Origin: Candidatus Peregrinibacteria bacterium | GTDB taxonomy: Bacteria > Patescibacteriota > Gracilibacteria > UBA1369 > 2-02-FULL-48-14 | Assembly (NCBI GenBank): GCA_018658105.1 | Contig: JABHVW010000008.1 | Span: forward strand, 1 to 64,000 | DNA: 64,000 bases | Direction: 5' to 3' | In this document: in pieces, positions 1-64,000 of the stretch | Layout of the letters: the number at the start of each line of letters is the position of its first letter | Position numbering within the stretch: position 1 is the stretch's first letter | Notes under the pieces: generated by a model | Told to the model about the DNA's origin: nothing | Databases searched by the model: none | Seen by the model: the letters and a program-made list of their open reading frames with translations, nothing else | Position numbers and translations under genes: made by a program

Positions 1-24
1 AGATTTCTTATTTAAACATTTCAT
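1..24 (-). CDS. 5' end of a further pilus-operon gene (partial, probable pseudopilin)
   Basis: Eight codons are visible, reading MKCLNKKS, and they run off the left edge. The start ATG overlaps the TGA stop of the upstream pseudopilin as ATGA, the same coupling seen elsewhere in this operon. A short basic stretch just after the start is what the three preceding pseudopilins have before their hydrophobic helix, so a fourth minor pilin is the natural guess. Nothing else of the protein can be seen. Confidence 0.4.
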
Positions 25-665
25 CTATAAAAACGGCTAGTAATAGAAGTTTGCAGATCCAAAACCACTCTATCTCTCACCCTACCCGGCGAAGACAAAG
101 TCAAATTAAGCTGAACAATAGGCTGATATTGCAAATTGTCTTCTTTTGAATTCTCTAAATCATAAGGATCTTTTCCCGGAAATATTTCGAAGTTCATGTA
201 ATCAACATTTGTATGCAAACTATGCAAAACATCAGATTCCATATAACCGTCCTGCGCACCTTCTTCATCAAATTTTTGCATGGTCAAAACTCCATCAAAC
301 CATTTAAAAATTATTTGTTCATTTCCATCTGAAGATCTCAAAGCCAAAACACTAGTTTGCAATGCATCAGAACCAAGCAAACTCAAATCTGCAAGCAATT
401 CATTCCCCTGAGCTCGAAGCGCATCATGATCACCTTCCAAAGCATAATAATCATAATCAATTTTATTCTCCAAAAGCGAACTAGTCATAATATTCATAAC
501 TGAGTCTAATTCCATAAGCAACGACCGCGTCGCCGCAGCTTCTTGCTGTGCCCTATGAAATGAAATATAAGTCGCCATTGAAAAGCCAATAAAGATTGTA
601 AAAACAGTTATCGAAATTGTCATTTCAATTAAAGTAAAAGCTGGTTTTGATTTTAATTGCTTCAT
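21..665 (-). CDS. Type IV pseudopilin (PilW/PilJ-like minor pilin)
   Basis: A 214-residue prepilin-like protein. It opens with a basic leader followed by AFTLIEM. The expected prepilin peptidase cut is between A9 and F10, Glu is at position +5 (E14), and a hydrophobic helix covers about residues 10-32. The rest looks like a soluble globular domain. Minor pilins of this type sit at the tip of the pilus and prime assembly at the inner membrane. The start overlaps the stop of the previous pseudopilin by 4 bp (ATGA), so translation is probably coupled. Position P1 is Ala rather than the usual Gly. The assignment to PilW or PilJ is only by gene order and size. Confidence 0.8.
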   Translation of the reverse strand: MKQLKSKPAFTLIEMTISITVFTIFIGFSMATYISFHRAQQEAAATRSLLMELDSVMNIMTSSLLENKIDYDYYALEGDHDALRAQGNELLADLSLLGSDALQTSVLALRSSDGNEQIIFKWFDGVLTMQKFDEEGAQDGYMESDVLHSLHTNVDYMNFEIFPGKDPYDLENSKEDNLQYQPIVQLNLTLSSPGRVRDRVVLDLQTSITSRFYR

Positions 666-1171
666 CGCCAGTCAGTTAAAATTGTAGAAAGCTCTATAGA
701 TCTAGGGATTTTCTTCTCTAACCACTCAATAAAAACAGTCACCTCAACCGCATCATCCGTATCTGTTGGAATCACTTCCAATCTACGTGAAAATTCAAAT
801 CCACTTTCATTCATCACAAGTCCATCTTCTTCAAAAGTCGAAAAAGTCCAACAAGGCGGACAATCTCCATCGTTCAAATAAAAATTGAGTACTTCAGCTT
901 CACCCGGCTCAAATGAACCACCAGAAACCGACTCCCTCGAGCCACCAGCCCAAGCATAATTCTGAAGCCAGTTCGAATCTCGAATATAACGCATAGCCTC
1001 CAACCCTTCTTGAGCAAATGCAGTAGCCTGCAAACTATGAATATTCCTTTGATTCGCATTCAAAGTCGTAATTATCAATCCTGTCATCGCAGTAAACACA
1101 ACCGTAATAAAAGTTATGGCAATTAAGGTCTCAATTAAAGTAAATGCAGAATGCTTATTCATATAAATCAT
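662..1171 (-). CDS. Type IV pseudopilin (PilV-like)
   Basis: A 169-residue prepilin-like protein with the class III signal AFTLIET (cleavage A9|F10, E14 at +5) and one hydrophobic N-terminal helix. The segment after the helix, around residues 47-63, reads AFAQEGLEAMRYIRDSNW, the pattern found in PilV-like minor pilins (Ala-rich, EGLE, then an R..RD.NW motif). It overlaps the upstream pseudopilin gene by 17 bp. Starting at the internal Met4 (1162) would cut the overlap to 8 bp and give a leader like the others (MNKHSAF), so Met4 is a good alternative start. It belongs to the pilus operon. Confidence 0.82.
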   Translation of the reverse strand: MIYMNKHSAFTLIETLIAITFITVVFTAMTGLIITTLNANQRNIHSLQATAFAQEGLEAMRYIRDSNWLQNYAWAGGSRESVSGGSFEPGEAEVLNFYLNDGDCPPCWTFSTFEEDGLVMNESGFEFSRRLEVIPTDTDDAVEVTVFIEWLEKKIPRSIELSTILTDWR

Positions 1172-1703
1172 TGTGAAGTGCCGCTTGACCAGTTAAATGC
1201 GAAATTTTCAACTCAACTTCTGCCTTTTCATCTTGTCTATGCCCAAAAATAATCGTCGTTTCGCCAATAAATCTTGAACCGCCATCATCATAAAAAGTAA
1301 TACGCCCATCAGGTGGAATAAAAAATGCCCAAATCTTAGGGGCATCAACCCCGCCAACATCAATATTCTTCACATAAGCTCCTGCAGTAGTAAATCCATA
1401 TGGTAATTTCTGCCAATCCAAGCAGTTTCTGTTAAACAAACCTTTCGCTAAATTTGGAGTTTTTCCAACTTCAAAAAATGCACCTTCACATATAAATTCA
1501 CCTTCTTCATCCACTTTCCCAGATCTAACTTCAGCCTGAGTTTGTTGCATCATCGCCAAAGTTTGATCAGCCATTAAAGCCACTTCTTGCCTTTGTTTCG
1601 CATGCCTAAAATCCAAAAAAATCGCACTCGCAAGAATACCAATCACAGTAATAACAATTACTAGTTCAATCATGGTAAACGCTTTGTGCTTTTTCAAGTT
1701 CAT
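1155..1703 (-). CDS. Type IV pseudopilin (GspH/PilE-like)
   Basis: A 182-residue pilin-like protein beginning MNLKKHKAFTMIELVIVITV. The cut is expected at A8|F9, E13 is at +5, and the hydrophobic helix runs to about residue 30. The remainder is a globular domain with two Cys residues that could form a disulfide. It follows pilC by 3 bp and is followed by two more pseudopilins, the usual order of a minor pilin cluster. Whether it is the major pilin or a minor one cannot be told from sequence; the size fits either. Confidence 0.8.
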   Translation of the reverse strand: MNLKKHKAFTMIELVIVITVIGILASAIFLDFRHAKQRQEVALMADQTLAMMQQTQAEVRSGKVDEEGEFICEGAFFEVGKTPNLAKGLFNRNCLDWQKLPYGFTTAGAYVKNIDVGGVDAPKIWAFFIPPDGRITFYDDGGSRFIGETTIIFGHRQDEKAEVELKISHLTGQAALHNDLYE

Positions 1704-1706
1704 AAC

Positions 1707-2900
1707 TTAAGCAACGAGTGAAGACAGTGAGAAAATTGGACCCAAAAGTGCCAGAGCCAAAACAGCTACAGCAAGCCCAACCAAAACTGTCACAGCAGGT
1801 TCAAGTAAAGTAGTAAATGTGTCTAAAGAATGTTCAACTTCCTCTTCATAATGTGTAGCTAACTTTTCAGAAATCAAAGCAAGCTGCCCCGTATTTTCTC
1901 CAACTGAAATCATTGTGATAACCGTATCCGGAAACAAAAAAGGTGCATCAGCCATGGCCAAAGCAATCTTCTCACCTGCTTCAACCCTATGCTTCAACTC
2001 TTTCAAAAAATCTCTATATAAGAAGTTATTCATAGCCTCTCCAGAAATCCTAATCGCTTCATTAATCGGCACCCCAGATTCAACTAGCAAACTCAAAAGT
2101 TGCACAAATTTCGCAACATTCAAGCGTCGCACAATATGATGCACATAAGGAATTTGCATAGTTAAAATATCTATTCGTTTTTTCCCAATATCAGTGGTCA
2201 CATAAAAGCTTAGTACAAAAGCAAAAAAGGCAAATAATATTAATAAAAGCCAACTAAAATCAATCAGGAAGCGGCCGACGGTTAAAACCAAATCTGTTAA
2301 GAATGGCATCTCAACATCAGCCTGGACAAAAAACTCATCTAATCGAGGGATCACAGTAGTCACAACAATAAATCCAGAAACAAAAAGTGCAATCAATACA
2401 GTTGCTGGGTAAATAAGTGCACCACGAACTTTCATAAGTAAATCATGAGTTCGTTTAGTCTGCTTAGAAAGCTTAAAAAGCAAATGTTGCAAGTTACCAA
2501 TCGCCTCACCACTCGTAACAATTCCAATTTCAGACTCACCAAAAATTTCCGGAAATTTCCTCATAGACTGACTCATCTTTCGCCCTCGCTCAACATCATA
2601 TGCCATAGTATTAATGACCCTTGCAAACCTCTCATTCTCAGTTTTTTTCGCCAAAACTTGCAAACTTTTTACAATTGGAATTCCTGCATCAAGCATCACG
2701 CCAAGCAGATGATAAAAATACGATTTATCTTGAACTTTCACTCTAGCTCGATCGATAAAAAAATCGCGCATACGAACAGAAAATGGCTGTGCAGATGAGT
2801 CATAAACTCCATACACAACCGAAGTCCCCTTCGTCTGCCTCTGTTGTATTAACTTAGATGCGGACTGCATAAATGTGGGGTCATTGATAATAGGCCTCAA
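1707..2900 (-). CDS. pilC: Type IV pilus inner-membrane platform protein PilC
   Basis: A 397-residue polytopic platform protein on which the PilB/PilT motors act. Two T2SSF domains are visible at about residues 60-160 and 262-360, each with the family pattern of L..G..h..al followed by G.....a. They are separated by a hydrophobic block (about 163-235), and a final membrane segment lies near residue 368-392. The start overlaps the upstream PilO-like gene by 20 bp. The PilB and PilT ATPases are not in this window. Confidence 0.93.
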   Translation of the reverse strand: MRPIINDPTFMQSASKLIQQRQTKGTSVVYGVYDSSAQPFSVRMRDFFIDRARVKVQDKSYFYHLLGVMLDAGIPIVKSLQVLAKKTENERFARVINTMAYDVERGRKMSQSMRKFPEIFGESEIGIVTSGEAIGNLQHLLFKLSKQTKRTHDLLMKVRGALIYPATVLIALFVSGFIVVTTVIPRLDEFFVQADVEMPFLTDLVLTVGRFLIDFSWLLLILFAFFAFVLSFYVTTDIGKKRIDILTMQIPYVHHIVRRLNVAKFVQLLSLLVESGVPINEAIRISGEAMNNFLYRDFLKELKHRVEAGEKIALAMADAPFLFPDTVITMISVGENTGQLALISEKLATHYEEEVEHSLDTFTTLLEPAVTVLVGLAVAVLALALLGPIFSLSSLVA

Positions 2901-3399
2901 TATTGAGGTTAAAAGCTATGTCTGAACTACTTGTTAGTTGAACATTTAAAGTTTTCACCTGCAAAAGTCTATCGGCATTCTCAAGCGCTTTCAAAAAATC
3001 TATTAGATCATCTGCCTGGCCAGCAAAGTTTGTAGCTACAACTAATTTATTTCCATAAGTTTGATCGACTGATGCCGAAAAGTTCATAGCATTCAAATCA
3101 AAACCAGCTTTCACTGCAATATCAGCAAGCTCCAAAATCAATCGATCCTGACCTAAATTAGCAGGAACAGCAGTTAGCAACGTTTGTTTTGCACCCGCAG
3201 ATTTAGAAACTTCATCAGACAGAAGCGCCATAGCATCGTGCTCAGTTTGAATACTAACTAAAGAAGCCATCGCAGCATCTCGTTCCAAGCCCAGCACTTC
3301 AACATTTTCTCGCAGAGGGAAAACAAAAAGTATTCCACCAACAATTAAAAGAAACATGAGCAGAACTGAAAACAATTGAGAATACTGATTTTTTTGCAT
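2881..3399 (-). CDS. PilO-like pilus alignment protein
   Basis: A 172-residue bitopic protein: a short cytoplasmic N-terminus, one membrane helix at about 9-28, an alpha-helical stretch, then a small alpha/beta domain (about 80-172). This is the PilO architecture. PilO pairs with PilN to link the platform to the rest of the pilus machine. The ATG shares a base with the stop of the PilN-like gene (TAATG), so the two are probably made in equal amounts. Sequence similarity to well-studied PilO proteins is low, so the call rests on architecture and gene order PilN-PilO-PilC. Confidence 0.7.
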   Translation of the reverse strand: MQKNQYSQLFSVLLMFLLIVGGILFVFPLRENVEVLGLERDAAMASLVSIQTEHDAMALLSDEVSKSAGAKQTLLTAVPANLGQDRLILELADIAVKAGFDLNAMNFSASVDQTYGNKLVVATNFAGQADDLIDFLKALENADRLLQVKTLNVQLTSSSDIAFNLNIEAYYQ

Positions 3400-3902
3400 T
3401 ATTTAATTGCATTAACATTTAAACTAAAACTCACGACTTGTTGCCCATCACCAGTGCTACCCAAAGTAACAGTTGGCACAAACACACCTGTAAAATCCGA
3501 AGATTTTTCAAGCGCAGCAATCACATCTGAAACCGCTCCATAACTATCACCCAAACCGCTCAAACTTAATTCGCCTGTATCTGAAGTTGAATAAGAGCTA
3601 AAGAAAACTGTAATTGGGGTTATGTCTTGTAGCTTCTTAACAATTTGAGACCAAAGCACCTCCTCAGCTTCAACTTTATCTACAATTTGTTGTGCCTCAA
3701 AAAGCTCACCGATTTGATCCTCTTCAAACACTGCTAACTTTGCTTCTAAATCCGCAGTCTCTTCAATAATATTATTCATATCTCTATTCAAATTCCACTG
3801 AGTTGCCAAAAGAAAAAGTGTATAAAGAATTCCAAGCACAAATAAGAACACAACTAAGCTTGGAAGAAGACGCCCTTGAGGGGCTTTATAAACATTGTCC
3901 AT
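3399..3902 (-). CDS. PilN-like pilus alignment protein
   Basis: A 167-residue protein with one membrane helix at about 15-34, a coiled-coil-like stretch rich in Glu (about 40-80), and a C-terminal alpha/beta domain ending in strands. This matches PilN, the partner of PilO. It is the first gene of the visible pilus operon. Its start lies only 28 bp from the divergent RNHCP gene, so the two promoters must overlap. No PilM-like ATPase-fold partner is found upstream, unlike in proteobacterial operons. Confidence 0.68.
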   Translation of the reverse strand: MDNVYKAPQGRLLPSLVVFLFVLGILYTLFLLATQWNLNRDMNNIIEETADLEAKLAVFEEDQIGELFEAQQIVDKVEAEEVLWSQIVKKLQDITPITVFFSSYSTSDTGELSLSGLGDSYGAVSDVIAALEKSSDFTGVFVPTVTLGSTGDGQQVVSFSLNVNAIK

Positions 3903-3924
3903 TTTGGCGTGGATGAGTTAGAGT
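3895..3924 (+). promoter_or_regulatory. Promoter of the RNHCP gene, leaderless layout
   Basis: TTGTCC (3895-3900) and TAGAGT (3919-3924) are 18 bp apart. The start ATG follows the -10 box after 6 nt, so transcription would begin at or next to the start codon. The -35 box lies inside the first codons of the divergent PilN-like gene. Confidence 0.45.
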
Positions 3925-3930
3925 TTCATC

Positions 3931-4242
3931 ATGAATTTTACAGTTATAAACGAAGCTTTTCAATGTGGAAACTGCAATGAAAAAAACCCACCCGACGGGA
4001 GTGGATCTTGTCGTAATCACTGTCGCAAATGTCTACACTCAAAACACCTAGATTCGGCTTTCCCCGGCGATCGAGCATCCAAATGTCATTCGCTCATGAC
4101 CCCAATCGGAATAGACCACTCCGGTAAAAAAGGTTGGATTTTAATCCATGAATGTAAAAAATGTCACAAAAAAATTCGCAATAAAATGGCTGAAGATGAC
4201 AATATGGAGCTCGCTAGCGAGATAAGTAGAAACCCAATTTAG
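3931..4242 (+). CDS. RNHCP-domain zinc-ribbon protein
   Basis: A 103-residue protein with the name-giving motif RNHC at residues 28-31, followed by C34. A first pair C12/C15 lies ahead, and a C-terminal pair (HECKKCHKK, about 76-84) completes probable zinc sites. The family (RNHCP domain) is widespread in bacteria and has no established function; it resembles nucleic-acid-binding zinc ribbons. It stands alone between the divergent pilus operon and the SLT gene, which has its own promoter. Confidence 0.85.
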   Translation: MNFTVINEAFQCGNCNEKNPPDGSGSCRNHCRKCLHSKHLDSAFPGDRASKCHSLMTPIGIDHSGKKGWILIHECKKCHKKIRNKMAEDDNMELASEISRNPI

Positions 4243-4247
4243 GCCAA

Positions 4248-4276
4248 TTGACAGGTCACCCCATATATGGTTAAAT
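4248..4276 (+). promoter_or_regulatory. Sigma-70-type promoter of the SLT-domain gene
   Basis: TTGACA (4248-4253), a 17-bp spacer and TTAAAT (4271-4276). The ATG at 4297 lies about 14 nt after the expected start point, and no Shine-Dalgarno sequence is present in that short leader. Confidence 0.7.
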
Positions 4277-4296
4277 TGCCTCTTCTAAACTAGTAG

Positions 4297-5862
4297 ATGG
4301 CACTTTCAGAAATTCCAAAATCAAATCCTCAAAGAGGCCCCTCTCGAAGAAGAATTCTTCAAGGCCTTCTTGCAACTATCGCAACAGTTAGCACAGCAGT
4401 TGCATACAATACTCACATACCTGACGCAGAACCTGTTCAAGCTGAACCAATAATGCCAGAACCTGTAAATGTTGAAACAAACCCCTATCAAACTCTTCGT
4501 GACATTTTTCAAGAAGAAACCTTCAGCGGCCCAAATCACACTGCACAACGCTTTGAAGCCCTAATCGATATCTTTGACCAATTCACAAGAAAAAGAAAAG
4601 AGATTTTCAGCTATTACACCCTCGACGGTGAAATAGTATTTGAAGCTGCAAAACCAGAAAATTGGCACGCAAAAACCGAAGATGAGAAGCAAAAGTGGCA
4701 CAATCAAAATCGTTTAAATTCTGATGCAAGACAACTACACACTCCAAGCAGTTATGCAGCTAGTGGCTACCCATTGGTTGGAGTCCCTTATTTTGTGAAA
4801 AAAGTTAAAGATCAACTACAAGAAGCCGATGCCGTCAAAGAGTTAAATGAACGATTAAATAAAGAACATCAAGATTCAAGATATTTCGATGGCAAAAATA
4901 CAAGCCTCCGAGATGCAATCCGCAAACTCACTAAAGCCTATAATGTTCCATATGCAATTGCAATCGGCCTTGCAGCATACGAAAGTGGATTTAGAAAAAA
5001 AGAAAAGTCGAAAAAAAAGGCACAAGGAATCTTTCAATTTCTCAAAAAAACCTCTGATGATGATGCAAAAAGATACCTAAGAGACACTGAACATAGAGCA
5101 GGTGGAATAGGCACATTTAAAAAAGAAATCACTAACAACTTTGCACAAACCGAACTCTTTTGCGCAGAATACAATTTCTTGAAAAAAGCCGCTGCAGAAA
5201 GCATAGAAAAATTAAGTAATAGAATTAAAGAAGTCGACCCCGACTTCAACACAGGTCTAGAAACTCTCATAGTCGTAAATGCATATTACTCAGGAATTGG
5301 AAATATAATAAATGCTATCAACGCATTCTGCGAAAAGAGCGACGACGAAATAAAAGCAAGAATAGGAGAAGCACCTTACGGCTTCGACTTATGGCTTGGC
5401 GTAGTCGGCGATTCATTTAGCCAAAATTCAATTGGCCCACACGGCTTTTTCTACCCTGCCCACGTTTTTGCAATGGCTAAAATTTTAGTACCAGAAACAG
5501 ATCTACTCGCTGGCCAAAGAACCCCTAGACCACAAGCTCCCGAAGCCATTTCAACAGAACCTGAACCAGAACCAAGCCCAGAACCATCCCCACTAAATCT
5601 GGCATTAATAAGCAAAGCAACAGCAATTACCTCAATTACTGCAATCACAAGTTTACTAATTGAAGATTTAGTCAAAAAAAGACCAAAGCTTCCAACTATA
5701 GACGGCCTCATATTCACAAGACGGGAAATAATTGCCATCACCCTTGGCCTAAGTCTTGGCGTAGCCCCCCTCTCATTCTTAGCTGGTGCCGCAGCTCGCT
5801 ATGCACTTGATGACCAAATTCAAACCGAGCAAGTAGAGACTGACGAAGAGTCAAAAGAGTGA
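4297..5862 (+). CDS. Membrane-anchored lytic-transglycosylase-like (SLT) protein with Tat-type signal
   Basis: A 521-residue protein. Residues 16-38 form a twin-arginine-like signal: SRRRILQ, then a hydrophobic stretch ending in an A-x-A-like site. An SLT-like lysozyme-fold domain spans about 205-345. It shows the catalytic Glu229 in YESGF, GIFQF at 244-248, and an AYYSG element at about 329-333, in the place of the family's AYNAG. This domain normally cuts the glycan strands of peptidoglycan. A Pro/Glu-rich linker (about 405-432) follows, then two hydrophobic segments (about 434-455 and 477-500) that would anchor the C-terminus, which is unusual for transglycosylases. An extended -10 promoter for tilS lies over its stop codon. 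Confidence 0.75.
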   Translation: MALSEIPKSNPQRGPSRRRILQGLLATIATVSTAVAYNTHIPDAEPVQAEPIMPEPVNVETNPYQTLRDIFQEETFSGPNHTAQRFEALIDIFDQFTRKRKEIFSYYTLDGEIVFEAAKPENWHAKTEDEKQKWHNQNRLNSDARQLHTPSSYAASGYPLVGVPYFVKKVKDQLQEADAVKELNERLNKEHQDSRYFDGKNTSLRDAIRKLTKAYNVPYAIAIGLAAYESGFRKKEKSKKKAQGIFQFLKKTSDDDAKRYLRDTEHRAGGIGTFKKEITNNFAQTELFCAEYNFLKKAAAESIEKLSNRIKEVDPDFNTGLETLIVVNAYYSGIGNIINAINAFCEKSDDEIKARIGEAPYGFDLWLGVVGDSFSQNSIGPHGFFYPAHVFAMAKILVPETDLLAGQRTPRPQAPEAISTEPEPEPSPEPSPLNLALISKATAITSITAITSLLIEDLVKKRPKLPTIDGLIFTRREIIAITLGLSLGVAPLSFLAGAAARYALDDQIQTEQVETDEESKE

Positions 5863-5868
5863 TATAAT
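5840..5868 (+). promoter_or_regulatory. Extended -10 promoter of tilS, leaderless
   Basis: CTGACG (5840-5845), 17 bp, then TATAAT (5863-5868) preceded by TGA as an extended -10 element. The GTG start at 5875 comes after exactly 6 nt, so the mRNA would start at the start codon. The box overlaps the stop codon of the SLT gene. Confidence 0.65.
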
Positions 5869-5874
5869 CTCGAC

Positions 5875-6792
5875 GTGAAACTCACATTGGAAACACAAAT
5901 CATACCCAAAAATGCCACAGTCATTGTGGGAGTTTCTGGCGGACGAGATTCTATGTCGCTTGTACATGCGCTTTTAAAGCAACGCAAAGATCTCACAATT
6001 ATTCCTGCACACCTTAATCATGGGCTGCGAATCGATGCAGATGAAGATGCTGAATTCACTATTGGAATGATGACTCGTTGGGAATTAAACTGCGAACTCT
6101 ACAAACCAAGAGCAGCAAAAGCCGGCAACATTGAAGAATGGGGCCGCGACAAACGTTATGAATTTTTCACAAAATTAGCAAAAAAACACAAAGCCGCAGC
6201 AATATTAACTGCCCACCACCAAGACGACGACTTCGAAAGTATGATGCTCCATTTTCTGCGCGGCACCAGAGTAAAAGGCCTTTCTGGCATGCAATTTCAA
6301 CGCGAAGAAATTGTACGCCCATTGCTTTACACTTCCAGAAATGAAATCGATGAATACGTAGAAAAGCACGAAATCCCATACCGCGAAGACCCAAGCAATG
6401 CAGACGACCGTTTCGCGCGCAATTTCCTAAGAAACAAAATCATACCTGTTTTAAATCATGTATACCCAGAAATGGCTGCAAAATGGCAGGGGCAAAAGGA
6501 ATATTGGCTCGAGCTTCAAGAAATGCTCGAAACATCTGCCGCAGTTTTCCTGCAAGAATTCCTAGACAAAAAAGAGGGCCTTCACCGCGCAGCATACAAA
6601 CAACTCCCCTTCCCAATCCGAGCCACAGTGCTCGAACTCTGGTACAGAGAATCAACAGGCGAAAGAGTGCCAGACAGCACAACCCTACACCGCTGGGACG
6701 AAGCAATAATCACCTTCAACTCACGCAAAAAAACTGAATGGCACAAAAAAACGTTCCTCACCATGAGCAAGGAACGCGCTAAAATTCAATAA
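5875..6792 (+). CDS. tilS: tRNA(Ile)-lysidine synthase
   Basis: TilS uses ATP and lysine to change C34 of the minor tRNA-Ile(CAU) to lysidine, so that it reads AUA. The PP-loop ATP-binding motif SGGRDS is at residues 21-26. Further family signatures are AHHQDD followed by a conserved RGT, and the block around EDPSNADDRFARN.LR that precedes the helical domain. At 305 residues it is short compared with E. coli TilS (about 430) and appears to lack the C-terminal domain, like the compact forms known from some other bacteria. The start is GTG at 5875, fixed by the -10 box 6 nt upstream. It ends 6 bp before a convergent lipoprotein gene. Confidence 0.93.
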   Translation: MKLTLETQIIPKNATVIVGVSGGRDSMSLVHALLKQRKDLTIIPAHLNHGLRIDADEDAEFTIGMMTRWELNCELYKPRAAKAGNIEEWGRDKRYEFFTKLAKKHKAAAILTAHHQDDDFESMMLHFLRGTRVKGLSGMQFQREEIVRPLLYTSRNEIDEYVEKHEIPYREDPSNADDRFARNFLRNKIIPVLNHVYPEMAAKWQGQKEYWLELQEMLETSAAVFLQEFLDKKEGLHRAAYKQLPFPIRATVLELWYRESTGERVPDSTTLHRWDEAIITFNSRKKTEWHKKTFLTMSKERAKIQ

Positions 6793-6798
6793 GAAAAA

Positions 6799-7620
6799 CT
6801 AAAGTCCTGTATCACCTGTGTCTGCAGCAGTATCACCTGTAGGTACAGTAGTTGTTGGACTTGTAATACCTGTAGCACCTGCAGTATCAACAGTATCTGT
6901 AGTTGGCAAAGGACGAGTCACAAAAGAAACATCACCATCTGTATCTTTAAACATGCCAACTGTATTAAAAGTTTCTGCTGTTACAACAAGTTCCTGACAT
7001 CCATCACCAAGTTCATTAGTAAAACAAACAATTGCTGCTTCACCATTATCATCAAATCTTACATCTTCAGATCTACCCGTAACATACAAGTGCCTACCAG
7101 AAACATGAGGAACAAATTCATCTGAAGTCCCTGCACTTTGAGGTTCCTTATCATATACCCAAAGAGGACCCGCTTCAGTTGGAGCAACAGCATTTGGATT
7201 CAAACCAGGTATTGAAACACAATGCAGACGCCCATCTTCAATCAACTCAGCTGGATCAGTAGGTAGAGCAGTAGGTAAAGTGCTCAAATCTAACTGAGCT
7301 TGCAAATGATCAACATTCGGAGTGTCAAAAATAGCAGTATTTGTAATTTCTTCTGGTCTAGATTCTGTCGGACTCATAAAAATCCGCTCATCATCAGAGT
7401 CATCACCAAGCTCATCTTCTGAAAGAAGTCCATCTTTCCAAGCTTGCAAACAAGCAACTGGATCAATTGTTACTGGCTCAGTTAAATTAACAATGGTAAC
7501 TGGTGTAGAAGCACTATCCACCTCATCAATCCCACCATTACCACAACCATCTCCACCACATGCTGCAAGTCCTGCGAAAACGGCAGCTCGACTTAAATTA
7601 TTACTTAGACCCATAACCAT
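6799..7620 (-). CDS. Secreted lipoprotein with Asp/Thr-rich tail
   Basis: I do not recognise the family. The 273-residue product has a lipobox-like LAAC at about 18-21 followed by GGDGCGNGG, so it is probably lipid-anchored and exported. The central part is rich in Asp, Glu, Pro and Thr with two later Cys residues. The last 40 residues are low-complexity and rich in Thr, Asp and Ala (for example TGDTAADTGDTGL). It follows a second lipoprotein gene of similar size, and a third with the same ACGGD start is at 33758-34882. Its promoter lies in the gap between the two genes. Confidence 0.6.
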   Translation of the reverse strand: MVMGLSNNLSRAAVFAGLAACGGDGCGNGGIDEVDSASTPVTIVNLTEPVTIDPVACLQAWKDGLLSEDELGDDSDDERIFMSPTESRPEEITNTAIFDTPNVDHLQAQLDLSTLPTALPTDPAELIEDGRLHCVSIPGLNPNAVAPTEAGPLWVYDKEPQSAGTSDEFVPHVSGRHLYVTGRSEDVRFDDNGEAAIVCFTNELGDGCQELVVTAETFNTVGMFKDTDGDVSFVTRPLPTTDTVDTAGATGITSPTTTVPTGDTAADTGDTGL

Positions 7621-7642
7621 ATATTTATTAAATAGGTTGGCT

Positions 7643-7670
7643 ATAGTACCAAGTTAAGCCAAATTGTCAA
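7643..7670 (-). promoter_or_regulatory. Promoter of the 273-residue lipoprotein gene
   Basis: On the minus strand TTGACA (7670-7665), a 16-bp spacer and TACTAT (7648-7643). The TGA inside TTGACA is also the stop codon of the upstream lipoprotein gene. Confidence 0.65.
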
Positions 7671-8464
7671 TAGCCGTAGCCATAAATTCCACTTGAATAT
7701 TCAATCTCAACTGCATCCCCAAGCTCACCTCTCGGCGAAATCAAGAGCTGACAGCCCCCAATTGATTCATTTGTAAACAAAGCAACATAAGCATTTGGAA
7801 ATGCAGAAAGCCCAGTATCCTCCCCTTCAACTTCATCCACCGAAAATGCAGAAATATCAAAAGCAACATATATATAACCCTGTTGATGTGCAGCAAAAGC
7901 ATCCTCAAAAGTAGTGAGCGGCGCAGAATAAATCGTAGCAGCATGCGCCTCAAGCGAGCTTGCTTCCGCCAAAACCGAGCCCTCTAAGACCGCCGAATAT
8001 AAGGTGCCATCCCATATCATTTGTTCAGCATTCACCCCCAAACCTTCAGATGCAGAACTTACATTAAGTTGAACAACTAGCTTTTCTTCAGCATTTTCAA
8101 CCTCAACTAATTGCGGCGCACTTTCTGTATGCCAAAACTTATATAATTCAGATTTAACCGAACCCGCCGCCTGCGCTGTCTCAACACAAGCTACCGCCCC
8201 AATTTCCGACTTAAAAATCTGCTGTTCAATCTCCAAAGCAGTATCGGCAGTATCCGCAGTCTCCAAAGTATCTTCAGGAGTCGTATATTCATCTACAGAT
8301 GTATCATAACCATAATCACCACTGCCACTACCATAACTTTCAGAAGTCCAAGTTGAAGTATTTGCAGCCTCTACAATTGAACTCGACGTATCTTGCAACT
8401 CAGCACTGGCCTCTGGCTTACAAGCTGCTAAAGCCAGAACCAAACATGCATTTTTCATTTTCAT
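7667..8464 (-). CDS. Secreted lipoprotein, Ser/Thr/Tyr-rich
   Basis: A 265-residue product of unknown family. The signal peptide ends in ALAAC (Cys at about 15), a clear lipobox. Residues 16-80 are low-complexity and rich in Ser, Thr, Asp, Gly and Tyr (GSGSGDYGYD, TADTADTA), followed by a predicted beta-rich domain with two Cys residues and a Gly/Tyr tail. The design, a lipid anchor with a flexible acidic stalk and a domain, suggests a cell-surface protein. The stop codon lies within the -35 box of the next gene. Confidence 0.6.
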   Translation of the reverse strand: MKMKNACLVLALAACKPEASAELQDTSSSIVEAANTSTWTSESYGSGSGDYGYDTSVDEYTTPEDTLETADTADTALEIEQQIFKSEIGAVACVETAQAAGSVKSELYKFWHTESAPQLVEVENAEEKLVVQLNVSSASEGLGVNAEQMIWDGTLYSAVLEGSVLAEASSLEAHAATIYSAPLTTFEDAFAAHQQGYIYVAFDISAFSVDEVEGEDTGLSAFPNAYVALFTNESIGGCQLLISPRGELGDAVEIEYSSGIYGYGY

Positions 8465-8578
8465 ATTAATAAATTAGAAATAAGGACTATCAACATCTCA
8501 AAGCTTCAAAAATTGGCCAAACCAAGTCAAAAACTCTATCTGAAAAAGCTGTGTTGAAGCATCAACAACATATAATGA

Positions 8579-8607
8579 TTGCACACAATTCTTACCTACA
8601 CTACAAT
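8579..8607 (+). promoter_or_regulatory. Promoter of ftsH
   Basis: TTGCAC (8579-8584), 17 bp, TACAAT (8602-8607). Because the -35 box sits where an upstream TTG could start the reading frame, it argues that translation begins at the ATG at 8636. Confidence 0.65.
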
Positions 8608-8635
8608 AGCCCCACTCATAAAACGTAGACCACAT

Positions 8636-10477
8636 ATGGCAAAATCAATCAAAAAAAAGGGGCCAAGTCCTCTCATATCCATTCTAATTGTAGCTCTGCT
8701 TGTATCTGCAATTTATTCAATCTGGAACCCCAGTTCTAAAACACCAAGTGAAAAGGTTAACATTAATCAGTTCGTTGCAGATGTAGAAAGTGGTGAAGTA
8801 ATTGAAGTTAAGGTTGAAGATACTCGAATTACATACACACTCAGCAACGAAACAGAAAAATATACATATAAAGAAAGAGGCCAAACCGTAAACGAAGTAC
8901 TCGAAGGCACACCTGAAGTCAGAGTGAAACAACTAGAAATTGAAGTAGTAGATACATCTGGCAAAGATGTTTGGCTAAATATTGGCCTGGCAATCGTGCC
9001 TTTCATGCTGATTATCGGATTTTTATACTTCATGATGCGCGGCGCTGCAGGTGCAAACAACCAAGCAATGTCATTCGGAAAGTCTGGCGCACGCTTACAC
9101 GACAAAGAAAAAGGCAAAACTTCATTTAAAGATGTTGCAGGTGTTGCAGAAGCAAAAGAAGAACTAGAAGAAGTTGTGGATTTTCTAAAACACCCAAGCA
9201 AATACCGTGCAATGGGAGCTAAAATCCCTAGAGGTGCAATGCTTATTGGAGCACCCGGAACAGGTAAAACTCTACTTGCCCGTGCTGTTGCAGGTGAAGC
9301 AAATGTTCCTTTTTTCACAATTAGCGGATCAGAATTCGTAGAAATGTTCGTAGGTGTAGGTGCATCTCGAGTACGTGACACCTTTAAAAAGGCTAAACGC
9401 AACGCACCTTGTATTATTTTCATCGACGAAATTGATGCTGTTGGACGCAAACGTGGAGCTGGTTTAGGTGGAGGACACGACGAAAGAGAGCAAACACTAA
9501 ATCAAATTCTTACTGAAATGGACGGTTTCGAAAACGAAACCAGTGTGATTGTAATGGCTGCAACTAACCGCCCAGACGTTCTTGACCCTGCCCTGCTCAG
9601 ACCTGGCCGTTTCGACCGCCGAATTGTTGTAGATAAACCAAGCATGCAAGGCCGAGAAGAAATCCTTGAAGTACATGCTCGAAATAAGCCAATGGCTAAA
9701 AATGTAGATTTGAAACTCGTAGCAGGTAGAACTCCTGGATTCACGGGTGCCGATCTTGAAAATCTACTAAATGAAGCCGCAATTCGCGCAGCAAAATATG
9801 GTCAAAAAGAAATAACAGCCAACGATATTTCAGAAGCAATTGAAAAAGTATCACTTGGGCCAGAACGTAAATCACACATTATGAGTGATGAAGAAAAGAA
9901 ACTAACGGCCTACCACGAAATGGGTCACGCAGTTGTTGGGCATGCGCTTGCAGGCTGTAATCCCGTGCAAAAAGTAACTATTATCCCAAGAGGTATGGCA
10001 TTAGGTGTAACCTGGTACACGCCCGAAAAAGACGAGTATTCCCTTTCAAAGGAGAAATTTCAGCACAGAATGGCTGCTGCTCTCGGTGGCTACGCTGCAG
10101 AAGAAATTATATATGGCCAAGTTTCAACAGGCCCCGCAAGCGACCTGCAAAAAGTAACTCAAATGGCTAGAGATATGGTTACAAGATATGGAATGAGCAA
10201 GATCGGCCCAATTTCTCTTGGCGATCAAAACGACGAAGTATTCCTTGGTAAAGACTTCGGCCACGTTAAAAATTACTCAGAAGAACAAGCTGCACTCATC
10301 GACAAAGAAGTTAAACACTTTGTTGAAAGCGCTCACAAACTGGCAAAAGACACACTAAAGAAACACGACAAAACCTTCAAAAGGCTAAGTAAAGCTCTAC
10401 TTAAGAAGGAATCTATAGATAGAAAAGAATTCCTTGAACTATTTGAAGGTAAAAAATTGAAGAAAAAGTCTGCATAA
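8636..10477 (+). CDS. ftsH: ATP-dependent zinc metalloprotease FtsH
   Basis: FtsH is a membrane-bound AAA+ protease that extracts and degrades membrane and regulatory proteins. From the ATG at 8636 the product has 613 residues: a first membrane helix (about 12-30), an extracytoplasmic domain, a second helix (about 117-135), then the AAA module with GAPGTGKT at 205-212, Walker [10 protein letters not shown] and the second region of homology with its arginine finger. The protease domain follows with HEMGH at 427-431 as zinc ligands. The frame is open upstream to a TTG at 8579, but that codon is the -35 box. Hsp20 and galU follow on the same strand. Confidence 0.96.
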
Positions 10478-10491
10478 GTTAAGATAAGCAC

Positions 10492-10947
10492 ATGAATAAA
10501 GTAGGCATTGGCGATCTCAAACACGCAAAACCCGCAAAAACGGGTGCTAGCACTGCACAAACAAAGCTTTCTCAAACACCAAGAGAGGCCAAAACTCCAG
10601 ATAATAAAAAGGCTGAAGGTCAGCTATCTGTAGATATTGTGCAATCAGAAGATAAAATGATCATTATTTGCCCTATTGCAGGTGTAGAAAAATCCGAAAT
10701 TAAGGTGGCAATTCAAGACGATGTGCTCACAATCCGTGGTGAACGCAAACCAATAAGAAACATCGATCACAATCAATCACTTGTACGTGAGCTATTCTGG
10801 GGCACATTCTCCCGCTCAATCGTACTGCCAGACCACATAGATCGTGGTGGAATTGAAGCGAAAACACACGAACACATGCTTGTTATCACAATCCCAAAAA
10901 CAGAAGATTTCAAAACAAGAATTATCCATATTAACGAAACAGAATGA
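10492..10947 (+). CDS. Small heat-shock protein Hsp20 (alpha-crystallin family)
   Basis: A 151-residue chaperone. The first 45 residues are polar and Lys/Thr-rich; the alpha-crystallin domain runs from about 46 to 146. It includes the GVEKSEIKVAIQDDVLTIRGER block and the late LVITIPK strand. Such proteins hold unfolded clients for refolding or for proteases such as FtsH, whose gene lies 14 bp upstream. A TAAGAT box 6 nt before the ATG may give a separate leaderless transcript. Its stop overlaps the galU start by 4 bp (ATGA). Confidence 0.9.
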   Translation: MNKVGIGDLKHAKPAKTGASTAQTKLSQTPREAKTPDNKKAEGQLSVDIVQSEDKMIIICPIAGVEKSEIKVAIQDDVLTIRGERKPIRNIDHNQSLVRELFWGTFSRSIVLPDHIDRGGIEAKTHEHMLVITIPKTEDFKTRIIHINETE

Positions 10948-11765
10948 AAGCCGTCATTTTAACTGCAGGGCTGGGCACGCGTTTTTTGCCAATGACTAAG
11001 GCAATTCCAAAAGCAATGTTGCCCATTTTAAACAAACCCATCATTCAATACCTTGCAGAAGAAGCACTTTCAGCAGGAATAACAGATCTGATCATAGTTA
11101 CCGGCCGTGGTGGTGAACTCATTGAAAGACACTTCGGTCGCAGCCACGAACTAGCACACGACCTCAAAAGCCGCGGCAAAGAAACCCTCCTAAAACCAAT
11201 TGAAGACCTAGAAAAACAGCTCAATATTGCATATGTAGAGCAAGACGAAGCTAAAGGCGACGGTCATGCCATATTATGTGCAAAACATCTGCTCGAGGGC
11301 GAAGATTTTGCAGTTATTTTCGGCGACGACATCATAGATACAGAAGAATCGGCACTTAAACAGCTACTCGACGTATATAAAGAAACAAACTCCCCAGTAA
11401 TATGCACTCAACAGGTGCCAGAAGATCAAATTTCAAATTATGGAGTTATAGAACCACTTAATATAAACGAAAGAAAAATCGCAGTTAAAGGGCTTGTAGA
11501 AAAGCCAAAACGCGAAGATGCCCCCTCAAACTACGGAATTATCGGTAAATACATATGTACTGCCGAGGTTCTAAACCACCTGGCAGCAGCAGAATCCAGC
11601 TACAAAGACGGTGAAATTCGCTTAATCGACGGTTTTCGAAAAATGTTAGAAGAAAAAAAAGAGATTTATGCCCTTGAAGTAAAAGGAACCCGTTTTGACG
11701 CCGGAAACGAGAAAGGGCTATTAGAAGCCAACATCGCATTTGGCAAGAAAGCCGGCCTAATCTAA
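10944..11765 (+). CDS. galU: UTP--glucose-1-phosphate uridylyltransferase
   Basis: GalU makes UDP-glucose from UTP and glucose-1-phosphate, a donor for glycans. The 273-residue protein has the nucleotidyltransferase signature AGLGTRFLP near the N-terminus, followed by TKAIPKAMLPI, and the FGDDI acidic motif near residue 126 that binds metal and nucleotide. Later blocks such as YGIIGKYI and the GEIRLIDG segment also match GalU. Length is normal. It is translationally coupled to hsp20. Together with the sugar transferase at 13341 it points to surface polysaccharide synthesis. Confidence 0.92.
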   Translation: MKAVILTAGLGTRFLPMTKAIPKAMLPILNKPIIQYLAEEALSAGITDLIIVTGRGGELIERHFGRSHELAHDLKSRGKETLLKPIEDLEKQLNIAYVEQDEAKGDGHAILCAKHLLEGEDFAVIFGDDIIDTEESALKQLLDVYKETNSPVICTQQVPEDQISNYGVIEPLNINERKIAVKGLVEKPKREDAPSNYGIIGKYICTAEVLNHLAAAESSYKDGEIRLIDGFRKMLEEKKEIYALEVKGTRFDAGNEKGLLEANIAFGKKAGLI

Positions 11766-11802
11766 AACACAACATTCCACATAATTGCCAAGCCCCAGAC
11801 AC

Positions 11803-11831
11803 TTGTATAGCAGGTTAATTTCTGCTATAAT
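11803..11831 (+). promoter_or_regulatory. Promoter of the TPR gene
   Basis: TTGTAT (11803-11808), 17 bp, consensus TATAAT (11826-11831). A short inverted repeat AGCAG/CTGCT (11809-11826) fills the spacer and could be an operator. The leader is about 17 nt and A-rich. Confidence 0.65.
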
Positions 11832-11854
11832 GGTTAGATAAATAAAAACAAAAA

Positions 11855-12442
11855 ATGCTCGACGAACTCTTAAAAGAGGCCGACCAACTAAAATTAGCTG
11901 GACGCCACGAAGAAGCCATAGCGCTTTCAAACAAAATGCTAATAAGCGACCTAGACTTCATCGAAGCCTACGAAGAAATTGGAGACAATTATCTTAGTAT
12001 GCGCGAGTATGACAAAGCTAAAAAAGCTCTAAAACATGCATTAAAGCTGAATCCTACTAGCCCAAATGCACTTTACCTTCTTGGTTTTCTTTATTCATCA
12101 CTTGGAGATTTCGACCGTTCAATTGAAACGCTAGAAACTGCAAATCGTGTTCAACCTCATCACCCAGAAATTCTGAGATGTCTTGGTTGGTCTGTTTTCC
12201 ACGGTGGAGAACGAAAACGCGGTCTTGTAATTCTTGAAAGAGCAAAAGCAATGGCTCCACAAGATACTCTAATCATTTGTGACCTCGCTGTTTGTTACCT
12301 GAACGACCGTGAATTCGATAGAACAATCGAACTTCTTGATCACGCCCTTCAAATTGACCCAAGCAACGAAAAAGCAAAAGATTGTCTTGAGACAGCCAAA
12401 TTCTTCAAAACAGAATTCAGCAAACTTAAGAAGAGCAAGTAA
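11855..12442 (+). CDS. Tetratricopeptide repeat protein
   Basis: A 195-residue protein built almost wholly of TPR helices, about five repeats starting near residues 4, 37, 71, 105 and 140. The typical spacing of small and large hydrophobic residues is clear, for example in the repeat containing ALYLLGFLYSSLGDFDRSIE. There is no signal peptide or membrane segment, so it is cytoplasmic. TPR proteins act as protein-binding scaffolds; no partner can be named. It is transcribed alone from a near-consensus promoter. Confidence 0.85.
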   Translation: MLDELLKEADQLKLAGRHEEAIALSNKMLISDLDFIEAYEEIGDNYLSMREYDKAKKALKHALKLNPTSPNALYLLGFLYSSLGDFDRSIETLETANRVQPHHPEILRCLGWSVFHGGERKRGLVILERAKAMAPQDTLIICDLAVCYLNDREFDRTIELLDHALQIDPSNEKAKDCLETAKFFKTEFSKLKKSK

Positions 12443-12476
12443 AACCTTGACATAAGCCAGGTTAATGGGAACCTTA

Positions 12477-12504
12477 TTGACAACTTATGCCGACAGGGTA
12501 TAGA
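12477..12504 (+). promoter_or_regulatory. Promoter upstream of the structured RNA segment
   Basis: TTGACA (12477-12482), 16 bp, TATAGA (12499-12504); an alternative -10, TAGAGT, lies 2 bp further on with an 18-bp spacer. A second isolated TTGACA is at 12447-12452 without a convincing -10. Transcription would begin near 12511. Confidence 0.5.
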
Positions 12505-12510
12505 GTATTT

Positions 12511-12667
12511 TTGCTTTAGAAAAATTATGATTAATTCAAACATTATTATTTCTCTCCTCCCACAAGCCACGACGGTCGTGTGCTTTAAGGTCGAGCGAGC
12601 ATAGTGTTTAATTCTAAACAATTTTACCCACTATAAAAGCTCGCCGCATAGCGAGTATTTTTTTATT
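12511..12667 (+). ncRNA. Structured leader or small RNA with attenuator-like folding
   Basis: No coding frame fits here. Reading from the promoter, there is first a hairpin at 12564-12585 (AAGC-CACGA, loop CGG, TCGTG-T-GCTT). Then GCGAGC-ATAGTG (12595-12606) can pair with CACTAT-AAAA-GCTCGC (12629-12644), enclosing a small TTTA/TAAA hairpin. The GCTCGC arm is also the 5' arm of the terminator at 12639-12667. The two pairings exclude each other, which is the layout of an attenuator or riboswitch. It could equally be a free small RNA that ends at the terminator. No known RNA family was recognised. Confidence 0.45.
12639..12667 (+). terminator. Intrinsic terminator ahead of the 84-residue gene
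   Basis: Stem GCTCGC (12639-12644) with GCGAGT (12651-12656), six-base loop CGCATA, followed by ATTTTTTTATT. It lies between the structured RNA and the small gene, so it could control read-through into that gene. Confidence 0.65.
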
Positions 12668-12682
12668 CTAACCCCCAATAAT

Positions 12683-12937
12683 ATGCCAGAATGTAATGAA
12701 GACGATATATGGGCAGCAAATCCATGTATAACTCTGAAACGTAATCCGGATGGAACACCTGAAATTGATCTAGGCCTAGCTGCCGAACAATTGAATACTG
12801 CAAAAGAAGATTTAACAAATGCATATCCCCAATCTGCAGAATTATTTGCAGCATGTGAAAATCTAGAAGGGCTATTAACCGTAATCCCAAAAAGAGCGGA
12901 AACAAGCAATGCGGTAGAACATACCCTTCAAGCTTGA
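12683..12937 (+). CDS. Small acidic protein of unknown function
   Basis: An 84-residue, acidic, probably cytoplasmic protein with three Cys residues (about 4, 15 and 58) and two probable helices in the second half. I do not recognise a family. It lies 15 bp after a terminator that may be regulated, with no Shine-Dalgarno sequence before the ATG. The TGA stop sits inside the -35 box of the RNase P RNA gene. Antisense frames in this stretch are of similar length, so the coding call rests on the compact placement and normal composition. Confidence 0.5.
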   Translation: MPECNEDDIWAANPCITLKRNPDGTPEIDLGLAAEQLNTAKEDLTNAYPQSAELFAACENLEGLLTVIPKRAETSNAVEHTLQA

Positions 12938-12961
12938 CACACTACAAATTCCCCGTACAAT
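12934..12961 (+). promoter_or_regulatory. Promoter of the RNase P RNA gene
   Basis: TTGACA (12934-12939), 16 bp, TACAAT (12956-12961); start point expected near 12968, which is where the first helix of the RNA begins. The -35 box contains the stop codon of the upstream small gene. Confidence 0.75.
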
Positions 12962-12967
12962 AAGTTA

Positions 12968-13310
12968 AAGCTCCTGAGTGATCGCATCCATTGGTTTTAA
13001 ACCCAGAGGATGAGGAAAGTCCGAGCAACATTGCCAGGAAGGTCGCTAACGGCGACCGTAGCCCGATCTAAAAAACGGGCTATAGGGAAAGTGCCGCAGA
13101 GACGACTAATGTGAAACGCCCCCTCTGCATATGGGGCGCCCCATCGTGAGGTGGATGGCGTGGTAAACCCCTTCTGTTGCAAGGTGAGGATGGAGATTGG
13201 GAATTAGAGCCGGCATGCTCCCCTTTCGCTCACCGCTGGAGCCACGCAGCAATGCGCGGCCAAGAGAGATGATCACCTAGACAGAACTCGGCTTATGAGG
13301 GAGCTTTTTT
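12968..13310 (+). ncRNA. rnpB: RNase P RNA
   Basis: The catalytic RNA of RNase P, which trims the 5' ends of tRNA precursors. The universal conserved blocks are present: GAGGAAAGTCCG near 13011-13022 (5' strand of helix P4 region) and ACAGAACTCGGCTTAT at 13281-13296 (3' strand). AAGCTCC at 12968-12974 pairs with GGAGCTT at 13300-13306 to close helix P1. Other landmarks are the GGGAAAGTGCC and GTGAGG segments typical of bacterial type A-like RNAs. The length of about 340 nt is normal. The final T-run acts as terminator. The protein partner rnpA is at 40078-40416. Confidence 0.95.
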
Positions 13311-13312
13311 AA
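13300..13312 (+). terminator. 3' end of rnpB: helix P1 strand and T-run
   Basis: The 3' strand of helix P1 (GGAGCTT) runs straight into a T-tract followed by AAAA, so the closing helix of the RNA probably doubles as its terminator. Confidence 0.5.
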
Positions 13313-13324
13313 AAGCCACACACC

Positions 13325-13333
13325 TGCTACACT
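13325..13333 (+). promoter_or_regulatory. Extended -10 promoter of the sugar transferase gene, leaderless
   Basis: TGC followed by TACACT (13328-13333), with the ATG 7 nt downstream at 13341. No good -35 box is seen, which is common for extended -10 promoters. Confidence 0.45.
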
Positions 13334-13340
13334 CCCCACG

Positions 13341-14741
13341 ATGAAAAAATCTGAAATCATCTTCGGCCTCCTCAGAATTCCCATTGATTTCTCAATGGTT
13401 ATTTGTGCATTTTGGCTCGCATACACAATTCGACTTAAAAGCGACCTAATACCAGGAGTCCAATTAGAATTAGACACGGCTCTGCTACCAAACGGCCAGG
13501 AATACATTAAATTAAGTATATTTTTCGCAGGAAGCTTACTCGCAATCTATGCGCTTTTCGGCTTATACCAACTCAAAAACCAAGACGGCCCACTAAAAGA
13601 AATCAGACGAGTTTGCTCATACACCTCCGTATGGCTCTTGCTCTTAATGGCTTTCTTTTTTGCAACTCGCGAACTCTTTTTCTCCAGATTAGTACTCGCT
13701 TATGGCGCAATTTTCAGCCTTGTATTTATTACGTCAGCGCGCAGCATTTTAAATCTGATAAAATCTCAACTTTTCAAATTTGGAATCGGAAGAAGACACA
13801 TATTAATAATTGGGAAAAACAAAATCTCAGATCGACTTATCGAGACTCTAAAAAACGACCCTAAATACAAAGTTTACGGCCCGCTAACACAATTGAAAAA
13901 CCTTAAAAGAACAGTTAACAAAAATCGTATCGAAGAAATTCTACAAACCCAAGATATCAGCGAAATTGAAGATCACGACATACTCGAGTTCTGCCAGGAA
14001 CATCATTTGGAATATCGCTTTGTACCAGACATTCTCGCAGTTGAAAGAAGCAATATCGAAATCGAACCAATTGCAGGGTTTCCACTAATCCATCTAAAAC
14101 CAACCTCACTCGATGGCTGGGGCAAAGTTTACAAACGAAGCATCGACATTCTCGGCAGCGGTTTCGGCTTAATTCTGCTCAGCCCAATTTTTCTAACAGT
14201 CGCCCTAGGAATCAAAATCGACTCCAAAGGCCCAATATTATTTTCAAAACTAGACAACGGCAAACCAGTTTTAAGAGTCGGGCAAAAAGGCAAAACATTC
14301 CGCTTTTTCAAGTTTCGAACCATGAAACACAAAAGCCACAATGAACGTTACGGAAAGCTAGCAGATAAAAATATTCGAAAAGGACCACTCGTAAAAATCA
14401 AAAATGACCCTCGCATTACAAAATTCGGCGGCTTCCTTCGTCGTTTCGACATAGACGAACTGCCTTCACTTTGGAATGTTTTCACTGGCCACATGAGCCT
14501 GGTTGGCCCAAGGCCTCATCTGCCAGAAGAAGTTGAGAAGTACGAAAAACACCACAAATTCCTCATGACAATAAAACCTGGCATCACTGGACTCAGCCAA
14601 ACCAGCGGCCGCAGCGATCTCGATTTTGAAGAAGAAGTTCGCCTAGATAGCTACTACATCAAATATTGGTCACCATGGCTAGACTTTAAAATTCTTCTCA
14701 AAACAGTTATTGTAGTTTTGCGCGGTCACAGCGCAGAATAA
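13341..14741 (+). CDS. Undecaprenyl-phosphate sugar-1-phosphate transferase (bacterial sugar transferase family)
   Basis: This family starts surface glycan synthesis by moving a sugar phosphate from a nucleotide sugar to undecaprenyl phosphate. The 466-residue protein has about four N-terminal membrane helices (about 14-120), a Rossmann-like cytoplasmic part (about 150-240), then the C-terminal bacterial sugar transferase domain from about 260. That domain begins with a re-entrant membrane helix ([20 protein letters not shown]) and holds the motifs [20 protein letters not shown] and SLVGPRP, followed by the KPGITGLSQ segment. The sugar substrate cannot be told. GalU lies in the same region. 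Confidence 0.92.
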
Positions 14742-14754
14742 TAACAATTGCCAC

Positions 14755-15450
14755 ATGTTCAAACTTCTTGAAGCACACTTAGAAAAACACAAAGAAAAAA
14801 AAGAAATGCGCGAATCAATGCAAAGCCTAATTGACGAAAGCACAATCACAGTAAAATTCATTCTTTTTAGTATACTTTCTGGCCTAATCGCAGCTCTTGG
14901 CATAATGATGGACAACGTCACAATTCTTATCGGTGCAATGCTAATCGCCCCACTACTCATACCTGTAATCAGCCTTTCCGTCGGCGTCGGCGCAGGAAGC
15001 ATCAAACTCATATCTCACTCAATTAAATCGCTCACAATTGGAATGTTATTGGCTCTTGGCAGTTCAATGCTAATGACCGTAATTGTAGCCCCAGCAGAAA
15101 TAAATCGAGACATTTACGCAAGCTTCGGCGACACTTATCTTTACGCAATCGTCGCATTTATCGCAGGTGTTGTCGCAGTTTACAGTTGGTTCAAACCAAA
15201 AATGAATCAGGTAATACCTGGCGTTGCAATTGCCGTCGCGCTGGTACCGCCAATCGCATTTGCGGGAACAATTATCGTACTAAAAAATCAATACTGGCTC
15301 GCAGACGTTTTACAACTAATTTTCATAAATTTAGGAGGGATTTTTCTAGGAGGATTACTCACCTTTCTAACTTTTGCATTTGTAAGCAAAAGACCCACTC
15401 TTGAAGTAGAGAAACAAGTGCATATCGAAGTAGAAAAAAAGGAAAAATAG
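14755..15450 (+). CDS. DUF389 family membrane protein
   Basis: A 231-residue integral membrane protein with about six hydrophobic helices from residue 37 on. The family signature IGAMLIAPLLIPVIS is at about residues 59-73, followed by the later VAIAVALVPPIAFAG segment. DUF389 proteins have no settled function; transport has been suggested. A charged, probably coiled N-terminus and C-terminus face the cytoplasm. The ATG is 6 nt after an AACAAT box that could be a -10. It lies between the sugar transferase and secA. Confidence 0.85.
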   Translation: MFKLLEAHLEKHKEKKEMRESMQSLIDESTITVKFILFSILSGLIAALGIMMDNVTILIGAMLIAPLLIPVISLSVGVGAGSIKLISHSIKSLTIGMLLALGSSMLMTVIVAPAEINRDIYASFGDTYLYAIVAFIAGVVAVYSWFKPKMNQVIPGVAIAVALVPPIAFAGTIIVLKNQYWLADVLQLIFINLGGIFLGGLLTFLTFAFVSKRPTLEVEKQVHIEVEKKEK

Positions 15451-15459
15451 TGCTAAGCT
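15451..15459 (+). promoter_or_regulatory. Possible extended -10 promoter of secA, leaderless
   Basis: TGC plus TAAGCT (15454-15459) lies exactly 6 nt before the secA ATG, overlapping the stop of the DUF389 gene. There is no clear -35 box; the case rests on the same spacing at other genes in the window. Confidence 0.35.
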
Positions 15460-15465
15460 ACGCGC

Positions 15466-18018
15466 ATGCCAATAAAGAAAATTATAGAGAGGCTCGTAGG
15501 AAGCCCACAAAAAAAAGACCTCAAAAGAATCGATAAACTCGTCGAAGAAATTAATGTAATTGAAGCACGATATCAACTCGATCTTAATGATGAAGAAATT
15601 GAAAGAAAAACTGCAGAATTTAGAGATCGTTATCAAAATGGCGAAACCCTAGAAGAGCTTCTGCCAGAGGCTTTTGCCCTAGTAAAATTTGCTTGCCGCC
15701 GTCTAGTTGGAAAAAGCTGGAAAGTCCGCGACGAAGATTACACTTGGGACATGGTTCCATACGACGTACAACTCGTTGGTGGAGTTATAATCCATGAAGG
15801 TAAAATCGCCGAAATGAAAACGGGTGAAGGTAAAACTCTCGCCTGTACTATGCCAGTTTATCTAAACGCAATTTCCGGCAAAGGTGTCCACCTTGTAACT
15901 GTAAATGAATACCTGGCAACTCGTGATGCAGAATGGATGGGCGGACTTTATCGCTTCTTGGGTCTTAGTGTTGGAGTCATCAAACACGGCGACAACCCTA
16001 CTGAAAAACGCGAAGCATATGAGGCAGATATCACTTACGGTACCAACAACGAATTCGGCTTCGACTACCTCCGCGACAACATGGCACAAACCAAAGAACA
16101 TCAAGTTCAACGCGGCCTTCATTACGCAATTATTGATGAAGTTGATTCAATCCTGATCGACGAAGCTCGAACTCCACTTATCATCTCGGCCCCTGCCGAA
16201 GAATCGACAGAAAAATACACACAATATTCTAAACTCGTTCAGGGCTTACAAGAAAATACTCACTACAATATCGACGAAAAACAAAAGGTAGCAACCCTAA
16301 ATGAAGATGGTATTTCACAGATGGAAACGCTACTTGGAGTAGACAACATTTACACAGAAAAAGGCTTCGAAGAAGTTCATCATATTGAGCAAGCTTTAAG
16401 AGCCCACGCTATTTATAAAAAAGACATAGACTACGTAATCAAAGACGATCAAATTATGATTGTAGATGAGTTCACAGGCCGCTTAATGGCAGGCCGACGT
16501 TTTGGCCAAGGTTTGCATCAAGCAATCGAAGCAAAAGAGTTAGTAGAAATCCGCCGCGAAAGCAAAACCCTCGCAACAATCACTTTTCAAAATTACTTCC
16601 GAATGTTCGAAAAGCTCGCGGGCATGACAGGTACTGCAATCACTGAGGAAGAAGAATTCGCAAGCATTTACGGCTTAAATACAGTTATTATTCCAACTCA
16701 CAGACCAATTGCTCGTAACGATAGACCCGATGCAATTTACAAAAATATATCTGGCAAATTCAAGGCAATCGCCGAAAAAACCAAAGAGCTGCATGACAAA
16801 GGCCAACCAGTTCTTATAGGAACAATTTCCGTAGAAAAATCTGAAACTCTATCTGCCCTTTTAAAGGCGCGCGGCATTCCACACAATGTTTTGAATGCAA
16901 AACATCACGAAAGAGAGGCCGAAATCGTAGCAAATGCTGGGCACAAAGGCGGAGTTACAATCGCAACAAATATGGCCGGTCGTGGTACCGATATCAAAAT
17001 TAAAGATGACGTAAAAGAGCTCGGCGGTCTTTACGTAATAGGAAGCGAACGACACGAATCTCGTCGAATCGATAATCAGCTCCGTGGTCGTTCTGGCCGT
17101 CAAGGTGACCCAGGCCACACACAATTTTATGTTTCAATGGAAGACGATCTAATGCGAATTTTTGGCGGTAGCCGCATGCAAGCAGCAATGGAAAAACTCG
17201 GTCTACCAGATGACATGCCTATAGAAAATCGCATGATTAGTGGCTCAATTGAAAGCGCTCAAAAAAAGGTTGAAGGGCGAAACTTCGATGTTCGTAAGCA
17301 CCTCGTAAAATACGATGATGTAATAAACACTCACCGAGAAATCATCTACAAACGTCGCCAAGAAATGCTGGATCAAGAAAATCTTAAAAACAAAGCACTC
17401 CTACTCATCGACCAAGAAGCTGAACAAATTGTACTAAGCCATCCTGAAGATCTTAAAGAAGTGTACGAAACAGTTTCTGCAATTCACAAAGACTCAAGTG
17501 CACCTCTTGCACTGCAAACTCTTGAAGGGCTCGAGCAAGAAACGCTGATCAAAACAATCAAAGATTATTTATATGAACAATACGAAGAAAAAGAAAAATC
17601 TCTACCCGAAGAATCAGTAATGCGAAAAGCCGAGCGCTACATAATGTTAAGAGTTATAGACATGAATTGGATGAATCACATCAATGCGCTCAAAGGCATT
17701 CGTGAAGCAGTTTCACTCAGTGGATACGGCCAACGCGACCCGCTCATTGAATACAAAAACGCAGCATTCCTCAGCTTTGAAGAAATGATTGCTCAAATTG
17801 ATCACAACATTGTGAGATCTCTTTTCCATGTGAAAATAAATGTGCAAGCTCCACAACCAGCACCAAAACAAGTCACAAGGACCAATGAAGACACAATTAG
17901 CCAATCAATCACAGATGGCAACAAAACCAGCGAAGACAAAATTAAAATCGGCCGCAACGATCCTTGCCCATGTGGCAGCGGCAAAAAATACAAAAAGTGT
18001 CACGGCAAAGCGGACTAA
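15466..18018 (+). CDS. secA: Preprotein translocase ATPase SecA
   Basis: SecA drives proteins through the SecYEG channel. The 850-residue product is full length. The first DEAD-like nucleotide-binding fold contains the Walker A-like motif MKTGEGKT (about residues 106-113) and DEVDSILIDEA. The preprotein cross-linking domain and the second fold (NMAGRGTDI, then RIDNQLRGRSGRQGDPG) follow. The C-terminal SEC-C zinc motif CPCGSGKKYKKCH is at about 834-846. The stop codon TAA shares two bases with the TAG of the convergent ACT-domain gene (CTAA at 18015-18018). Confidence 0.98.
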   Translation: MPIKKIIERLVGSPQKKDLKRIDKLVEEINVIEARYQLDLNDEEIERKTAEFRDRYQNGETLEELLPEAFALVKFACRRLVGKSWKVRDEDYTWDMVPYDVQLVGGVIIHEGKIAEMKTGEGKTLACTMPVYLNAISGKGVHLVTVNEYLATRDAEWMGGLYRFLGLSVGVIKHGDNPTEKREAYEADITYGTNNEFGFDYLRDNMAQTKEHQVQRGLHYAIIDEVDSILIDEARTPLIISAPAEESTEKYTQYSKLVQGLQENTHYNIDEKQKVATLNEDGISQMETLLGVDNIYTEKGFEEVHHIEQALRAHAIYKKDIDYVIKDDQIMIVDEFTGRLMAGRRFGQGLHQAIEAKELVEIRRESKTLATITFQNYFRMFEKLAGMTGTAITEEEEFASIYGLNTVIIPTHRPIARNDRPDAIYKNISGKFKAIAEKTKELHDKGQPVLIGTISVEKSETLSALLKARGIPHNVLNAKHHEREAEIVANAGHKGGVTIATNMAGRGTDIKIKDDVKELGGLYVIGSERHESRRIDNQLRGRSGRQGDPGHTQFYVSMEDDLMRIFGGSRMQAAMEKLGLPDDMPIENRMISGSIESAQKKVEGRNFDVRKHLVKYDDVINTHREIIYKRRQEMLDQENLKNKALLLIDQEAEQIVLSHPEDLKEVYETVSAIHKDSSAPLALQTLEGLEQETLIKTIKDYLYEQYEEKEKSLPEESVMRKAERYIMLRVIDMNWMNHINALKGIREAVSLSGYGQRDPLIEYKNAAFLSFEEMIAQIDHNIVRSLFHVKINVQAPQPAPKQVTRTNEDTISQSITDGNKTSEDKIKIGRNDPCPCGSGKKYKKCHGKAD

Positions 18019-18653
18019 AAACAGTTTAGTAAAGTATCAAAAGCCAGCTTAGTGTCTTTTTTATGCACATAAACCATAAACACAGTATGAGTTGATGCAA
18101 CCTCAACAACATTTATATGCTGCAAAGTTACCCTTTGCAAAACAGCATGCAAAAAGCCAGGAATTTGGATATATGAATCATCAAACTGCACTGCAATACC
18201 AGAAATATTCTCCACCAAATTCACCGGATCAACTTCAATAAAATTCTTCATCTCATCAATATATTTAGCCTCAGCAATAATCGTAATTTCCTTTCCACTA
18301 TCAGTCACCGTAACAAAAGACCCTTCCCGGTTCAAAAATTCGTAAAAGTCATTTGCCTCCTTATGCACACTCGGCGTTTTACTGAAGCTCGCAGTGAACA
18401 AATTCCCATGCACAGTCAAAGTTTTAATTTTAAAATCAGAATTAAACTGCCCCTGTTTTAAAAGCCCACGTTGATAACGGGATAAATTCATCACAATCGC
18501 ACTCACCTTAATTTTCTTTTTAAGTCGAGTTTCAAGCAATGGCTGCAAAAAAAACGCCAGTTGAGTCAAATTAAAAAGCTTGTAAGAAAGCCCCACTTTT
18601 ACAAAATGATTCTCCTCCACCAGCTCCTGCAAAACATTAGAAATCTTCTTCAT
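18015..18653 (-). CDS. ACT-domain protein with N-terminal HTH-like region (putative amino-acid-responsive regulator)
   Basis: A 212-residue protein. The N-terminal 70 residues (LFNLTQLAFFLQPLLE followed by AIVMNLSRY) resemble a short helical region found in front of ACT domains in some archaeal and CPR proteins. The C-terminal half (about 110-210) looks like paired ACT folds; IPGFLHAVLQRVTLQHINVVEV matches the part of aspartokinase ACT domains that holds the effector. ACT domains bind amino acids such as lysine. The divergent gene is a kinase domain without ACT domains, so this may be its detached regulatory part or a transcription factor. A perfect 22-bp palindrome covers its start codon. 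The functional link is inference. Confidence 0.55.
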   Translation of the reverse strand: MKKISNVLQELVEENHFVKVGLSYKLFNLTQLAFFLQPLLETRLKKKIKVSAIVMNLSRYQRGLLKQGQFNSDFKIKTLTVHGNLFTASFSKTPSVHKEANDFYEFLNREGSFVTVTDSGKEITIIAEAKYIDEMKNFIEVDPVNLVENISGIAVQFDDSYIQIPGFLHAVLQRVTLQHINVVEVASTHTVFMVYVHKKDTKLAFDTLLNCF

Positions 18654-18673
18654 ATGTTATATATATAACATAT
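18652..18673. promoter_or_regulatory. Perfect 22-bp palindrome over the start of the ACT-domain gene
   Basis: The arms are ATATGTTATAT and its exact reverse complement, meeting at the centre with no gap. The left end includes the start codon of the minus-strand gene. AT-only palindromes of this size can be dimer operators; here it would allow the ACT protein to control itself. It could also be part of a -10 region. Confidence 0.5.
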
Positions 18674-18741
18674 TTATATAAAAATCCAGATTTTTAGCAA
18701 AAAACTCGCTCCCAAAGCCAAAAAAAGGGTAAAACACATAC

Positions 18742-19713
18742 ATGGAAAACAGATCACAAGCATTGGAAATAATTGGAGACGCAGAGCTCCTTGTTAAAAA
18801 AATCGGAGGCACACAAGCCGCCGATGTCGCTGGCAACCTCGCCCGCACCAAAACTCACTCAGCCGAACAAGACATAGTTATATCTGCAATTCGCACAGAA
18901 GAATTTAATACCACAAGCCACCTTATTTCTGCCGCTGAAGCAATTAGCAGATGCGACAGATCAAAAGCCGGCCGCGAACTAGTCACAGTCAAAAATTTCT
19001 TCCATGAAGCAATACGACAACTCTTCGACGATAACGAAGCCGTCCACGAAAGATTTCAAGCCGAACTAACAGAATTCCGTGCTCAACTACTTGCCGCCTT
19101 ACATGCAGGTGAAACAATCCAACAAAATGGATCCGACTGGAGCTACAAGAACTTTTCAATTACAGGCTTCGGTGAAATTCTCACAGCAGCACTTTACGAA
19201 ACATACTTCGAAGACCAAGAAGTAGACATGTCTACTGTGCGTATTCATCCCGGCTACAGACCAGACCTCGCCCATCTTCGCGGCTACACAGATTTACACG
19301 CAGCACATATCGCAAAAGACCATGCAGATGCAGGCCGTAACCCAGTGCTCTTCATCGAAAAAGAATGCGCCCTACGTGAAGCCGACCCTCGAGAAGTTCC
19401 AACAGCAGCAGTGATCCCAGCAATTGATAGAACACTAACAACAGCACTTTGCACCTCAGAAGAAGGCCCTCAAGCTAAACTCCTACACCCAGGTGTGCTA
19501 CCATTACTCGCAGACACAGACATTCAAATAGTTATTGGCAACCCAGACAGACTTGAAACCGAAGGTACAACTGTTACTCAAACTCGCACACCAAACGTAG
19601 TAGTAAGGGCAGATACATTCGTAATCAGCCACCAAGAAGTTCCACACACAATAGCAACAGGCACTCAAGGCCTTCGCCGTAGACAAACTCAATCACTAGC
19701 AATAGCAGCATGA
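18742..19713 (+). CDS. Aspartate kinase catalytic domain protein (divergent, no ACT domains)
   Basis: Aspartate kinase makes aspartyl-phosphate, the first step to lysine, diaminopimelate, threonine and methionine. The 323-residue product follows the kinase domain in order. KKIGGTQ (about 18-24) takes the place of KFGGTS. DIVISAIRT matches the VVVVSA strand. ITGFGEILTAAL (about 146-157) matches the SxGE..SA block. GYTDLHAAHIAKDHA, then ALREADPREVPTA (about 225-237), match GGSDTTA and the TADPR block. AKLLHPGVLPLL (about 262-273) matches AKVLHP. The usual C-terminal ACT pair is missing. The next gene, a LysA-type decarboxylase, overlaps by 4 bp. Several key residues differ from consensus, so activity is not certain. 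Confidence 0.7.
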   Translation: MENRSQALEIIGDAELLVKKIGGTQAADVAGNLARTKTHSAEQDIVISAIRTEEFNTTSHLISAAEAISRCDRSKAGRELVTVKNFFHEAIRQLFDDNEAVHERFQAELTEFRAQLLAALHAGETIQQNGSDWSYKNFSITGFGEILTAALYETYFEDQEVDMSTVRIHPGYRPDLAHLRGYTDLHAAHIAKDHADAGRNPVLFIEKECALREADPREVPTAAVIPAIDRTLTTALCTSEEGPQAKLLHPGVLPLLADTDIQIVIGNPDRLETEGTTVTQTRTPNVVVRADTFVISHQEVPHTIATGTQGLRRRQTQSLAIAA

Positions 19714-20945
19714 AAAATCACGCAATCAATATAGCCGATCAATTCGGTACGCCTTTATATATATACAACGAAGCAGCACTACGCCAAGCCGCAAACGAGT
19801 GCCTCGCCTTCAACGCTGACTTCGGACTCACAGTCCGCTTCGCAATGAAAGCAAACCCAAATCGCAGCATTCTCCAACTTTTCCACAGCATGGGAATCCA
19901 AATCGACGCCAGTTCAGGTTACGAAGCAGAACGCGCAATGCTAGCCGGAATCCCTGCCGAAAACATTCTACTCACCGTTCAAGAAATTCCAGAAAATTTT
20001 CAAGAACTAATAAACGCCGGTGTCGAATTTAACGCTTGTTCACTTCATCAACTTGAAGCATACGGCCAACTCGAAAGAAGGCCAAACACAGTAAGTATCC
20101 GCATTAACCCAGGTAAAGGCAGCGGCCAATTTCCAGGAATGAATGTAGGCGGTCCAGGCGCGGGCTTCGGTATTTGGCACGAACAAATCAAACAAATACA
20201 AGAGCTTCTAAAAAGACACAACTTAAGCATACAAAGAGTCCACACTCACATTGGCTGTGGAACAGACCCCGAAATATGGACAGAAGTGGCAAAAATAAGC
20301 ATCAGCTTCATGCACACTTTCACAAAAGCTACCATTCTCAACCTCGGTGGTGGCTTCAAAGTTTCACGTGTACCAGAAGAAAAAACTGCAGATCTCGCCG
20401 CAATCAGCACAAAAGTAAACGAGATTCTCAAAAAATTTGCTGAAGAAACTGGACGAAAGATTCACCTAGAAATTGAACCAGGATCTTACCTATCAGCAAA
20501 TACAGGACACCTTCTTTCAAGCGTTATCGATCTAGTTCAAACAACCGAAGAACATAAATTCATCAAATTAAATTCTGGCATGACTGAGCTAATTCGCCCA
20601 GCAATGTACGGTGCACAACACCCTATTGAGATAATCAGAAAAGACCAGCAAGAAAGCCAAGAAGAAAACTTCTACGTTGTTGGCCACTGTTGCGAAACCT
20701 CAGACACATTCACTGTAAAAAAAGACGTACGCGGCCAACTTGAAACTCGACGACTCCCAAGACCAGAAATCGGCGACCTAGCAATAATCGGAGGGGTCGG
20801 CGGATACTGCTCATCAATGGCCACAATCAACTACAACTCCTTCCCTCAAGCAGCCGAAGTCATGGTTCACGAAGACGGCACATACAAACTCATCCGCCGC
20901 CGCCAAAGCATGGATCAGATGCTTCAAAATGAAGTTAGTCCATGA
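19710..20945 (+). CDS. lysA: Diaminopimelate decarboxylase-like PLP enzyme (LysA family)
   Basis: LysA turns meso-diaminopimelate into lysine. The 411-residue protein is a fold-III PLP decarboxylase: FAMKAN with the PLP lysine K47, THIGCGTDP near 184, NLGGGFKVSR (phosphate-binding glycine loop), EPGSYL near 258, CCETSD near 330 and a C-terminal VGGYCSSM in place of GAY. All match LysA in order. The start overlaps the kinase gene as ATGA. The kinase-then-decarboxylase order equals that of the fused aspartate kinase/LysA proteins of some bacteria. A related decarboxylase with another substrate cannot be fully excluded. Confidence 0.85.
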   Translation: MKNHAINIADQFGTPLYIYNEAALRQAANECLAFNADFGLTVRFAMKANPNRSILQLFHSMGIQIDASSGYEAERAMLAGIPAENILLTVQEIPENFQELINAGVEFNACSLHQLEAYGQLERRPNTVSIRINPGKGSGQFPGMNVGGPGAGFGIWHEQIKQIQELLKRHNLSIQRVHTHIGCGTDPEIWTEVAKISISFMHTFTKATILNLGGGFKVSRVPEEKTADLAAISTKVNEILKKFAEETGRKIHLEIEPGSYLSANTGHLLSSVIDLVQTTEEHKFIKLNSGMTELIRPAMYGAQHPIEIIRKDQQESQEENFYVVGHCCETSDTFTVKKDVRGQLETRRLPRPEIGDLAIIGGVGGYCSSMATINYNSFPQAAEVMVHEDGTYKLIRRRQSMDQMLQNEVSP

Positions 20946-22822
20946 CACTCCATATAAGGGTTCAAAATCTCCAAATCTTCCTGAGCACCAATTGCCTCAT
21001 AAGATTCATATAAATGAACTAATGAATTATTGAAATCATGAACATTTTTATAGAAAATTCTATATTTCTTTTGTTCATATGCACTTTTCTCAGAAAGCTC
21101 AGGGCACCACGACCAAAATTCCGGAACTATCAATAAATATTGCTCATAATAATCAACCGCCCTTTCATACTCTTCATTTACATACAAAGCATCTGCATAA
21201 GCCCTTACTGTATGAGGATATTCAGGATTTATCTCAATCAACTCCTCAAAAATTTCATATGCTTTTTCAGGATCCTTATATATATAACTATTCGCCATCC
21301 ACGCCAACACATCAATACTATCCCCCTCAATCAAATGCAAAGCCCCAAGTTCTGTTTCCATTTCTTCAGGAAACCACATCAACAAATTATATCTGAACTC
21401 CGGCTCAAGCGGCGCATAAATTGTCGCCATCATCAGCCCATGCTTAGTATCATCAGTACCAAGTGCATATGCATACCAAGCCTCAGCTTGCAGAGGGAAT
21501 AAAACAGATTCCACAAAAACGAAAAAGACAAAAGCCACCACAATCAAAGGAGACACAAATCGAAAAGGCTTTGAAAAAGTAAGCTCTTTCACATCATCTG
21601 GCTCTCTATAAATCACCCATGCAGCCAATAGAAAAATCCAAAGCACATAATCTGTTATTTGAGGAAAACTCAACTGATTCTGCATAGCAATCGTAATCAA
21701 AGCCAAAGCAAAACCATAATCTAAAGACTTAGGATTTTTATGCAAATATAAAGACCGAAGAATAAGAAAAATCAATGCTAGATATAAAAGCATCATAGGA
21801 ATCCCTCCAATCAGTCCCATATCTAAAACCTCATTATGAGCCCTATCACCAGAAATATTCAGATCATCTTCTAACACATAAAATTCAGGGCTTAAATATT
21901 CAGGAAAACGAATAGCAAAATTATCTGGCCCAATACCTAAAATAGGATTGTCTAATATCACTCTAGTCGCCACATCCCAGAGAATTACGCGAGACTCCAT
22001 AGACCGAAAATTCTCACTATTAATCTGAAATCTATCAAAAAGTGGCAAGTGCAAACTGGCACCTACAATCATCAAAATCAAAAAGGCAGTAAAAGCAAAA
22101 AATAAGCGTTTTTTATTCTTAGTTAAATGAACAAACATAAATGTAAGACTAAAAATAACTGCTAAAAACGAAGCTCGACTTTCAGTAAAAACCAAAGCAA
22201 ACAAAAGCACTAAAATTAGCGGCAAATAAATCCATCTCTTTTCGTTCCAACTTAAATAAACTGCATACACAATCAATGGCGCCAAAAATTGAGCTAAGAA
22301 ATCTGGATTACCCAAAGTAGAAAAAACTCTGCCCTCTAAAAAATCTACATTAAAAGATGCAAAAATAGGATCAAATCCCATTTTCTGAAACACAGCATAA
22401 GCAGCTACTAAACCACCAAAACCCAAAATCCAATATGAAGACCTTTTCACAGATTCACGTGAAAGACATAACAAAAGTAAACAAAAATAGAGCAAATAAA
22501 ATGCCCATGGAATCAACCCTTGCCCCCGTTCAAAATTCCCCCACAAACTATTTAACATCTGAGGTGAAGCCATAGTCGCCATAAACACCACTAAAAGCAT
22601 CAACCCAAGTACAATTGTCACATGATTAGAAAATCTCTTAGTTGGGATCTTCAAATAACCAAACCATAAGCCTCTGAGAATAATCAATAAAGAAGAAAGA
22701 AGTACAAAAGTTCTGAAGAACAAATGTTTAGAAAAATCAAAAGTTCTTACTACATCTGTCAAAACAAAGACAGCTATTAAACCAGGTAAACACCCAAGTA
22801 GAACTAATCCTTTCCACTTCAT
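20924..22822 (-). CDS. O-antigen ligase/polymerase-like membrane protein with C-terminal TPR
   Basis: A 632-residue protein with about ten to twelve membrane helices over residues 1-440. The large external loop near 270-330 holds the Wzy/WaaL family features: ESRVILWDVATRVILDNPILGIGPDNF, then RAHNEVLDMGLIGGI. After the last helix a soluble part (about 470-632) carries TPR-like helices, for example YEIFEELIEINPEYPHTVRAY. Proteins of this family polymerise or attach polysaccharide chains on the outer face of the cytoplasmic membrane. It overlaps lysA by 22 bp (convergent) and the previous gene by 4 bp. Confidence 0.8.
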   Translation of the reverse strand: MKWKGLVLLGCLPGLIAVFVLTDVVRTFDFSKHLFFRTFVLLSSLLIILRGLWFGYLKIPTKRFSNHVTIVLGLMLLVVFMATMASPQMLNSLWGNFERGQGLIPWAFYLLYFCLLLLCLSRESVKRSSYWILGFGGLVAAYAVFQKMGFDPIFASFNVDFLEGRVFSTLGNPDFLAQFLAPLIVYAVYLSWNEKRWIYLPLILVLLFALVFTESRASFLAVIFSLTFMFVHLTKNKKRLFFAFTAFLILMIVGASLHLPLFDRFQINSENFRSMESRVILWDVATRVILDNPILGIGPDNFAIRFPEYLSPEFYVLEDDLNISGDRAHNEVLDMGLIGGIPMMLLYLALIFLILRSLYLHKNPKSLDYGFALALITIAMQNQLSFPQITDYVLWIFLLAAWVIYREPDDVKELTFSKPFRFVSPLIVVAFVFFVFVESVLFPLQAEAWYAYALGTDDTKHGLMMATIYAPLEPEFRYNLLMWFPEEMETELGALHLIEGDSIDVLAWMANSYIYKDPEKAYEIFEELIEINPEYPHTVRAYADALYVNEEYERAVDYYEQYLLIVPEFWSWCPELSEKSAYEQKKYRIFYKNVHDFNNSLVHLYESYEAIGAQEDLEILNPYMECHGLTSF

Positions 22823-23358
22823 TGAGTGAGAGAATTAGCACGTGGTTGAATAGTAGCTCCTTTTAATGAATCAGCATTCGCTGGTCTAAACCAAGATTTT
22901 CCTTTCTTCACCCAAAGAATCCAATCAGCAGGTGCATGAGTACCTTCACGTAGACAACTTGGAACACCAGAAGGAACATCAGTTACAACCTCAGAAGGTA
23001 CATCGGAGATAACCTCAGAAGGGACATCAGAAATAACAATAGAAATACCACCATCAGAAGTCACTTCAGATGGAACCTTTGAAATCACATCAGATGGAAC
23101 TTCAGATGTAACATCAGTAGGAACATCAGAATCAACATCAGTTACAACAGTTGAACCAGTTGTTTTACCACATGAATAACCCGGGAAATGCAATCCAATA
23201 GCTCTTGAAGTTAAAGCAGCTCGCTTAGCTCCAGCAAAACGCCCCTGCAATCCAGCAGCATCAGAATATGCAAATGCAATTCCACCAAAAATTAAAACCG
23301 CAAGAACAATTACAGCAGTCTTTTGATTATTATTTAACTTAAGTTTTTTTACTGACAT
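22819..23358 (-). CDS. Membrane-anchored extracellular protein with DVPSEV repeats
   Basis: A 179-residue protein of unknown family. One hydrophobic helix at about 14-31 is followed by YSDAAGLQGR and a short basic stretch. The middle (about 72-135) is a degenerate six- to seven-residue repeat of the form S-D-V-P-S-E-V, about eight copies. The C-terminal 45 residues are basic and Trp-rich, with one Cys that could pair with the Cys before the repeats. Topology suggests N-in, C-out. The same LQGR element after the membrane helix is found in the 503-residue protein at 38258. It overlaps the Wzy-like gene by 4 bp. Confidence 0.6.
   Translation of the reverse strand: MSVKKLKLNNNQKTAVIVLAVLIFGGIAFAYSDAAGLQGRFAGAKRAALTSRAIGLHFPGYSCGKTTGSTVVTDVDSDVPTDVTSEVPSDVISKVPSEVTSDGGISIVISDVPSEVISDVPSEVVTDVPSGVPSCLREGTHAPADWILWVKKGKSWFRPANADSLKGATIQPRANSLTQ
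22960..23155 (-). repeat. In-frame tandem repeat coding for (S/T)-D-V-P-(S/T)-(E/D/G)-V
   Basis: About eight imperfect copies of an 18- to 24-bp unit such as GATGTTCCTTCTGAGGTT. Such stretches expand and shrink by slippage and usually form an elongated surface stalk. Confidence 0.65.
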
Positions 23359-23420
23359 AGCGTGGTGGTAAAATTACAAAATATAGAGGTAGCATACACT
23401 ACAAATATTTAATCAACAAA

Positions 23421-25682
23421 TTAGTCCTTTATAAACACTTCCCTAGGTTTACTCCCTCTCGCAGGCCCAATTACCCCCTCCTCTTCGAGTCGGTCGATTA
23501 TTCGCGCAGCACGTGAATAACCAATCTTCAAATACCTTTGCAAAGAAGAAGTAGAAGCAGAACGTGGATTTTTTCTCAAACAATTCATAGCAAGTACCAT
23601 CAAGTCTTCATCTGTCTTAGGGTCATCCGGCAAATCAGGCACACCCACAATAGACCGTTTTGAAGTCTCCTTTGAGGTAATATTTTCATTATAAACAATT
23701 CCACCCTGATCAACATCATCCACAGTTAGCTTAAGCTTATTTACCACAGATTGAATTTCTTCAGTTGAAATATAAATCCCCTGAACACGAACCGGTTTAC
23801 CCATAGTTCCAGACAAATAAAGCATATCACCAGCACCCAGCAAATCCTCCGCACCAGAAGTATCCAAAATCGTTCTCGAATCAATAGAAGACGCAACAGT
23901 AAACGCAATACGCGCAGGAATATTCGCCTTAATCAAACCAGTAATAACATCCACCGACGGCCGCTGAGTCGCAATAATCAAATGCATCCCAACTGCACGA
24001 GCCATCTGCGCAATCCTACAAATCGAAGCCTCAACCTCTTTTTGCGCCTGCATCATCAAATCCGCAAGCTCATCAATCACAATCACAATCTTAGACATTC
24101 TGTCATCTTTTCTTCTACCTTTATTGTAATCATTTATATTTCGCGCCCCAGCATCTGCACACACTTTATAACGCCTATTCATCTCAGCCACAGCCCACCT
24201 AAGCGCAGTCGCCGCCTTTTCAGGATCAGTAATCACAGGAGTCAACAAATGCGGCAAACCATTATATGAAGTAAGCTCAACACGCTTCGGATCGATCATA
24301 ATCATGCGGAGTTCCTTCGGAGAATTATTATAAAGAAGAGAGATCAAGAAACTATTCATACCCACAGATTTACCAGCACCAGTCGCACCAGCTATAAGCA
24401 AATGAGGCATTTTCACCAAATCTACAATTACTGAATTTCCAGAAACATCTCGCCCAAGAGGCAATTTCAAAGGTGATTTATTAACCTTATAAGACTTGGT
24501 TTCCATAATTTCTCGCATGTGCACAATCGCACGTGAAGTATTTGGAATTTCAATTCCAACCAAAGATTTACCAGGAATCGGAGCTTCAATACGAACCGCC
24601 GGAGCGGCAAGCGCCAAAGCTAAATCATTCTTTAAAGAAGTAATCTTCGAAAGTTTCACGCCATCTGCAGGTTTCAAAGTATATTGAACCACCGTAGGCC
24701 CAACATGAACTTCATGCATAATCACAGAAATACCAAACTGCTCAAGCTTCGCCTTAATCAAAGCCGCCTTGCTCTTCAAATCTTCTGGATTCAATTCGAA
24801 AGCCTCCTTACCTGCATCTAAAAGTTCAAGCCCCGGATACTCCCATTTTCCACTTTTTGCCTCAGGCTTTTCATCAACCATAACAATCTCACCTTCCACA
24901 TTTGATTCATCAGTTTTATCCGCTTTTTCCTTTTGCAAACGCTTCTCAATTTCCGCAGCAGAAACCTCTTTAATCGCCATTGCCGGAGCATCATCGGCAG
25001 ACTCTTGCTCAGCAATATAACCAGGCTTAACAATAGTTAACTCTTTATCTATGTCTTCTGCAGCCTGAACGATATTAAATTCTGGAGTAGCAACCTGAAC
25101 CGCCTTTTTCACAAGCTTTGGAGAAGGTGTAATAAAACGAATAATCGCGCCCAAACTCACCTGCAAAGTCAAAAGAACACCAATCAAAAATGTTGCTGTT
25201 AAAAGTACATATGCACCCGTTTTGCCAAAAGCAGCTGTAAAAATAAAACTAGAAACAAAACCAATATAACCTCCACCCTCACCTCTTTGTGCAAATTCTA
25301 AAAGCTCATCAGGTGGAACTGTCATATGAACGAATCCCAAAATGGCAACAGCCAAAAGCAAAATCCCCGTCAAACGAGCTAGCCCCCAAGAAATCTTCTT
25401 TGAGAAAAACACAGATCCACCCATCAATAGAAGTGCAACAGGCACCGCTCCCATACCAATTCCAAAAATTGGATGCAGAGCAGAAACCCAAATTTCACCA
25501 AGAACTCCCAACTGTTGATTCAAAGAAAGCCAAGTCAAAGCAGATAGTGCCAAATAAAGCACAGCCCAAATCTCCCTAGCAATGTGCTTTTCAAGCTCAA
25601 ATTGTATAGATTTCTTCTTAGTCCTTCGCCTGGTTGTTCGTCTCTTTGCAACTGTACGGCGTCTTCTTCTTCTTACTACCAT
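23421..25682 (-). CDS. ftsK: DNA translocase FtsK/SpoIIIE
   Basis: FtsK pumps DNA through the closing septum and helps chromosome dimer resolution. The 753-residue product has a very basic start (residues 2-25), four or five membrane helices (about 36-185), a linker of about 110 residues, then the motor domain. Walker A GATGAGKS is at 432-439, and Walker B IVIVIDELADLMM at about 521-533. A winged-helix gamma domain closes the protein (about 690-750; SLQRYLKIGYSRAARIIDRLE). The linker is short compared with E. coli FtsK, as in SpoIIIE. It is divergent from the EEP gene. Confidence 0.95.
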   Translation of the reverse strand: MVVRRRRRRTVAKRRTTRRRTKKKSIQFELEKHIAREIWAVLYLALSALTWLSLNQQLGVLGEIWVSALHPIFGIGMGAVPVALLLMGGSVFFSKKISWGLARLTGILLLAVAILGFVHMTVPPDELLEFAQRGEGGGYIGFVSSFIFTAAFGKTGAYVLLTATFLIGVLLTLQVSLGAIIRFITPSPKLVKKAVQVATPEFNIVQAAEDIDKELTIVKPGYIAEQESADDAPAMAIKEVSAAEIEKRLQKEKADKTDESNVEGEIVMVDEKPEAKSGKWEYPGLELLDAGKEAFELNPEDLKSKAALIKAKLEQFGISVIMHEVHVGPTVVQYTLKPADGVKLSKITSLKNDLALALAAPAVRIEAPIPGKSLVGIEIPNTSRAIVHMREIMETKSYKVNKSPLKLPLGRDVSGNSVIVDLVKMPHLLIAGATGAGKSVGMNSFLISLLYNNSPKELRMIMIDPKRVELTSYNGLPHLLTPVITDPEKAATALRWAVAEMNRRYKVCADAGARNINDYNKGRRKDDRMSKIVIVIDELADLMMQAQKEVEASICRIAQMARAVGMHLIIATQRPSVDVITGLIKANIPARIAFTVASSIDSRTILDTSGAEDLLGAGDMLYLSGTMGKPVRVQGIYISTEEIQSVVNKLKLTVDDVDQGGIVYNENITSKETSKRSIVGVPDLPDDPKTDEDLMVLAMNCLRKNPRSASTSSLQRYLKIGYSRAARIIDRLEEEGVIGPARGSKPREVFIKD

Positions 25683-25703
25683 TTTGTATAATAATGAATA
25701 ACA

Positions 25704-25732
25704 AAGACAGGATAATAAAAAAGCCCTATAAT
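25704..25732 (+). promoter_or_regulatory. Promoter of the EEP gene
   Basis: AAGACA (25704-25709), 17 bp, consensus TATAAT (25727-25732). The first in-frame ATG (25731) lies within the -10 box and cannot be in the mRNA, so the real start is the ATG at 25743, 10 nt after the box. Confidence 0.65.
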
Positions 25733-25742
25733 GTCGACCGAA

Positions 25743-26633
25743 ATGAGAATATTCATCTACATATTGGTCATTGTTTCAATCTCAATCCAAAGCGGCATAT
25801 ACCTCGCCCGCGAAGATTGGCAGCTTGAACTGCTCACACACTTCCCCCATTACTACACGTTAATAGGTTTAATTATCTGCGCCATTTCACTAAATAAAAA
25901 AATGTGGAAAACAGCTGCAATAATGCTTCTACTGGCCAGTATAAATTTCGCTACAATAAGCCCTTATTTCTTCAACACCAAACTCGTCGAAGAGCATGAC
26001 GAAAGCATAGAAATTTTAAGTAGTAATTTTTATTATCTCAACGAATCATACGAGGAATTTTCAGAAACACTCGAAGAAGAAGATCCAGACATTTTCATGA
26101 TTCACGAAGCTGAAGAATGGTGGGAAGAAAACAAAAATATATTTAAAGGAAAATATCCATATCAAGGATTCACCGAAAAAAAGAGTATTAACGGAATGGC
26201 TATCTACAGTAAAATCCCAGGAGATTTCGAATTTATAAACTTCGCAAAACACACCGCACTTAAGTTTGAAACTGCCGATTTTGAGCTAATTGCAGTTCAT
26301 CCACCTGCACCCGTAAGCGAAATCTTCTCTTACAATCGCAATGAAGCCCTCGCAGCAATGGCCAATTACCAAAGCGACAAACCCTTCATGTTTATGGGTG
26401 ATTTCAACATCACGCCATGGTCACCATATTTTAAAGATTTAATCGAAAACAGCACCCTTAGCGATTCTCGGCTAGGCTTCGGCATGAACCCAACCTGGCA
26501 CCACGATTGGTATATGCCAAAAATCCCGATCGATCACGCACTCGTAAGCCCCGAAATTAAAGTTACGAACTTCCGCACAGGAGATGTGCTAAATGCAGAT
26601 CACCTACCAATTATTGTGGAAATCGTGCTATAA
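25743..26633 (+). CDS. Endonuclease/exonuclease/phosphatase (EEP) family membrane protein
   Basis: From the ATG at 25743 the protein has 296 residues. Three hydrophobic helices fill the first 85 residues, followed by an EEP-fold catalytic domain. Expected residues are visible: the metal-binding Glu in IHEAEEWW, the block FMGDFNITPWS (GDFN motif), and the late IDHALVS and ADHLPI motifs with the catalytic His. Members with N-terminal membrane helices are common, and their substrates (phosphodiesters or lipids) are mostly unknown. gltX follows directly. Confidence 0.85.
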   Translation: MRIFIYILVIVSISIQSGIYLAREDWQLELLTHFPHYYTLIGLIICAISLNKKMWKTAAIMLLLASINFATISPYFFNTKLVEEHDESIEILSSNFYYLNESYEEFSETLEEEDPDIFMIHEAEEWWEENKNIFKGKYPYQGFTEKKSINGMAIYSKIPGDFEFINFAKHTALKFETADFELIAVHPPAPVSEIFSYNRNEALAAMANYQSDKPFMFMGDFNITPWSPYFKDLIENSTLSDSRLGFGMNPTWHHDWYMPKIPIDHALVSPEIKVTNFRTGDVLNADHLPIIVEIVL

Positions 26634-26642
26634 ATGCCCCAT

Positions 26643-28100
26643 ATGACTAAAAAGGTAAAAACACGTTTCGCACCTTCACCAACAGGTTATTTACATGTAG
26701 GTGGACTTCGCACTGCACTTTTCGCTTATCTATTTGCACGTCAAAATGAAGGGATTTTTCTTTTAAGAATCGAAGATACAGATCAAAAACGTTTCATTGA
26801 AGGCGCAGCTGAAAGTCTAATGGATACTCTAAAAGCCTTTGGACTCGAATGGGATGAAGGCCCATATTACCAATCTGAAAGAACCGATATTTACAAAAAA
26901 TACGCGAAACAACTCCTTGATGACGGCCACGCTTACAGATGTTTCTGTACTTCAGAACGCCTGCAAAAAATGCGCGAGGATCAACAAAAAAACAAACAAT
27001 CTCCAAAATATGACCGAAAATGTCTTGAATTAAGCGAAAAGGAAGTCGAAGACAAACTGGCACAAGGTAAAACATATGTAGTTAGACAGCAAATCCCACA
27101 AGAAGTTATAGAATTCCATGACCAAGTTCGCGGCAATTTAAGCTTCCACGGTAAAGATGTAGATGATCAAGTACTCATAAAATCAGATGGCTTCCCTACT
27201 TACCACTTAGCAAATGTTGTAGATGACCACGAAATGGAAATCACACATGTTATTCGCGGCGAAGAATGGCTGCCCTCAACTCCAAAACACATTTGGCTAT
27301 ATAAAGCACTGGGCTGGGAAGCGCCTGAATTCGCACACCTATCACTCTTATTGAACCCAGACAAAACCAAGCTAAGCAAACGCCAAGGAGACGTAGCCGC
27401 AGAAGACTTCATCAAAAAAGGATACTTAATTGAGGCAATGATCAACTTCATCGCATTTTTAGGCTGGAATCCAGGAACCGAAGAAGAAATATTTTCACTC
27501 GAAGAGCTAGTTAACAGGTTCAGTCTAGACAGAGTTCAAAAAGCAGGCGCAGTTTTCAGTCTTGAAAAGCTCGACTGGCTAAACGGCCAATATATAAGAG
27601 AAATGTCTGCACAAGACTTAGCTAAATTCATTTTAGCCGACATGAAAAACCCACCCCTTACAGGTGAAGAAATCGACGAAGGCACAAGCGACGCGGCTAA
27701 CAATTTCTTAAAATACACAGATTGCATTCAAACCAGAATGAAAACTCTAAATGACGGCCCAGAAATGATCGCACCCTTCCTAGCAGATGAATTCGACTAC
27801 GATATAGAGCTTTTCAATCACAAAAAGATGAAAATCGACAAAGCAACGGCAGTAATGGCAATAGAAAACTCAATTCCTACCCTAGAAGCTCTCGAAGATT
27901 ACGGCACAGAAGAATCAATTAAAGAAGCTCTCGTAGGTGTAATCCAAAAACTCGGCTTTAAAAACGGCCAAGTTCTATGGCCTATCCGTGTCGCCCTCAC
28001 AAACGAACAATACTCACCCGGTGTATTCGAGCTTATAATGGTTCTAGGCAAGGAAAACACCATAAAGCGCCTCTCCTCAGCCCTTGACAAAATGACATAA
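26643..28100 (+). CDS. gltX: Glutamyl-tRNA synthetase
   Basis: Charges tRNA-Glu (and, in organisms without GlnRS, tRNA-Gln) with glutamate. The class I signature PSPTGYLHVGG (HIGH motif) stands at residues 8-18 counted from the ATG at 26643, and the KMSKS-like TKLSKRQGD near residue 243. The C-terminal anticodon-binding domain is present; the product has 485 residues, a normal length. The frame also contains an ATG at 26634, but that codon overlaps an extended -10 box (TGC-TATAAA, 26626-26634). The second ATG gives the usual MTKKVKTRFAPSPTG start. A tRNA-Glu(UUC) gene lies at 48173. Confidence 0.96.
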   Translation: MTKKVKTRFAPSPTGYLHVGGLRTALFAYLFARQNEGIFLLRIEDTDQKRFIEGAAESLMDTLKAFGLEWDEGPYYQSERTDIYKKYAKQLLDDGHAYRCFCTSERLQKMREDQQKNKQSPKYDRKCLELSEKEVEDKLAQGKTYVVRQQIPQEVIEFHDQVRGNLSFHGKDVDDQVLIKSDGFPTYHLANVVDDHEMEITHVIRGEEWLPSTPKHIWLYKALGWEAPEFAHLSLLLNPDKTKLSKRQGDVAAEDFIKKGYLIEAMINFIAFLGWNPGTEEEIFSLEELVNRFSLDRVQKAGAVFSLEKLDWLNGQYIREMSAQDLAKFILADMKNPPLTGEEIDEGTSDAANNFLKYTDCIQTRMKTLNDGPEMIAPFLADEFDYDIELFNHKKMKIDKATAVMAIENSIPTLEALEDYGTEESIKEALVGVIQKLGFKNGQVLWPIRVALTNEQYSPGVFELIMVLGKENTIKRLSSALDKMT

Positions 28101-28112
28101 TTGTGAGATAAT
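28084..28112 (+). promoter_or_regulatory. Promoter of the 277-residue unknown gene
   Basis: TTGACA (28084-28089), 17 bp, GATAAT (28107-28112) with an extended TGA before it. It overlaps the end of gltX. The leader is about 15 nt and ends in ACCCACTACT before the ATG. Confidence 0.7.
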
Positions 28113-28133
28113 TAGCCCTAGTAACCCACTACT

Positions 28134-28967
28134 ATGCAAGACGCTAATGCTCACACTGTCGATGAACAAGAAATAATCTTCCCTGGTGAAGAAACTTTTC
28201 CTACTGCAGATATTCCTGTAGAAAATCCTGAAATATTGGATGCAGATACAGGTGAAGTTGTTGAAGACACACGTGATAAGGTTGATGAAACTCTTGAAGA
28301 CTCTGAAGCAACAACAGAAACAACAATTGCAAATACTCTTTGGGAAGTAGCAAAAGGCGCCGGTGTTGAAAAACTTGGTGTTGCTGCTCTTGAAGCAAAA
28401 GCTGTCGATGCACTTGCCAACATGGCAATCAAGGAAATGAAAAATAACGGTGGTAAACGCGAACTAATAAAACAGTGGAGAGAAACAGTTTACCTTGTAG
28501 ATGGAGGGAAAAACTTTATGAATAAAAATGGACTTGTTAAAACTGTTGGAGTTGAATCTCTAAAAAATAACTTTATCCCAGGTAGACAACTCTACCAAGC
28601 GGCAAAAGGAGTAAAAAATAACGCAAAACTAAAACTGGTTGATAAAGGCTATCTTTCAACTAATTGGGTAAATCTAAATAAAGACGTGAGCAAATTCGAA
28701 CAAAGACTTTTAGCTCAAACTGGAGTATTTCAAGTTGAGGAAGCACTTGCTCGTCAAGGTGATGCAACTCTAGCAAAAGGAGTAAAACTAGCTAGCCTAG
28801 CTCTTGCCGCAGCAAATCCAAAAGCGGGTCAAACATTCAACGTGCTTGCAGGCGGACTTGTAAGAATAATGCCTAGAGTTAGAAAAAAAGTTGGCACAGC
28901 AATTGAAGCTATGATGACTGAAGGGGCAAATGACAACGACAACTGGGTAGACCTTGCCGCTGCATAA
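28134..28967 (+). CDS. Conserved-looking cytoplasmic protein of unknown function
   Basis: A 277-residue protein without signal peptide. The first 60 residues are very acidic and probably disordered; the rest is helical, mildly hydrophobic and basic, with no clear membrane helix (a weak amphipathic stretch near 225-245). No family was recognised. Third-base use (many GCA, GAA and ACT codons) and a strong extended -10 promoter suggest good expression. A hairpin follows the stop codon, so it is probably a single-gene transcript. Confidence 0.55.
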   Translation: MQDANAHTVDEQEIIFPGEETFPTADIPVENPEILDADTGEVVEDTRDKVDETLEDSEATTETTIANTLWEVAKGAGVEKLGVAALEAKAVDALANMAIKEMKNNGGKRELIKQWRETVYLVDGGKNFMNKNGLVKTVGVESLKNNFIPGRQLYQAAKGVKNNAKLKLVDKGYLSTNWVNLNKDVSKFEQRLLAQTGVFQVEEALARQGDATLAKGVKLASLALAAANPKAGQTFNVLAGGLVRIMPRVRKKVGTAIEAMMTEGANDNDNWVDLAAA

Positions 28968-28988
28968 GACATAAAAGACAAGTGAATT

Positions 28989-29027
28989 AGCTTGCTCATA
29001 CTCCTGCTAAGGAGTATCATTTAAGCT
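28989..29027 (+). terminator. Long imperfect hairpin after the 277-residue gene
   Basis: Inner stem ATACTCC (28998-29004) and GGAGTAT (29011-29017) with loop TGCTAA. An outer stem AGCTT/AAGCT spans 28989-29027. There is no strong T-run, so it may stabilise the 3' end rather than terminate by itself. Confidence 0.45.
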
Positions 29028-29044
29028 GCAATTAACAAAAATTC

Positions 29045-29371
29045 ATGAATTTTCATGACCTAAGAATTATTGTCGGCCAAATTAAAAAAAGCATAGCTTG
29101 CCCTAAGTGCAAAGCTACCTACCACGATGAAGATATTGAGGTAATTGGTAATCTTTCTGAGGAACATAGTTTTTTCCACGCAGCATGTGGTGAATGCAAT
29201 TCTGAATCCGTAATTAATGTTACTCTGGAATATCCAGAACACGACCACTCTTTAACTTTGCCTAAACTAGGCTCAGCTCCTCGCCTCGGGAACATATCTG
29301 TAAACGATGTGCTCGACATGCGAAATTTCCTTAAAAGCTTTAAAGGAGATTTCAAAGAGCTACTCTCATAA
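29045..29371 (+). CDS. Small zinc-ribbon protein of unknown function
   Basis: A 108-residue protein with two Cys pairs, ACPKCKA (about 19-22) and ACGECNS (about 48-51), the spacing of a treble-clef or zinc-ribbon fold. The C-terminal half is helical and charged (VLDMRNFLKSFKGDFKELL). No function can be given; zinc ribbons of this size often bind nucleic acid or a protein partner. It is followed without gap by a lipoprotein gene and pta, so the three are probably co-transcribed. Confidence 0.65.
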   Translation: MNFHDLRIIVGQIKKSIACPKCKATYHDEDIEVIGNLSEEHSFFHAACGECNSESVINVTLEYPEHDHSLTLPKLGSAPRLGNISVNDVLDMRNFLKSFKGDFKELLS

Positions 29372-29650
29372 ATGAAAAAACTTCTCGCCACACTCATTCT
29401 CAGCAGTATATTTTTCAGCGCTTGCAGCCTGGAAGATTTTTCTTTCTTCACAAAAGAAGCAAACGAAGCAATATACAACTTAAGTAATGAAGCAATGCGT
29501 ATCAAAGAAGGCGTTGAAACAAAAGTAGATCAAGTGCAAAGCGCAGCCGATTCAGTTCGCAAAGCCAGCGAGGCACTTAACGATGCAAGCGATGCCGTTC
29601 AAAGTGTTACCGAAGACATTAAAGATCTCACCGGATCATCTGACGAATAA
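29372..29650 (+). CDS. Small helical lipoprotein
   Basis: A 92-residue product. The signal peptide ends in the lipobox FSAC (Cys at about 18), so the mature protein is 75 residues with a lipid anchor. The mature part is one long helix-rich stretch of Ala, Asp, Glu, Val and Ser, with heptad spacing typical of coiled coils (VDQVQSAADSVRKASEAL). This resembles small cell-wall-spanning helical lipoproteins in shape only. The stop and the pta start share a base (TAATG). Confidence 0.7.
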   Translation: MKKLLATLILSSIFFSACSLEDFSFFTKEANEAIYNLSNEAMRIKEGVETKVDQVQSAADSVRKASEALNDASDAVQSVTEDIKDLTGSSDE

Positions 29651-30591
29651 TGGAAAATTTTCTTAAAAAAATTAAAGCGCGCGCAGCAGAAAATCCTCAG
29701 CGTATCGTTTTTCCTGAAGGCTCTGAACCTCGCATTGTCGAAGCAGCAGCAATCATCAAAAATGAAGGCACTGCCATTCCAATCTTACTCGGCAAACCCG
29801 AAGAACAAGAAAAATTTGAAGAATATGTAAAACTCTACTCAGAAATTCGCGGAACCAACGAAGCTGAAGCTCGCGAAGAAGTTAAAAAACCAAATGTATA
29901 CGCAACACTCATGCTCAAAGCAGGCGAAGTAGACGGAGTAATAACCGGACCAACATCTACCGCTCGTGACCGCATTTTACCGGCACTTCAAATCATAAAA
30001 AGTAAAGAAAAATTCCATAAAGTCAGCGGCTTTTTCTTCATGGTGCTCCCAGCTTCCGTCGACAAAGACGCAGCCAACGGCGGCATTTTAATATTCGCCG
30101 ATTGCGCAATCAACATTGAACCCGATGCAGAAACTCTCGCCGACATCGCAATAGACAGCGCCGAAACCGCAAAACGCTTCGGCATTGATCCAAAGATCGC
30201 AATGCTTTCATTCAGCACTGAAGGATCCACAGATCACCCACTCGTAAAAAAAGTACAAGATGCCTCAGCCCTCGTAAAAGAGCGCCGCCCAGACCTACAA
30301 ATCTCAGAAGACATGCAAGTAGACGCCGCTCTCATCGACTCAATCGGAGACATAAAAGCCCCCGGGTCACCCATCGCTGGCAACGCAAACATACTAATTT
30401 TCCCAGACCTCGAAGCCGGCAACATAGCATACAAACTTGTCGAACGCCTCGCCGGCGCCAAAGCAGTCGGCCCTATACTCCAAGGCCTAAGCCAACCCGT
30501 AAACGAACTCTCCCGCGGCTGCTCAGTCGAAGACATCACAAACCTCGCCGCACTCACAAGCATCGAAGCTCAAGAAATAGACTTTAATTAG
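29650..30591 (+). CDS. pta: Phosphate acetyltransferase
   Basis: Pta interconverts acetyl-CoA and acetyl-phosphate. The 313-residue protein is the short, single-domain form. Typical blocks are RIVFPEGSEPRIVEAA near the start, MLKAGEVDGVITGP, MLSFSTEGS near the middle (binding acetyl-phosphate) and the late LIFPDLEAGNIAYKL and GPILQGL motifs. With phosphoketolase (31314) and acetate kinase (34960) in the same region it completes the acetyl-phosphate node. It is the last gene of the zinc ribbon-lipoprotein-pta group. Confidence 0.95.
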   Translation: MENFLKKIKARAAENPQRIVFPEGSEPRIVEAAAIIKNEGTAIPILLGKPEEQEKFEEYVKLYSEIRGTNEAEAREEVKKPNVYATLMLKAGEVDGVITGPTSTARDRILPALQIIKSKEKFHKVSGFFFMVLPASVDKDAANGGILIFADCAINIEPDAETLADIAIDSAETAKRFGIDPKIAMLSFSTEGSTDHPLVKKVQDASALVKERRPDLQISEDMQVDAALIDSIGDIKAPGSPIAGNANILIFPDLEAGNIAYKLVERLAGAKAVGPILQGLSQPVNELSRGCSVEDITNLAALTSIEAQEIDFN

Positions 30592-30672
30592 GCATCCTAC
30601 CTAAACAAACAAATAGCCGCTAAGATAAGAGCAAATCAAACTCTTAACATTTTCAATATGGAGGGTAAAGCA

Positions 30673-31002
30673 ATGAAACATCGAGCAATAGAATTATTCC
30701 CCATCGGGGATATAATTGAATTCAACCGAAGAGGCTTAGACGACAATGATGATCCAATTTCTGTAAGAACTGACTTCGCCTTTAGAGTAGATGAAGTCCT
30801 ATTAACTCCACTATTTAGAGATGAACCTAAGGGAGTACAAGTTGCAACTATAAGTACAACATTATTTACACGCGATCCTGAAACAAAAGAATTAACTGAA
30901 ACTACAACACCTATATATTTCCACGAAGGAACAATAGGAAGATGGCACTGTAGACATTGGAGTCCATATGAAGATGAAGAAGGATACAGCTTTTATTCGT
31001 AA
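30673..31002 (+). CDS. Small protein of unknown function
   Basis: An acidic, probably cytoplasmic protein, 109 residues from the ATG at 30673. That start is preceded, 7 nt upstream, by GGAGGG (30660-30665), one of the very few Shine-Dalgarno sequences in the window. The upstream in-frame ATG at 30658 overlaps this site and is therefore less likely. The sequence looks beta-rich (alternating hydrophobic strands such as VQVATISTTLF) and ends in a Trp/His/Tyr-rich tail, GRWHCRHWSPYEDEEGY. No family was recognised. Confidence 0.55.
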   Translation: MKHRAIELFPIGDIIEFNRRGLDDNDDPISVRTDFAFRVDEVLLTPLFRDEPKGVQVATISTTLFTRDPETKELTETTTPIYFHEGTIGRWHCRHWSPYEDEEGYSFYS

Positions 31003-31017
31003 ATCCACTAAACCTGA

Positions 31018-31251
31018 CTAAGACACCTCCAAATATTGATCTAAGTTATCCAAATCGATAACTCCATCAGTAGCTTCTCTCACAGAAATAGTTTCATCCA
31101 CTACTTCAGGTTCAGCAACTAATACCTTAGCTTTTTCAGAAGTTACAGCAGCTTTTGGCCTGCGTGCTGGACATGGATAATCATCAACACGATCCAAAAA
31201 ACTAGAAATCGTATTTCCACTACTTGCTCCACCTGGGCCAACTATTGCCAT
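31018..31251 (-). CDS. Small protein of unknown function
   Basis: A 77-residue acidic protein without signal or membrane segment. A Gly/Ser-rich start is followed by a Pro/Arg patch (CPARRPKAAV) and an Asp/Glu-rich C-terminus. It has its own promoter 30 bp upstream and ends 16 bp from a convergent gene. It is likely to be real because of the promoter; function unknown. Confidence 0.45.
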   Translation of the reverse strand: MAIVGPGGASSGNTISSFLDRVDDYPCPARRPKAAVTSEKAKVLVAEPEVVDETISVREATDGVIDLDNLDQYLEVS

Positions 31252-31280
31252 AATATATATATTAATTAAATAACAGCCAA

Positions 31281-31309
31281 GTTATAACAACTTTCAAACT
31301 TTATGACAA
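31281..31309 (-). promoter_or_regulatory. Promoter of the 77-residue gene
   Basis: On the minus strand TTGTCA (31309-31304), 17 bp, TATAAC (31286-31281) preceded by TGT as an extended element. It overlaps the end of the phosphoketolase gene by a few bases at most. Confidence 0.6.
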
Positions 31310-31313
31310 GAAA

Positions 31314-33686
31314 TTATTTCTCTCCCCAGCACATTGCTTTCACGTCTTCAGGGTCATCACCAAATTTGCAAATGTGATCTTGGTGCGCCCGAATCCTCTT
31401 ATTTATTTCTTTAAGCAAAGCTGGCTTACGTCGCGCCATTTTCTTATCTGTCTTTGCAACCTGCTCAATCATATCAATCGCCAAGTGGTAAAAACTAACC
31501 TTGTTCGCAACCTTCATATCAAAAGGAGTCGTGGTTGTTCCCTCTTCGCGGTAACCATGAATGCTAAAGCGATCACTGTCTACATAAGGCCAAAGAATCT
31601 GCTCAATGTCATTTACATAACCATGATAAGAAAAGACTACCGGCTTGTTCTTAGTGAAGAATTTCTCCACACCTCGCCTATCCATACATTTCCCGTCACG
31701 CTTGCAGTAATCACCCAAACACAGTGATGTCAGCTCAGAAACATTCACATATCGAATCTTCATTTCTGGCACAAGTTCGTGGCAAAGTTGCACAGCATAC
31801 AAAGCTTCTTGAGTAATATAATCCCCAGCCGAAGCCAAAACTACATCTGGATTTTTCGATGCCTTCTTCCCACAAACCCATTCCCAAATACCAAGACCAT
31901 GCTTCGCTTGCTCACGCGCCTCCTTCAAAGTTAGCCACTGCGGCAAATCACGTTTACCAGCAACAATCACACAAATTTTATCTTTTGACGAAAGCGTTTC
32001 TTCAAGCGCCACCAACATACTATTCGCATCAGGCGGGTAATAAACCTGGCAAAACTCCCCATGCTTCTGCAGAACACCACTTACAAAACTCGGATTCTGA
32101 TGTGAATAACCATTGTGATCCTGCCTCCATCCAACAGATGAATTTATATAAACCGCACTCGCCACCGGAGTTCGCCAAGACACTTTAAAACTCTGCTTCA
32201 AAAACTTCGCATACTGATCAACCATACTATTTATAATTGTCGTGAAAGCCTCATAACTCACAAAAATTCCATGCCGGCCAGTCAGCAAATAACCCATATA
32301 CCAAGCCTGCAAAGTATGCTCACTTAGCATCTCCATAACTCGCCCCTCCGGATCCATATTCTCATCATTCTTTTCAGTCGGCCACATAAAAGCCCTCTTA
32401 GTAGCCTCAAAAACAGCGCCCAATTTATTCGACTCAACTTCATCCGGACAATACAAACGAAAATTCCGCGGATTCTTTTTATAAATATCGCGAATCATTT
32501 TTGCACCAGTTTTCATACTACTCGCCTTCTTACAACCTCGCCCATCAAACTTCACTTCATAACGTTTCATATTCGGAAATTTCAATTCTTTCAACATATT
32601 CCCACCAATCGTGTGCTTGTTCATTCCCATCCTCAATTTTCCACCAGGCACATATTTCATCAAAGAAGGCTTAGGCCTCCCCTTTTCATCCACCAATTTA
32701 TGAACCTTGTAACTCTTTAGCCATTTTTCAACAACCGCCAATTCCTCAGTATCACTTTTCGGTTTTCCAAAAGGAATTCCATGAGAGTGAAAAGAACCCT
32801 CAACTGCATGCCCATGAAAATCATGCACACCCTTCCAACCTTTAGGCGAACGTAGCAAAATCACTGGCCACTTAGGCTTTAAAACACTTCCACCATTTCG
32901 CGCCTTTTTCTGAACTGCTCTAATTCGTTGATAAGATTTTTCCATCGCATGCATCATTTTTTTATCAAGATTCGCCCCCGAAACAATATGAGGCTCATAA
33001 CCATAACCAACAAAAAGCGAGTGTAATTCACTGTCATCCATCCGCCCAAAAATTGTCGGATTAGAAATCTTATAACCATTTATATGGACTATCGGTAACA
33101 CAGCTCCAGAAGTTTTCGGATTGAAAAATTTATTACTATGCCAAGCCGTTGCAATCGGACCAGTCTCAGACTCACCATCTCCAATAACCGCTGCAACAAT
33201 CAAATTTGGATTATCCATCGCCGCGCCATAAGCCGTCGCCAAACTATAACCAAGTTCACCTCCCTCCAAAATCGAACCAGGAACAGTCGGCGTCACGTGT
33301 GAAGGAAATTTCGAGTGAGGCCAAGAGAAATCTTTAATGATTTTACCCATTCCTTTTCCATCCAAAGTATATTCCGGATAAACATCATGCATGCTTTTAT
33401 CAGCAAACAAATTCGCCAAAACCGCCGGCGCTCCATGCCCCGGACCAACCACAAAAAGCATTTCACATTTGTGTTTGTAAATTAAATAATTCAACTGCGC
33501 GTAAATAAAATTCAAACCTGGCACCGTACCCCAATGACCCAAAACCCTCGGCTTAATATGCTCAGGCTTCAAATCCTCTTCCATCAAAAAATTATCCTGC
33601 AAATAAAGCTGCGCTGCAGCAATATAGTCAACGTAACGCAAATATTTTTTAAGCCAACGTCGAGCTTGGAAATCTTGTAATGGCAT
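31314..33686 (-). CDS. xfp: Xylulose-5-phosphate/fructose-6-phosphate phosphoketolase
   Basis: A thiamine-diphosphate enzyme that splits xylulose-5-phosphate (or fructose-6-phosphate) with phosphate, giving acetyl-phosphate and a shorter sugar phosphate. The 790-residue length is that of the family. Diagnostic blocks include GHWGTVPGLNF, VGPGHGAP, EGGELGYSLATAYGA, the ThDP motif starting GDGESETGP, and the later YSHQNPSFV and PPDANSML segments of the C-terminal half. This is the central enzyme of a bifid- or heterolactic-type pathway, with ackA and pta nearby. An inverted repeat lies just upstream of its start. Confidence 0.96.
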   Translation of the reverse strand: MPLQDFQARRWLKKYLRYVDYIAAAQLYLQDNFLMEEDLKPEHIKPRVLGHWGTVPGLNFIYAQLNYLIYKHKCEMLFVVGPGHGAPAVLANLFADKSMHDVYPEYTLDGKGMGKIIKDFSWPHSKFPSHVTPTVPGSILEGGELGYSLATAYGAAMDNPNLIVAAVIGDGESETGPIATAWHSNKFFNPKTSGAVLPIVHINGYKISNPTIFGRMDDSELHSLFVGYGYEPHIVSGANLDKKMMHAMEKSYQRIRAVQKKARNGGSVLKPKWPVILLRSPKGWKGVHDFHGHAVEGSFHSHGIPFGKPKSDTEELAVVEKWLKSYKVHKLVDEKGRPKPSLMKYVPGGKLRMGMNKHTIGGNMLKELKFPNMKRYEVKFDGRGCKKASSMKTGAKMIRDIYKKNPRNFRLYCPDEVESNKLGAVFEATKRAFMWPTEKNDENMDPEGRVMEMLSEHTLQAWYMGYLLTGRHGIFVSYEAFTTIINSMVDQYAKFLKQSFKVSWRTPVASAVYINSSVGWRQDHNGYSHQNPSFVSGVLQKHGEFCQVYYPPDANSMLVALEETLSSKDKICVIVAGKRDLPQWLTLKEAREQAKHGLGIWEWVCGKKASKNPDVVLASAGDYITQEALYAVQLCHELVPEMKIRYVNVSELTSLCLGDYCKRDGKCMDRRGVEKFFTKNKPVVFSYHGYVNDIEQILWPYVDSDRFSIHGYREEGTTTTPFDMKVANKVSFYHLAIDMIEQVAKTDKKMARRKPALLKEINKRIRAHQDHICKFGDDPEDVKAMCWGEK

Positions 33687-33688
33687 GG

Positions 33689-33705
33689 CGTGAAATTAAT
33701 TCACG
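33689..33705. promoter_or_regulatory. Inverted repeat at the phosphoketolase start
   Basis: CGTGAA (33689-33694), five bases, TTCACG (33700-33705), ending 3 bp from the xfp start codon. It may be an operator or a hairpin that covers the start codon. Confidence 0.4.
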
Positions 33706-33757
33706 ATCATCTTACACCAATTACAAATCTCTTAGAAGAAAAATCTCAGAATGACTA

Positions 33758-34882
33758 CTAGAAAAACACTCCACTCTCTTGATCACCCAAAGATGGCTCT
33801 GCAGATCTACGCAGATCAGGCAAACACTCAACCTCTACACTTTCAGGAAGTATTCGTTGATCACAATCTCGAACCACAAAGAACCAATTGTAAGATCCTC
33901 CACCCTTCAAACCTTCAACAGAAACCTCATAGCGACCAGGCTGAACTTCATAGTCATCCAAAGTAATTTCAAGTGCAGTCGGATGTCCATCCAAATTCCC
34001 ATTATCAACTCGAACACTAACAGCTGAAGAATCAAACTCCACATTATTAAATTCAACCCGCACTGACACCTCACTTTCTACAGGTTCAAACACACCCACT
34101 TCATCAGCATAAAGACTCAAAACAGGACCAACCAATTCAATAGGCCACTCCCTTTCTGCAGGGTAAGGAAGCATATATCCAGGCTCAACATTATCAAAAT
34201 TCGGATCAGAAATATGCACCGCAGATGCAAAATAATTTGAACCCAGCCCAAAATTATCAAAATATTTGCTGATCAAATACCCCCTAAAAATATTATTTTT
34301 AACTGACTCAGTTAAGACCCAAACCAAATTCGTATTATTATATTGCAAAGATAAATCCATACCAGATTGAGTCGCCTCACCATTACAAGCATCATTAGCC
34401 AAACCAAGTGCAGCATATTGAGCACCAAGATCCAACACTTCATCAAGAGGTATTAAATGCAAACCTGGTATAAGATCACGTATTTCATTCAAACGATACC
34501 TAGCAGCACCTCCAATTAATGAACCAGGAACACAATTTGCAACAGACACCCCAGTCGGCACATCTTCTTGTAAATACCAATCCCAATCCCTACAAACTTG
34601 CGCAGTCTCACACTCCTCACCTACACAACCGTCAGCCACATACACATCTGCAAAACAACCTTCTTCTTCATCCTCAGTCTCTAAACCAGCCGTTTCCAAA
34701 AAAACTGCTCCCGACCCCGTATCCTCAGCTTTATCTACATCACCTCCACACGCAATAGCAGCAACTAGAGGTAAAACACTTCTTCGTACAGAATTCATAA
34801 CCCCCTTAAGTACAGAATTCACAGACTCAACCGTCTGCTTCATCCAATCCAAAACACCAGCATTCTGTTCAAAATCTCTCAT
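33758..34882 (-). CDS. Secreted lipoprotein of unknown function
   Basis: A 374-residue product. After about 34 mostly polar residues comes a hydrophobic stretch ending in AAIAC, followed by GGD (Cys near residue 45). The lipobox is thus displaced from the N-terminus, and the true start may be the ATG coding Met27 (34804), which would give a normal signal. An acidic, Cys-containing segment follows (six Cys between about 75 and 105), then a mostly beta-predicted domain. The C-terminus looks like a Fn3/Ig-type domain (EVQPGRYEVSVEGLKGGGSYNW). The ACGGD start is shared with the lipoprotein at 6799. No family was recognised. Confidence 0.55.
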   Translation of the reverse strand: MRDFEQNAGVLDWMKQTVESVNSVLKGVMNSVRRSVLPLVAAIACGGDVDKAEDTGSGAVFLETAGLETEDEEEGCFADVYVADGCVGEECETAQVCRDWDWYLQEDVPTGVSVANCVPGSLIGGAARYRLNEIRDLIPGLHLIPLDEVLDLGAQYAALGLANDACNGEATQSGMDLSLQYNNTNLVWVLTESVKNNIFRGYLISKYFDNFGLGSNYFASAVHISDPNFDNVEPGYMLPYPAEREWPIELVGPVLSLYADEVGVFEPVESEVSVRVEFNNVEFDSSAVSVRVDNGNLDGHPTALEITLDDYEVQPGRYEVSVEGLKGGGSYNWFFVVRDCDQRILPESVEVECLPDLRRSAEPSLGDQESGVFF

Positions 34883-34944
34883 ATAAATATTTATTAGACA
34901 AAAACATAGGATAATTTCAACACTATGTCAAACCGCCTCCAACA

Positions 34945-34953
34945 TGATACAAT
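34945..34953 (+). promoter_or_regulatory. Extended -10 promoter of ackA, leaderless
   Basis: TGA followed by TACAAT (34948-34953); the ackA ATG comes exactly 6 nt later, the same arrangement as tilS. No strong -35 box is seen. Confidence 0.55.
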
Positions 34954-34959
34954 CATCCC

Positions 34960-36105
34960 ATGTCCACGCTAACCATCAACGCCGGCTCTTCATCTCTTAG
35001 ATTCACTCTTTTTGATGAAAAATTAAAAGAAATTTACAAAGGGCATATAGACGCCATTGGCCAGCCACATTGTCATTTTCGTCGTTATTTTGCAGATGGC
35101 ACAGAAACTAAATCCAAGATTAAAGCAAAAAATCACACAGACGCAATTGCCTACGCAATAAAGCAATTAGAAGACAAAGAGATAAAAAAAGTGGCTCACC
35201 GAATTGTTCACGGTGGCGAAAAGTTTTCCAAGCCACTCAAATTAAATGCACTTACAATCAGACAACTCGAGAGAATTTCTTCGCTTGCCCCACTCCACAA
35301 TCCGGCCAATTTATCAGCCGCAAAAGCTGCACGCAAAGCTCTAAAAAAAGCAAAACATTACGCAATTTTCGACACAGCATTTCACAGCACAATTGAAGAA
35401 AAAGCATATCTCTACGGACTTCCTTATGAGCTCTACAAAAAACAAGGAATCAGACGCTACGGTTTTCACGGAACTAGCCACAAATATCTAGCAAAAGAAA
35501 CAGCGCGTATACTCAAAAAGAAAAATCTGAAACTCATAACCTGTCACATCGGTAACGGAGTCAGTATCGCAGCCATTAAAAATGGTGTCTGTCTAGACAC
35601 CTCCATGGGATTCACCCCTTTAGAAGGCCCAATGATGGGCACTCGATCAGGTAGTATTGATCCAGCAATCATATTTCACTTAGCCAAGAAAAAAAGCCTA
35701 AAAAGCATAGAACATATGCTTCAACATGAATCTGGCTTCAAAGGTCTCTCTGGCATAAGTTCAGATATTCGCAAACTTAGGTCTCGTTCGAAGTCGCCCG
35801 GCACCCAAAGAAGCTTCGAAGTTTTCAGTTATCAGATGGCAAAAATCATAATGAGCTATTTTACAACTTTAGGCGGCCCACCCGATGCAATAATTTTCAG
35901 CGCCGGCATTGGCCAAAACGGACACTACCTTCGCAAACGAATCTCAAATTACCTCAAGCCTTTCGGCTTAAACCTAGATCAAGCAAAAAACAACAAGGTA
36001 ACAGAAAGTCAAACCTGGCACCAAATCAGCAAAGCAAAATCGAATATCAAAGCCCTCGTCATCCCAACCGACGAAGCACTACAAATGGCCCGCGAACTTC
36101 AATGA
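34960..36105 (+). CDS. ackA: Acetate kinase
   Basis: Transfers the phosphate of acetyl-phosphate to ADP, giving ATP and acetate. The 381-residue product starts with the ASKHA-fold signature LTINAGSSSLRFTLF. Later it has the conserved HRIVHGGEKF, HNPANL, FDTAFH, RYGFHGTSHK, and the GTRSGSIDPA block; all match AckA in order, including the catalytic Arg and His in those motifs. Its role here is substrate-level ATP formation behind phosphoketolase, whose gene is divergent a little upstream. Confidence 0.96.
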   Translation: MSTLTINAGSSSLRFTLFDEKLKEIYKGHIDAIGQPHCHFRRYFADGTETKSKIKAKNHTDAIAYAIKQLEDKEIKKVAHRIVHGGEKFSKPLKLNALTIRQLERISSLAPLHNPANLSAAKAARKALKKAKHYAIFDTAFHSTIEEKAYLYGLPYELYKKQGIRRYGFHGTSHKYLAKETARILKKKNLKLITCHIGNGVSIAAIKNGVCLDTSMGFTPLEGPMMGTRSGSIDPAIIFHLAKKKSLKSIEHMLQHESGFKGLSGISSDIRKLRSRSKSPGTQRSFEVFSYQMAKIIMSYFTTLGGPPDAIIFSAGIGQNGHYLRKRISNYLKPFGLNLDQAKNNKVTESQTWHQISKAKSNIKALVIPTDEALQMARELQ

Positions 36106-36247
36106 GCCTTAGCGGCCCTGCTCCCTATTCTTTAGGATCAGGCTCTTTATGAATTGTTATTATTTTTATTTGTCATTCTGAAGAAGCCGGGGCAGGAAGT
36201 GAAACGCTCCTGGGGCCGCCGCTCCGATGAAGAAAGATAAGTAAAAA
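36106..36247. other. Intergenic region with a GC-rich segment
   Basis: Between ackA and the convergent PP2C-like gene. GAGCCT and AGGCTC (36107-36112 and 36146-36151) could form a weak terminator stem, followed by a T-rich stretch. Bases 36187-36233 are strikingly GC-rich for this region and contain CAGGA/TCCTG as a short inverted repeat. No coding frame is seen. Confidence 0.4.
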
Positions 36248-38185
36248 CTAAAACCCTAATTCATAAAGGGCCTGATCCGTCACCAACATGATTACATCAC
36301 GATCTTTATCTACATAAAGATCTTGTAACTCACCTCTCAGGTCATCAAACAAATATTGCACACTATATGTAATATCTTCCGTTTTAGATGACTTATCAAA
36401 AACCAAAAGTCTATCGTTAGCTGGATCCAAAACATAAAGTTGTGGAATTTCTAGCTCAGTATAAATCTTGGTCGCACCTGCAAAACCACCAGTTGGAGAC
36501 TTCTTCACATTGAATGGCACCTCATCACCACTTAGCACTTTCGTAATACTTCCGTCAGAATTCAAAATCCAAATGTTTCCATCAATCGCAAATGAAACAG
36601 CACCCGTAAGATCCAAAGCTTCTGCATCAATATATGCTTGAGATGAACCAAATGCAGTCGTTCCACGTTGATAACGCCAAATCTGCCCATCTTCAGAATC
36701 TAAAATATAAACCTTGTTTGAGTATGTTCTAACCTCTCGGCCATTCTCCCATTCAACATCAACTGTATCTGCAAACTGACTATTCCCCTCAGTATATTCA
36801 ATCAAATCACCACCATTCATCAAAACCACAACATTGTCTCTATCTGGAAAATACGAAGCAGAAACTGCTCGTTTAGACGCGTCAATCACAACCGGAGTTT
36901 GCGCCTCATCAATCAAAACTTCATAAACCTCATTTCCAGTATAAAGAAAGTGTTTATCGTCATAAGGAAGCACACCAACAAGGCTTGAATTCCCAAGTGA
37001 GCCACCTAAATCTACAAGCAACTTAAGCTCATCATCAATTCGAATCACATTATCTAAAAAGTCTCGTTGCTCAGAAATATCATCGATCACCTGACTAGCT
37101 CGGCCAGCCAAATAACCTGAATTCAACACTTCAACAGCCATAAGTTCAGCTTCATCTAAAAGCAATGCAGCCTCATCTTTATCAAATGAACCTCGAGTCG
37201 CTGCCTGAGTAATATTTTCTTCAGCCAGACTTAACTTGCCTTCCATACTAGAAATCACTCGATTTTTGCCTGTTGTTAGCGACAAACCAACAATTCCAAC
37301 TACAACAACAACAGTTAAAGCCACTGCCATTTTCAAAAGTCGGTCTCTCGGCACATCACGCAAACGCTTCACAAACACAAATTTCTCCTTTTTATCTAAC
37401 CAAGATCTCAAAACATTCAAAGATTTTTCAATTTTCCTCTCCTTTTCAACAACTTTATCCTCAACATCCATAATATCCTCAACAACTCCCTTCGCCTCCA
37501 TTTTCTCGAGTTTGATCACCGGCTCAGCTTTCTCCAAAATCTCAAAAGACAATAAAGCCAACTGCTCCTCAACATCTGCATGCAATAAATCTTTCAACTC
37601 CTTGCCCGCCTCATTTAATGACTGTTCAGAGAATATTTTAGAAAGATCATTCGGAGTCACATATTGTACAAGCTGACCAGTTACTAAAATCACACTGTCC
37701 CCAACCTCCAAAACTCCACTAGCAATATTTTGGAACAAATCATCTTTATTCTTCGAATCATATAGCCCATCTGTAATAGAGCTCACGTGACGCTTTCGCA
37801 CAAGATAACCTTGAGCCTCACCACGTTGAGACAAAAAGAGCATATCCTTTTGAATCACTCCACATATAATATTCATATTAGGCACAAAACTTACTCCAAG
37901 CTCTTTTTCTTTATCTGTAATACATAGATTCACCTCACGAAGCGCATTTTCGAACCTATCATAAGGATCTCCAGTCAGATCATCCAAGAAGTGATCTTGC
38001 AAAAGCTGAAAGGCCTCTTTACCAATCTCAGCCCCAGGAACCTGTGTGCTTCCGATTGAAACCACAATAAACAAAGCGATCTTCTCTTTGCCCAGGCCAT
38101 CATCCCACTCAGTATAATAGTGTTCAGTGAAACCAGACGGTCGACGCCCAATTATTAATGATTCTTGTTGAACTTGCAGAAACAT
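36248..38185 (-). CDS. Degenerate PP2C-like protein with membrane helix and beta-propeller-like domain
   Basis: A 645-residue protein. Residues 1-220 resemble a PPM/PP2C phosphatase fold: ALFIVVSIGST matches the first Asp-Gly strand and GDSVILVTGQLVQYV (162-176) matches GD..LL.SDGL. In both places the metal-binding Asp is replaced, so it is probably not an active phosphatase. A charged linker and one membrane helix (about 284-303) follow, then a helical hairpin (about 310-385). The last 250 residues are beta repeats with propeller-like spacing. The topology would place the phosphatase-like part in the cytoplasm and the propeller outside. Function unknown. Confidence 0.6.
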   Translation of the reverse strand: MFLQVQQESLIIGRRPSGFTEHYYTEWDDGLGKEKIALFIVVSIGSTQVPGAEIGKEAFQLLQDHFLDDLTGDPYDRFENALREVNLCITDKEKELGVSFVPNMNIICGVIQKDMLFLSQRGEAQGYLVRKRHVSSITDGLYDSKNKDDLFQNIASGVLEVGDSVILVTGQLVQYVTPNDLSKIFSEQSLNEAGKELKDLLHADVEEQLALLSFEILEKAEPVIKLEKMEAKGVVEDIMDVEDKVVEKERKIEKSLNVLRSWLDKKEKFVFVKRLRDVPRDRLLKMAVALTVVVVVGIVGLSLTTGKNRVISSMEGKLSLAEENITQAATRGSFDKDEAALLLDEAELMAVEVLNSGYLAGRASQVIDDISEQRDFLDNVIRIDDELKLLVDLGGSLGNSSLVGVLPYDDKHFLYTGNEVYEVLIDEAQTPVVIDASKRAVSASYFPDRDNVVVLMNGGDLIEYTEGNSQFADTVDVEWENGREVRTYSNKVYILDSEDGQIWRYQRGTTAFGSSQAYIDAEALDLTGAVSFAIDGNIWILNSDGSITKVLSGDEVPFNVKKSPTGGFAGATKIYTELEIPQLYVLDPANDRLLVFDKSSKTEDITYSVQYLFDDLRGELQDLYVDKDRDVIMLVTDQALYELGF

Positions 38186-38211
38186 AGGTAAATACTCACT
38201 TAATTGGCTTT

Positions 38212-38240
38212 ACTCTACAATCGAAGCCGTGTTTTGACAA
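38212..38240 (-). promoter_or_regulatory. Promoter of the PP2C-like gene
   Basis: On the minus strand TTGTCA (38240-38235), 17 bp, TAGAGT (38217-38212). The leader is about 20 nt. Confidence 0.6.
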
Positions 38241-38253
38241 GCTCAAATAACCT

Positions 38254-38275
38254 GTGACTATTCAGAAATAGTCAC
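38254..38275 (-). terminator. Perfect 9-bp hairpin spanning a stop codon
   Basis: GTGACTATT (38254-38262) and AATAGTCAC (38267-38275) with a four-base loop. The stop codon of the 503-residue gene lies inside the stem. There is no T-run, so this may protect the 3' end or be a binding site rather than a true terminator. Confidence 0.45.
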
Positions 38276-39769
38276 CCGATGAGTTCCCAATAAATACCCA
38301 ACAGCAGGAAGTGCATAAATCAATGCATCATTATCGTCATATTCAGCATCTCCAAGTAGATCATAAGCTTCAACCGCAACATCATCCTCAGATCCTAAAC
38401 TAGAAGCTGGCCATTCTGAAACAACAAACCTATCTTCATCCCGACAAATACCATCATTGTTATCATCTACACATATCAAAGTTCCCACAGGCAATTTATT
38501 TGAATTATCATCAAGTCCATCATCAACCGTTAAAGTGTTTAGAACTCTATATTCCAATGGTGAAAGATCATGAGTACCATCCAAAGCAAAAGAATTAACA
38601 TCATACGCGAATAAAGTTGAACCAAAATCAAAATCTTCATAAGCTCCATATCTTGCACTAGATAGCCTATTTAAATTAAAAGATTCTCCTGAACTAAGTC
38701 CAAGAGCATCAAATGTTCCAAAAGAAAGGGCTAAACGGAAAGAATCACCATCAACCACAGAAGCGCTCACAACACCAATTACTCCTAATTCTGCATTGCC
38801 ATCAGCAGGGACATAAATATCTTCACCACTAAATCTTGCAGTCCCATTAATTAAAAATTCTTCAGAAGAAGCAGGAGCTCCTGAACTATCTGTATATTTA
38901 ATAATTACCTTATCCAAATTCCTATCATATTCTCCTAAATCTGCCTCCGTAACACCAGTTTGCTCCACTGAAATTGTAAAATTGCGAACAGAAAAAGACT
39001 CTAACTCCGCCTCCCATAAATATTTTGAAAACTCAAGTACATCACCCGAAGTTGCAGTTTGCATTGGCGGTGTATCCGGATGAACAAATACAGTCAAAGC
39101 TCCAGCATCTTGAACTTTAATATAATAATCAAGAGTAGTACTCGTAAGCAAATTAGAATTTCCTAATTCAGTAGGAATTGCATCTCCATGTTCATTTTCA
39201 GCAACAATGTCAGACTCCGTTGCAATAACAAAGCCGACGCTATCCATACTGTTATTGTAATATGCATGATTCGAAACATCACCTTTCAAAACAAAATAAC
39301 CATCTGAAGAACCAACCATCGCAGACAATGAAAGATCAGAAAAAGTTACAGTTCCATCAACAGCAACAGCTTCAGGCCCTGCAACAATAGATCCACGTCT
39401 ATTTTCTAACCAAACCGTATGCACAACATCACTAACTAAAACACTATTATCTACTCCAGGATTAAAAGTCACACCACCTTCCTCATCAAGATAACCCGTA
39501 AAAATCACATCAGAAACGGTACATTCACCACCTATAGAACCTCCACATGCAAATCTATATTCTCCAAAATTTGCACCATCTGCACCTTTCGTATAAGCAA
39601 CCGGCCCCACTCCAGAAAAAGAATTAACAAGTGTAACCTTTACATGCGGTGTACGCAGCCCAAGTCTACCCTGCAAAATACTGCCATCATCCAATAAATA
39701 CGCTCCCAACAAAAGAACAGCTGCTGCAATTAGAACAACAAAAAAAGTTTTACGTGATTTAGCTTTCAT
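38258..39769 (-). CDS. Large membrane-anchored extracellular protein
   Basis: A 503-residue protein of unknown family. One hydrophobic helix at about 8-26 precedes LLDDGSILQGR (LQGR at 32-35), after which everything is polar, acidic and beta-rich with few charged Lys or Arg residues, typical of an exported protein. Two Cys pairs are visible (about 75 and 83; about 454 and 462), the latter in a Ca-binding-like DDNNDGICRDED loop. The repeated V..G....V strands suggest several Ig-like domains. The LQGR element is shared with the protein at 22819. Confidence 0.6.
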   Translation of the reverse strand: MKAKSRKTFFVVLIAAAVLLLGAYLLDDGSILQGRLGLRTPHVKVTLVNSFSGVGPVAYTKGADGANFGEYRFACGGSIGGECTVSDVIFTGYLDEEGGVTFNPGVDNSVLVSDVVHTVWLENRRGSIVAGPEAVAVDGTVTFSDLSLSAMVGSSDGYFVLKGDVSNHAYYNNSMDSVGFVIATESDIVAENEHGDAIPTELGNSNLLTSTTLDYYIKVQDAGALTVFVHPDTPPMQTATSGDVLEFSKYLWEAELESFSVRNFTISVEQTGVTEADLGEYDRNLDKVIIKYTDSSGAPASSEEFLINGTARFSGEDIYVPADGNAELGVIGVVSASVVDGDSFRLALSFGTFDALGLSSGESFNLNRLSSARYGAYEDFDFGSTLFAYDVNSFALDGTHDLSPLEYRVLNTLTVDDGLDDNSNKLPVGTLICVDDNNDGICRDEDRFVVSEWPASSLGSEDDVAVEAYDLLGDAEYDDNDALIYALPAVGYLLGTHRVTISE

Positions 39770-39886
39770 TGTGGGGTGGTTAATTTCAAATAGAGAATAA
39801 CAAGAAAATACATAAGCGCAAAATAAGCAGCTTGCCCGCCTCTGGAGGGGCCCGGAGCGCTAAGCTCGCGTGAACTAGAACAGCTA
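39770..39886. other. Intergenic region with GC-rich hairpin-prone segment
   Basis: Between the divergent 503-residue gene and the rpmH promoter. Bases 39830-39872 are GC-rich with several short inverted repeats (GCTT/AAGC outer, CCT/AGG and GGGCCC inner). The leader of the minus gene ends in ACCACCCCACA before its ATG. No coding frame is seen. Confidence 0.4.
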
Positions 39887-39915
39887 TTGACTTCCAACCC
39901 CATTCCACCTAAAAT
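39887..39915 (+). promoter_or_regulatory. Promoter of the rpmH-rnpA-yidC-jag operon
   Basis: TTGACT (39887-39892), 17 bp, TAAAAT (39910-39915). The leader to the rpmH ATG is about 14 nt. Confidence 0.7.
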
Positions 39916-39935
39916 CTGCGGGCTAAAAGAATATT

Positions 39936-40094
39936 ATGCTTGGAAAACTAAAAAAACGAAAACGCGCAAAAACACATGGCTTTTTAAAGCGCATGTTTAC
40001 AAAGAATGGCCGATCAGTTCTATCAAGACGTCGTGCCAAAGGAAGGTGGCAACTAACTGTTAAACCTTCTAAACGTCGTGTTAAAACAAAGTAA
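39936..40094 (+). CDS. rpmH: 50S ribosomal protein L34
   Basis: A 52-residue, very basic protein: [20 protein letters not shown], then [18 protein letters not shown], the L34 pattern of KR..K.HGF..RM.T..GR.VL..RR.KGR. Known L34 proteins are 44-50 residues, so a short basic tail is extra. It is the first gene of the conserved rpmH-rnpA-yidC-jag cluster, often found near the replication origin, and overlaps rnpA by 17 bp as is common. No DnaA-box cluster or dnaA gene is visible here. Confidence 0.95.
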
Positions 40095-40416
40095 ACGCAT
40101 CAAAGGTAAAGACCTGATTGTAAGCGTCTTAAAGGATGGCGCGTTTAGAAAACACAAAACTCTCGCCCTCAGAGAACAAAAAAATGAATTCGGTCACAAT
40201 CGTTACGCAATCGTTTTAAGCAAGAAATTAGAAAAATCCGCAGTGAAAAGGAATCAAAAGCGCCGGCAGATCTACAATGCCATTTATGAATTAGAAAAAG
40301 AAGGAGACGTGCTTGAAAGCAGATCATTTGATATAGTAATCCTTGCAAGAGAAGCCTGCCTAAAAATAGACTTCCTCGAATTAAAATCCGCCCTTAAAGC
40401 AATCATCAATGAATAA
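40078..40416 (+). CDS. rnpA: Ribonuclease P protein component
   Basis: The protein subunit that helps RNase P RNA bind precursor tRNA. The 112-residue product has the family core [17 protein letters not shown] (usual form K.AV.RN..KR..RE), and the expected alpha/beta pattern around it. The GTG start at 40078 overlaps rpmH by 17 bp. The RNA partner rnpB is at 12968-13310. It overlaps yidC by 8 bp. Confidence 0.92.
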
Positions 40417-41674
40417 ATTCAAATTCTTCCTTAATTACGGCCTTATCTTTCTGGCTACTTTTTTAATTTTACAAAGTTTTCAAGGTAAAAATGAAGAGCC
40501 AGTAGCAAATCTAGATACACCAATCCTAATTGAAGCTGCAAAAAACAACTACGCAATTGGTAAAGATGTAAAAGTAAACGTAAACAATTTCACGGGAGAA
40601 TCGCTCACATTAAATTGGTCAGGATGTAACGACTACCCTTTTGATGTATTGAAATTCACAAGCGAAGGTTACGTAAAAGTACTCAAAAACGCAGAAACAA
40701 GCTGCAGCGATGAATACAAAACTGAAATTGCAAACGGCAAAAAAGAACAATACAGCCTTATAAATCACACATATTCCCTTTTCCCTGAAACTGGCCGATA
40801 CAAATTTGAACTCACTCACAACGAAAACACATATCAATCCCCAGAATTCACAATTAAAAAACCTGGCTTCATTACTAACATCTGGCGTGAAGCAATTTAC
40901 AACCCAATCCTAAATGCACTAGTTGCACTTATTATTTACCTCCCAGGCCATCACCTTGGCTTAGCAGTAATTCTATTAACTGCAATTTTAAGAACAATTC
41001 TTCTTTTCCCTTCTATGCGAGCAATTCGAGCTCAACAAAGCATGCAAGCAATTCAACCTAAAATCGAAGCCCTTAAGAAGAAACACGGCGATGACCAAGC
41101 AAGGCTCGCACAAGAAACAATGCTCCTGTGGAAAAAACACAAAGTTCACCCACTATCGAGCTGCCTACCAATGCTAATTCAATTCCCAATATTAATCGCT
41201 CTTTTTTATGTAGTCCGCGGAGGCCTTTCACCAGATCGCAGCTTCCTAGTTTACGACTTCCTACCTGAATTCTCATTCACAGACATCAACCCAATGTTCC
41301 TCGACTTCAATCTGCTCGAAACAAGCATGATTGTATTCCCAATAATTATTGCCTCAATGCAGTTCATTCAAATGCAATTAATGATGGCAAAATCAAAGAA
41401 GAAAAAGAAAGGAGACAGCAAAGCCCCAGAAGGCATGGCAAAAGAAATGGAAAACGCAAACAAAATGATGAGATATGTAATGCCAATTATGATTGGAGTT
41501 TTCGCTTCACAGATGCCAGCAGCCGTTTCTCTATACTGGGGAACAAGCACATTCTATGGCATTCTCCAGCAACTTGTGGTAAATAAGAAAGGCCCATCTG
41601 CAGATACAACAAGTAACGAGAGCGATGAGGTCAAAGTTCGCGTAATTAATAAAAAACATGGAAAAACAAATTAA
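40409..41674 (+). CDS. yidC: Membrane protein insertase YidC
   Basis: YidC/Oxa1 inserts proteins into the cytoplasmic membrane, alone or with SecYEG. The 421-residue protein has an N-terminal membrane helix (about 8-23), a small external beta domain (about 30-150), then the conserved five-helix core. Core signatures are LTAILRTILLFP with the groove Arg (about 196) and a cytoplasmic hairpin (RAIRAQQSMQAIQPKIEALKKKHG). PLSSCLPMLIQFPILIALFYVV and a late PAAVSLYWGTSTFYGILQQ complete it. The C-terminus is Lys-rich. It overlaps the genes on both sides, so the cluster is co-transcribed. Confidence 0.95.
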   Translation: MNKFKFFLNYGLIFLATFLILQSFQGKNEEPVANLDTPILIEAAKNNYAIGKDVKVNVNNFTGESLTLNWSGCNDYPFDVLKFTSEGYVKVLKNAETSCSDEYKTEIANGKKEQYSLINHTYSLFPETGRYKFELTHNENTYQSPEFTIKKPGFITNIWREAIYNPILNALVALIIYLPGHHLGLAVILLTAILRTILLFPSMRAIRAQQSMQAIQPKIEALKKKHGDDQARLAQETMLLWKKHKVHPLSSCLPMLIQFPILIALFYVVRGGLSPDRSFLVYDFLPEFSFTDINPMFLDFNLLETSMIVFPIIIASMQFIQMQLMMAKSKKKKKGDSKAPEGMAKEMENANKMMRYVMPIMIGVFASQMPAAVSLYWGTSTFYGILQQLVVNKKGPSADTTSNESDEVKVRVINKKHGKTN

Positions 41675-42113
41675 AAAACTGGTTACAGAATTTCTTGTCC
41701 ATCTTGGGCTAGATTTCACAGATGTAGAAATTCACGTCGAAGGTGATGAAGCCTTCCGTGCAAACGTAGTTTCAGACTCACCTAGCCTACTTATTGGGCA
41801 TCATGGTGAAAACCTGCAAGCTATGCAAAAAATTCTAAAAGTAATGCTTCACAAAGAAATTGGCGAAGATAAAACAGTAGTTTTCGATGTAGACGACTAC
41901 AGAAAACGCCAAGAAGAAAACGTTCTAACTATCACAGAGCAAAAAATCCAAGAGGTTCGTAATACTCAAATGCAATCTGCGCTTCCTGCTATGTCTCCAT
42001 ATTTCAGACGTGTAGTTCACCTTTTCATTAGAAACGGCGAATATACAGATCTTGAAACAGAGAGCATCGGCCAAGGAAACTACCGTCAAGTAGTCATCAA
42101 GCCAAAAGCATGA
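41658..42113 (+). CDS. jag: Jag/KhpB-type RNA-binding protein (KH and R3H domains)
   Basis: A 151-residue RNA-binding protein. The KH-like domain (about 20-85) contains LIGHHGENLQAMQKIL, the GxxG-type loop with HHGE. The R3H domain (about 95-151) has the paired R..HL.... pattern in SPYFRRVVHLFIRNGEYTDLETESIGQG, close to the usual ER..VH....... TES.G.G. The N-terminal Jag domain of Firmicutes is missing, giving the short form. Position after yidC is conserved in many bacteria. The stop overlaps the next start as ATGA. Confidence 0.92.
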   Translation: MEKQIKKLVTEFLVHLGLDFTDVEIHVEGDEAFRANVVSDSPSLLIGHHGENLQAMQKILKVMLHKEIGEDKTVVFDVDDYRKRQEENVLTITEQKIQEVRNTQMQSALPAMSPYFRRVVHLFIRNGEYTDLETESIGQGNYRQVVIKPKA

Positions 42114-43006
42114 AACGCCTAATCTTATTAGCAGCTTTAGCCACAATGCTGATAAGCCCAGCTGCTTTTTCTGAAGAAGACGAAACTCCATGGTTTAACG
42201 ACGTCGCTCAAAACCACGTTTACAGACCTGCAGTTTTCTTCATGCATGATCGAGATTACATACAAGGATACGAAGACGGCGGCTATCACCCAGACGAGCT
42301 TGTGAACAGAATGGAAACTTTAAAAATCATTCTTGAGGCTAGTGAAGTTGATCTAATTGATATGGGAACCATCGATTTTCCAGATGCAGAAAACGGCTCA
42401 TGGTACGACCCATATCTTAAACATGCATTAAACCAAGAAATCATTCACGGGCACGATGACGGATTTTTAAGACCAGCCGACACAGTAAAAAGAAGTGAAG
42501 CCATGAAAATGCTAAGCCTAGCCTTTGAACTCGAACTTCCAGAAGCACGCGATGCAGAATGGTACAGCCCATATATGAGCTTCGCCACAGAAAATTCACT
42601 GTTAATCCCCGTGCAAACCGACGAAGAATCTTACGACTACCTGCCAGGCCAAGAACTAACTCGCGGCGAACTCGCAGACATTATTTATCGTTACTTCAAA
42701 ACTCCATACACAGGAGAAATCGAATTTGGAATCGCAAGTTATTATGGAGACTCATTCAACGGCCGCAACACAGCATCTGGCGCAGTGCTCGACACAAGCC
42801 TTCACATGGCTGCACACAAAACCCTACCATTCGACACTTGGGTACGCGTAACAAACCCTGGCACCGGCCAATCTATCAACGTGCAAATAAAAGATCGCGG
42901 ACCTTTCACACCTGGCCGCATCATCGATCTCACTCCAGCCTCATTCGAAGAAATTGGTCATTTAGGCAGCGGAATTTTGAACGTTTACGTAGAAGTGCTA
43001 AACTAA
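42110..43006 (+). CDS. rlpA: RlpA-like protein with SLH repeats
   Basis: An exported 298-residue protein. Signal peptide 1-21 (cut after AAFS), then three SLH-type units, starting near 28, 82 and 140; the first two contain PAVFFMHDRDYIQGYEDGGYHPDELVNR-like repeats (ending YHPDELVNRMETLKIIL and FLRPADTVKRSEAMKML). The C-terminal RlpA double-psi beta-barrel (about 202-298) includes GIASYYGDSFNGRNTASG and VQIKDRGPFTPGRIIDL with the conserved Asp. RlpA proteins bind or cut naked glycan at the septum; SLH units bind secondary wall polymer. The combination places it in the wall. Confidence 0.9.
   Translation: MKRLILLAALATMLISPAAFSEEDETPWFNDVAQNHVYRPAVFFMHDRDYIQGYEDGGYHPDELVNRMETLKIILEASEVDLIDMGTIDFPDAENGSWYDPYLKHALNQEIIHGHDDGFLRPADTVKRSEAMKMLSLAFELELPEARDAEWYSPYMSFATENSLLIPVQTDEESYDYLPGQELTRGELADIIYRYFKTPYTGEIEFGIASYYGDSFNGRNTASGAVLDTSLHMAAHKTLPFDTWVRVTNPGTGQSINVQIKDRGPFTPGRIIDLTPASFEEIGHLGSGILNVYVEVLN
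42996..43004 (+). promoter_or_regulatory. Possible extended -10 promoter of the FtsL-like gene, leaderless
   Basis: TGC plus TAAACT (42999-43004), 6 nt before the ATG at 43011, overlapping the stop of rlpA. Confidence 0.35.
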
Positions 43007-43010
43007 GCAC

Positions 43011-43373
43011 ATGAATCACCAATGGCGCCCAGTTCGTGAAGTAAAAAGACGGCAACGCAGAAAGCCTCTCTCTGAAGAGATCCACAGCATGTACCGCCTT
43101 TTAACAGTTACAATTATTATCTTAGGAGTCACATGCACAGGCGCTTATTTGTACACCAACAGTGACAATTCTGCCCAAGGATACACCTTGAAACAACTCC
43201 AAATAGAAAACGAAACTTTGCAATCTGAACATCGCAAACTTGAACATCGCGTAATCGAAGCACAATCATTCATTCAACTCGAAGGCGAAGAAACCATTGA
43301 AGACATGACCGAAACAGAAAATGCCGATTTTACTTATTTAGACGAAGATGGAGGCCTCGCCAAACACGAATAA
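43011..43373 (+). CDS. Bitopic coiled-coil protein, FtsL/DivIC-like
   Basis: A 120-residue single-pass protein: a very basic cytoplasmic N-terminus (residues 6-22), one membrane helix (about 30-49), and an external coiled coil (about 55-90; heptads such as LKQLQIENETLQSEHRKLEHRV), ending in an acidic tail. This is the layout of FtsL and DivIC, small divisome proteins that control septal wall synthesis. Sequence in this family is poorly conserved, so the call is by architecture and by its place next to rlpA. It overlaps nth by 26 bp. Confidence 0.55.
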   Translation: MNHQWRPVREVKRRQRRKPLSEEIHSMYRLLTVTIIILGVTCTGAYLYTNSDNSAQGYTLKQLQIENETLQSEHRKLEHRVIEAQSFIQLEGEETIEDMTETENADFTYLDEDGGLAKHE

Positions 43374-43977
43374 AATCCTTCAAATACTCACGCAAACATA
43401 TCCTGAGCTGCCTATACCTTTAAAGCACCGCAACGCTTTTGAGCTATTAATCGCAGTGATACTTTCCGCCCAATGCACAGATGCACGCGTCAACACAGTC
43501 ACTCCAAAACTTTTCCCAAATGATCGCCCCTGTGCGGCCGCAGACATACTCAAACTTGGCGAAGATCAAGTTCGCAAAATCATCTACCCCTGTGGCTATT
43601 ACAATAGCAAAACCAAAGCCATCATGGGCTGCGCACATGCCCTATTAAACAAAGAAGTTTCCAGCAACTTTCAGGAACTCACAGCACTCCCAGGAGTCGG
43701 AGCAAAAACCGCCCAAGTAGTTCAAGCCCAAGCCTTCGGCATAGACGCCTTCCCTGTCGACACCCACGTTCACCGCGTTTGCAATCGACTCGGCCTAGCA
43801 GACTCAGGCAAAAACCGAGACAAAACTGAACGCCAAGTAAAAGCCACAATCTCCCAAAAACACTGGAGCCGCCTACACCTCGAACTCATCTACCACGGCC
43901 GCGCCCTCTGCACCGCCCGCAAACCAAAGTGCAGCGAGTGCCCATTGAACAAACTATGTCCCAGCTCTGAGGCTTGA
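43348..43977 (+). CDS. nth: Endonuclease III (DNA glycosylase/AP lyase)
   Basis: Removes oxidised pyrimidines from DNA and nicks the abasic site. The 209-residue protein has the helix-hairpin-helix LPGVGAKTAQVV (about 112-123), with the catalytic Lys of the HhH (K118), and PVDTHVHRVCNRLGL with the catalytic Asp. The C-terminal [4Fe-4S] motif has Cys spacing 6-2-5 (CTARKPKCSECPLNKLC). Length is normal. The TGA stop is within the -35 box of the next gene. Confidence 0.95.
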   Translation: MEASPNTNKILQILTQTYPELPIPLKHRNAFELLIAVILSAQCTDARVNTVTPKLFPNDRPCAAADILKLGEDQVRKIIYPCGYYNSKTKAIMGCAHALLNKEVSSNFQELTALPGVGAKTAQVVQAQAFGIDAFPVDTHVHRVCNRLGLADSGKNRDKTERQVKATISQKHWSRLHLELIYHGRALCTARKPKCSECPLNKLCPSSEA

Positions 43978-44002
43978 CAAAACCAAGCATTTATCCTAAT
44001 GT
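43974..44002 (+). promoter_or_regulatory. Promoter of the 437-residue gene
   Basis: TTGACA (43974-43979), 17 bp, TAATGT (43997-44002); the -35 box contains the TGA stop of nth. Leader about 21 nt. Confidence 0.65.
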
Positions 44003-44029
44003 GCAACACTTGTATAAGTAAAGTAAAGC

Positions 44030-45343
44030 ATGCAATTCACTGACGGAGGAGGCCCAAGCCCAGACCCAAAACCAACACCTGAACAAGCCCAAGAAGAAGC
44101 TGCACTACATGCTGCACTTTGGAAAAAACTAGACGACGCAGAAAAAGAAGCAATCAAAGCTATTCAGCACATAGCATCCCTCCGAGAACAAACCCAAATC
44201 GCCCTACATAAGGCAGTCCTTTCCGCCCCAGGTACAGAAGGATTTCGCCAAGCTCAGGGCATTGATTCACCTGCAATCACAACAACAACAACAACAACAA
44301 AAGCTTTCTTCCAAACTAAAAATGGCATTCACAGCGGATTCGCACTACCATGGCAAGAAGAAAATGAAATCAACAGTATTACCCCTGATCATCAAGTATT
44401 TGCAATAATTGGAGTATTTACAGAGCTAGTGGTGCTCATGTACATACATTCAATAGACCAAGATGCTATCAATATTGCCTTAGTAGCTGCATCCCTAGTC
44501 CCTTTCCTCCTAGCACAAATTGCAAACATTAAATGGAACGAGGTTAGAACAATCAATGCACAAAAAGCAGCAAGAGCAAACGGAATAATAGAGCACACTA
44601 AAGAGGGACAAAGAATCAGTTTTCAAGCAAAAATAGAAAAACTAAAAGACCAAGCTTTAAGAATTGATAAATGGATAAGAGATGAAAGAACCTTCAAAGA
44701 CAGACTGCCAGAAACAACACGAAAAAACCTCACAAGCCTTTCAACAAAAAACCTAAATTCAAAAGATTTTATTGCAATGGCAGAAACATTGCTTTTCGAA
44801 ATAGGCATAATATTGGATGTATTCGAAGGAGACGAATCAGAGCATTGGGCCGAAGAAATCAAAAATGCAGAGAAAGCAATTACCACACTAGAAGGACCAA
44901 AACTTGAGGAGGCACAAAGTCAGTGCGTAGATACTTACAAAAACAGATTCAGCGTCTTACTACAAACAACACTCTACATTCAAACTTTAAGAGACGGCAT
45001 CGCAGAAATAGAAGGCTTAACACAAAGAGCAAAAACATTAGAAGAAAACATAGCTACTATAAGAGATGTCGCAATTAACACCGATATTGAACTTGATGAC
45101 GGAGATTTGAAATCAGAACAAGACGAAGTCATCCAAGATGCCAAAGAAAAACTAAACGCCCTAAAAGCACTCATTGAACACAGCACAGATGTAAATGCAG
45201 CAAAACATGGGGAAGTTAAAACAGTAGGAGAAGGCATACCTCGCCTAATCCCACCACAAATCCCCACAAACTGGGTTCACTTTTTACAAGAACTAGAAGA
45301 TAGAAAAGTATTAGAAAAACTCACTTCAAACGCAGGAGCCTAA
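44030..45343 (+). CDS. Membrane protein with long coiled-coil regions, unknown function
   Basis: A 437-residue protein. The first 80 residues are charged and helical; a Thr-run (TTTTTT, coded by repeated ACA) lies near residue 86. Two membrane helices follow at about 122-142 and 147-166. The remaining 270 residues are helical and highly charged with heptad-like spacing, and probably lie in the cytoplasm. No family was recognised. The TAA stop shares two bases with the TAG of the convergent DUF4349 gene (CTAA at 45340-45343). Confidence 0.55.
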   Translation: MQFTDGGGPSPDPKPTPEQAQEEAALHAALWKKLDDAEKEAIKAIQHIASLREQTQIALHKAVLSAPGTEGFRQAQGIDSPAITTTTTTTKAFFQTKNGIHSGFALPWQEENEINSITPDHQVFAIIGVFTELVVLMYIHSIDQDAINIALVAASLVPFLLAQIANIKWNEVRTINAQKAARANGIIEHTKEGQRISFQAKIEKLKDQALRIDKWIRDERTFKDRLPETTRKNLTSLSTKNLNSKDFIAMAETLLFEIGIILDVFEGDESEHWAEEIKNAEKAITTLEGPKLEEAQSQCVDTYKNRFSVLLQTTLYIQTLRDGIAEIEGLTQRAKTLEENIATIRDVAINTDIELDDGDLKSEQDEVIQDAKEKLNALKALIEHSTDVNAAKHGEVKTVGEGIPRLIPPQIPTNWVHFLQELEDRKVLEKLTSNAGA

Positions 45344-46206
45344 CGCTTCCTCTTCTTCATCCAGAACCAAAGAGCAATAAGAAGAATTGGCCATCCAAAC
45401 ACAGCTAGGTAGATACCTTTATCTACAAGGCTTTGTAAAAAGACAACGAAATCGCTTAATGCCTCGCTCGCAGTTGAACCAGGAAGCCATTTACCAGCTA
45501 CATTTGAAACACTTTCATCTTCGTTCAAGCTCACACTAATTGTTGAGTAATCCACACGATTATCGTAGTAATTCAGTTGCCCTTGAATCCGCTCAATTTG
45601 ATATCGAACATTCGACAAAGACTGAGTCACCTTCAAGATTTCTTCCACACTATTCGCTCGCTCCATTATCGCAACATACTGAGCCTCCTCAGCTTGGTAG
45701 TTCGTCAAACGCGCCTCCAAATCTGTATATTCTTCAGTCACATCATCCGCATCTACATACTCACTTTCAACATACAAAGCAAAACCCTTCAAGCCAACCA
45801 TTGCCTCCTCAAAACGATCAGCAGGAATTCTCACACTAATCGATGCAGAATAAGAACCCTCACCTCTCCATATATTCGAACTTAAAATGCTACCAGAAAG
45901 ACCTTCAACATATTCACCAAGTTCAGCAGCAGTATCTTCAACAGAAGTAACGTGCAAATCAAGCGACGCACTACGCATTACTTTTTGCTCATCATCTGAA
46001 TCATATTTCGCCTCACCAATCGCAGCAACACTCAATGAACGCGAAGCCGCATAACCATCATCAAAAGCCATTTCTTCCATTGCATAATCACCACCTCTAG
46101 ATTCATTCATTACCACGTTATCATTTTGCTGAAACCACCAAATCGCAAGAATCACGATCAAAAGAATCAGCCAATATTTTTTCAGAAACACTTTCAGAGA
46201 TTGCAT
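45340..46206 (-). CDS. DUF4349 family membrane protein
   Basis: A 288-residue protein with a membrane helix near each end (about 10-24 and 263-280). The DUF4349 domain between them has ASLDLHVTSVEDTAAEL near the start, ISVRIPADRFEEAMVGL, then the long coiled coil VTEEYTDLEARLTNYQAEEAQY that is characteristic of the family. It ends with IQGQLNYYDNRVDYSTISVSL. The domain lies outside the membrane; its role is not known, although anti-sigma-like and efflux-linked members occur elsewhere. It is divergent from the toxin-antitoxin pair. Confidence 0.85.
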   Translation of the reverse strand: MQSLKVFLKKYWLILLIVILAIWWFQQNDNVVMNESRGGDYAMEEMAFDDGYAASRSLSVAAIGEAKYDSDDEQKVMRSASLDLHVTSVEDTAAELGEYVEGLSGSILSSNIWRGEGSYSASISVRIPADRFEEAMVGLKGFALYVESEYVDADDVTEEYTDLEARLTNYQAEEAQYVAIMERANSVEEILKVTQSLSNVRYQIERIQGQLNYYDNRVDYSTISVSLNEDESVSNVAGKWLPGSTASEALSDFVVFLQSLVDKGIYLAVFGWPILLIALWFWMKKRKR

Positions 46207-46246
46207 AAGGAGTGGTTAAGTAAAAACAGTATAACAAATAATAGCC

Positions 46247-46275
46247 TTGTAAAAAATGTATCTTTAAGATACACT
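46247..46275 (+). promoter_or_regulatory. Toxin-antitoxin promoter with palindromic operator
   Basis: TTGTAA (46247-46252), 17 bp, TACACT (46270-46275). A perfect 8-1-8 inverted repeat TGTATCTTTAAGATACA (46257-46273) covers the spacer and half of the -10 box, the right place for repression by the antitoxin. Confidence 0.65.
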
Positions 46276-46298
46276 TAAGGTGCCCTAAAGATAACCCT

Positions 46299-46541
46299 AT
46301 GACCACAAAATTCGTCGGAATGAAAGAGTTCCGCCAAAACATGTCAAAGTATGTAAACATTAAAAATGTTCGCATAATCGTTCTAAGAAAAAATGTCCCT
46401 ATCCTAGAAGTTAACCCTATAGACGAAAACGAATACGCCTACCTCAAACTAAGCGATGAGCTTGAAAAGTCAGAGAAACAAATAAAAAAAGGCAAATCTC
46501 ATTCCCAAAAAGATGTGATGAAAGAATTTGGCCTATTATAG
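46299..46541 (+). CDS. Antitoxin, Phd/YefM-like
   Basis: An 80-residue protein whose start (FVGMKEFRQNMSKYVN, then VRIIVLRKNVPILEVNPI) follows the Phd/YefM antitoxin pattern, an N-terminal DNA-binding fold that recognises the target site and a C-terminal helix that neutralises the toxin. The C-terminal part is Lys/Glu-rich and probably unfolds when free. It precedes the toxin gene directly (TAG then ATG with no gap), and its operator is at the promoter. The assignment is supported as much by the pair as by the sequence. Confidence 0.75.
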   Translation: MTTKFVGMKEFRQNMSKYVNIKNVRIIVLRKNVPILEVNPIDENEYAYLKLSDELEKSEKQIKKGKSHSQKDVMKEFGLL

Positions 46542-46808
46542 ATGTACAAAGTTATCTATTCAGAAAACGCAGTTAAAGAATTAAGAAAAATCGACAAGCA
46601 AATCGCACAAAGAATAATCAAGAAAATTCATTTTTTTTCGGAACAAAAAGAAATTCAAACTCACGCAAAAAAGCTCAAAGGCTTTGTTGAAAAATTTCGC
46701 TTTCGTATTGGCGACTATCGTGCAATCTTTTCTATAGATAAAAAAGGCAAAATCAAAATATTAAAAATTCTCAATATAAAACATAGAAAAGATATTTATG
46801 AAAAATAA
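46542..46808 (+). CDS. Toxin, RelE/ParE superfamily
   Basis: An 88-residue protein with the family order: MYKVIYSENAVKELRKIDKQIAQRII, then LKGFVEKFRFRIGDYRAIFSI and a final strand KIKILKILNIKHRKDIY. The central R.R.GDYR motif and C-terminal H-R-D-Y are those of RelE-type toxins such as RelE/YafQ, which cut mRNA on the ribosome. ParE-like gyrase poisons share the fold, so the target is open. The stop overlaps the next gene. Confidence 0.85.
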   Translation: MYKVIYSENAVKELRKIDKQIAQRIIKKIHFFSEQKEIQTHAKKLKGFVEKFRFRIGDYRAIFSIDKKGKIKILKILNIKHRKDIYEK

Positions 46809-47682
46809 GAAACTAAAAGGAATAATATATCTAACAGTCGCCGTGTTATCGTTCGGCTTTGTTCATGTTATAGATAAAATTGGGCTAAACGCTGGAGTCG
46901 AACCAGGGATTTTTGCACTCTCAAGAGGTTTAATCGCTATGACAGTAGTTGGAACAATTTGGTTCGCTGTAAGAAAAAAAAATAAACTCGCATTCAGAAA
47001 AGACTCCATAAAAAGCATCGCACTAATTGGCCTACTCACCTCAGGGCTTGGATCTTTTACAGTTTTATATGCACTCAATTTCACCACCGCAACAAACCGC
47101 GGGCTCATGCAAGGGCTCTATGTTGCTGCAACCGCAGTCATCGCATACTTTTTAATCAAAGAAAGGCTGCCAAAAATGTTTTTCCCAATTTTCGCCGCAA
47201 TAATAATCGGCCTCATTCTTCTAACAAGTAACGGATTTATTCATCCGCCAAACATAGGTGACTGGATACTAATGTCACTCGCTCCAGTAATTGGATTCAC
47301 AAATGTATATGCCAAAAAAACCATGAGCAAAGTCGACTCACTCACTTTGACTTTCGGCCGATATATTTTTGGCAGCATAGCACTAGCAATCGCTCTATTA
47401 ATCTTTGGTTTAAAAAACCCCGAATCAGCAAAACTCGGCTGGGAATGGATTATACTTTCAGGGTCATTAACAGGAATTCGCACACTAACTTTTTACAAAG
47501 GAATCCAAATGCTCGGAGCCACAATTAGCGCAACGTTTATTTCAGTAGGCCCAGGTATAACAGCTATCACCGCATACTTCATACTCGGCGAGATGCTCAG
47601 CCCAATTCAAGGACTAGGCTTAACATTATTACTGATAAGTGGCGCCGCTTTAACTCAATTAAAAACTAAAAAATCAACTTAA
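46798..47682 (+). CDS. EamA/DMT-family transporter
   Basis: A 294-residue inner-membrane protein with ten hydrophobic helices, arranged as two similar halves of five (about 8-140 and 150-290). The family features are visible: ALNFTTATNRGLMQGLYVAATAVIAYFLIKERL in the first half and MLGATISATFISVGPGITAITAYFILGEML in the second, both with the conserved Glu before the last helix. DMT transporters carry amino acids, nucleotides or other metabolites; the substrate is not evident. It overlaps the toxin gene by 11 bp and may be read with it. Confidence 0.88.
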   Translation: MKNKKLKGIIYLTVAVLSFGFVHVIDKIGLNAGVEPGIFALSRGLIAMTVVGTIWFAVRKKNKLAFRKDSIKSIALIGLLTSGLGSFTVLYALNFTTATNRGLMQGLYVAATAVIAYFLIKERLPKMFFPIFAAIIIGLILLTSNGFIHPPNIGDWILMSLAPVIGFTNVYAKKTMSKVDSLTLTFGRYIFGSIALAIALLIFGLKNPESAKLGWEWIILSGSLTGIRTLTFYKGIQMLGATISATFISVGPGITAITAYFILGEMLSPIQGLGLTLLLISGAALTQLKTKKST

Positions 47683-47990
47683 TGAAAAATCCTAAAAAAT
47701 TCACCTCTAGATTTTTAGAGAATTTAAAACTCGATCTTATAAGCATCCCTTCTAAATTTATGAGCAAAGAAGGCAACGCAAAATACCACCTGAAATACCT
47801 TTGTCCTAAATGTCCAAACTGGCGTAAAAACCTGCGTGACCCCAAAGGCAAAGACAATTGCCTCTGGAATAAAACCTGGAAGGAAAAAGATGGCTTCAAT
47901 AAAATCACCCGTCACTTCGGCATCAAAAACTGGCTCACCTCTTACTTGGGCTACACACAACTCGGAGATAAAGATAAGTGGCTAAAGTAA
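47682..47990 (+). CDS. Small basic protein with a CPKC motif, unknown function
   Basis: A 102-residue basic protein rich in Lys, Trp and aromatic residues. Three Cys residues (CPKC at about 41-44 and one at about 60) could bind metal. No signal or membrane segment. Its ATG overlaps the TAA of the transporter gene. It ends exactly where the 19-bp copy of the tRNA-Glu 3' end begins. Confidence 0.5.
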   Translation: MKNPKKFTSRFLENLKLDLISIPSKFMSKEGNAKYHLKYLCPKCPNWRKNLRDPKGKDNCLWNKTWKEKDGFNKITRHFGIKNWLTSYLGYTQLGDKDKWLK

Positions 47991-48009
47991 TGGTGATCTC
48001 ACGGGGAAT
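47991..48009 (-). repeat. 19-bp copy of the tRNA-Glu 3' end
   Basis: Nineteen bases identical to 48173-48191, the CCA end, acceptor strand and part of the T arm of tRNA-Glu, in the same orientation. The match stops abruptly on both sides. It may be the remnant of a tandem tRNA-Glu gene or one side of an old integration event. Confidence 0.7.
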
Positions 48010-48172
48010 ATACATTTGTTTCACAAATGCATTACTCATCACTCACTCGGTAATACTCAAGCTAGCTTGGTATTACTCTCACTCCATTCGAGCATCGAAC
48101 CCGGGTTCGATAGCTTCCTTCGGAAGCACACCAAAACAAAAACACCACCCTTCCGGGTGGCCTTTTTTATTT
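48010..48172. repeat. Run of five palindromes between the tRNA fragment and tRNA-Glu
   Basis: In order: CATTTG/CAAATG (48013-48029); GTAATAC/GTATTAC enclosing the palindrome CAAGCTAGCTTG (48050-48076); the perfect palindrome TCGAACCCGGGTTCGA (48095-48110); GCTTCC/GGAAGC (48112-48126); and the terminator stem CCACCC/GGGTGG (48145-48160). An alternative TTCGA/TCGAA pairing also exists. No coding frame is credible. Confidence 0.65.
48145..48168. terminator. Bidirectional intrinsic terminator after tRNA-Glu
   Basis: Stem CCACCC (48145-48150)/GGGTGG (48155-48160) with loop TTCC, or the GNRA tetraloop GGAA on the minus strand. A T-run follows on the plus strand (48163-48168) and an A-run precedes it, so it can stop transcription from both sides. 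Confidence 0.75.
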
Positions 48173-48247
48173 TGGTGATCTCACGGGGAATCGAACCCCG
48201 ATTTCCAGGATGAAAACCTGGTGTCCTAACCGTTAGACGATGAGACC
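48173..48247 (-). tRNA. tRNA-Glu (UUC)
   Basis: Read on the minus strand. Acceptor GGTCTCA pairs with TGAGATC, discriminator A, and CCA is coded. The anticodon stem CCAGG/CCTGG holds the loop TTTTCAT with anticodon TTC, which reads both Glu codons. The T arm GGGG-TTCGATT-CCCC is standard. A terminator follows and a promoter precedes it. It is the only tRNA seen in the window; gltX is at 26643. Confidence 0.97.
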
Positions 48248-48280
48248 ATTGAATCTTTCGCTCTTTTGTAGAGCAAAATC

Positions 48281-48308
48281 AGTATATGCATTGAAATCTC
48301 AAAGTCAA
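48281..48308 (-). promoter_or_regulatory. Promoter of tRNA-Glu
   Basis: On the minus strand TTGACT (48308-48303), 16 bp, TATACT (48286-48281). About 27 nt of leader precede the mature tRNA and contain GCTCT/AGAGC, a short hairpin. Confidence 0.7.
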
Positions 48309-48354
48309 CAAATTTAACAAAAAAAGACCTATAAACCGCTAAAACAAGCCAGTC

Positions 48355-48374
48355 AGCAGTGTTTTATCACTGCT
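48355..48374. other. Hairpin in the tRNA-Glu/68-residue gene gap
   Basis: AGCAGTG (48355-48361) and CACTGCT (48368-48374) with loop TTTTAT. The stretch 48309-48465 otherwise holds nothing that I can assign. Confidence 0.4.
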
Positions 48375-48454
48375 TATTCAGCTTTTCCAAAACTCAGCTT
48401 AACCTGTAAAAAGACATAATCACTTAATCTCGCAAGGAAAAGCTCTTTACCAAT

Positions 48455-48471
48455 CTGTTAACAGGTATAAT
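48455..48471 (+). promoter_or_regulatory. Promoter of the 68-residue gene with palindrome
   Basis: Consensus TATAAT (48466-48471) without a good -35 box. The palindrome CTGTTAACAG (48455-48464) lies directly against it and could bind an activator or repressor. Confidence 0.5.
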
Positions 48472-48503
48472 AATCTTATCAGTTTAACCCTAACCCATAT
48501 ATC

Positions 48504-48710
48504 ATGGCTTACTCAGTAACAAATGGTAAAGGACAACAATACTTCCTACATGGAAAAACTGTTATCCTTCGTGGAGGTCGCGAACAATTCATCATGTACT
48601 TCGCTCGCGAGGTAAAAGAAGAATTCGCTCTAGAAGAACTTCCTGAAGGACGTGAAGTAGTCTTCAATGAAAAGACTGGTCTTCCTTTAGTAAAAAGAAG
48701 CGACAAATAG
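48504..48710 (+). CDS. Small basic protein, probably abundant, unknown function
   Basis: A 68-residue protein predicted to be mostly beta with one helix: strands YFLHGKTVILRGG, a helix IMYFAREV, and a C-terminal strand GREVVFNEKTGLPLV. There is no signal or membrane helix. I do not recognise a family with a known role. It has a consensus -10 box and a strong terminator of its own, and codon use such as CGT for Arg and CTT for Leu fits high expression. A nucleic-acid-binding role is only a guess from size and charge. Confidence 0.65.
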   Translation: MAYSVTNGKGQQYFLHGKTVILRGGREQFIMYFAREVKEEFALEELPEGREVVFNEKTGLPLVKRSDK

Positions 48711-48731
48711 TCCTACTTTAAAAAACTAAAA

Positions 48732-48757
48732 GACCGCCTCTCGGCGGTCTTTTTTTT
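48732..48757. terminator. Bidirectional intrinsic terminator
   Basis: GACCGCC (48732-48738)/GGCGGTC (48743-48749), loop TCTC, followed by eight T. The A-rich upstream side makes it work also for the convergent 133-residue gene. Confidence 0.85.
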
Positions 48758-48769
48758 ATTTATGAAAAA

Positions 48770-49171
48770 TTACTGAGTGTACTCAGATGGGATAATATCA
48801 CTAGGAAAAACTGGCGCTGGTGATCCTGAAATCATTACTCCAAGCAATCCAAGAACGGCAACTATAACTACCATCCAAAAAAGTGCATAAAGCAAAATCT
48901 GGAATCCAGTCATATGACTTTTTTTGTCTTGCGCGTAATAAAGCGGAAATCCAAATAAAATCAAACCTTGCACAGCCATGAAGAAAGTAAATCCAAACAT
49001 CAAAAGGTATGTACCTAAATCAAAAAGAAGATTTGCATAAAGCCATGCAGAGAAAAGTGAGCCGACAGTCAAAATTACAACTGTAGACAAAAGAGACATA
49101 AGGGCGAGCACAAAACCTATTAGCGATGCTTGTTTGTGCGTGATTTGTTTGTGGTGGCGGAAGAGGAACAT
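48770..49171 (-). CDS. Four-helix membrane protein, unknown function
   Basis: A 133-residue protein with hydrophobic helices at about 17-40, 46-70 and 92-118 and a possible fourth between 60 and 80. The short polar C-terminus ends in a Pro/Ser stretch. It resembles many small CPR membrane proteins of unknown role. A 39-codon frame for a single-helix peptide overlaps its start by 52 bp and carries the promoter, so the two may be made together. Confidence 0.55.
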   Translation of the reverse strand: MFLFRHHKQITHKQASLIGFVLALMSLLSTVVILTVGSLFSAWLYANLLFDLGTYLLMFGFTFFMAVQGLILFGFPLYYAQDKKSHMTGFQILLYALFWMVVIVAVLGLLGVMISGSPAPVFPSDIIPSEYTQ

Positions 49172-49239
49172 TCGATAAGGAAGTTAAGAATATAAGGAAA
49201 GCCTACAAGAACAATAAAAGTGAGAATGAGGTAGTTCAT
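49120..49239 (-). CDS. Possible 39-residue single-helix membrane peptide
   Basis: The frame reads MNYLILTFIVLVGFPYILNF and then a short Ser/Thr/Lys-rich tail: one membrane helix and a basic cytoplasmic end. A promoter lies just upstream on the same strand (TTGCAC, 17 bp, TAGGAT, at 49251-49279), giving a leader of about 9 nt to this ATG. It overlaps the start of the four-helix gene by 52 bp. It may be a real small protein or a leader peptide coupled to that gene. Confidence 0.35.
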   Translation of the reverse strand: MNYLILTFIVLVGFPYILNFLIECSSSATTNKSRTNKHR

Positions 49240-49250
49240 GGCGAGCTTTT

Positions 49251-49279
49251 TATGTATCCTAACTCGTGTCCGCCATAAG
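49251..49279 (-). promoter_or_regulatory. Promoter of the small membrane protein pair
   Basis: On the minus strand TTGCAC (49284-49279 region) and TAGGAT are separated by 17 bp; the -10 ends 16 nt before the ATG at 49239. Exact edges are uncertain by a few bases. Confidence 0.45.
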
Positions 49280-49845
49280 TGCAAATGATCAACTCAACCC
49301 TCGCCACAATTCTAAACTTCTCAATAATTGAATTCATTTTAGTTGTGGTAATTATCGGCCCAACCATTTATGTGATGGTAACGAGCGCCCCATTTGTGCC
49401 AAGCCAAATGAAACAAGTAGATAGAATGTTGAAGGCGGCCAATTTAAAAAAAGGCGCAAAAGTTTACGATCTCGGCGCCGGCGATGGAAGATTCCTACAC
49501 AAAGCCGCAAACGAATATAAGGCAAATGCAGTCGGCTACGAATATTCCCCTCTCGTTTGGTTATGGTCAAAATTCTTAAGTATATTTTGGCGAAGCAGTG
49601 CAAAGCTTCGTTTTGGAAATTTCTGGAAACAAGACTTCAGTGATGCCGATTTAATCGTTGTTTACCTTTTGCCAAATACAATGATCAAATTAAAAAAAGA
49701 AATTTGGCCAAATTTAAAACCCGGTACTTTGTTAATTTCACATTCCTTCTCAATCAAAGATTTCAAACCCTGGAAAAAACTTCCTAAGAACCGCGCCAAA
49801 AAGCTCGGACCAGTTTGGATTTATAAAAAAACAACGAAGAACTAA
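49279..49845 (+). CDS. SAM-dependent methyltransferase-like protein with N-terminal membrane helix
   Basis: A 188-residue protein. A hydrophobic helix at about 12-38 is followed by a class I methyltransferase fold: motif I AKVYDLGAGDGRFLHKAA (about 60-77), the acidic end of strand 2 in AVGYEYSPLV, and motif IV-like DADLIVVYLLPNTM. Similar membrane-tethered methyltransferases act on lipids or proteins; the substrate here is unknown. The start is GTG at 49279 or ATG at 49285. The 3' end overlaps comEC by 62 bp in the opposite direction. Confidence 0.75.
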   Translation: MQMINSTLATILNFSIIEFILVVVIIGPTIYVMVTSAPFVPSQMKQVDRMLKAANLKKGAKVYDLGAGDGRFLHKAANEYKANAVGYEYSPLVWLWSKFLSIFWRSSAKLRFGNFWKQDFSDADLIVVYLLPNTMIKLKKEIWPNLKPGTLLISHSFSIKDFKPWKKLPKNRAKKLGPVWIYKKTTKN

Positions 49846-51157
49846 ACAAAACCAAAAGGCTCACAAGAAAATCCAAAAGATTAAATTCCACAGGAACATA
49901 CAGAGGCAACTCAGCAAAAAGCAGCGCAAGCAATTCCACTGCTCGTAAATTTACATACGCAAAAAGTGCGGCACTCTTACCAAAGACCAATGCAAGTGCA
50001 GAAAAAAACATAGCAAATGGCAAAAAAGGCGCCACCAAAACATTCACAACTGGAGACATCAATGAAAGATATCCAAAGTTATAAACCGTCAGTGGAAACG
50101 TAGCAATCTGCGCAGACAAACTTAAATAAAAAGCCTCAGCCAAAACTCCTCGGCCGGGTAAATATTTTTGAAACAAAGGTACAAAAACCAAAAGCCCAAA
50201 GGTCGACGCAAAAGAAAGTTGAAACCCAACATCATAAACAAGCACATAAGGATTTATCAAAACCATAAAAGTTGCACTCCACAAAAGCGCAAAAAACACC
50301 TGACTACGCCTTCCATTATATAAAGCCAAAAGCGCCATGACCCCCATTATTCCCGCCCGCAAAACCGCAGCACTCGCACCAACCAAAATTACAAATAGCA
50401 AAATAATAAAACTCGAAACCAAAATCCTTTGGCGCAAAGGCAAAAATGAAAGCATCCAAAAAACAATCGCGATTATCAAACTAATGTTATAACCCGAAAT
50501 CGCAACAATATGAGTAAGCCCCGTCACTTTAAAAGCCTCTGTTAATTCCAGAGGCATCCCCTTTCTACTTCCCAAAAGCAATCCAGCTGCAAAACTAGCC
50601 TCTGGCTCAAAAAGCAAACTGTTCAAACGCTGCTCAAGCTTCCACTTAAAATCATACAAAAAACCACGCACACTAAAAGACGCCTCTTCCACAAGTTGCA
50701 CAGAAGCCCGATTCATAAGCAACCACACTCTGTACCGAGCCAAATAAGCAGCATAATCAAAACCTTCAATGTCATCAGACGGCATTTCTAACTCCCCACT
50801 CACACTCACCAAATCACCAAAAGACAAATCTTCATATTTCGAAATTTTCACCAAAACCCGCCCAAACTCAGCGGCAACTGTAATTTTCTGATAATCCATC
50901 CTCCTATCAATTTCCTCCACAATTTGCCCTTCAAACTGAACAAATCCATATTCAACAAAACCCGGCGCTTGCTTCTCATATAAGTTCACACGAAAAACAC
51001 CAAAGAGAAAGAAAAATAAAATCGCACAAAGCCACCATCTTTTGGGCAAAAACACAAAAGGCAGAAGCCACATATACTGTGCAAAAGAAAAATCCGTGAG
51101 ACTCGCAAGCAAAATCCCAAGAAAAAATGAAAGCGTAAAAAATAATGGCAATATCAT
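49784..51157 (-). CDS. comEC: ComEC/Rec2-type DNA uptake channel protein
   Basis: ComEC carries single-stranded DNA across the cytoplasmic membrane in competent cells. From the ATG at 51157 the product has 457 residues: two or three N-terminal helices, an external OB-like domain (about 55-150), and the multi-helix competence domain. The hallmark stretch is GLTHIVAISGYNISLI (about 215-230), followed by RAGIMGVMALLALYNGRRS and NPYVLVYDVGFQLSFASTFGLL. The C-terminal metallo-beta-lactamase-like domain found in many ComEC proteins is absent. A longer frame begins with TTG at 51187, but the ATG is a better start. With the pilus operon it suggests natural uptake. Confidence 0.9.
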   Translation of the reverse strand: MILPLFFTLSFFLGILLASLTDFSFAQYMWLLPFVFLPKRWWLCAILFFFLFGVFRVNLYEKQAPGFVEYGFVQFEGQIVEEIDRRMDYQKITVAAEFGRVLVKISKYEDLSFGDLVSVSGELEMPSDDIEGFDYAAYLARYRVWLLMNRASVQLVEEASFSVRGFLYDFKWKLEQRLNSLLFEPEASFAAGLLLGSRKGMPLELTEAFKVTGLTHIVAISGYNISLIIAIVFWMLSFLPLRQRILVSSFIILLFVILVGASAAVLRAGIMGVMALLALYNGRRSQVFFALLWSATFMVLINPYVLVYDVGFQLSFASTFGLLVFVPLFQKYLPGRGVLAEAFYLSLSAQIATFPLTVYNFGYLSLMSPVVNVLVAPFLPFAMFFSALALVFGKSAALFAYVNLRAVELLALLFAELPLYVPVEFNLLDFLVSLLVLFSSSLFFYKSKLVRAFWRGS

Positions 51158-51222
51158 TGAACAACAATATCCCAATAAAGCTGACAAAACCCTGAATTAA
51201 TTACCCCTTCATTCTTTCATCA

Positions 51223-51318
51223 TATTTTACGGATTTTTGGAGAGAAAGATGCTTTATGAAAGTATTTATTTCACATATACTCTTTAGCCTTCCCTTCTCT
51301 CCAAAAATCCGTAAAATA
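51223..51318. repeat. 24-bp perfect inverted repeat around the LCP promoter
   Basis: Arms at 51223-51246 and 51295-51318 are exact reverse complements, separated by 48 bp. The arms begin TATTTTACGGATTTTTGG. A TATACT -10 box (51276-51281) with weak TTTATG (51253-51258) lies between them, so the right arm would be in the mRNA leader. It may be a small non-autonomous element or a cruciform regulatory site. Confidence 0.65.
51253..51281 (+). promoter_or_regulatory. Promoter of the LCP gene
   Basis: TTTATG (51253-51258), 17 bp, TATACT (51276-51281). The leader of about 53 nt is long for this genome and includes one arm of the inverted repeat. Confidence 0.45.
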
Positions 51319-51340
51319 GAAAAGCAATGAGCCCACAACA

Positions 51341-52765
51341 ATGAATGGTTTTCAAAAACGGGAAATAAACACTTGGAATAAAAAAGCCGAACGCTGGATT
51401 AAAAGTCATTTAGTTTTGGCAATAATCGCACTACTGCTCGGGCTACTAACCTTAAAAGGTGTAGTCGGTGCAATCAAAGTTGGCGAGCCATTTTCTGTAA
51501 AACAAATTGTAGTTTCTGCCGTAAGTAAAAGCCTCACAACAGATCAAAATGGCAATACAAACATTTTGCTACTTGGAGTTGGTGGTGAAGGTCACGACGG
51601 CCAAAATCTAACCGACACAATGATCATCGCATCAATCGATCGCAAAAAAAATCTCGTACCAATGCTGTCCATTCCCCGCGACATTTATGTCGAAAACGAT
51701 ATTGTTGGCTGGGGCACAAGAATCAACAGTATTTATGAATTTATTCTCGACGAACACGAAGACCACGAGCTAGCAATGGATCAGCTAATAAAAGAAGTCG
51801 AGAATCTAAGCGATATGGAAATTCACTACTATGCAAAAATCGATTTCCAAGGTGTTACGGATGTAATTGATGCACTCGGCGGCATTGAAGTAACTGTTGA
51901 AGAAGACATTTACGATCCATACTATCCAGACGATTACACTTACGAGTTCAACACCTTCTCTCTTTCTGCCGGCACACAAATTATGGATGGCGACACGGCT
52001 CTAAAATACGCGAGATCTCGCTACACAACTTCAGATTTTGATCGCGCAAAAAGACAACATCAAATTATCGATGCCTTCCGCGCAAGAGCCCTAAGCATCG
52101 GCTTCTTATTGAATCCAAATAAAATCAAAAACACTTATTACGCAATCTCAAACAATTTCCAAACAGACCTCACATTAACCGACATGCTGAACCTTGCAAG
52201 CATGGCCCCAGATTTCAACAGTGACAGTTTGATTTCACAAGTATTCCACGACGACGCCAGCCAAACCGGAGGATTTTTATACACGCCAGACAGAGAAGAT
52301 TACGGCGGTGCATTCGTACTCACTCCCTACAGCGAAAACTTCGACGAACTACAAATCTTCAGCCAGCTATATTTTTATCATCCAGAAATCTTAATGGATC
52401 AAATTCCAATTCAAGTTGTGAATGGAACCAAAGAAGAAGGATTGGCAGGTTTGACCAAAATGCAACTAAACCGATACGGCTTCAATCCCGTTGGCTTCGG
52501 CAACGCAGTTTCAACTGATCAAAAGAAAAGCCGCATTATTATTCGAAACGAATTAAGAGATGGCGAATTCGAAGAAACAGATATTTCAGAAACACTCGAA
52601 TTACTACCAACTTTCATTCCGGGAGCAGACATCTACAAAACGGCTCCAGAGGAGTACAATGAACTTAACTGGCCTACAGAAGCCAGAATCATCGTTGAAC
52701 TTGGAGAGGATTTCCTTGAATATTACCAAGAATACGAAGAAAGATTTTACTGGGGAATATATTAA
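51341..52765 (+). CDS. LytR-CpsA-Psr (LCP) family glycopolymer transferase
   Basis: LCP enzymes join undecaprenyl-linked glycopolymers to peptidoglycan. The 474-residue protein has one N-terminal membrane helix (about 24-46), then the LCP domain (about 65-260). In it stand NILLLGVGGEGHDGQNLTDTM, the catalytic-site arginines in SIPRDIYV and the block TALKYARSRYTTSDFDRAKRQ with its conserved Arg residues. A LytR_C-type domain follows (about 360-420; IPIQVVNGTKEEGLAGLTK). The gene starts a same-strand cluster with rluB, dacA and mraY, in line with wall synthesis. Confidence 0.93.
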   Translation: MNGFQKREINTWNKKAERWIKSHLVLAIIALLLGLLTLKGVVGAIKVGEPFSVKQIVVSAVSKSLTTDQNGNTNILLLGVGGEGHDGQNLTDTMIIASIDRKKNLVPMLSIPRDIYVENDIVGWGTRINSIYEFILDEHEDHELAMDQLIKEVENLSDMEIHYYAKIDFQGVTDVIDALGGIEVTVEEDIYDPYYPDDYTYEFNTFSLSAGTQIMDGDTALKYARSRYTTSDFDRAKRQHQIIDAFRARALSIGFLLNPNKIKNTYYAISNNFQTDLTLTDMLNLASMAPDFNSDSLISQVFHDDASQTGGFLYTPDREDYGGAFVLTPYSENFDELQIFSQLYFYHPEILMDQIPIQVVNGTKEEGLAGLTKMQLNRYGFNPVGFGNAVSTDQKKSRIIIRNELRDGEFEETDISETLELLPTFIPGADIYKTAPEEYNELNWPTEARIIVELGEDFLEYYQEYEERFYWGIY

Positions 52766-52767
52766 AT

Positions 52768-53481
52768 ATGAAAATTAGACTACAAAAACGAATAGCAGAT
52801 TCAGGCCATTGTTCACGCCGCAAAGCCGAAGTTTTAATGACGGAGGGAAAAGTAAAAGTTAATGGCGAAGTGGTTACAACGCTCGGCACAAAAGTAAATG
52901 AGAAAGCTAAAATAGAAGTTGATGGGAAAAAAATATCTTTCCCAAAAGTTCAAATTACAGTCGCACTAAACAAACCAGCCGAATACATCAGCTCAAAATT
53001 CGACCCGAACAATCCAAAAACAATAATGGATTTACTGCCAAAAGAGCTACAACTTTTAAAACCAGCAGGCCGTTTAGATAAAGATTCAGAAGGTTTAATG
53101 ATACTTTCTAGCGACGGCGCATTAATTCAAAAACTCACCCATCCAAAACACGAGCACACAAAAACTTACGAAATAATCATTAAGGGTTACGCCAAAGACA
53201 AAGATCTAGCAATTCTAACAAAAGGAAAAATTAAATTGGATGGCTACACGCTAAACCCAATGGAATTCCGCATAATCAAAACTTTAAAAGATCGAAAAAC
53301 ACTTGTAGAAATTAAATTAAATGAAGGTCGCAACAGACAAATCCGCCGCGTAATGGATTCTATAGGCTTCCCTGTGATATATTTACAAAGAACCGCCATA
53401 GGACAGTTTGATTTAGGTGATCTAGATAAAGGCGATCACAAAATATTAACTGACGCAGATATTAAAAACGCACTTTCATAA
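52768..53481 (+). CDS. rluB: rRNA pseudouridine synthase, RsuA/RluB family
   Basis: Makes pseudouridine in ribosomal RNA. The 237-residue protein has an N-terminal S4 RNA-binding domain (about 3-60), then the catalytic domain with AGRLDKDSEGLMIL at 100-113; the catalytic Asp is D104. The later LNEGRNRQIRRVMDSIGFPVIYLQRTAIG block is the family's second signature. RsuA, RluB, RluE and RluF are hard to tell apart by eye, so the exact target in rRNA is open. It follows the LCP gene by 2 bp and shares a base with dacA. Confidence 0.9.
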   Translation: MKIRLQKRIADSGHCSRRKAEVLMTEGKVKVNGEVVTTLGTKVNEKAKIEVDGKKISFPKVQITVALNKPAEYISSKFDPNNPKTIMDLLPKELQLLKPAGRLDKDSEGLMILSSDGALIQKLTHPKHEHTKTYEIIIKGYAKDKDLAILTKGKIKLDGYTLNPMEFRIIKTLKDRKTLVEIKLNEGRNRQIRRVMDSIGFPVIYLQRTAIGQFDLGDLDKGDHKILTDADIKNALS

Positions 53482-54350
53482 TGTTTGAAACTTTATTCAC
53501 ACTACTTCTGGCTGGCACTTTAGGCACCAGCGCTCCAATGAGCAACCTAGCCAGCAGCTTCGACGAAAGTCAGCTTTTGCACGTTTCGCAAATGCCCTAC
53601 CAAGAAGTTGAAAGTCTCACCCCATACATGAGTGCAAATTCTGTTCTGGCAATCGATCTGGATTCACAGGCAACTCTTTACGAAAACAACGCAAACGCCG
53701 TTGTACCAATCGCAAGTCTCACAAAATTAATGACAGCTTACATCGCACTTACAGAAAACGACCCAAATGGAATCGTAAAAGTCAGCGCAAATGCAGCAGG
53801 AACAATTGGATCAAGAATGGGCTTATATACAAATGAAGAAATCACAGTTAAAAACTTACTATTCGGGCTTTTAATCCGCTCAGGAAACGATGCTGCTGTG
53901 GCACTCGCCGAACACAATGCAGGTTCAGTTTCTAACTTTGTAGAGAAAATGAATCAAAAAGCAGCCGAACTTGGTTTAGAAAATACTGTCTACAAAAACC
54001 CTACTGGCCTAGATTCAAGCGGCGCACATTCTAGTGCTCGCGATCTCTCAATTTTAAGTACACGTTTACTCAAATTCTCTAGCATTCAAGAAATTGTTGG
54101 CATTCAAAAAACATCTGTAAGTAGTCAAAGTGGACATGCTCACGAACTTACAAATACAAATATCCTTCTGGGTCAAAATGGAATTAAAGGCTTAAAAACG
54201 GGTAAAACCCTGGCAGCTGGTGAATGTTTAATAAGTTTTGCCGAAAGCCCAGATGGTCATGAAATAATTACAATCGTACTTGGCAGCGCAAATCGCTTTA
54301 CAGATACAAAAGCCCTGGTAGATTGGATCTATAACAGTTTTGCATGGTAA
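53481..54350 (+). CDS. dacA: D-alanyl-D-alanine carboxypeptidase (peptidase S11, PBP5-like)
   Basis: Trims the last D-Ala from peptidoglycan stem peptides. The 289-residue protein has a short hydrophobic N-terminus that may act as signal. The three active-site motifs are complete: SLTK at 79-82 with the nucleophile Ser79, SGN at 134-136 and KTG at 239-241. The C-terminal membrane-anchoring domain of E. coli PBP5 is missing. It sits between rluB and mraY and overlaps mraY by 7 bp. Confidence 0.93.
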   Translation: MFETLFTLLLAGTLGTSAPMSNLASSFDESQLLHVSQMPYQEVESLTPYMSANSVLAIDLDSQATLYENNANAVVPIASLTKLMTAYIALTENDPNGIVKVSANAAGTIGSRMGLYTNEEITVKNLLFGLLIRSGNDAAVALAEHNAGSVSNFVEKMNQKAAELGLENTVYKNPTGLDSSGAHSSARDLSILSTRLLKFSSIQEIVGIQKTSVSSQSGHAHELTNTNILLGQNGIKGLKTGKTLAAGECLISFAESPDGHEIITIVLGSANRFTDTKALVDWIYNSFAW

Positions 54351-55414
54351 ATGCTTTCCCTATCACCGAAGAAGTAAGACATTTAATTTTAATTGTCGGC
54401 TCAGGCTTTCTTTCTTTTGTGATCGCATTTCTTGCCGCGAATCCATTTATAAATTTTTTACGCAAACACAAACTAGGTAAAAACATTCGAGAAATCGCCA
54501 GTGACGGAAAATCCGCTCCACTCTTTCACGCTTTGCACAACAAAAAAGCCGGCACCCCCACAATGGGCGGAATTCTAATTTGGGGCAGCGCATTAATTAC
54601 AATCTTACTTTCAAGAGTTTTTTCATACATCGGCTGGTTCGATCATTCACTAATAAATCGTAAAGAAACCTACTTAGCAATTTTCACGCTAATTTCAGTC
54701 GCATTGCTCGGCATGGTAGATGACCTTTTCAACATTAAAGGTTGGGGCCGCAGCAAGGGCTTAAACATAAAACCAAAATTCTTCTGGCTCGTAATGTTCG
54801 CGCTTGCAGGTGCACTTTGGTTTCATTTCAAACTCGGATACGACCAAATCCACATCCCAGGCGTCGGCGATTTCATGATAGGCGCATGGTACATTCCACT
54901 CTTTATGTTCATTATTGCCGGCAGCGCTAACGCCGTAAACATCACAGACGGCTTAGACGGGCTTTCCGGCGGACTAATCGTAATCGCTTTCGGCGCTTAC
55001 GCAGGAATTGCATATGCGCACGGCTTATTTATTTTAGCCGCATTCTGCGCTGTAATAGCCGGCTCATCTCTCGCCTTCCTTTGGTTCAACATTGCCCCCG
55101 CCCGCTTTTACATGGGCGACACAGGCTCAATTTCACTCGGCGCCACCCTCGGCGTTATCGCCATGCTAACTAACACAGTTTTAATCCTTCCATTCATTGC
55201 TTTTATTTTTGTAATCGAAACACTCTCAGTAATCATCCAATTAACATCAAAAAAAATCCGCGGCAAAAAAGTCTTCCACATCGCACCCATTCACCACCAC
55301 TTCGAACATATCGGCTGGCCCGAAACGCAAGTAGTTATGCGATTCTGGATTACCGGCGCACTAGTCGCTTCCCTCGGTCTCGTCCTCGCTCTCATCGGAA
55401 TGGGAGAAATCTAA
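54344..55414 (+). CDS. mraY: Phospho-N-acetylmuramoyl-pentapeptide transferase
   Basis: Makes lipid I from UDP-MurNAc-pentapeptide and undecaprenyl phosphate, the first membrane step of peptidoglycan synthesis. The 356-residue polytopic protein has about ten helices and the family motifs in order: KAGTPTMGGILI, LGMVDDLFNIKGWGR with the metal-binding DD, NAVNITDGLDGLSGG, and the HIAPIHHHFEHIGWPE block with the HHH triad. The 3' end overlaps the convergent FecR-like gene by 54 bp. Confidence 0.96.
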   Translation: MVNAFPITEEVRHLILIVGSGFLSFVIAFLAANPFINFLRKHKLGKNIREIASDGKSAPLFHALHNKKAGTPTMGGILIWGSALITILLSRVFSYIGWFDHSLINRKETYLAIFTLISVALLGMVDDLFNIKGWGRSKGLNIKPKFFWLVMFALAGALWFHFKLGYDQIHIPGVGDFMIGAWYIPLFMFIIAGSANAVNITDGLDGLSGGLIVIAFGAYAGIAYAHGLFILAAFCAVIAGSSLAFLWFNIAPARFYMGDTGSISLGATLGVIAMLTNTVLILPFIAFIFVIETLSVIIQLTSKKIRGKKVFHIAPIHHHFEHIGWPETQVVMRFWITGALVASLGLVLALIGMGEI

Positions 55415-57214
55415 AAGCCGAGTATCTTGAACCGGCTCTTCAACTAATTCAACAGTCACAAGTAAATCATCTGATTCGGTTTCAGCTATTTCTGCTTCCA
55501 CATCATCAAACTGATCAGAAAGTTCAGTAGTCAAATCAGAAGAATCTTTCAAACGATCGTAAAGAGCTTGTTGCGCATCAATGTCATAGTTTGTCTCAGC
55601 AAAAAATTCAGATACATGTGTTAAAGATTTTTCTCTTAGACTCAGAATCATCACACCCATTTCTTCCAAAATCTGAGACTCTGCATCCAGAGAATCATTA
55701 AATTCAGGCATTGAAGAAACAACTCTCAACATATCAAAATCAGAAAGCTTCCTATCTAAAACACTAGATACAACTTCTTCTTTTTCTTCTAAAGAAACAC
55801 CTTCAAGTTCAAGCAAAAGAGACATAGATTCATCTTGATAATCACTCAAAAACTCAGCTGCTTGCTCATAATTTCCATCCTCCAACAAGTCGGGTAAACG
55901 TGCCAATTTCTGCGACGCAGAAAGCATACGCAACTCACTCTTTTCAGAAACAGTTTTCGCTAGCGACAATGTCGCCTCAGCCAAATGATCTTCAAGAAGC
56001 TCTACACCTTCGCCTTCATCTTCATCAACAGAAACAGCTTTTTGTACTTCTTCCAATTGAGCCACCAAAGGCGCCGTATCACTTTCTACCTCATCAATCT
56101 TTTTTTGATATTCATTCAAAACATCCTCCGCCAATTCCAAATTACCATTATCAATCAAAACACGAGCCTCATTCAAACGATTCTCTGCATGCTGTAATTG
56201 AAGTTCTTGTTTCGCCACATTCGTAAAAGTCAAAACCTCCTGAACATCTTCTCTAAAAGTTTTAAATTTATATAAAGGATTCCCCGGCAAAATATTAATT
56301 CTATCAATCGCTTCACGTTTATATCGTTCATCCAAATGCCTTAAATGTTCTTTTCCATAAGCCAAATTAAAAGTCCACCAAAGATCAGATTCAAATGATT
56401 TATTTAATTCTTCAAACTCCAAACCACTAGAAACAAGCATGCTCGTCCCCTGTCCCAAAGTTCCTGCATAATTATCATCCGCCTGCACATTTACCTCCAC
56501 AACATTTCTCGCAACATTTATTTGAGTTTCATCATCTACCAATTCAATATCAACCATTGCTCTCTGATACATAGAAAGCTCACCATGCGGAAACTGAACT
56601 GAAAGATAAGCATCCGGACTAACAGGATTCACAAACTGAGACCAAAGCCGCCCTTCATGCTGAGTAATCATTACACCAGTCACCGAAGAACTCATTGGAT
56701 TCAATTGCACATCTGTAAAAGTAATATGAGTATTCGGCGCAAGAGTTAATCGACTATCATCCAATAAAACAATATGCGCCATTGACGCACTTTCCGTATA
56801 GATGTTGTCACCCTCTTGCAAGAAAACCGTACCAGTCACCAATTCACCATTTACTCTAACTTCACCCTGCGCCACTTCCAAAGTACTCACTGCTGAAGCA
56901 GCCACAAGTTTCGGACCAGAAAATGCCGGCAAAAACAGAGCCGCACAAAACATAGACAAAGTAGACATTGCCAAAAATCGTTTTGAGTAAGCCAAAAGAT
57001 GCACCCTTTCTGGGCGATCTGGTAATAAATTCAACATATTTTCTTTCGCTTGAACATGGCGCAAACGCGGCGCACTCAAAGGCTTTGATACCTTAAAAGA
57101 ATTCAAAACACCCTGATAAGAACTGAATCCCCTCTCGGGCAATTTCGATTCCATCCTGTTCCAAATTCGTTTTTTAATTAGATCAATGTCTTCCATACAT
57201 GTATTAAAACGCAA
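55361..57214 (-). CDS. FecR-domain protein with long helical extension, probable partner of the ECF sigma factor
   Basis: A 617-residue protein. A cytoplasmic N-terminus of about 75 residues and one membrane helix (about 80-98) are followed by a FecR-like beta domain (about 108-260; EVAQGEVRVNGELV, then LDDSRLTLAPNTHITF). The remaining 350 residues are acidic and helical, with TPR-like or coiled segments, and end in an Asp/Glu-rich tail. In FecR proteins the N-terminus controls a sigma factor in response to the outside. Gene order (sigma factor first, 14 bp apart) supports this. Met7 (57196) is an alternative start. The extension is much longer than usual. Confidence 0.65.
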   Translation of the reverse strand: MRFNTCMEDIDLIKKRIWNRMESKLPERGFSSYQGVLNSFKVSKPLSAPRLRHVQAKENMLNLLPDRPERVHLLAYSKRFLAMSTLSMFCAALFLPAFSGPKLVAASAVSTLEVAQGEVRVNGELVTGTVFLQEGDNIYTESASMAHIVLLDDSRLTLAPNTHITFTDVQLNPMSSSVTGVMITQHEGRLWSQFVNPVSPDAYLSVQFPHGELSMYQRAMVDIELVDDETQINVARNVVEVNVQADDNYAGTLGQGTSMLVSSGLEFEELNKSFESDLWWTFNLAYGKEHLRHLDERYKREAIDRINILPGNPLYKFKTFREDVQEVLTFTNVAKQELQLQHAENRLNEARVLIDNGNLELAEDVLNEYQKKIDEVESDTAPLVAQLEEVQKAVSVDEDEGEGVELLEDHLAEATLSLAKTVSEKSELRMLSASQKLARLPDLLEDGNYEQAAEFLSDYQDESMSLLLELEGVSLEEKEEVVSSVLDRKLSDFDMLRVVSSMPEFNDSLDAESQILEEMGVMILSLREKSLTHVSEFFAETNYDIDAQQALYDRLKDSSDLTTELSDQFDDVEAEIAETESDDLLVTVELVEEPVQDTRLLDFSHSDESEDETEGSD

Positions 57215-57228
57215 AAAAGTTAAAAGTA

Positions 57229-57804
57229 TTACAAAAACTCTGCAGATATTCCCTTTTCACCCAAACCAATCTTCAATTCTTTCAAAGCTCTAAACTGTAA
57301 AACACGAATATTTCCTTCAGTTTGCCCCAAAATTTCCGCAATTTCAGAATTTGAAAGCCCACTCAAAAACTTCAAAGTAATCACCTGTTTATATGGCTCT
57401 CTCAATTTATCTACCTCTTCTCTAATTTTTTCAGCCATCAAAGATCGTTCGGTTCTCTTTTGCGGAGCATTCCCAACTGTCTTATCTGCCATACTCGGAT
57501 CAATAGGCAAAATACTCCTATGCGCTCTTCTATGGTCTATAACCGCATTATGCGCAATCCGAAAAAGCCATGCACCAAAACTCACATCCCTCTTCTCATA
57601 TTTCTCAAGATTCACCCACGATTTAATAAATACATTTTCAACAATATCTTCAACCTCCTTTGGAACAACTCTAAAATGAACATAGCGGTAGATCTTTTCA
57701 AAGAAATGATCATACACTTGGCCATATGCATCTTTATCCCCTTCTTGTGCAGAAAGTATAAGAGCGTCTATATCAATATCAGAAATATTGCCTGGAGTGG
57801 ACAT
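57229..57804 (-). CDS. ECF-type RNA polymerase sigma factor
   Basis: A 191-residue sigma-70 family protein without region 3. Region 2 (about 28-98) shows the core-binding and -10 parts, with AYGQVYDHFFEKIYRYV, VEDIVENVFIKSW and FGAWLFRIAHNAVIDHRR. Region 4 (about 125-182) has the helix-turn-helix REPYKQVITLKFLSGLSNSEIAEILG..EGNIRVLQFRALKEL. The target promoters are not known. The FecR-like gene downstream probably codes for its regulator. No GGAAC-type ECF promoter was found at its own start. Confidence 0.92.
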   Translation of the reverse strand: MSTPGNISDIDIDALILSAQEGDKDAYGQVYDHFFEKIYRYVHFRVVPKEVEDIVENVFIKSWVNLEKYEKRDVSFGAWLFRIAHNAVIDHRRAHRSILPIDPSMADKTVGNAPQKRTERSLMAEKIREEVDKLREPYKQVITLKFLSGLSNSEIAEILGQTEGNIRVLQFRALKELKIGLGEKGISAEFL

Positions 57805-57871
57805 TAGTGTGGACTAAATAGCGTGTAAACAAAGCATACACTTCTATTTAAACGGAATCTATATAAGAATG

Positions 57872-58762
57872 TTACGAAAGAGCGCTTGCCGCACGCGAAA
57901 CTTCTTTTTTACTACCAATTAATATTGGCGTGATTTGAGTTAGATCTTTAACTTTAATATCTAAAATATCAATCTCTCCATTACTCGCCGATCCACCAGC
58001 CTGCTCCATAATCATTGCCATCGGACCACATTCAAAAAGTAACCGCAACTTACCATCCGGCGCACTCGGCATTCCAGGATACAAAAACACACCACTACCC
58101 TTTTTCAAAATATGATTGATATCAGGCACCATTCCACCAGAGTATCGTAAAGTATATTGCTCCTTCATAAATTCACAAATTAAGGCGAAATAATCATCGC
58201 GCTCCTTCGTCGCGCGCAAATTACCAGGCGCAAAATATGCCTTATCACCACCTAAAGAAAGCTCACCTTCATATTTCCAAACGTCATCCAAAAGCAAAAA
58301 CTCATGCACACCATCCCCAACTGTAAGCACCAAAGTAGTACGCGGACCATACACAACATAAAGCGCCGCAACCTGCTCCCGCGCCGTTCGCCCAATCAAA
58401 TCTGAACCCTCATAAATCCCAACTATCGTACCAACCGCCATATTAACATTCACCAAACTCGAACCATCTAACGGATCATGCACCACAGTATATTTACCAT
58501 CATCACGAACATGAATCAGATCGTCTAGCTCTTCACTTCCAATCGCCGCCACAAAAGGGCAACTCTTCAAATGATTCTCTAGAATATTTTCAGCCTGCAC
58601 ATCCAAAGCCAACTGATCTTCACCATAAACATTTTGAGTGCCAGCCTTACCAGTGCTTGTATGAACAATCGCATTCGAAATTCCAGCACAAGCCCGACTC
58701 AGTTCAACAATCAATTCAGCCAATTCCATCGACGCACCATTCTTCTGTAAGAAATCAAACAT
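57872..58762 (-). CDS. fbp: Fructose-1,6-bisphosphatase, class I
   Basis: Removes the 1-phosphate of fructose-1,6-bisphosphate in gluconeogenesis. The 296-residue protein has the metal site SEELDD (76-81), the motif HDPLDGSSLVNVN (95-107; consensus DPLDGSSNID), TLRYSGGMVPD and KLRLLFECGPMAMIMEQAGG. It is a little shorter than E. coli Fbp (332). The residue after GSS is Leu-Val rather than Asn-Ile, which is tolerated. It lies 9 bp after the aldolase gene, so the two steps are co-expressed. Confidence 0.93.
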   Translation of the reverse strand: MFDFLQKNGASMELAELIVELSRACAGISNAIVHTSTGKAGTQNVYGEDQLALDVQAENILENHLKSCPFVAAIGSEELDDLIHVRDDGKYTVVHDPLDGSSLVNVNMAVGTIVGIYEGSDLIGRTAREQVAALYVVYGPRTTLVLTVGDGVHEFLLLDDVWKYEGELSLGGDKAYFAPGNLRATKERDDYFALICEFMKEQYTLRYSGGMVPDINHILKKGSGVFLYPGMPSAPDGKLRLLFECGPMAMIMEQAGGSASNGEIDILDIKVKDLTQITPILIGSKKEVSRAASALS

Positions 58763-58771
58763 AATATAAAA

Positions 58772-59785
58772 TTAAACTTCTAAACTAATATCATATTCAC
58801 CTTTCGCCGCCAGCCCATTCATTTTCGCCCTGTGCACAAGTACATTTTGCGCTTCACCAATAGCTTGATGATCTCTCGCCCAAACCTGTAAAGCTGGCGC
58901 TTGAATACCTCGCCCATAAGAGAAACTTAAAGGCCAAGGCATACCGCCAATTTTATTCATTTCATTCAAACGAATCGTAGAATCTTCTGCAGTTTGCCCT
59001 CCTGACAAAAACACAACACCAGCAACTTCAGCCGGCACATTCGCCTTCAAACAATTCACAGTCATTTCTGCAATGGTCAGCAAGTCCGCCTGATCATCAC
59101 AAGTAGAACCCGGAAGAACCATACTAGTTTTCAAAATCAAACCTTCAAGTGCAACGCCCTGTGCAGCCAATTCTTTAAACAAAATTTCCCAAGTTTCAGC
59201 CGAAGTCCCATAACAAGCCTCAATACTATGAGGCCCCTCAAGCAAGATTTCCGGCTCAACCATTGGCACCAAACCAGCCTCCTGACACAAAGCCGCATAA
59301 CGAGCCAATGCATGTGCATTCGCCATCAAACAAGCCTGACTCGGAAGCTCATCACCAATTGTTATCACCGCACGCCATTTCGCAAAACGCGCACCAAGCT
59401 CATAATATTCAGCCAATCTCTCACGCAAACCATCTAAACCTTCTGTAACTTTTTCTCCAGGATGCAGAGCCAAATCCTTAGCACCTGTATCCACTTTTAT
59501 TCCAGGAATAATCCCTCTGTCTTCAAGTAATTTCGGAAAAGAAACTCCTTCATCATTCGACTGCCTTAGGGTTTCATCAAAAAGAATCATCCCAGAAATC
59601 GCAGCTTCTGCTCCAGGAGCAGCAACCAAAAGCCCTCTATATGCCCGACGATTTTCTGCATCACACTCAAGCCCAAGCGCCGCAAAACGCTTCGTGCAAG
59701 TACCATGACTTTCATCAATAGCCAAAATTCCCTTCCCGGGCGCAACCATGGCCTGAGCGGTCGCCTTTAATGCCTCTAAATCCAT
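58772..59785 (-). CDS. fba: Fructose-bisphosphate aldolase, class I
   Basis: Joins or splits dihydroxyacetone phosphate and glyceraldehyde-3-phosphate. The 337-residue protein is the animal/plant-like class I type: GKGILAIDES (Asp24), KWRAVI (137 region), VPMVEPEILLEG with Glu178, and LEGLILKTSMVLPG with the Schiff-base Lys219. It needs no metal. It is followed by class I FBPase on the same transcript, a small gluconeogenic unit that would feed fructose-6-phosphate to phosphoketolase or to cell-wall sugars. An extended -10 (TGC-TATAGT, 59820-59812) lies upstream. Confidence 0.95.
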   Translation of the reverse strand: MDLEALKATAQAMVAPGKGILAIDESHGTCTKRFAALGLECDAENRRAYRGLLVAAPGAEAAISGMILFDETLRQSNDEGVSFPKLLEDRGIIPGIKVDTGAKDLALHPGEKVTEGLDGLRERLAEYYELGARFAKWRAVITIGDELPSQACLMANAHALARYAALCQEAGLVPMVEPEILLEGPHSIEACYGTSAETWEILFKELAAQGVALEGLILKTSMVLPGSTCDDQADLLTIAEMTVNCLKANVPAEVAGVVFLSGGQTAEDSTIRLNEMNKIGGMPWPLSFSYGRGIQAPALQVWARDHQAIGEAQNVLVHRAKMNGLAAKGEYDISLEV

Positions 59786-59811
59786 ATGAAAAAGTTAATA
59801 ACGATGACGCG

Positions 59812-59820
59812 ACTATAGCA
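59812..59820 (-). promoter_or_regulatory. Extended -10 promoter of the aldolase/FBPase operon
   Basis: On the minus strand TGC followed by TATAGT, ending 26 nt before the aldolase ATG. No good -35 box, as expected for extended -10 promoters. Confidence 0.5.
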
Positions 59821-59831
59821 CGCAAACGCGA

Positions 59832-62396
59832 TTATTGAACAGCTTCAATATTAAAATCTTCAGCTAGGCGCAACAGAAAAGAAGCATAAGCATCGCTATT
59901 TACAGAATGCACTACACCATCAGCATCACCTTTAAATACAATCCAATTATTCATAGGCTCACTAAGCTCAGGTTCATTAGGCTCACTAAGCTCAGGCTCA
60001 TGAAGTACAACAACACTAGCACCTTCTCGACTTAGCTCAATCATTGCCCCCTCAAATCTACAATCTACACTCACACCTTTAGGTAACTCAAGGCTCTCAC
60101 ATACCTCATGCATCTTAGCCCTTTCTGCCTTAACCAAAAGACGCCTCATATCATCATATTTTCTAGCCAAAGTATGAGTTAAAATATCATCAATTCCAGA
60201 GGCATTTTTCACAGCAATAGAATCAACTTTCTGCAAATCAACTAAATTCCTATCTAAAACATTAATAACCTCAAGAAGCTCCTCCATAGAATAAAGCTTA
60301 TCAATACCTTCCAAATACCAACCACCAATACCCGGAACCACTTCATATTCAACTCCAAACTTAGACTTCAAAACCACCCTATCTCCATCCTCAATTCGTC
60401 TCGAAGCAAAATCTATAGCCATTTTCCTCAAATCCCAAATTCTACGAGACACCGGATCCTCTTCCACATTAAATTCTAAAAACACACCTTCATCAATATC
60501 ATATAAATACCAACTTACTATCCCCTCACCCGATTCAACTCGCAACCTCGGCAAATATTTATCATGATCAACAGAAAGTGTAGATTTTCCCAAATAAAAC
60601 TCCTCCACTTTATTCCCCTCATCCCTCAAATCATCAGCCTTTTGCTTAAGAATTTTAAAAGGATGAATACTTGGTTGAAGTTGACTTTCACCTCCATCAG
60701 CCTCAACATCAGCAATCAAAGCATCTATACGTTTAATATCATGAACATTTCCAAAATGTTCCACCAAATGACCTGCAGTCAAAAATTCACCATGAACATC
60801 AAGATCCCTCCATCTAGCTGAATCAGAATTATAAAAGAATGAATTGGCATCATACTCACAAGAAACATTAACCCGAGTATAATTCGCCAGCTTAGTAGCA
60901 GGAATCACAGCATACTCACATCCCTCTAAATTTCCTTCATACCACTCATTCGGAATAACTACAGCAGAACCATCACTAGGATTCAAATCCTCCCATTCCT
61001 CATTAATGGAAGTAACTTCTCTCATCAGAGATCGTAAAACTGGAGATTTCAGCTTCAATCTTTTACAAATCCATATACCTTCTTCTTTATCCCAATCAAT
61101 TCCCAATTCACTTGCCAGAAACCAAGAAGAATCACTCATGGTATCCGGCTCTAAAACAAAACCATAAACATCAGTATGAACAGCTTTATAATCCGCCACC
61201 GAATCAACTTCAGCAACTTCTACCACTTCATCCTCTTGATTCACAACAGTTTGATACGCAAGATCTGCACCCAATCCAAGTGCACCCAAAAGTCCAAATT
61301 TCGCCCCAAACTTCATCAAACCACCCATACATCTAGCTCCCATACCAACCACACCACCCAAAAATCGTCTCACCCGCCTAGAAAAAACCAAAGGCGACAA
61401 AACCGATAGAGAACATAAAGCACCATAAGCCCATCCACCCAACTCCATAACCCAATTTTCTCCCTCAACCCTCTCCCTCTCTTCTTCACTAATTTCAGAA
61501 GCCCAATCTTCAGCACAAGCAATTTCAAGTAATCTATTCAAGTCATCATCTTGATAACCAGTAGACCTCCCATCTAGAATTGTCCTATCTCCAATTTGAT
61601 AAGCAAAACCATCATAAATTGCTTCAAATTTTTCATCACAATGTCCCGTAGCAACGGCATCATAAACAGAATCAACCGTCCAAACGCCTTGATCCAAAAC
61701 CCAAGCCCCACCCTGTGTATATGTAATAGCTTTTTCAATCATCCATTGATTAATAGAGTCATCATAATCTCCTCGCTGTATAATATTCACACTAAGCTCT
61801 CCCTCTGAAACAGTAACAATTGAACCATCCTCGCTACACTCAACTTCAACACCAGAATAGCCAGCAAAATATGATTCACACTTCCTAAGCATCTCATTCC
61901 TATATTCCTGCATTTTATCAACTTCTACAGGCTCTTCAACAGCAGCAGGCAAATCATCCCCACCCACATCTGGAGCATCCTCCACTGGCTCCTCCTCTAC
62001 CATCTGACCATCCATATAATTCCAACCCATCACCGCACTAACAGATCCAACCACACCCGCAGCCAAAAGAAGCACGGCAACTCTTGGATTAGCCAATGAT
62101 TGCAAAAAACCACGCTTAATATCCTCCTCAGTAGGATTTTCCTCTGCAAGCAAAAGTTGATATTCTTCATCACTTAAATTCTCATAATAATGCCTGAGAC
62201 GCGCAAACATTGCAGTCTGAACAGTATCATTCTCAGTAAGGTTTTCTATAAACCCCAGATCAAGAGTAGCAAGCAATGCTTCCCTAGTATCATTAACACC
62301 CCCATGAAACAAAGGTGCCAGATACTCACCATCTCTACACATAATAGCCTCAAGCTCCTCCAACATTTTTTCTTGTGACCTTTCCATATTAACCAT
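59832..62396 (-). CDS. Large multi-module membrane protein of unknown function
   Basis: An 854-residue protein, not recognised. A helical acidic N-terminus (1-100) is followed by a membrane helix (about 104-124), an acidic linker and an external-type domain (about 162-315). Two hydrophobic segments (about 318-338 and 345-378) come next, then a long C-terminal part (about 400-854). Short similar modules with the pattern W..hxxG..hhs...h...h appear near 232-250, 529-549, 693-714 and 818-846. Each is preceded by strands, twice containing V-x-C (EVEC, SVDC). This suggests a repeated small alpha/beta domain. The start is 6 nt after TACACT on the minus strand. It is divergent from a second large membrane protein. 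Confidence 0.6.
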   Translation of the reverse strand: MVNMERSQEKMLEELEAIMCRDGEYLAPLFHGGVNDTREALLATLDLGFIENLTENDTVQTAMFARLRHYYENLSDEEYQLLLAEENPTEEDIKRGFLQSLANPRVAVLLLAAGVVGSVSAVMGWNYMDGQMVEEEPVEDAPDVGGDDLPAAVEEPVEVDKMQEYRNEMLRKCESYFAGYSGVEVECSEDGSIVTVSEGELSVNIIQRGDYDDSINQWMIEKAITYTQGGAWVLDQGVWTVDSVYDAVATGHCDEKFEAIYDGFAYQIGDRTILDGRSTGYQDDDLNRLLEIACAEDWASEISEEERERVEGENWVMELGGWAYGALCSLSVLSPLVFSRRVRRFLGGVVGMGARCMGGLMKFGAKFGLLGALGLGADLAYQTVVNQEDEVVEVAEVDSVADYKAVHTDVYGFVLEPDTMSDSSWFLASELGIDWDKEEGIWICKRLKLKSPVLRSLMREVTSINEEWEDLNPSDGSAVVIPNEWYEGNLEGCEYAVIPATKLANYTRVNVSCEYDANSFFYNSDSARWRDLDVHGEFLTAGHLVEHFGNVHDIKRIDALIADVEADGGESQLQPSIHPFKILKQKADDLRDEGNKVEEFYLGKSTLSVDHDKYLPRLRVESGEGIVSWYLYDIDEGVFLEFNVEEDPVSRRIWDLRKMAIDFASRRIEDGDRVVLKSKFGVEYEVVPGIGGWYLEGIDKLYSMEELLEVINVLDRNLVDLQKVDSIAVKNASGIDDILTHTLARKYDDMRRLLVKAERAKMHEVCESLELPKGVSVDCRFEGAMIELSREGASVVVLHEPELSEPNEPELSEPMNNWIVFKGDADGVVHSVNSDAYASFLLRLAEDFNIEAVQ
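59955..60002 (-). repeat. 24-bp tandem duplication inside the 854-residue gene
   Basis: Two adjacent 24-bp units with 22 identical positions, coding for EPELSEPN and EPELSEPM. It lengthens a linker between two strands of the last module. Confidence 0.75.
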
Positions 62397-62402
62397 TTAA
62401 AG

Positions 62403-62408
62403 AGTGTA
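62403..62408 (-). promoter_or_regulatory. Possible leaderless -10 box of the 854-residue gene
   Basis: TACACT on the minus strand ends exactly 6 nt before the ATG. A TTGACA on the same strand lies 22 bp further upstream, too far for a standard pair, so the promoter is uncertain. Confidence 0.35.
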
Positions 62409-62444
62409 CCCTACAATACAATCCACGTTTTGTCAATATTAGCA

Positions 62445-62473
62445 TTGACAAAAGCTCCCTTTAGTGTTAATAT
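62445..62473 (+). promoter_or_regulatory. Promoter of the 474-residue gene
   Basis: TTGACA (62445-62450), 17 bp, TAATAT (62468-62473). A GTG at 62464 is inside this promoter, so translation starts at the ATG at 62494. Confidence 0.75.
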
Positions 62474-62493
62474 CACAACTCTTAAATCAATCT

Positions 62494-63918
62494 ATGTCAG
62501 AAAGACTACACACATCGCCAGATCTAAGTGCTATTGAAACAACAACTATTGCAGAGTTTTATTCAAAATTCCCTACACTAATGAAACTCGTAAATGGCAA
62601 ACTTTATAATGTAGATGAATTGCCACGAGATATTGAGTTCCTAGAAAAAGGTCATGGTATAGTCCTCAGCGATTTTGGCAACGTACAACCAGATCCAGAC
62701 AATAATCAATTGGCAGCCATCATACAAATTTTAAACATTGCCGCTAGAAAACTTTGCCAAGCACCACAACCCCAAACTAATACTGGCACACCAGTACAAT
62801 CACCAGACACCCATTGGATGGATTATATCAATCTAGGCAGTCTCAAATTTTCATATCCCGAAATATACAAGCTGGCAACAACGGATGATCCCATCGATAG
62901 AGGTGTATTAGATACTGAACGAGATGAACTTTTTGCAAATGCTTTAATAAACCTCGAAGAGTGTGGAGCAATGATAGCAACTTCAGGATTAGAAGACGTA
63001 TTTAAAATCATCAATGCAGCCGCACATAAAATCAACAATGGAACCGTAAACTATATTTCTGATAGCACTCTACCCCCTGCCCCTAAGGACCCTAATGACT
63101 GGTTCGATAATACAACCCCTGAAGAAGATGACGATGAAGAAGAAGGCGACTTTGATACAGCAACAGGATGGGTGGCCTCTCTAGCTGAATTAAGCTTTTT
63201 TGGTGGAGCAGTCGGACTCGCTTCACGTGCCTCAGAACGCCTTGGATTAATTTCTAAAAGAACCAGAATTGTCGTAACAGTTGTTTTTGGTGGTGGTGCA
63301 GCATTAACAGCACTTGCTATTGGAATTAACGAATATGACCTCTTAGACAAAGCAATGTCATTCATAGGATCACCAGACACAGAAGAAGCAACAAATAACT
63401 CAAGCGCAGAACGCTCTTTAGAAGAAGTTATCCCTACCGCAAGCGTCGCAGCAGCAGCCCATGCCGTCACTGGTAAACCAATAGCATTAGATACAGACAC
63501 AGAAGAAGCAGCACGTGCTCGAGAAGCAGAACAAGCCGCTCAACAAGCTGCCGACCAAGCAGCCCAAGTTGCTCGAGAAGAAATCGCTCGTATCGCATCC
63601 GAAGAAGCAGAAAAAGCAGAAGAAGCTGAACGCAATGAATTAGAAATAAGCTCAGACTCATCTTGGATAGAAATATCTACAAGTTTCCATATTTGGAAAA
63701 CTACAGAAACCGACCAAGTTGAATTTGGTATTAACTGTAAGCCTGGAAACAAAATTTCTGGTTACGCAAAAGCTCCAGAAGAAGAACCAAAAATCAAACT
63801 ATCTGGAGTAGATAAAGATAATAATGAAACACCGGCAACATTTGGTGACAAAACAATAGAAAACCCTTACAAAAAATGTAAAGGTAATACTGGAAAAGCT
63901 TTTGTAATCACAAACTAA
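62494..63918 (+). CDS. Membrane protein with duplicated N-terminal unit and long Ala/Glu helix, unknown function
   Basis: A 474-residue protein from the ATG at 62494. Residues 22-88 and 118-180 look like two copies of one helical unit (KFPTLMKL then AIIQILNIAARKL; SYPEIYKL then VFKIINAAAHKI). An acidic linker with Glu/Asp-runs (about 205-222) leads to two hydrophobic helices (about 228-247 and 257-278). Then comes a long Ala/Glu/Arg-rich helix (about 335-382), probably a coiled coil, and a final beta domain with two Cys. No family was recognised. It is divergent from the 854-residue gene with only about 100 bp between, so the two may work together. Confidence 0.6.
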   Translation: MSERLHTSPDLSAIETTTIAEFYSKFPTLMKLVNGKLYNVDELPRDIEFLEKGHGIVLSDFGNVQPDPDNNQLAAIIQILNIAARKLCQAPQPQTNTGTPVQSPDTHWMDYINLGSLKFSYPEIYKLATTDDPIDRGVLDTERDELFANALINLEECGAMIATSGLEDVFKIINAAAHKINNGTVNYISDSTLPPAPKDPNDWFDNTTPEEDDDEEEGDFDTATGWVASLAELSFFGGAVGLASRASERLGLISKRTRIVVTVVFGGGAALTALAIGINEYDLLDKAMSFIGSPDTEEATNNSSAERSLEEVIPTASVAAAAHAVTGKPIALDTDTEEAARAREAEQAAQQAADQAAQVAREEIARIASEEAEKAEEAERNELEISSDSSWIEISTSFHIWKTTETDQVEFGINCKPGNKISGYAKAPEEEPKIKLSGVDKDNNETPATFGDKTIENPYKKCKGNTGKAFVITN

Positions 63919-64000
63919 AGTTCATCCTCCACCAAACTCTCAGGACCTGTTGAATCAGTTGGTTCAAGCCATGGAAACAAATCAACACTAACATCTTTAC
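63915..64000 (-). CDS. C-terminal end of a gene running off the right edge (partial)
   Basis: One open frame on the minus strand, 28 codons, ends KDVSVDLFPWLEPTDSTGPE and a short acidic tail, then TAG. The stop shares CTAA with the TAA of the convergent gene, the same arrangement seen at two other convergent pairs here. The acidic low-complexity end fits the secreted or membrane proteins nearby. No other statement is possible. Confidence 0.45.
   Translation of the reverse strand, partial: KDVSVDLFPWLEPTDSTGPESLVEDEL

Follow-up and report, generated by a model that had tools for sequence, protein, structure and literature searches.

A probable leader-peptide transcription attenuator ahead of an orphan gene and rnpB in a member of the Patescibacteria

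Introduction

An RNA element that precedes an 84-codon gene in an ultrasmall bacterium of the Patescibacteria (Candidate Phyla Radiation, CPR) is probably a classical ribosome-mediated, or leader-peptide, transcription attenuator. The four-strand plan of the element is that of the trp, thr and phe attenuators. It lies in a window of 64,000 nucleotides, the whole stretch of DNA analysed here, which belongs to a genome of 1.12 Mb (G000); the five relatives of the same family are MAGs under the names Peribacteria, Peregrinibacteria or Gracilibacteria.

According to a 2010 survey, which itself extended leader-peptide attenuation to the Firmicutes, such systems had until then been demonstrated in Proteobacteria and Actinobacteria alone (PMC2965389). 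The literature that we searched contained no report of it in Patescibacteria/CPR; papers beyond it may do so. The kind of device is already known. Since the Patescibacteria have been described as devoid of pathways for amino-acid synthesis (PMC11665869), amino-acid attenuators are notable here. Their presence suggests that such cells sense the supply of single amino acids through their ribosomes. Regulation in Patescibacteria/CPR is otherwise almost unknown, and attenuators allow genes under starvation control to be read off, among them orphans that offer no other clue to function.

Results

Four competing strands and a leader ORF

Computational folding of the element yields four strands with exclusive pairings (Table 1), in which either strand 1 pairs with 2 and strand 3 with 4, or else strand 2 pairs with 3. 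The 2:3 pairing, an antiterminator, joins GCGAGC-ATAGTG (12595-12606) to CACTAT-AAAA-GCTCGC (12629-12644) at -13.6 kcal/mol. The terminator joins GCTCGC (12639-12644) to GCGAGT (12651-12656) at -7.9 kcal/mol and is followed by seven T. An earlier note on this DNA had proposed these two mutually exclusive stems, the T-run terminator and a separate upstream hairpin, all of which the folding bears out. It had overlooked a third pairing, between 12538-12546 and 12601-12609, that sequesters strand 2 in the MFE fold without a ribosome. The domain that this pairing closes (12537-12609) has a folding energy of -23.9 kcal/mol, and the element as a whole is more stable than its shuffles (z -3.3 to -3.7).

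Also overlooked was a short ORF between the promoter and the terminator, whose ATG at 12527 lies about 14 nt 3' of the predicted transcription start. This ORF spans strand 1 and the hairpin in which the note had supposed a ligand or protein to bind, and it stops within strand 2. The promoter is placed correctly, as the note had said; it is argued from this placement, because promoter-like sites are no more numerous in the region than expected by chance.

The predicted leader peptide contains the repeats III, LL, TT and VV, giving five places where neighbouring residues are identical (permutation p 0.003); among ordinary protein windows of 24 residues in G000, 2.2% reach as many. Two observations weigh against a leader of the classical type: Ile, Leu and Val make up 9 of 24 residues (p 0.1), so that enrichment for a single amino acid is not strong, and codon statistics are uninformative for the ORF. 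The missing Shine-Dalgarno sequence is no objection, since only 15 of 414 long ORFs in this genome have one in place, compared with 45 of 414 in a control window; such sequences are rarer before starts.

Table 1. Positions of the features of the element, its surroundings and the sibling devices
Feature	Position	Strand	Basis or remark
Sigma-70-type promoter TTGACA-18-TAGAGT	12477..12506	+	consensus scan, 10/12 matches; transcription start expected near 12513
Leader ORF, 25 codons + TAG: MINSNIIISLLPQATTVVCFKVERA	12527..12604	+	translation of sequence
Strand 1 (protector, 5' side)	12538..12563	+	MFE fold; 12538-12546 pairs with 12601-12609
Hairpin AAGCCACGA-CGG-UCGUGUGCUU	12564..12585	+	encodes leader residues Q-A-T-T-V-V-C-F
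Strand 2 (antiterminator 5' side)	12591..12606	+	leader ORF ends here, with TAG 12602-12604
Strand 3 (3' side of antiterminator, 5' arm of terminator)	12629..12644	+	
Intrinsic terminator GCTCGC-CGCATA-GCGAGT + A + T7	12639..12664	+	strand 4 = 12651-12656
84-codon orphan gene, presumed regulated gene	12683..12937	+	codon usage; no homologue
rnpB promoter TTGACA-16-TACAAT	12934-12961		consensus scan
rnpB (RNase P RNA, class A)	12967..13311	+	Rfam RF00010
Tandem attenuator cassettes MRLNSFFSAFYFFATARR, MKKSKNTYLYFYFTGSRGAF	L099 5376-5830 = L066 1414-1870		G004, upstream of rplJ; Phe-type, then Tyr/Phe-type
Phe- and Tyr-rich leaders before paralogous genes	L128 16863-18000; L087 10074-11250	minus	G000
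Leader MSHFSFSNFAWWKELNSFQGDW (tandem Trp) + antiterminator + terminator	L091 ~5935-7105	minus	G000; 345-aa gene behind, ATP-grasp-like by eye
Arg-rich leader MKILINNFLVRRSRLTFKRRRLCA (possible device)	L134 ~16968-18600	minus	G000; before 405-aa gene, ATP-grasp-like by eye

Ribosome position and the choice of structure

The effect of a translating ribosome was simulated with partition-function folds in which a footprint from -17 to +12 around the A-site was masked at every leader codon; the model assumes equilibrium and leaves the kinetics of transcription out of account. Terminator probability was 0.98 without a ribosome and 0.99 with the ribosome at the stop codon. With any of the codons Ile6 to Thr16 (I-I-I-S-L-L-P-Q-A-T-T) in the A-site it fell to 0.08 or less, and the antiterminator reached as much as 0.89. 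The two Val codons gave intermediate terminator probabilities of 0.42 and 0.56.

The energy of the antiterminator pairing was equalled in 2 of 2000 dinucleotide shuffles. A leader ORF combined with an antiterminator of -20.4 kcal/mol or lower was produced by none of 2000 shuffled upstream sequences. By itself the pairing does not settle the matter: of 141 hairpins resembling terminators in neighbouring sequence, about 9% have an antiterminator-like partner at -15 kcal/mol or below.

These states suggest the following mechanism. RNA polymerase would start near 12513, with a ribosome close behind that translates the leader. A ribosome arriving at the stop codon would cover strand 2, allowing strands 3 and 4 to pair, and transcription would end at about 12664; if no ribosome is loaded, strand 1 would hold strand 2 and the terminator would form as well. 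A ribosome stalled on Ile-Ile-Ile, Leu-Leu or Thr-Thr, and less clearly on Val-Val, would cover strand 1, so that strands 2 and 3 pair and no terminator forms. The 84-codon gene would then be transcribed, and read-through would run on into rnpB. The inducing signal would be a shortage of branched-chain amino acids and/or threonine, as the runs III, LL, TT and VV suggest, or a general stalling of ribosomes; one or the other of these is probably what is sensed.

In its arrangement the element resembles the Thr leader (thrL) and the ilv leader of Proteobacteria, which likewise have a promoter, a short ORF, four competing strands, a stop codon in strand 2 and an intrinsic terminator ahead of the structural gene. 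Their ORFs carry control codons in tandem, for which the III, LL, TT and VV runs are candidates of ambiguous identity here. It differs from them in sequence, in its mixed run of Ile, Leu, Thr and Val, in its target, which is an orphan protein of 84 aa rather than a biosynthetic operon, and in its host, a member of the Patescibacteria with their described lack of amino-acid synthesis (PMC11665869).

The same RNA mechanics could serve an upstream ORF that senses translation stress in general, such as an antibiotic or slow ribosomes, rather than one amino acid. The antiterminating window, from Ile6 to Thr16, is wide and mixed (I, S, L, P, Q, A and T), where the sibling devices described below have runs of one residue. 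This makes a general stalling sensor possible, and a precedent is found in E. coli topAI-yjhQ (PMC12121999). Against this, the III, LL, TT and VV runs resemble the control codons of branched-chain and threonine leaders and the siblings are specific for amino acids; we consider such a general sensor unlikely.

A true riboswitch or protein-dependent attenuator, as suggested in the earlier note, would have a ligand or protein bind 12538-12609, stabilize the 1:2 pairing and favour termination, the ORF being accidental. The stable domain at these positions does occupy the place that an aptamer has ahead of an expression platform, and the choice between terminator and antiterminator in a 5' leader is also that of T-box and metabolite riboswitches. 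The sensor region of the window element, however, is coding, and no T-box or aptamer family matches it. A search of all 4227 Rfam families with E values up to 10 returned only weak unrelated matches, and no homologues were found. The ORF, moreover, stops inside strand 2, as do those of siblings that have FFFF or TTTTTT in the equivalent stretch. The attenuator logic of the note is retained and strengthened, and its ligand or protein sensor at 12564-12585 is not the preferred reading, because this hairpin is coding sequence of a leader ORF with the usual four-strand geometry, which the siblings share. We regard a riboswitch here as very improbable. Two further RNA types were also sought: no tandem repeat family, as in a type III toxin-antitoxin (ToxI-like) RNA, is present in 12430-12970, and 6S RNA (RF00013) has no match in the whole genome or the window.

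Sibling devices in the same and related genomes

A DNA search of 99 relatives with the RNA element yielded AT-rich chance matches and no homologous sequence, which counts against the attenuator reading of this copy. Going by sequence comparison, the reading of the element as a leader-peptide attenuator draws its support instead from sibling devices, above all from Thr-run leaders of thrS in three families.

About 1.76 Mb, comprising almost the whole of G000, portions of G004 (of the same family), stretches of G002 and the window, was scanned for a leader ORF, antiterminator, terminator and gene in succession. At an antiterminator threshold of -20 kcal/mol or below, the scan gave seven hits over 200 terminator-plus-gene sites, against 1.05 expected from shuffles. 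The hits represent six sites: the window element; MKQTFFFNTEFFFFAAKRG (L128) and MNLFSAAYQYYSYLM (L087) in G000; MRLNSFFSAFYFFATARR and MKKSKNTYLYFYFTGSRGAF in G004; and MHIRLNTTTTTTARRVV (L172) in G002. The tandem-Trp device at L091 scored weakly with a detector confined to the terminator arm; a later version also admits the loop.

In G000 and close relatives, at least five further loci combine the geometry of the window element with leader peptides that bear clear amino-acid runs. In the well-formed siblings the leader stop codon lies inside strand 2, as it does in the window, and the stretch equivalent to the window's sensor region encodes FFFF or TTTTTT. It is therefore very probable that this lineage uses leader-peptide attenuation, a device whose anatomy the window element shares.

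The Phe device of G004 (L066 1413-1526, from leader start to terminator) had Phe_leader (RF01859, the pheA and pheST attenuators) as its best match among the 4227 Rfam families, with E 0.057 and 31.6 bits, below the gathering score of 55; the window copy is unmatched by this family. In each of the two G004 cassettes an orphan ORF of 53-56 aa begins about 25 nt past the terminator, and these ORFs contain no Phe.

The paralogous genes behind the L128 and L087 leaders weakly resemble glutamate-cysteine ligase family 2 and have homologues in L140, L141 and L142. AlphaFold models of these ligase-like targets are of low confidence (pLDDT 63), and the Foldseek matches to glutamate-cysteine ligase and glutamine synthetase are suggestive at most (E > 0.001). 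In G066 and G045 the family stands beside a gene that by eye resembles class-I glutamine amidotransferases, and in G458 the leader before it is rich in Trp and His (MRAQDFFIIHWWCKLHIWKGHFCW). The G066 leader, with a Phe run, has the 2:3 pairing, yet in simulation it forms a terminator of a strength that leaves no room for switching at equilibrium. The Arg-rich leader at L134 (MKILINNFLVRRSRLTFKRRRLCA) showed no antitermination in folding simulation and is therefore listed as possible only; the 405-aa gene behind it is followed by a gene resembling aspartoacylase and succinylglutamate desuccinylase.

Threonine leaders upstream of thrS

Across 30 genomes of the order, inspection of the thrS upstream regions revealed Thr-run leaders in three families (loci L181, L193 and L201): MHIRLNTTTTTTARRVV, directly upstream of the gene in G002, MKFFATTTTTTTVTPEQV in G039 and MLQIIKTTTTTAIQ in G020. 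The remaining 27 genomes inspected showed no such leader before thrS, which suggests that these leaders have been gained or lost often. The leaders, in which amino acid and synthetase are cognate, share strand architecture and stop-codon placement with the window element and differ from it in having a known target (threonyl-tRNA synthetase) and a pure Thr run. In simulation of the G039 leader, a stall at any Thr of the run brought terminator probability to about 0, and a ribosome at the stop codon gave 0.95. The same scan found no Thr-rich ORF on the opposite strand of the thrS loci, and upstream of rnpB a single one, in L031, where a 370-aa gene lies.

It is conceivable, if on the whole doubtful, that Peribacteria-like Patescibacteria run a network of amino-acid-specific attenuators (Phe, Tyr, Trp, Thr, possibly Arg, and here Ile/Leu/Thr/Val) over tRNA synthetases, enzymes resembling carboxylate-amine ligases and small orphan proteins that evolve fast. 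Its branched-chain/Thr member would be the window element, and the orphan behind it a starvation-induced effector, for example one for taking amino acids from a host cell.

The 84-codon gene and its genomic setting

The earlier note had described a gene of 84 residues and then rnpB downstream of the element, and both are there. The ORF is coding by codon usage, with a log-odds score of 0.335 compared with 0.30 +/- 0.12 for real genes and an off-frame 99th percentile of -0.06. Its protein is an orphan, with no homologue among 59 relatives, 380 genomes spread over the phylum, genome contigs, viral contigs, Pfam, PHROGs or PDB; weak matches in L057, L058 and L060 were discarded, as they fall in reading frames of unrelated genes. 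An orphan without a link to amino-acid metabolism counts against its control by an amino-acid attenuator. The scan detected no terminator between this gene and rnpB, and for this reason read-through would transcribe rnpB too, in addition to the latter's own promoter.

The gene order nucleotidyltransferase - TPR - rnpB is common in the taxonomic order, and within the family of G000 a sugar transferase lies 3' of rnpB. The TPR gene of G001 and that of G003 lie immediately next to rnpB; the attenuator and the 84-codon gene are an insertion observed in G000 alone. TTGACA occurs three times in the window, at 12448, 12477 and 12934, and the first and last copies flank the cassette (AACCTTGACA / AAGCTTGACA); these flanking copies are possibly the trace of a cassette insertion at an old rnpB promoter.

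Having its own promoter and terminator, the element could also be a free-standing small RNA, with the 84-codon gene under another promoter and the alternative stem incidental, and in G002 an element of promoter, hairpin and terminator that does not act as an attenuator in simulation occupies the same TPR-rnpB site (z -5.5). Such a small RNA is extremely unlikely in the window: 12665-12683 contains no convincing promoter, the alternative pairing exceeds chance, and no sRNA family matches.

The G002 element had been considered as a homologue, since both start with AACATTAT and have the same order of hairpin and terminator. In simulation it does not behave like an attenuator, for which reason it is treated as unrelated. 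The strongly folded sequence (L023/L053) has a 10-bp palindrome, AAAACAACCC-TATAGTATGA-GGGTTGTTTT, around its -10 box, followed by a long imperfect hairpin, a second hairpin, a terminator and two orphan ORFs of 126 and 112 aa.
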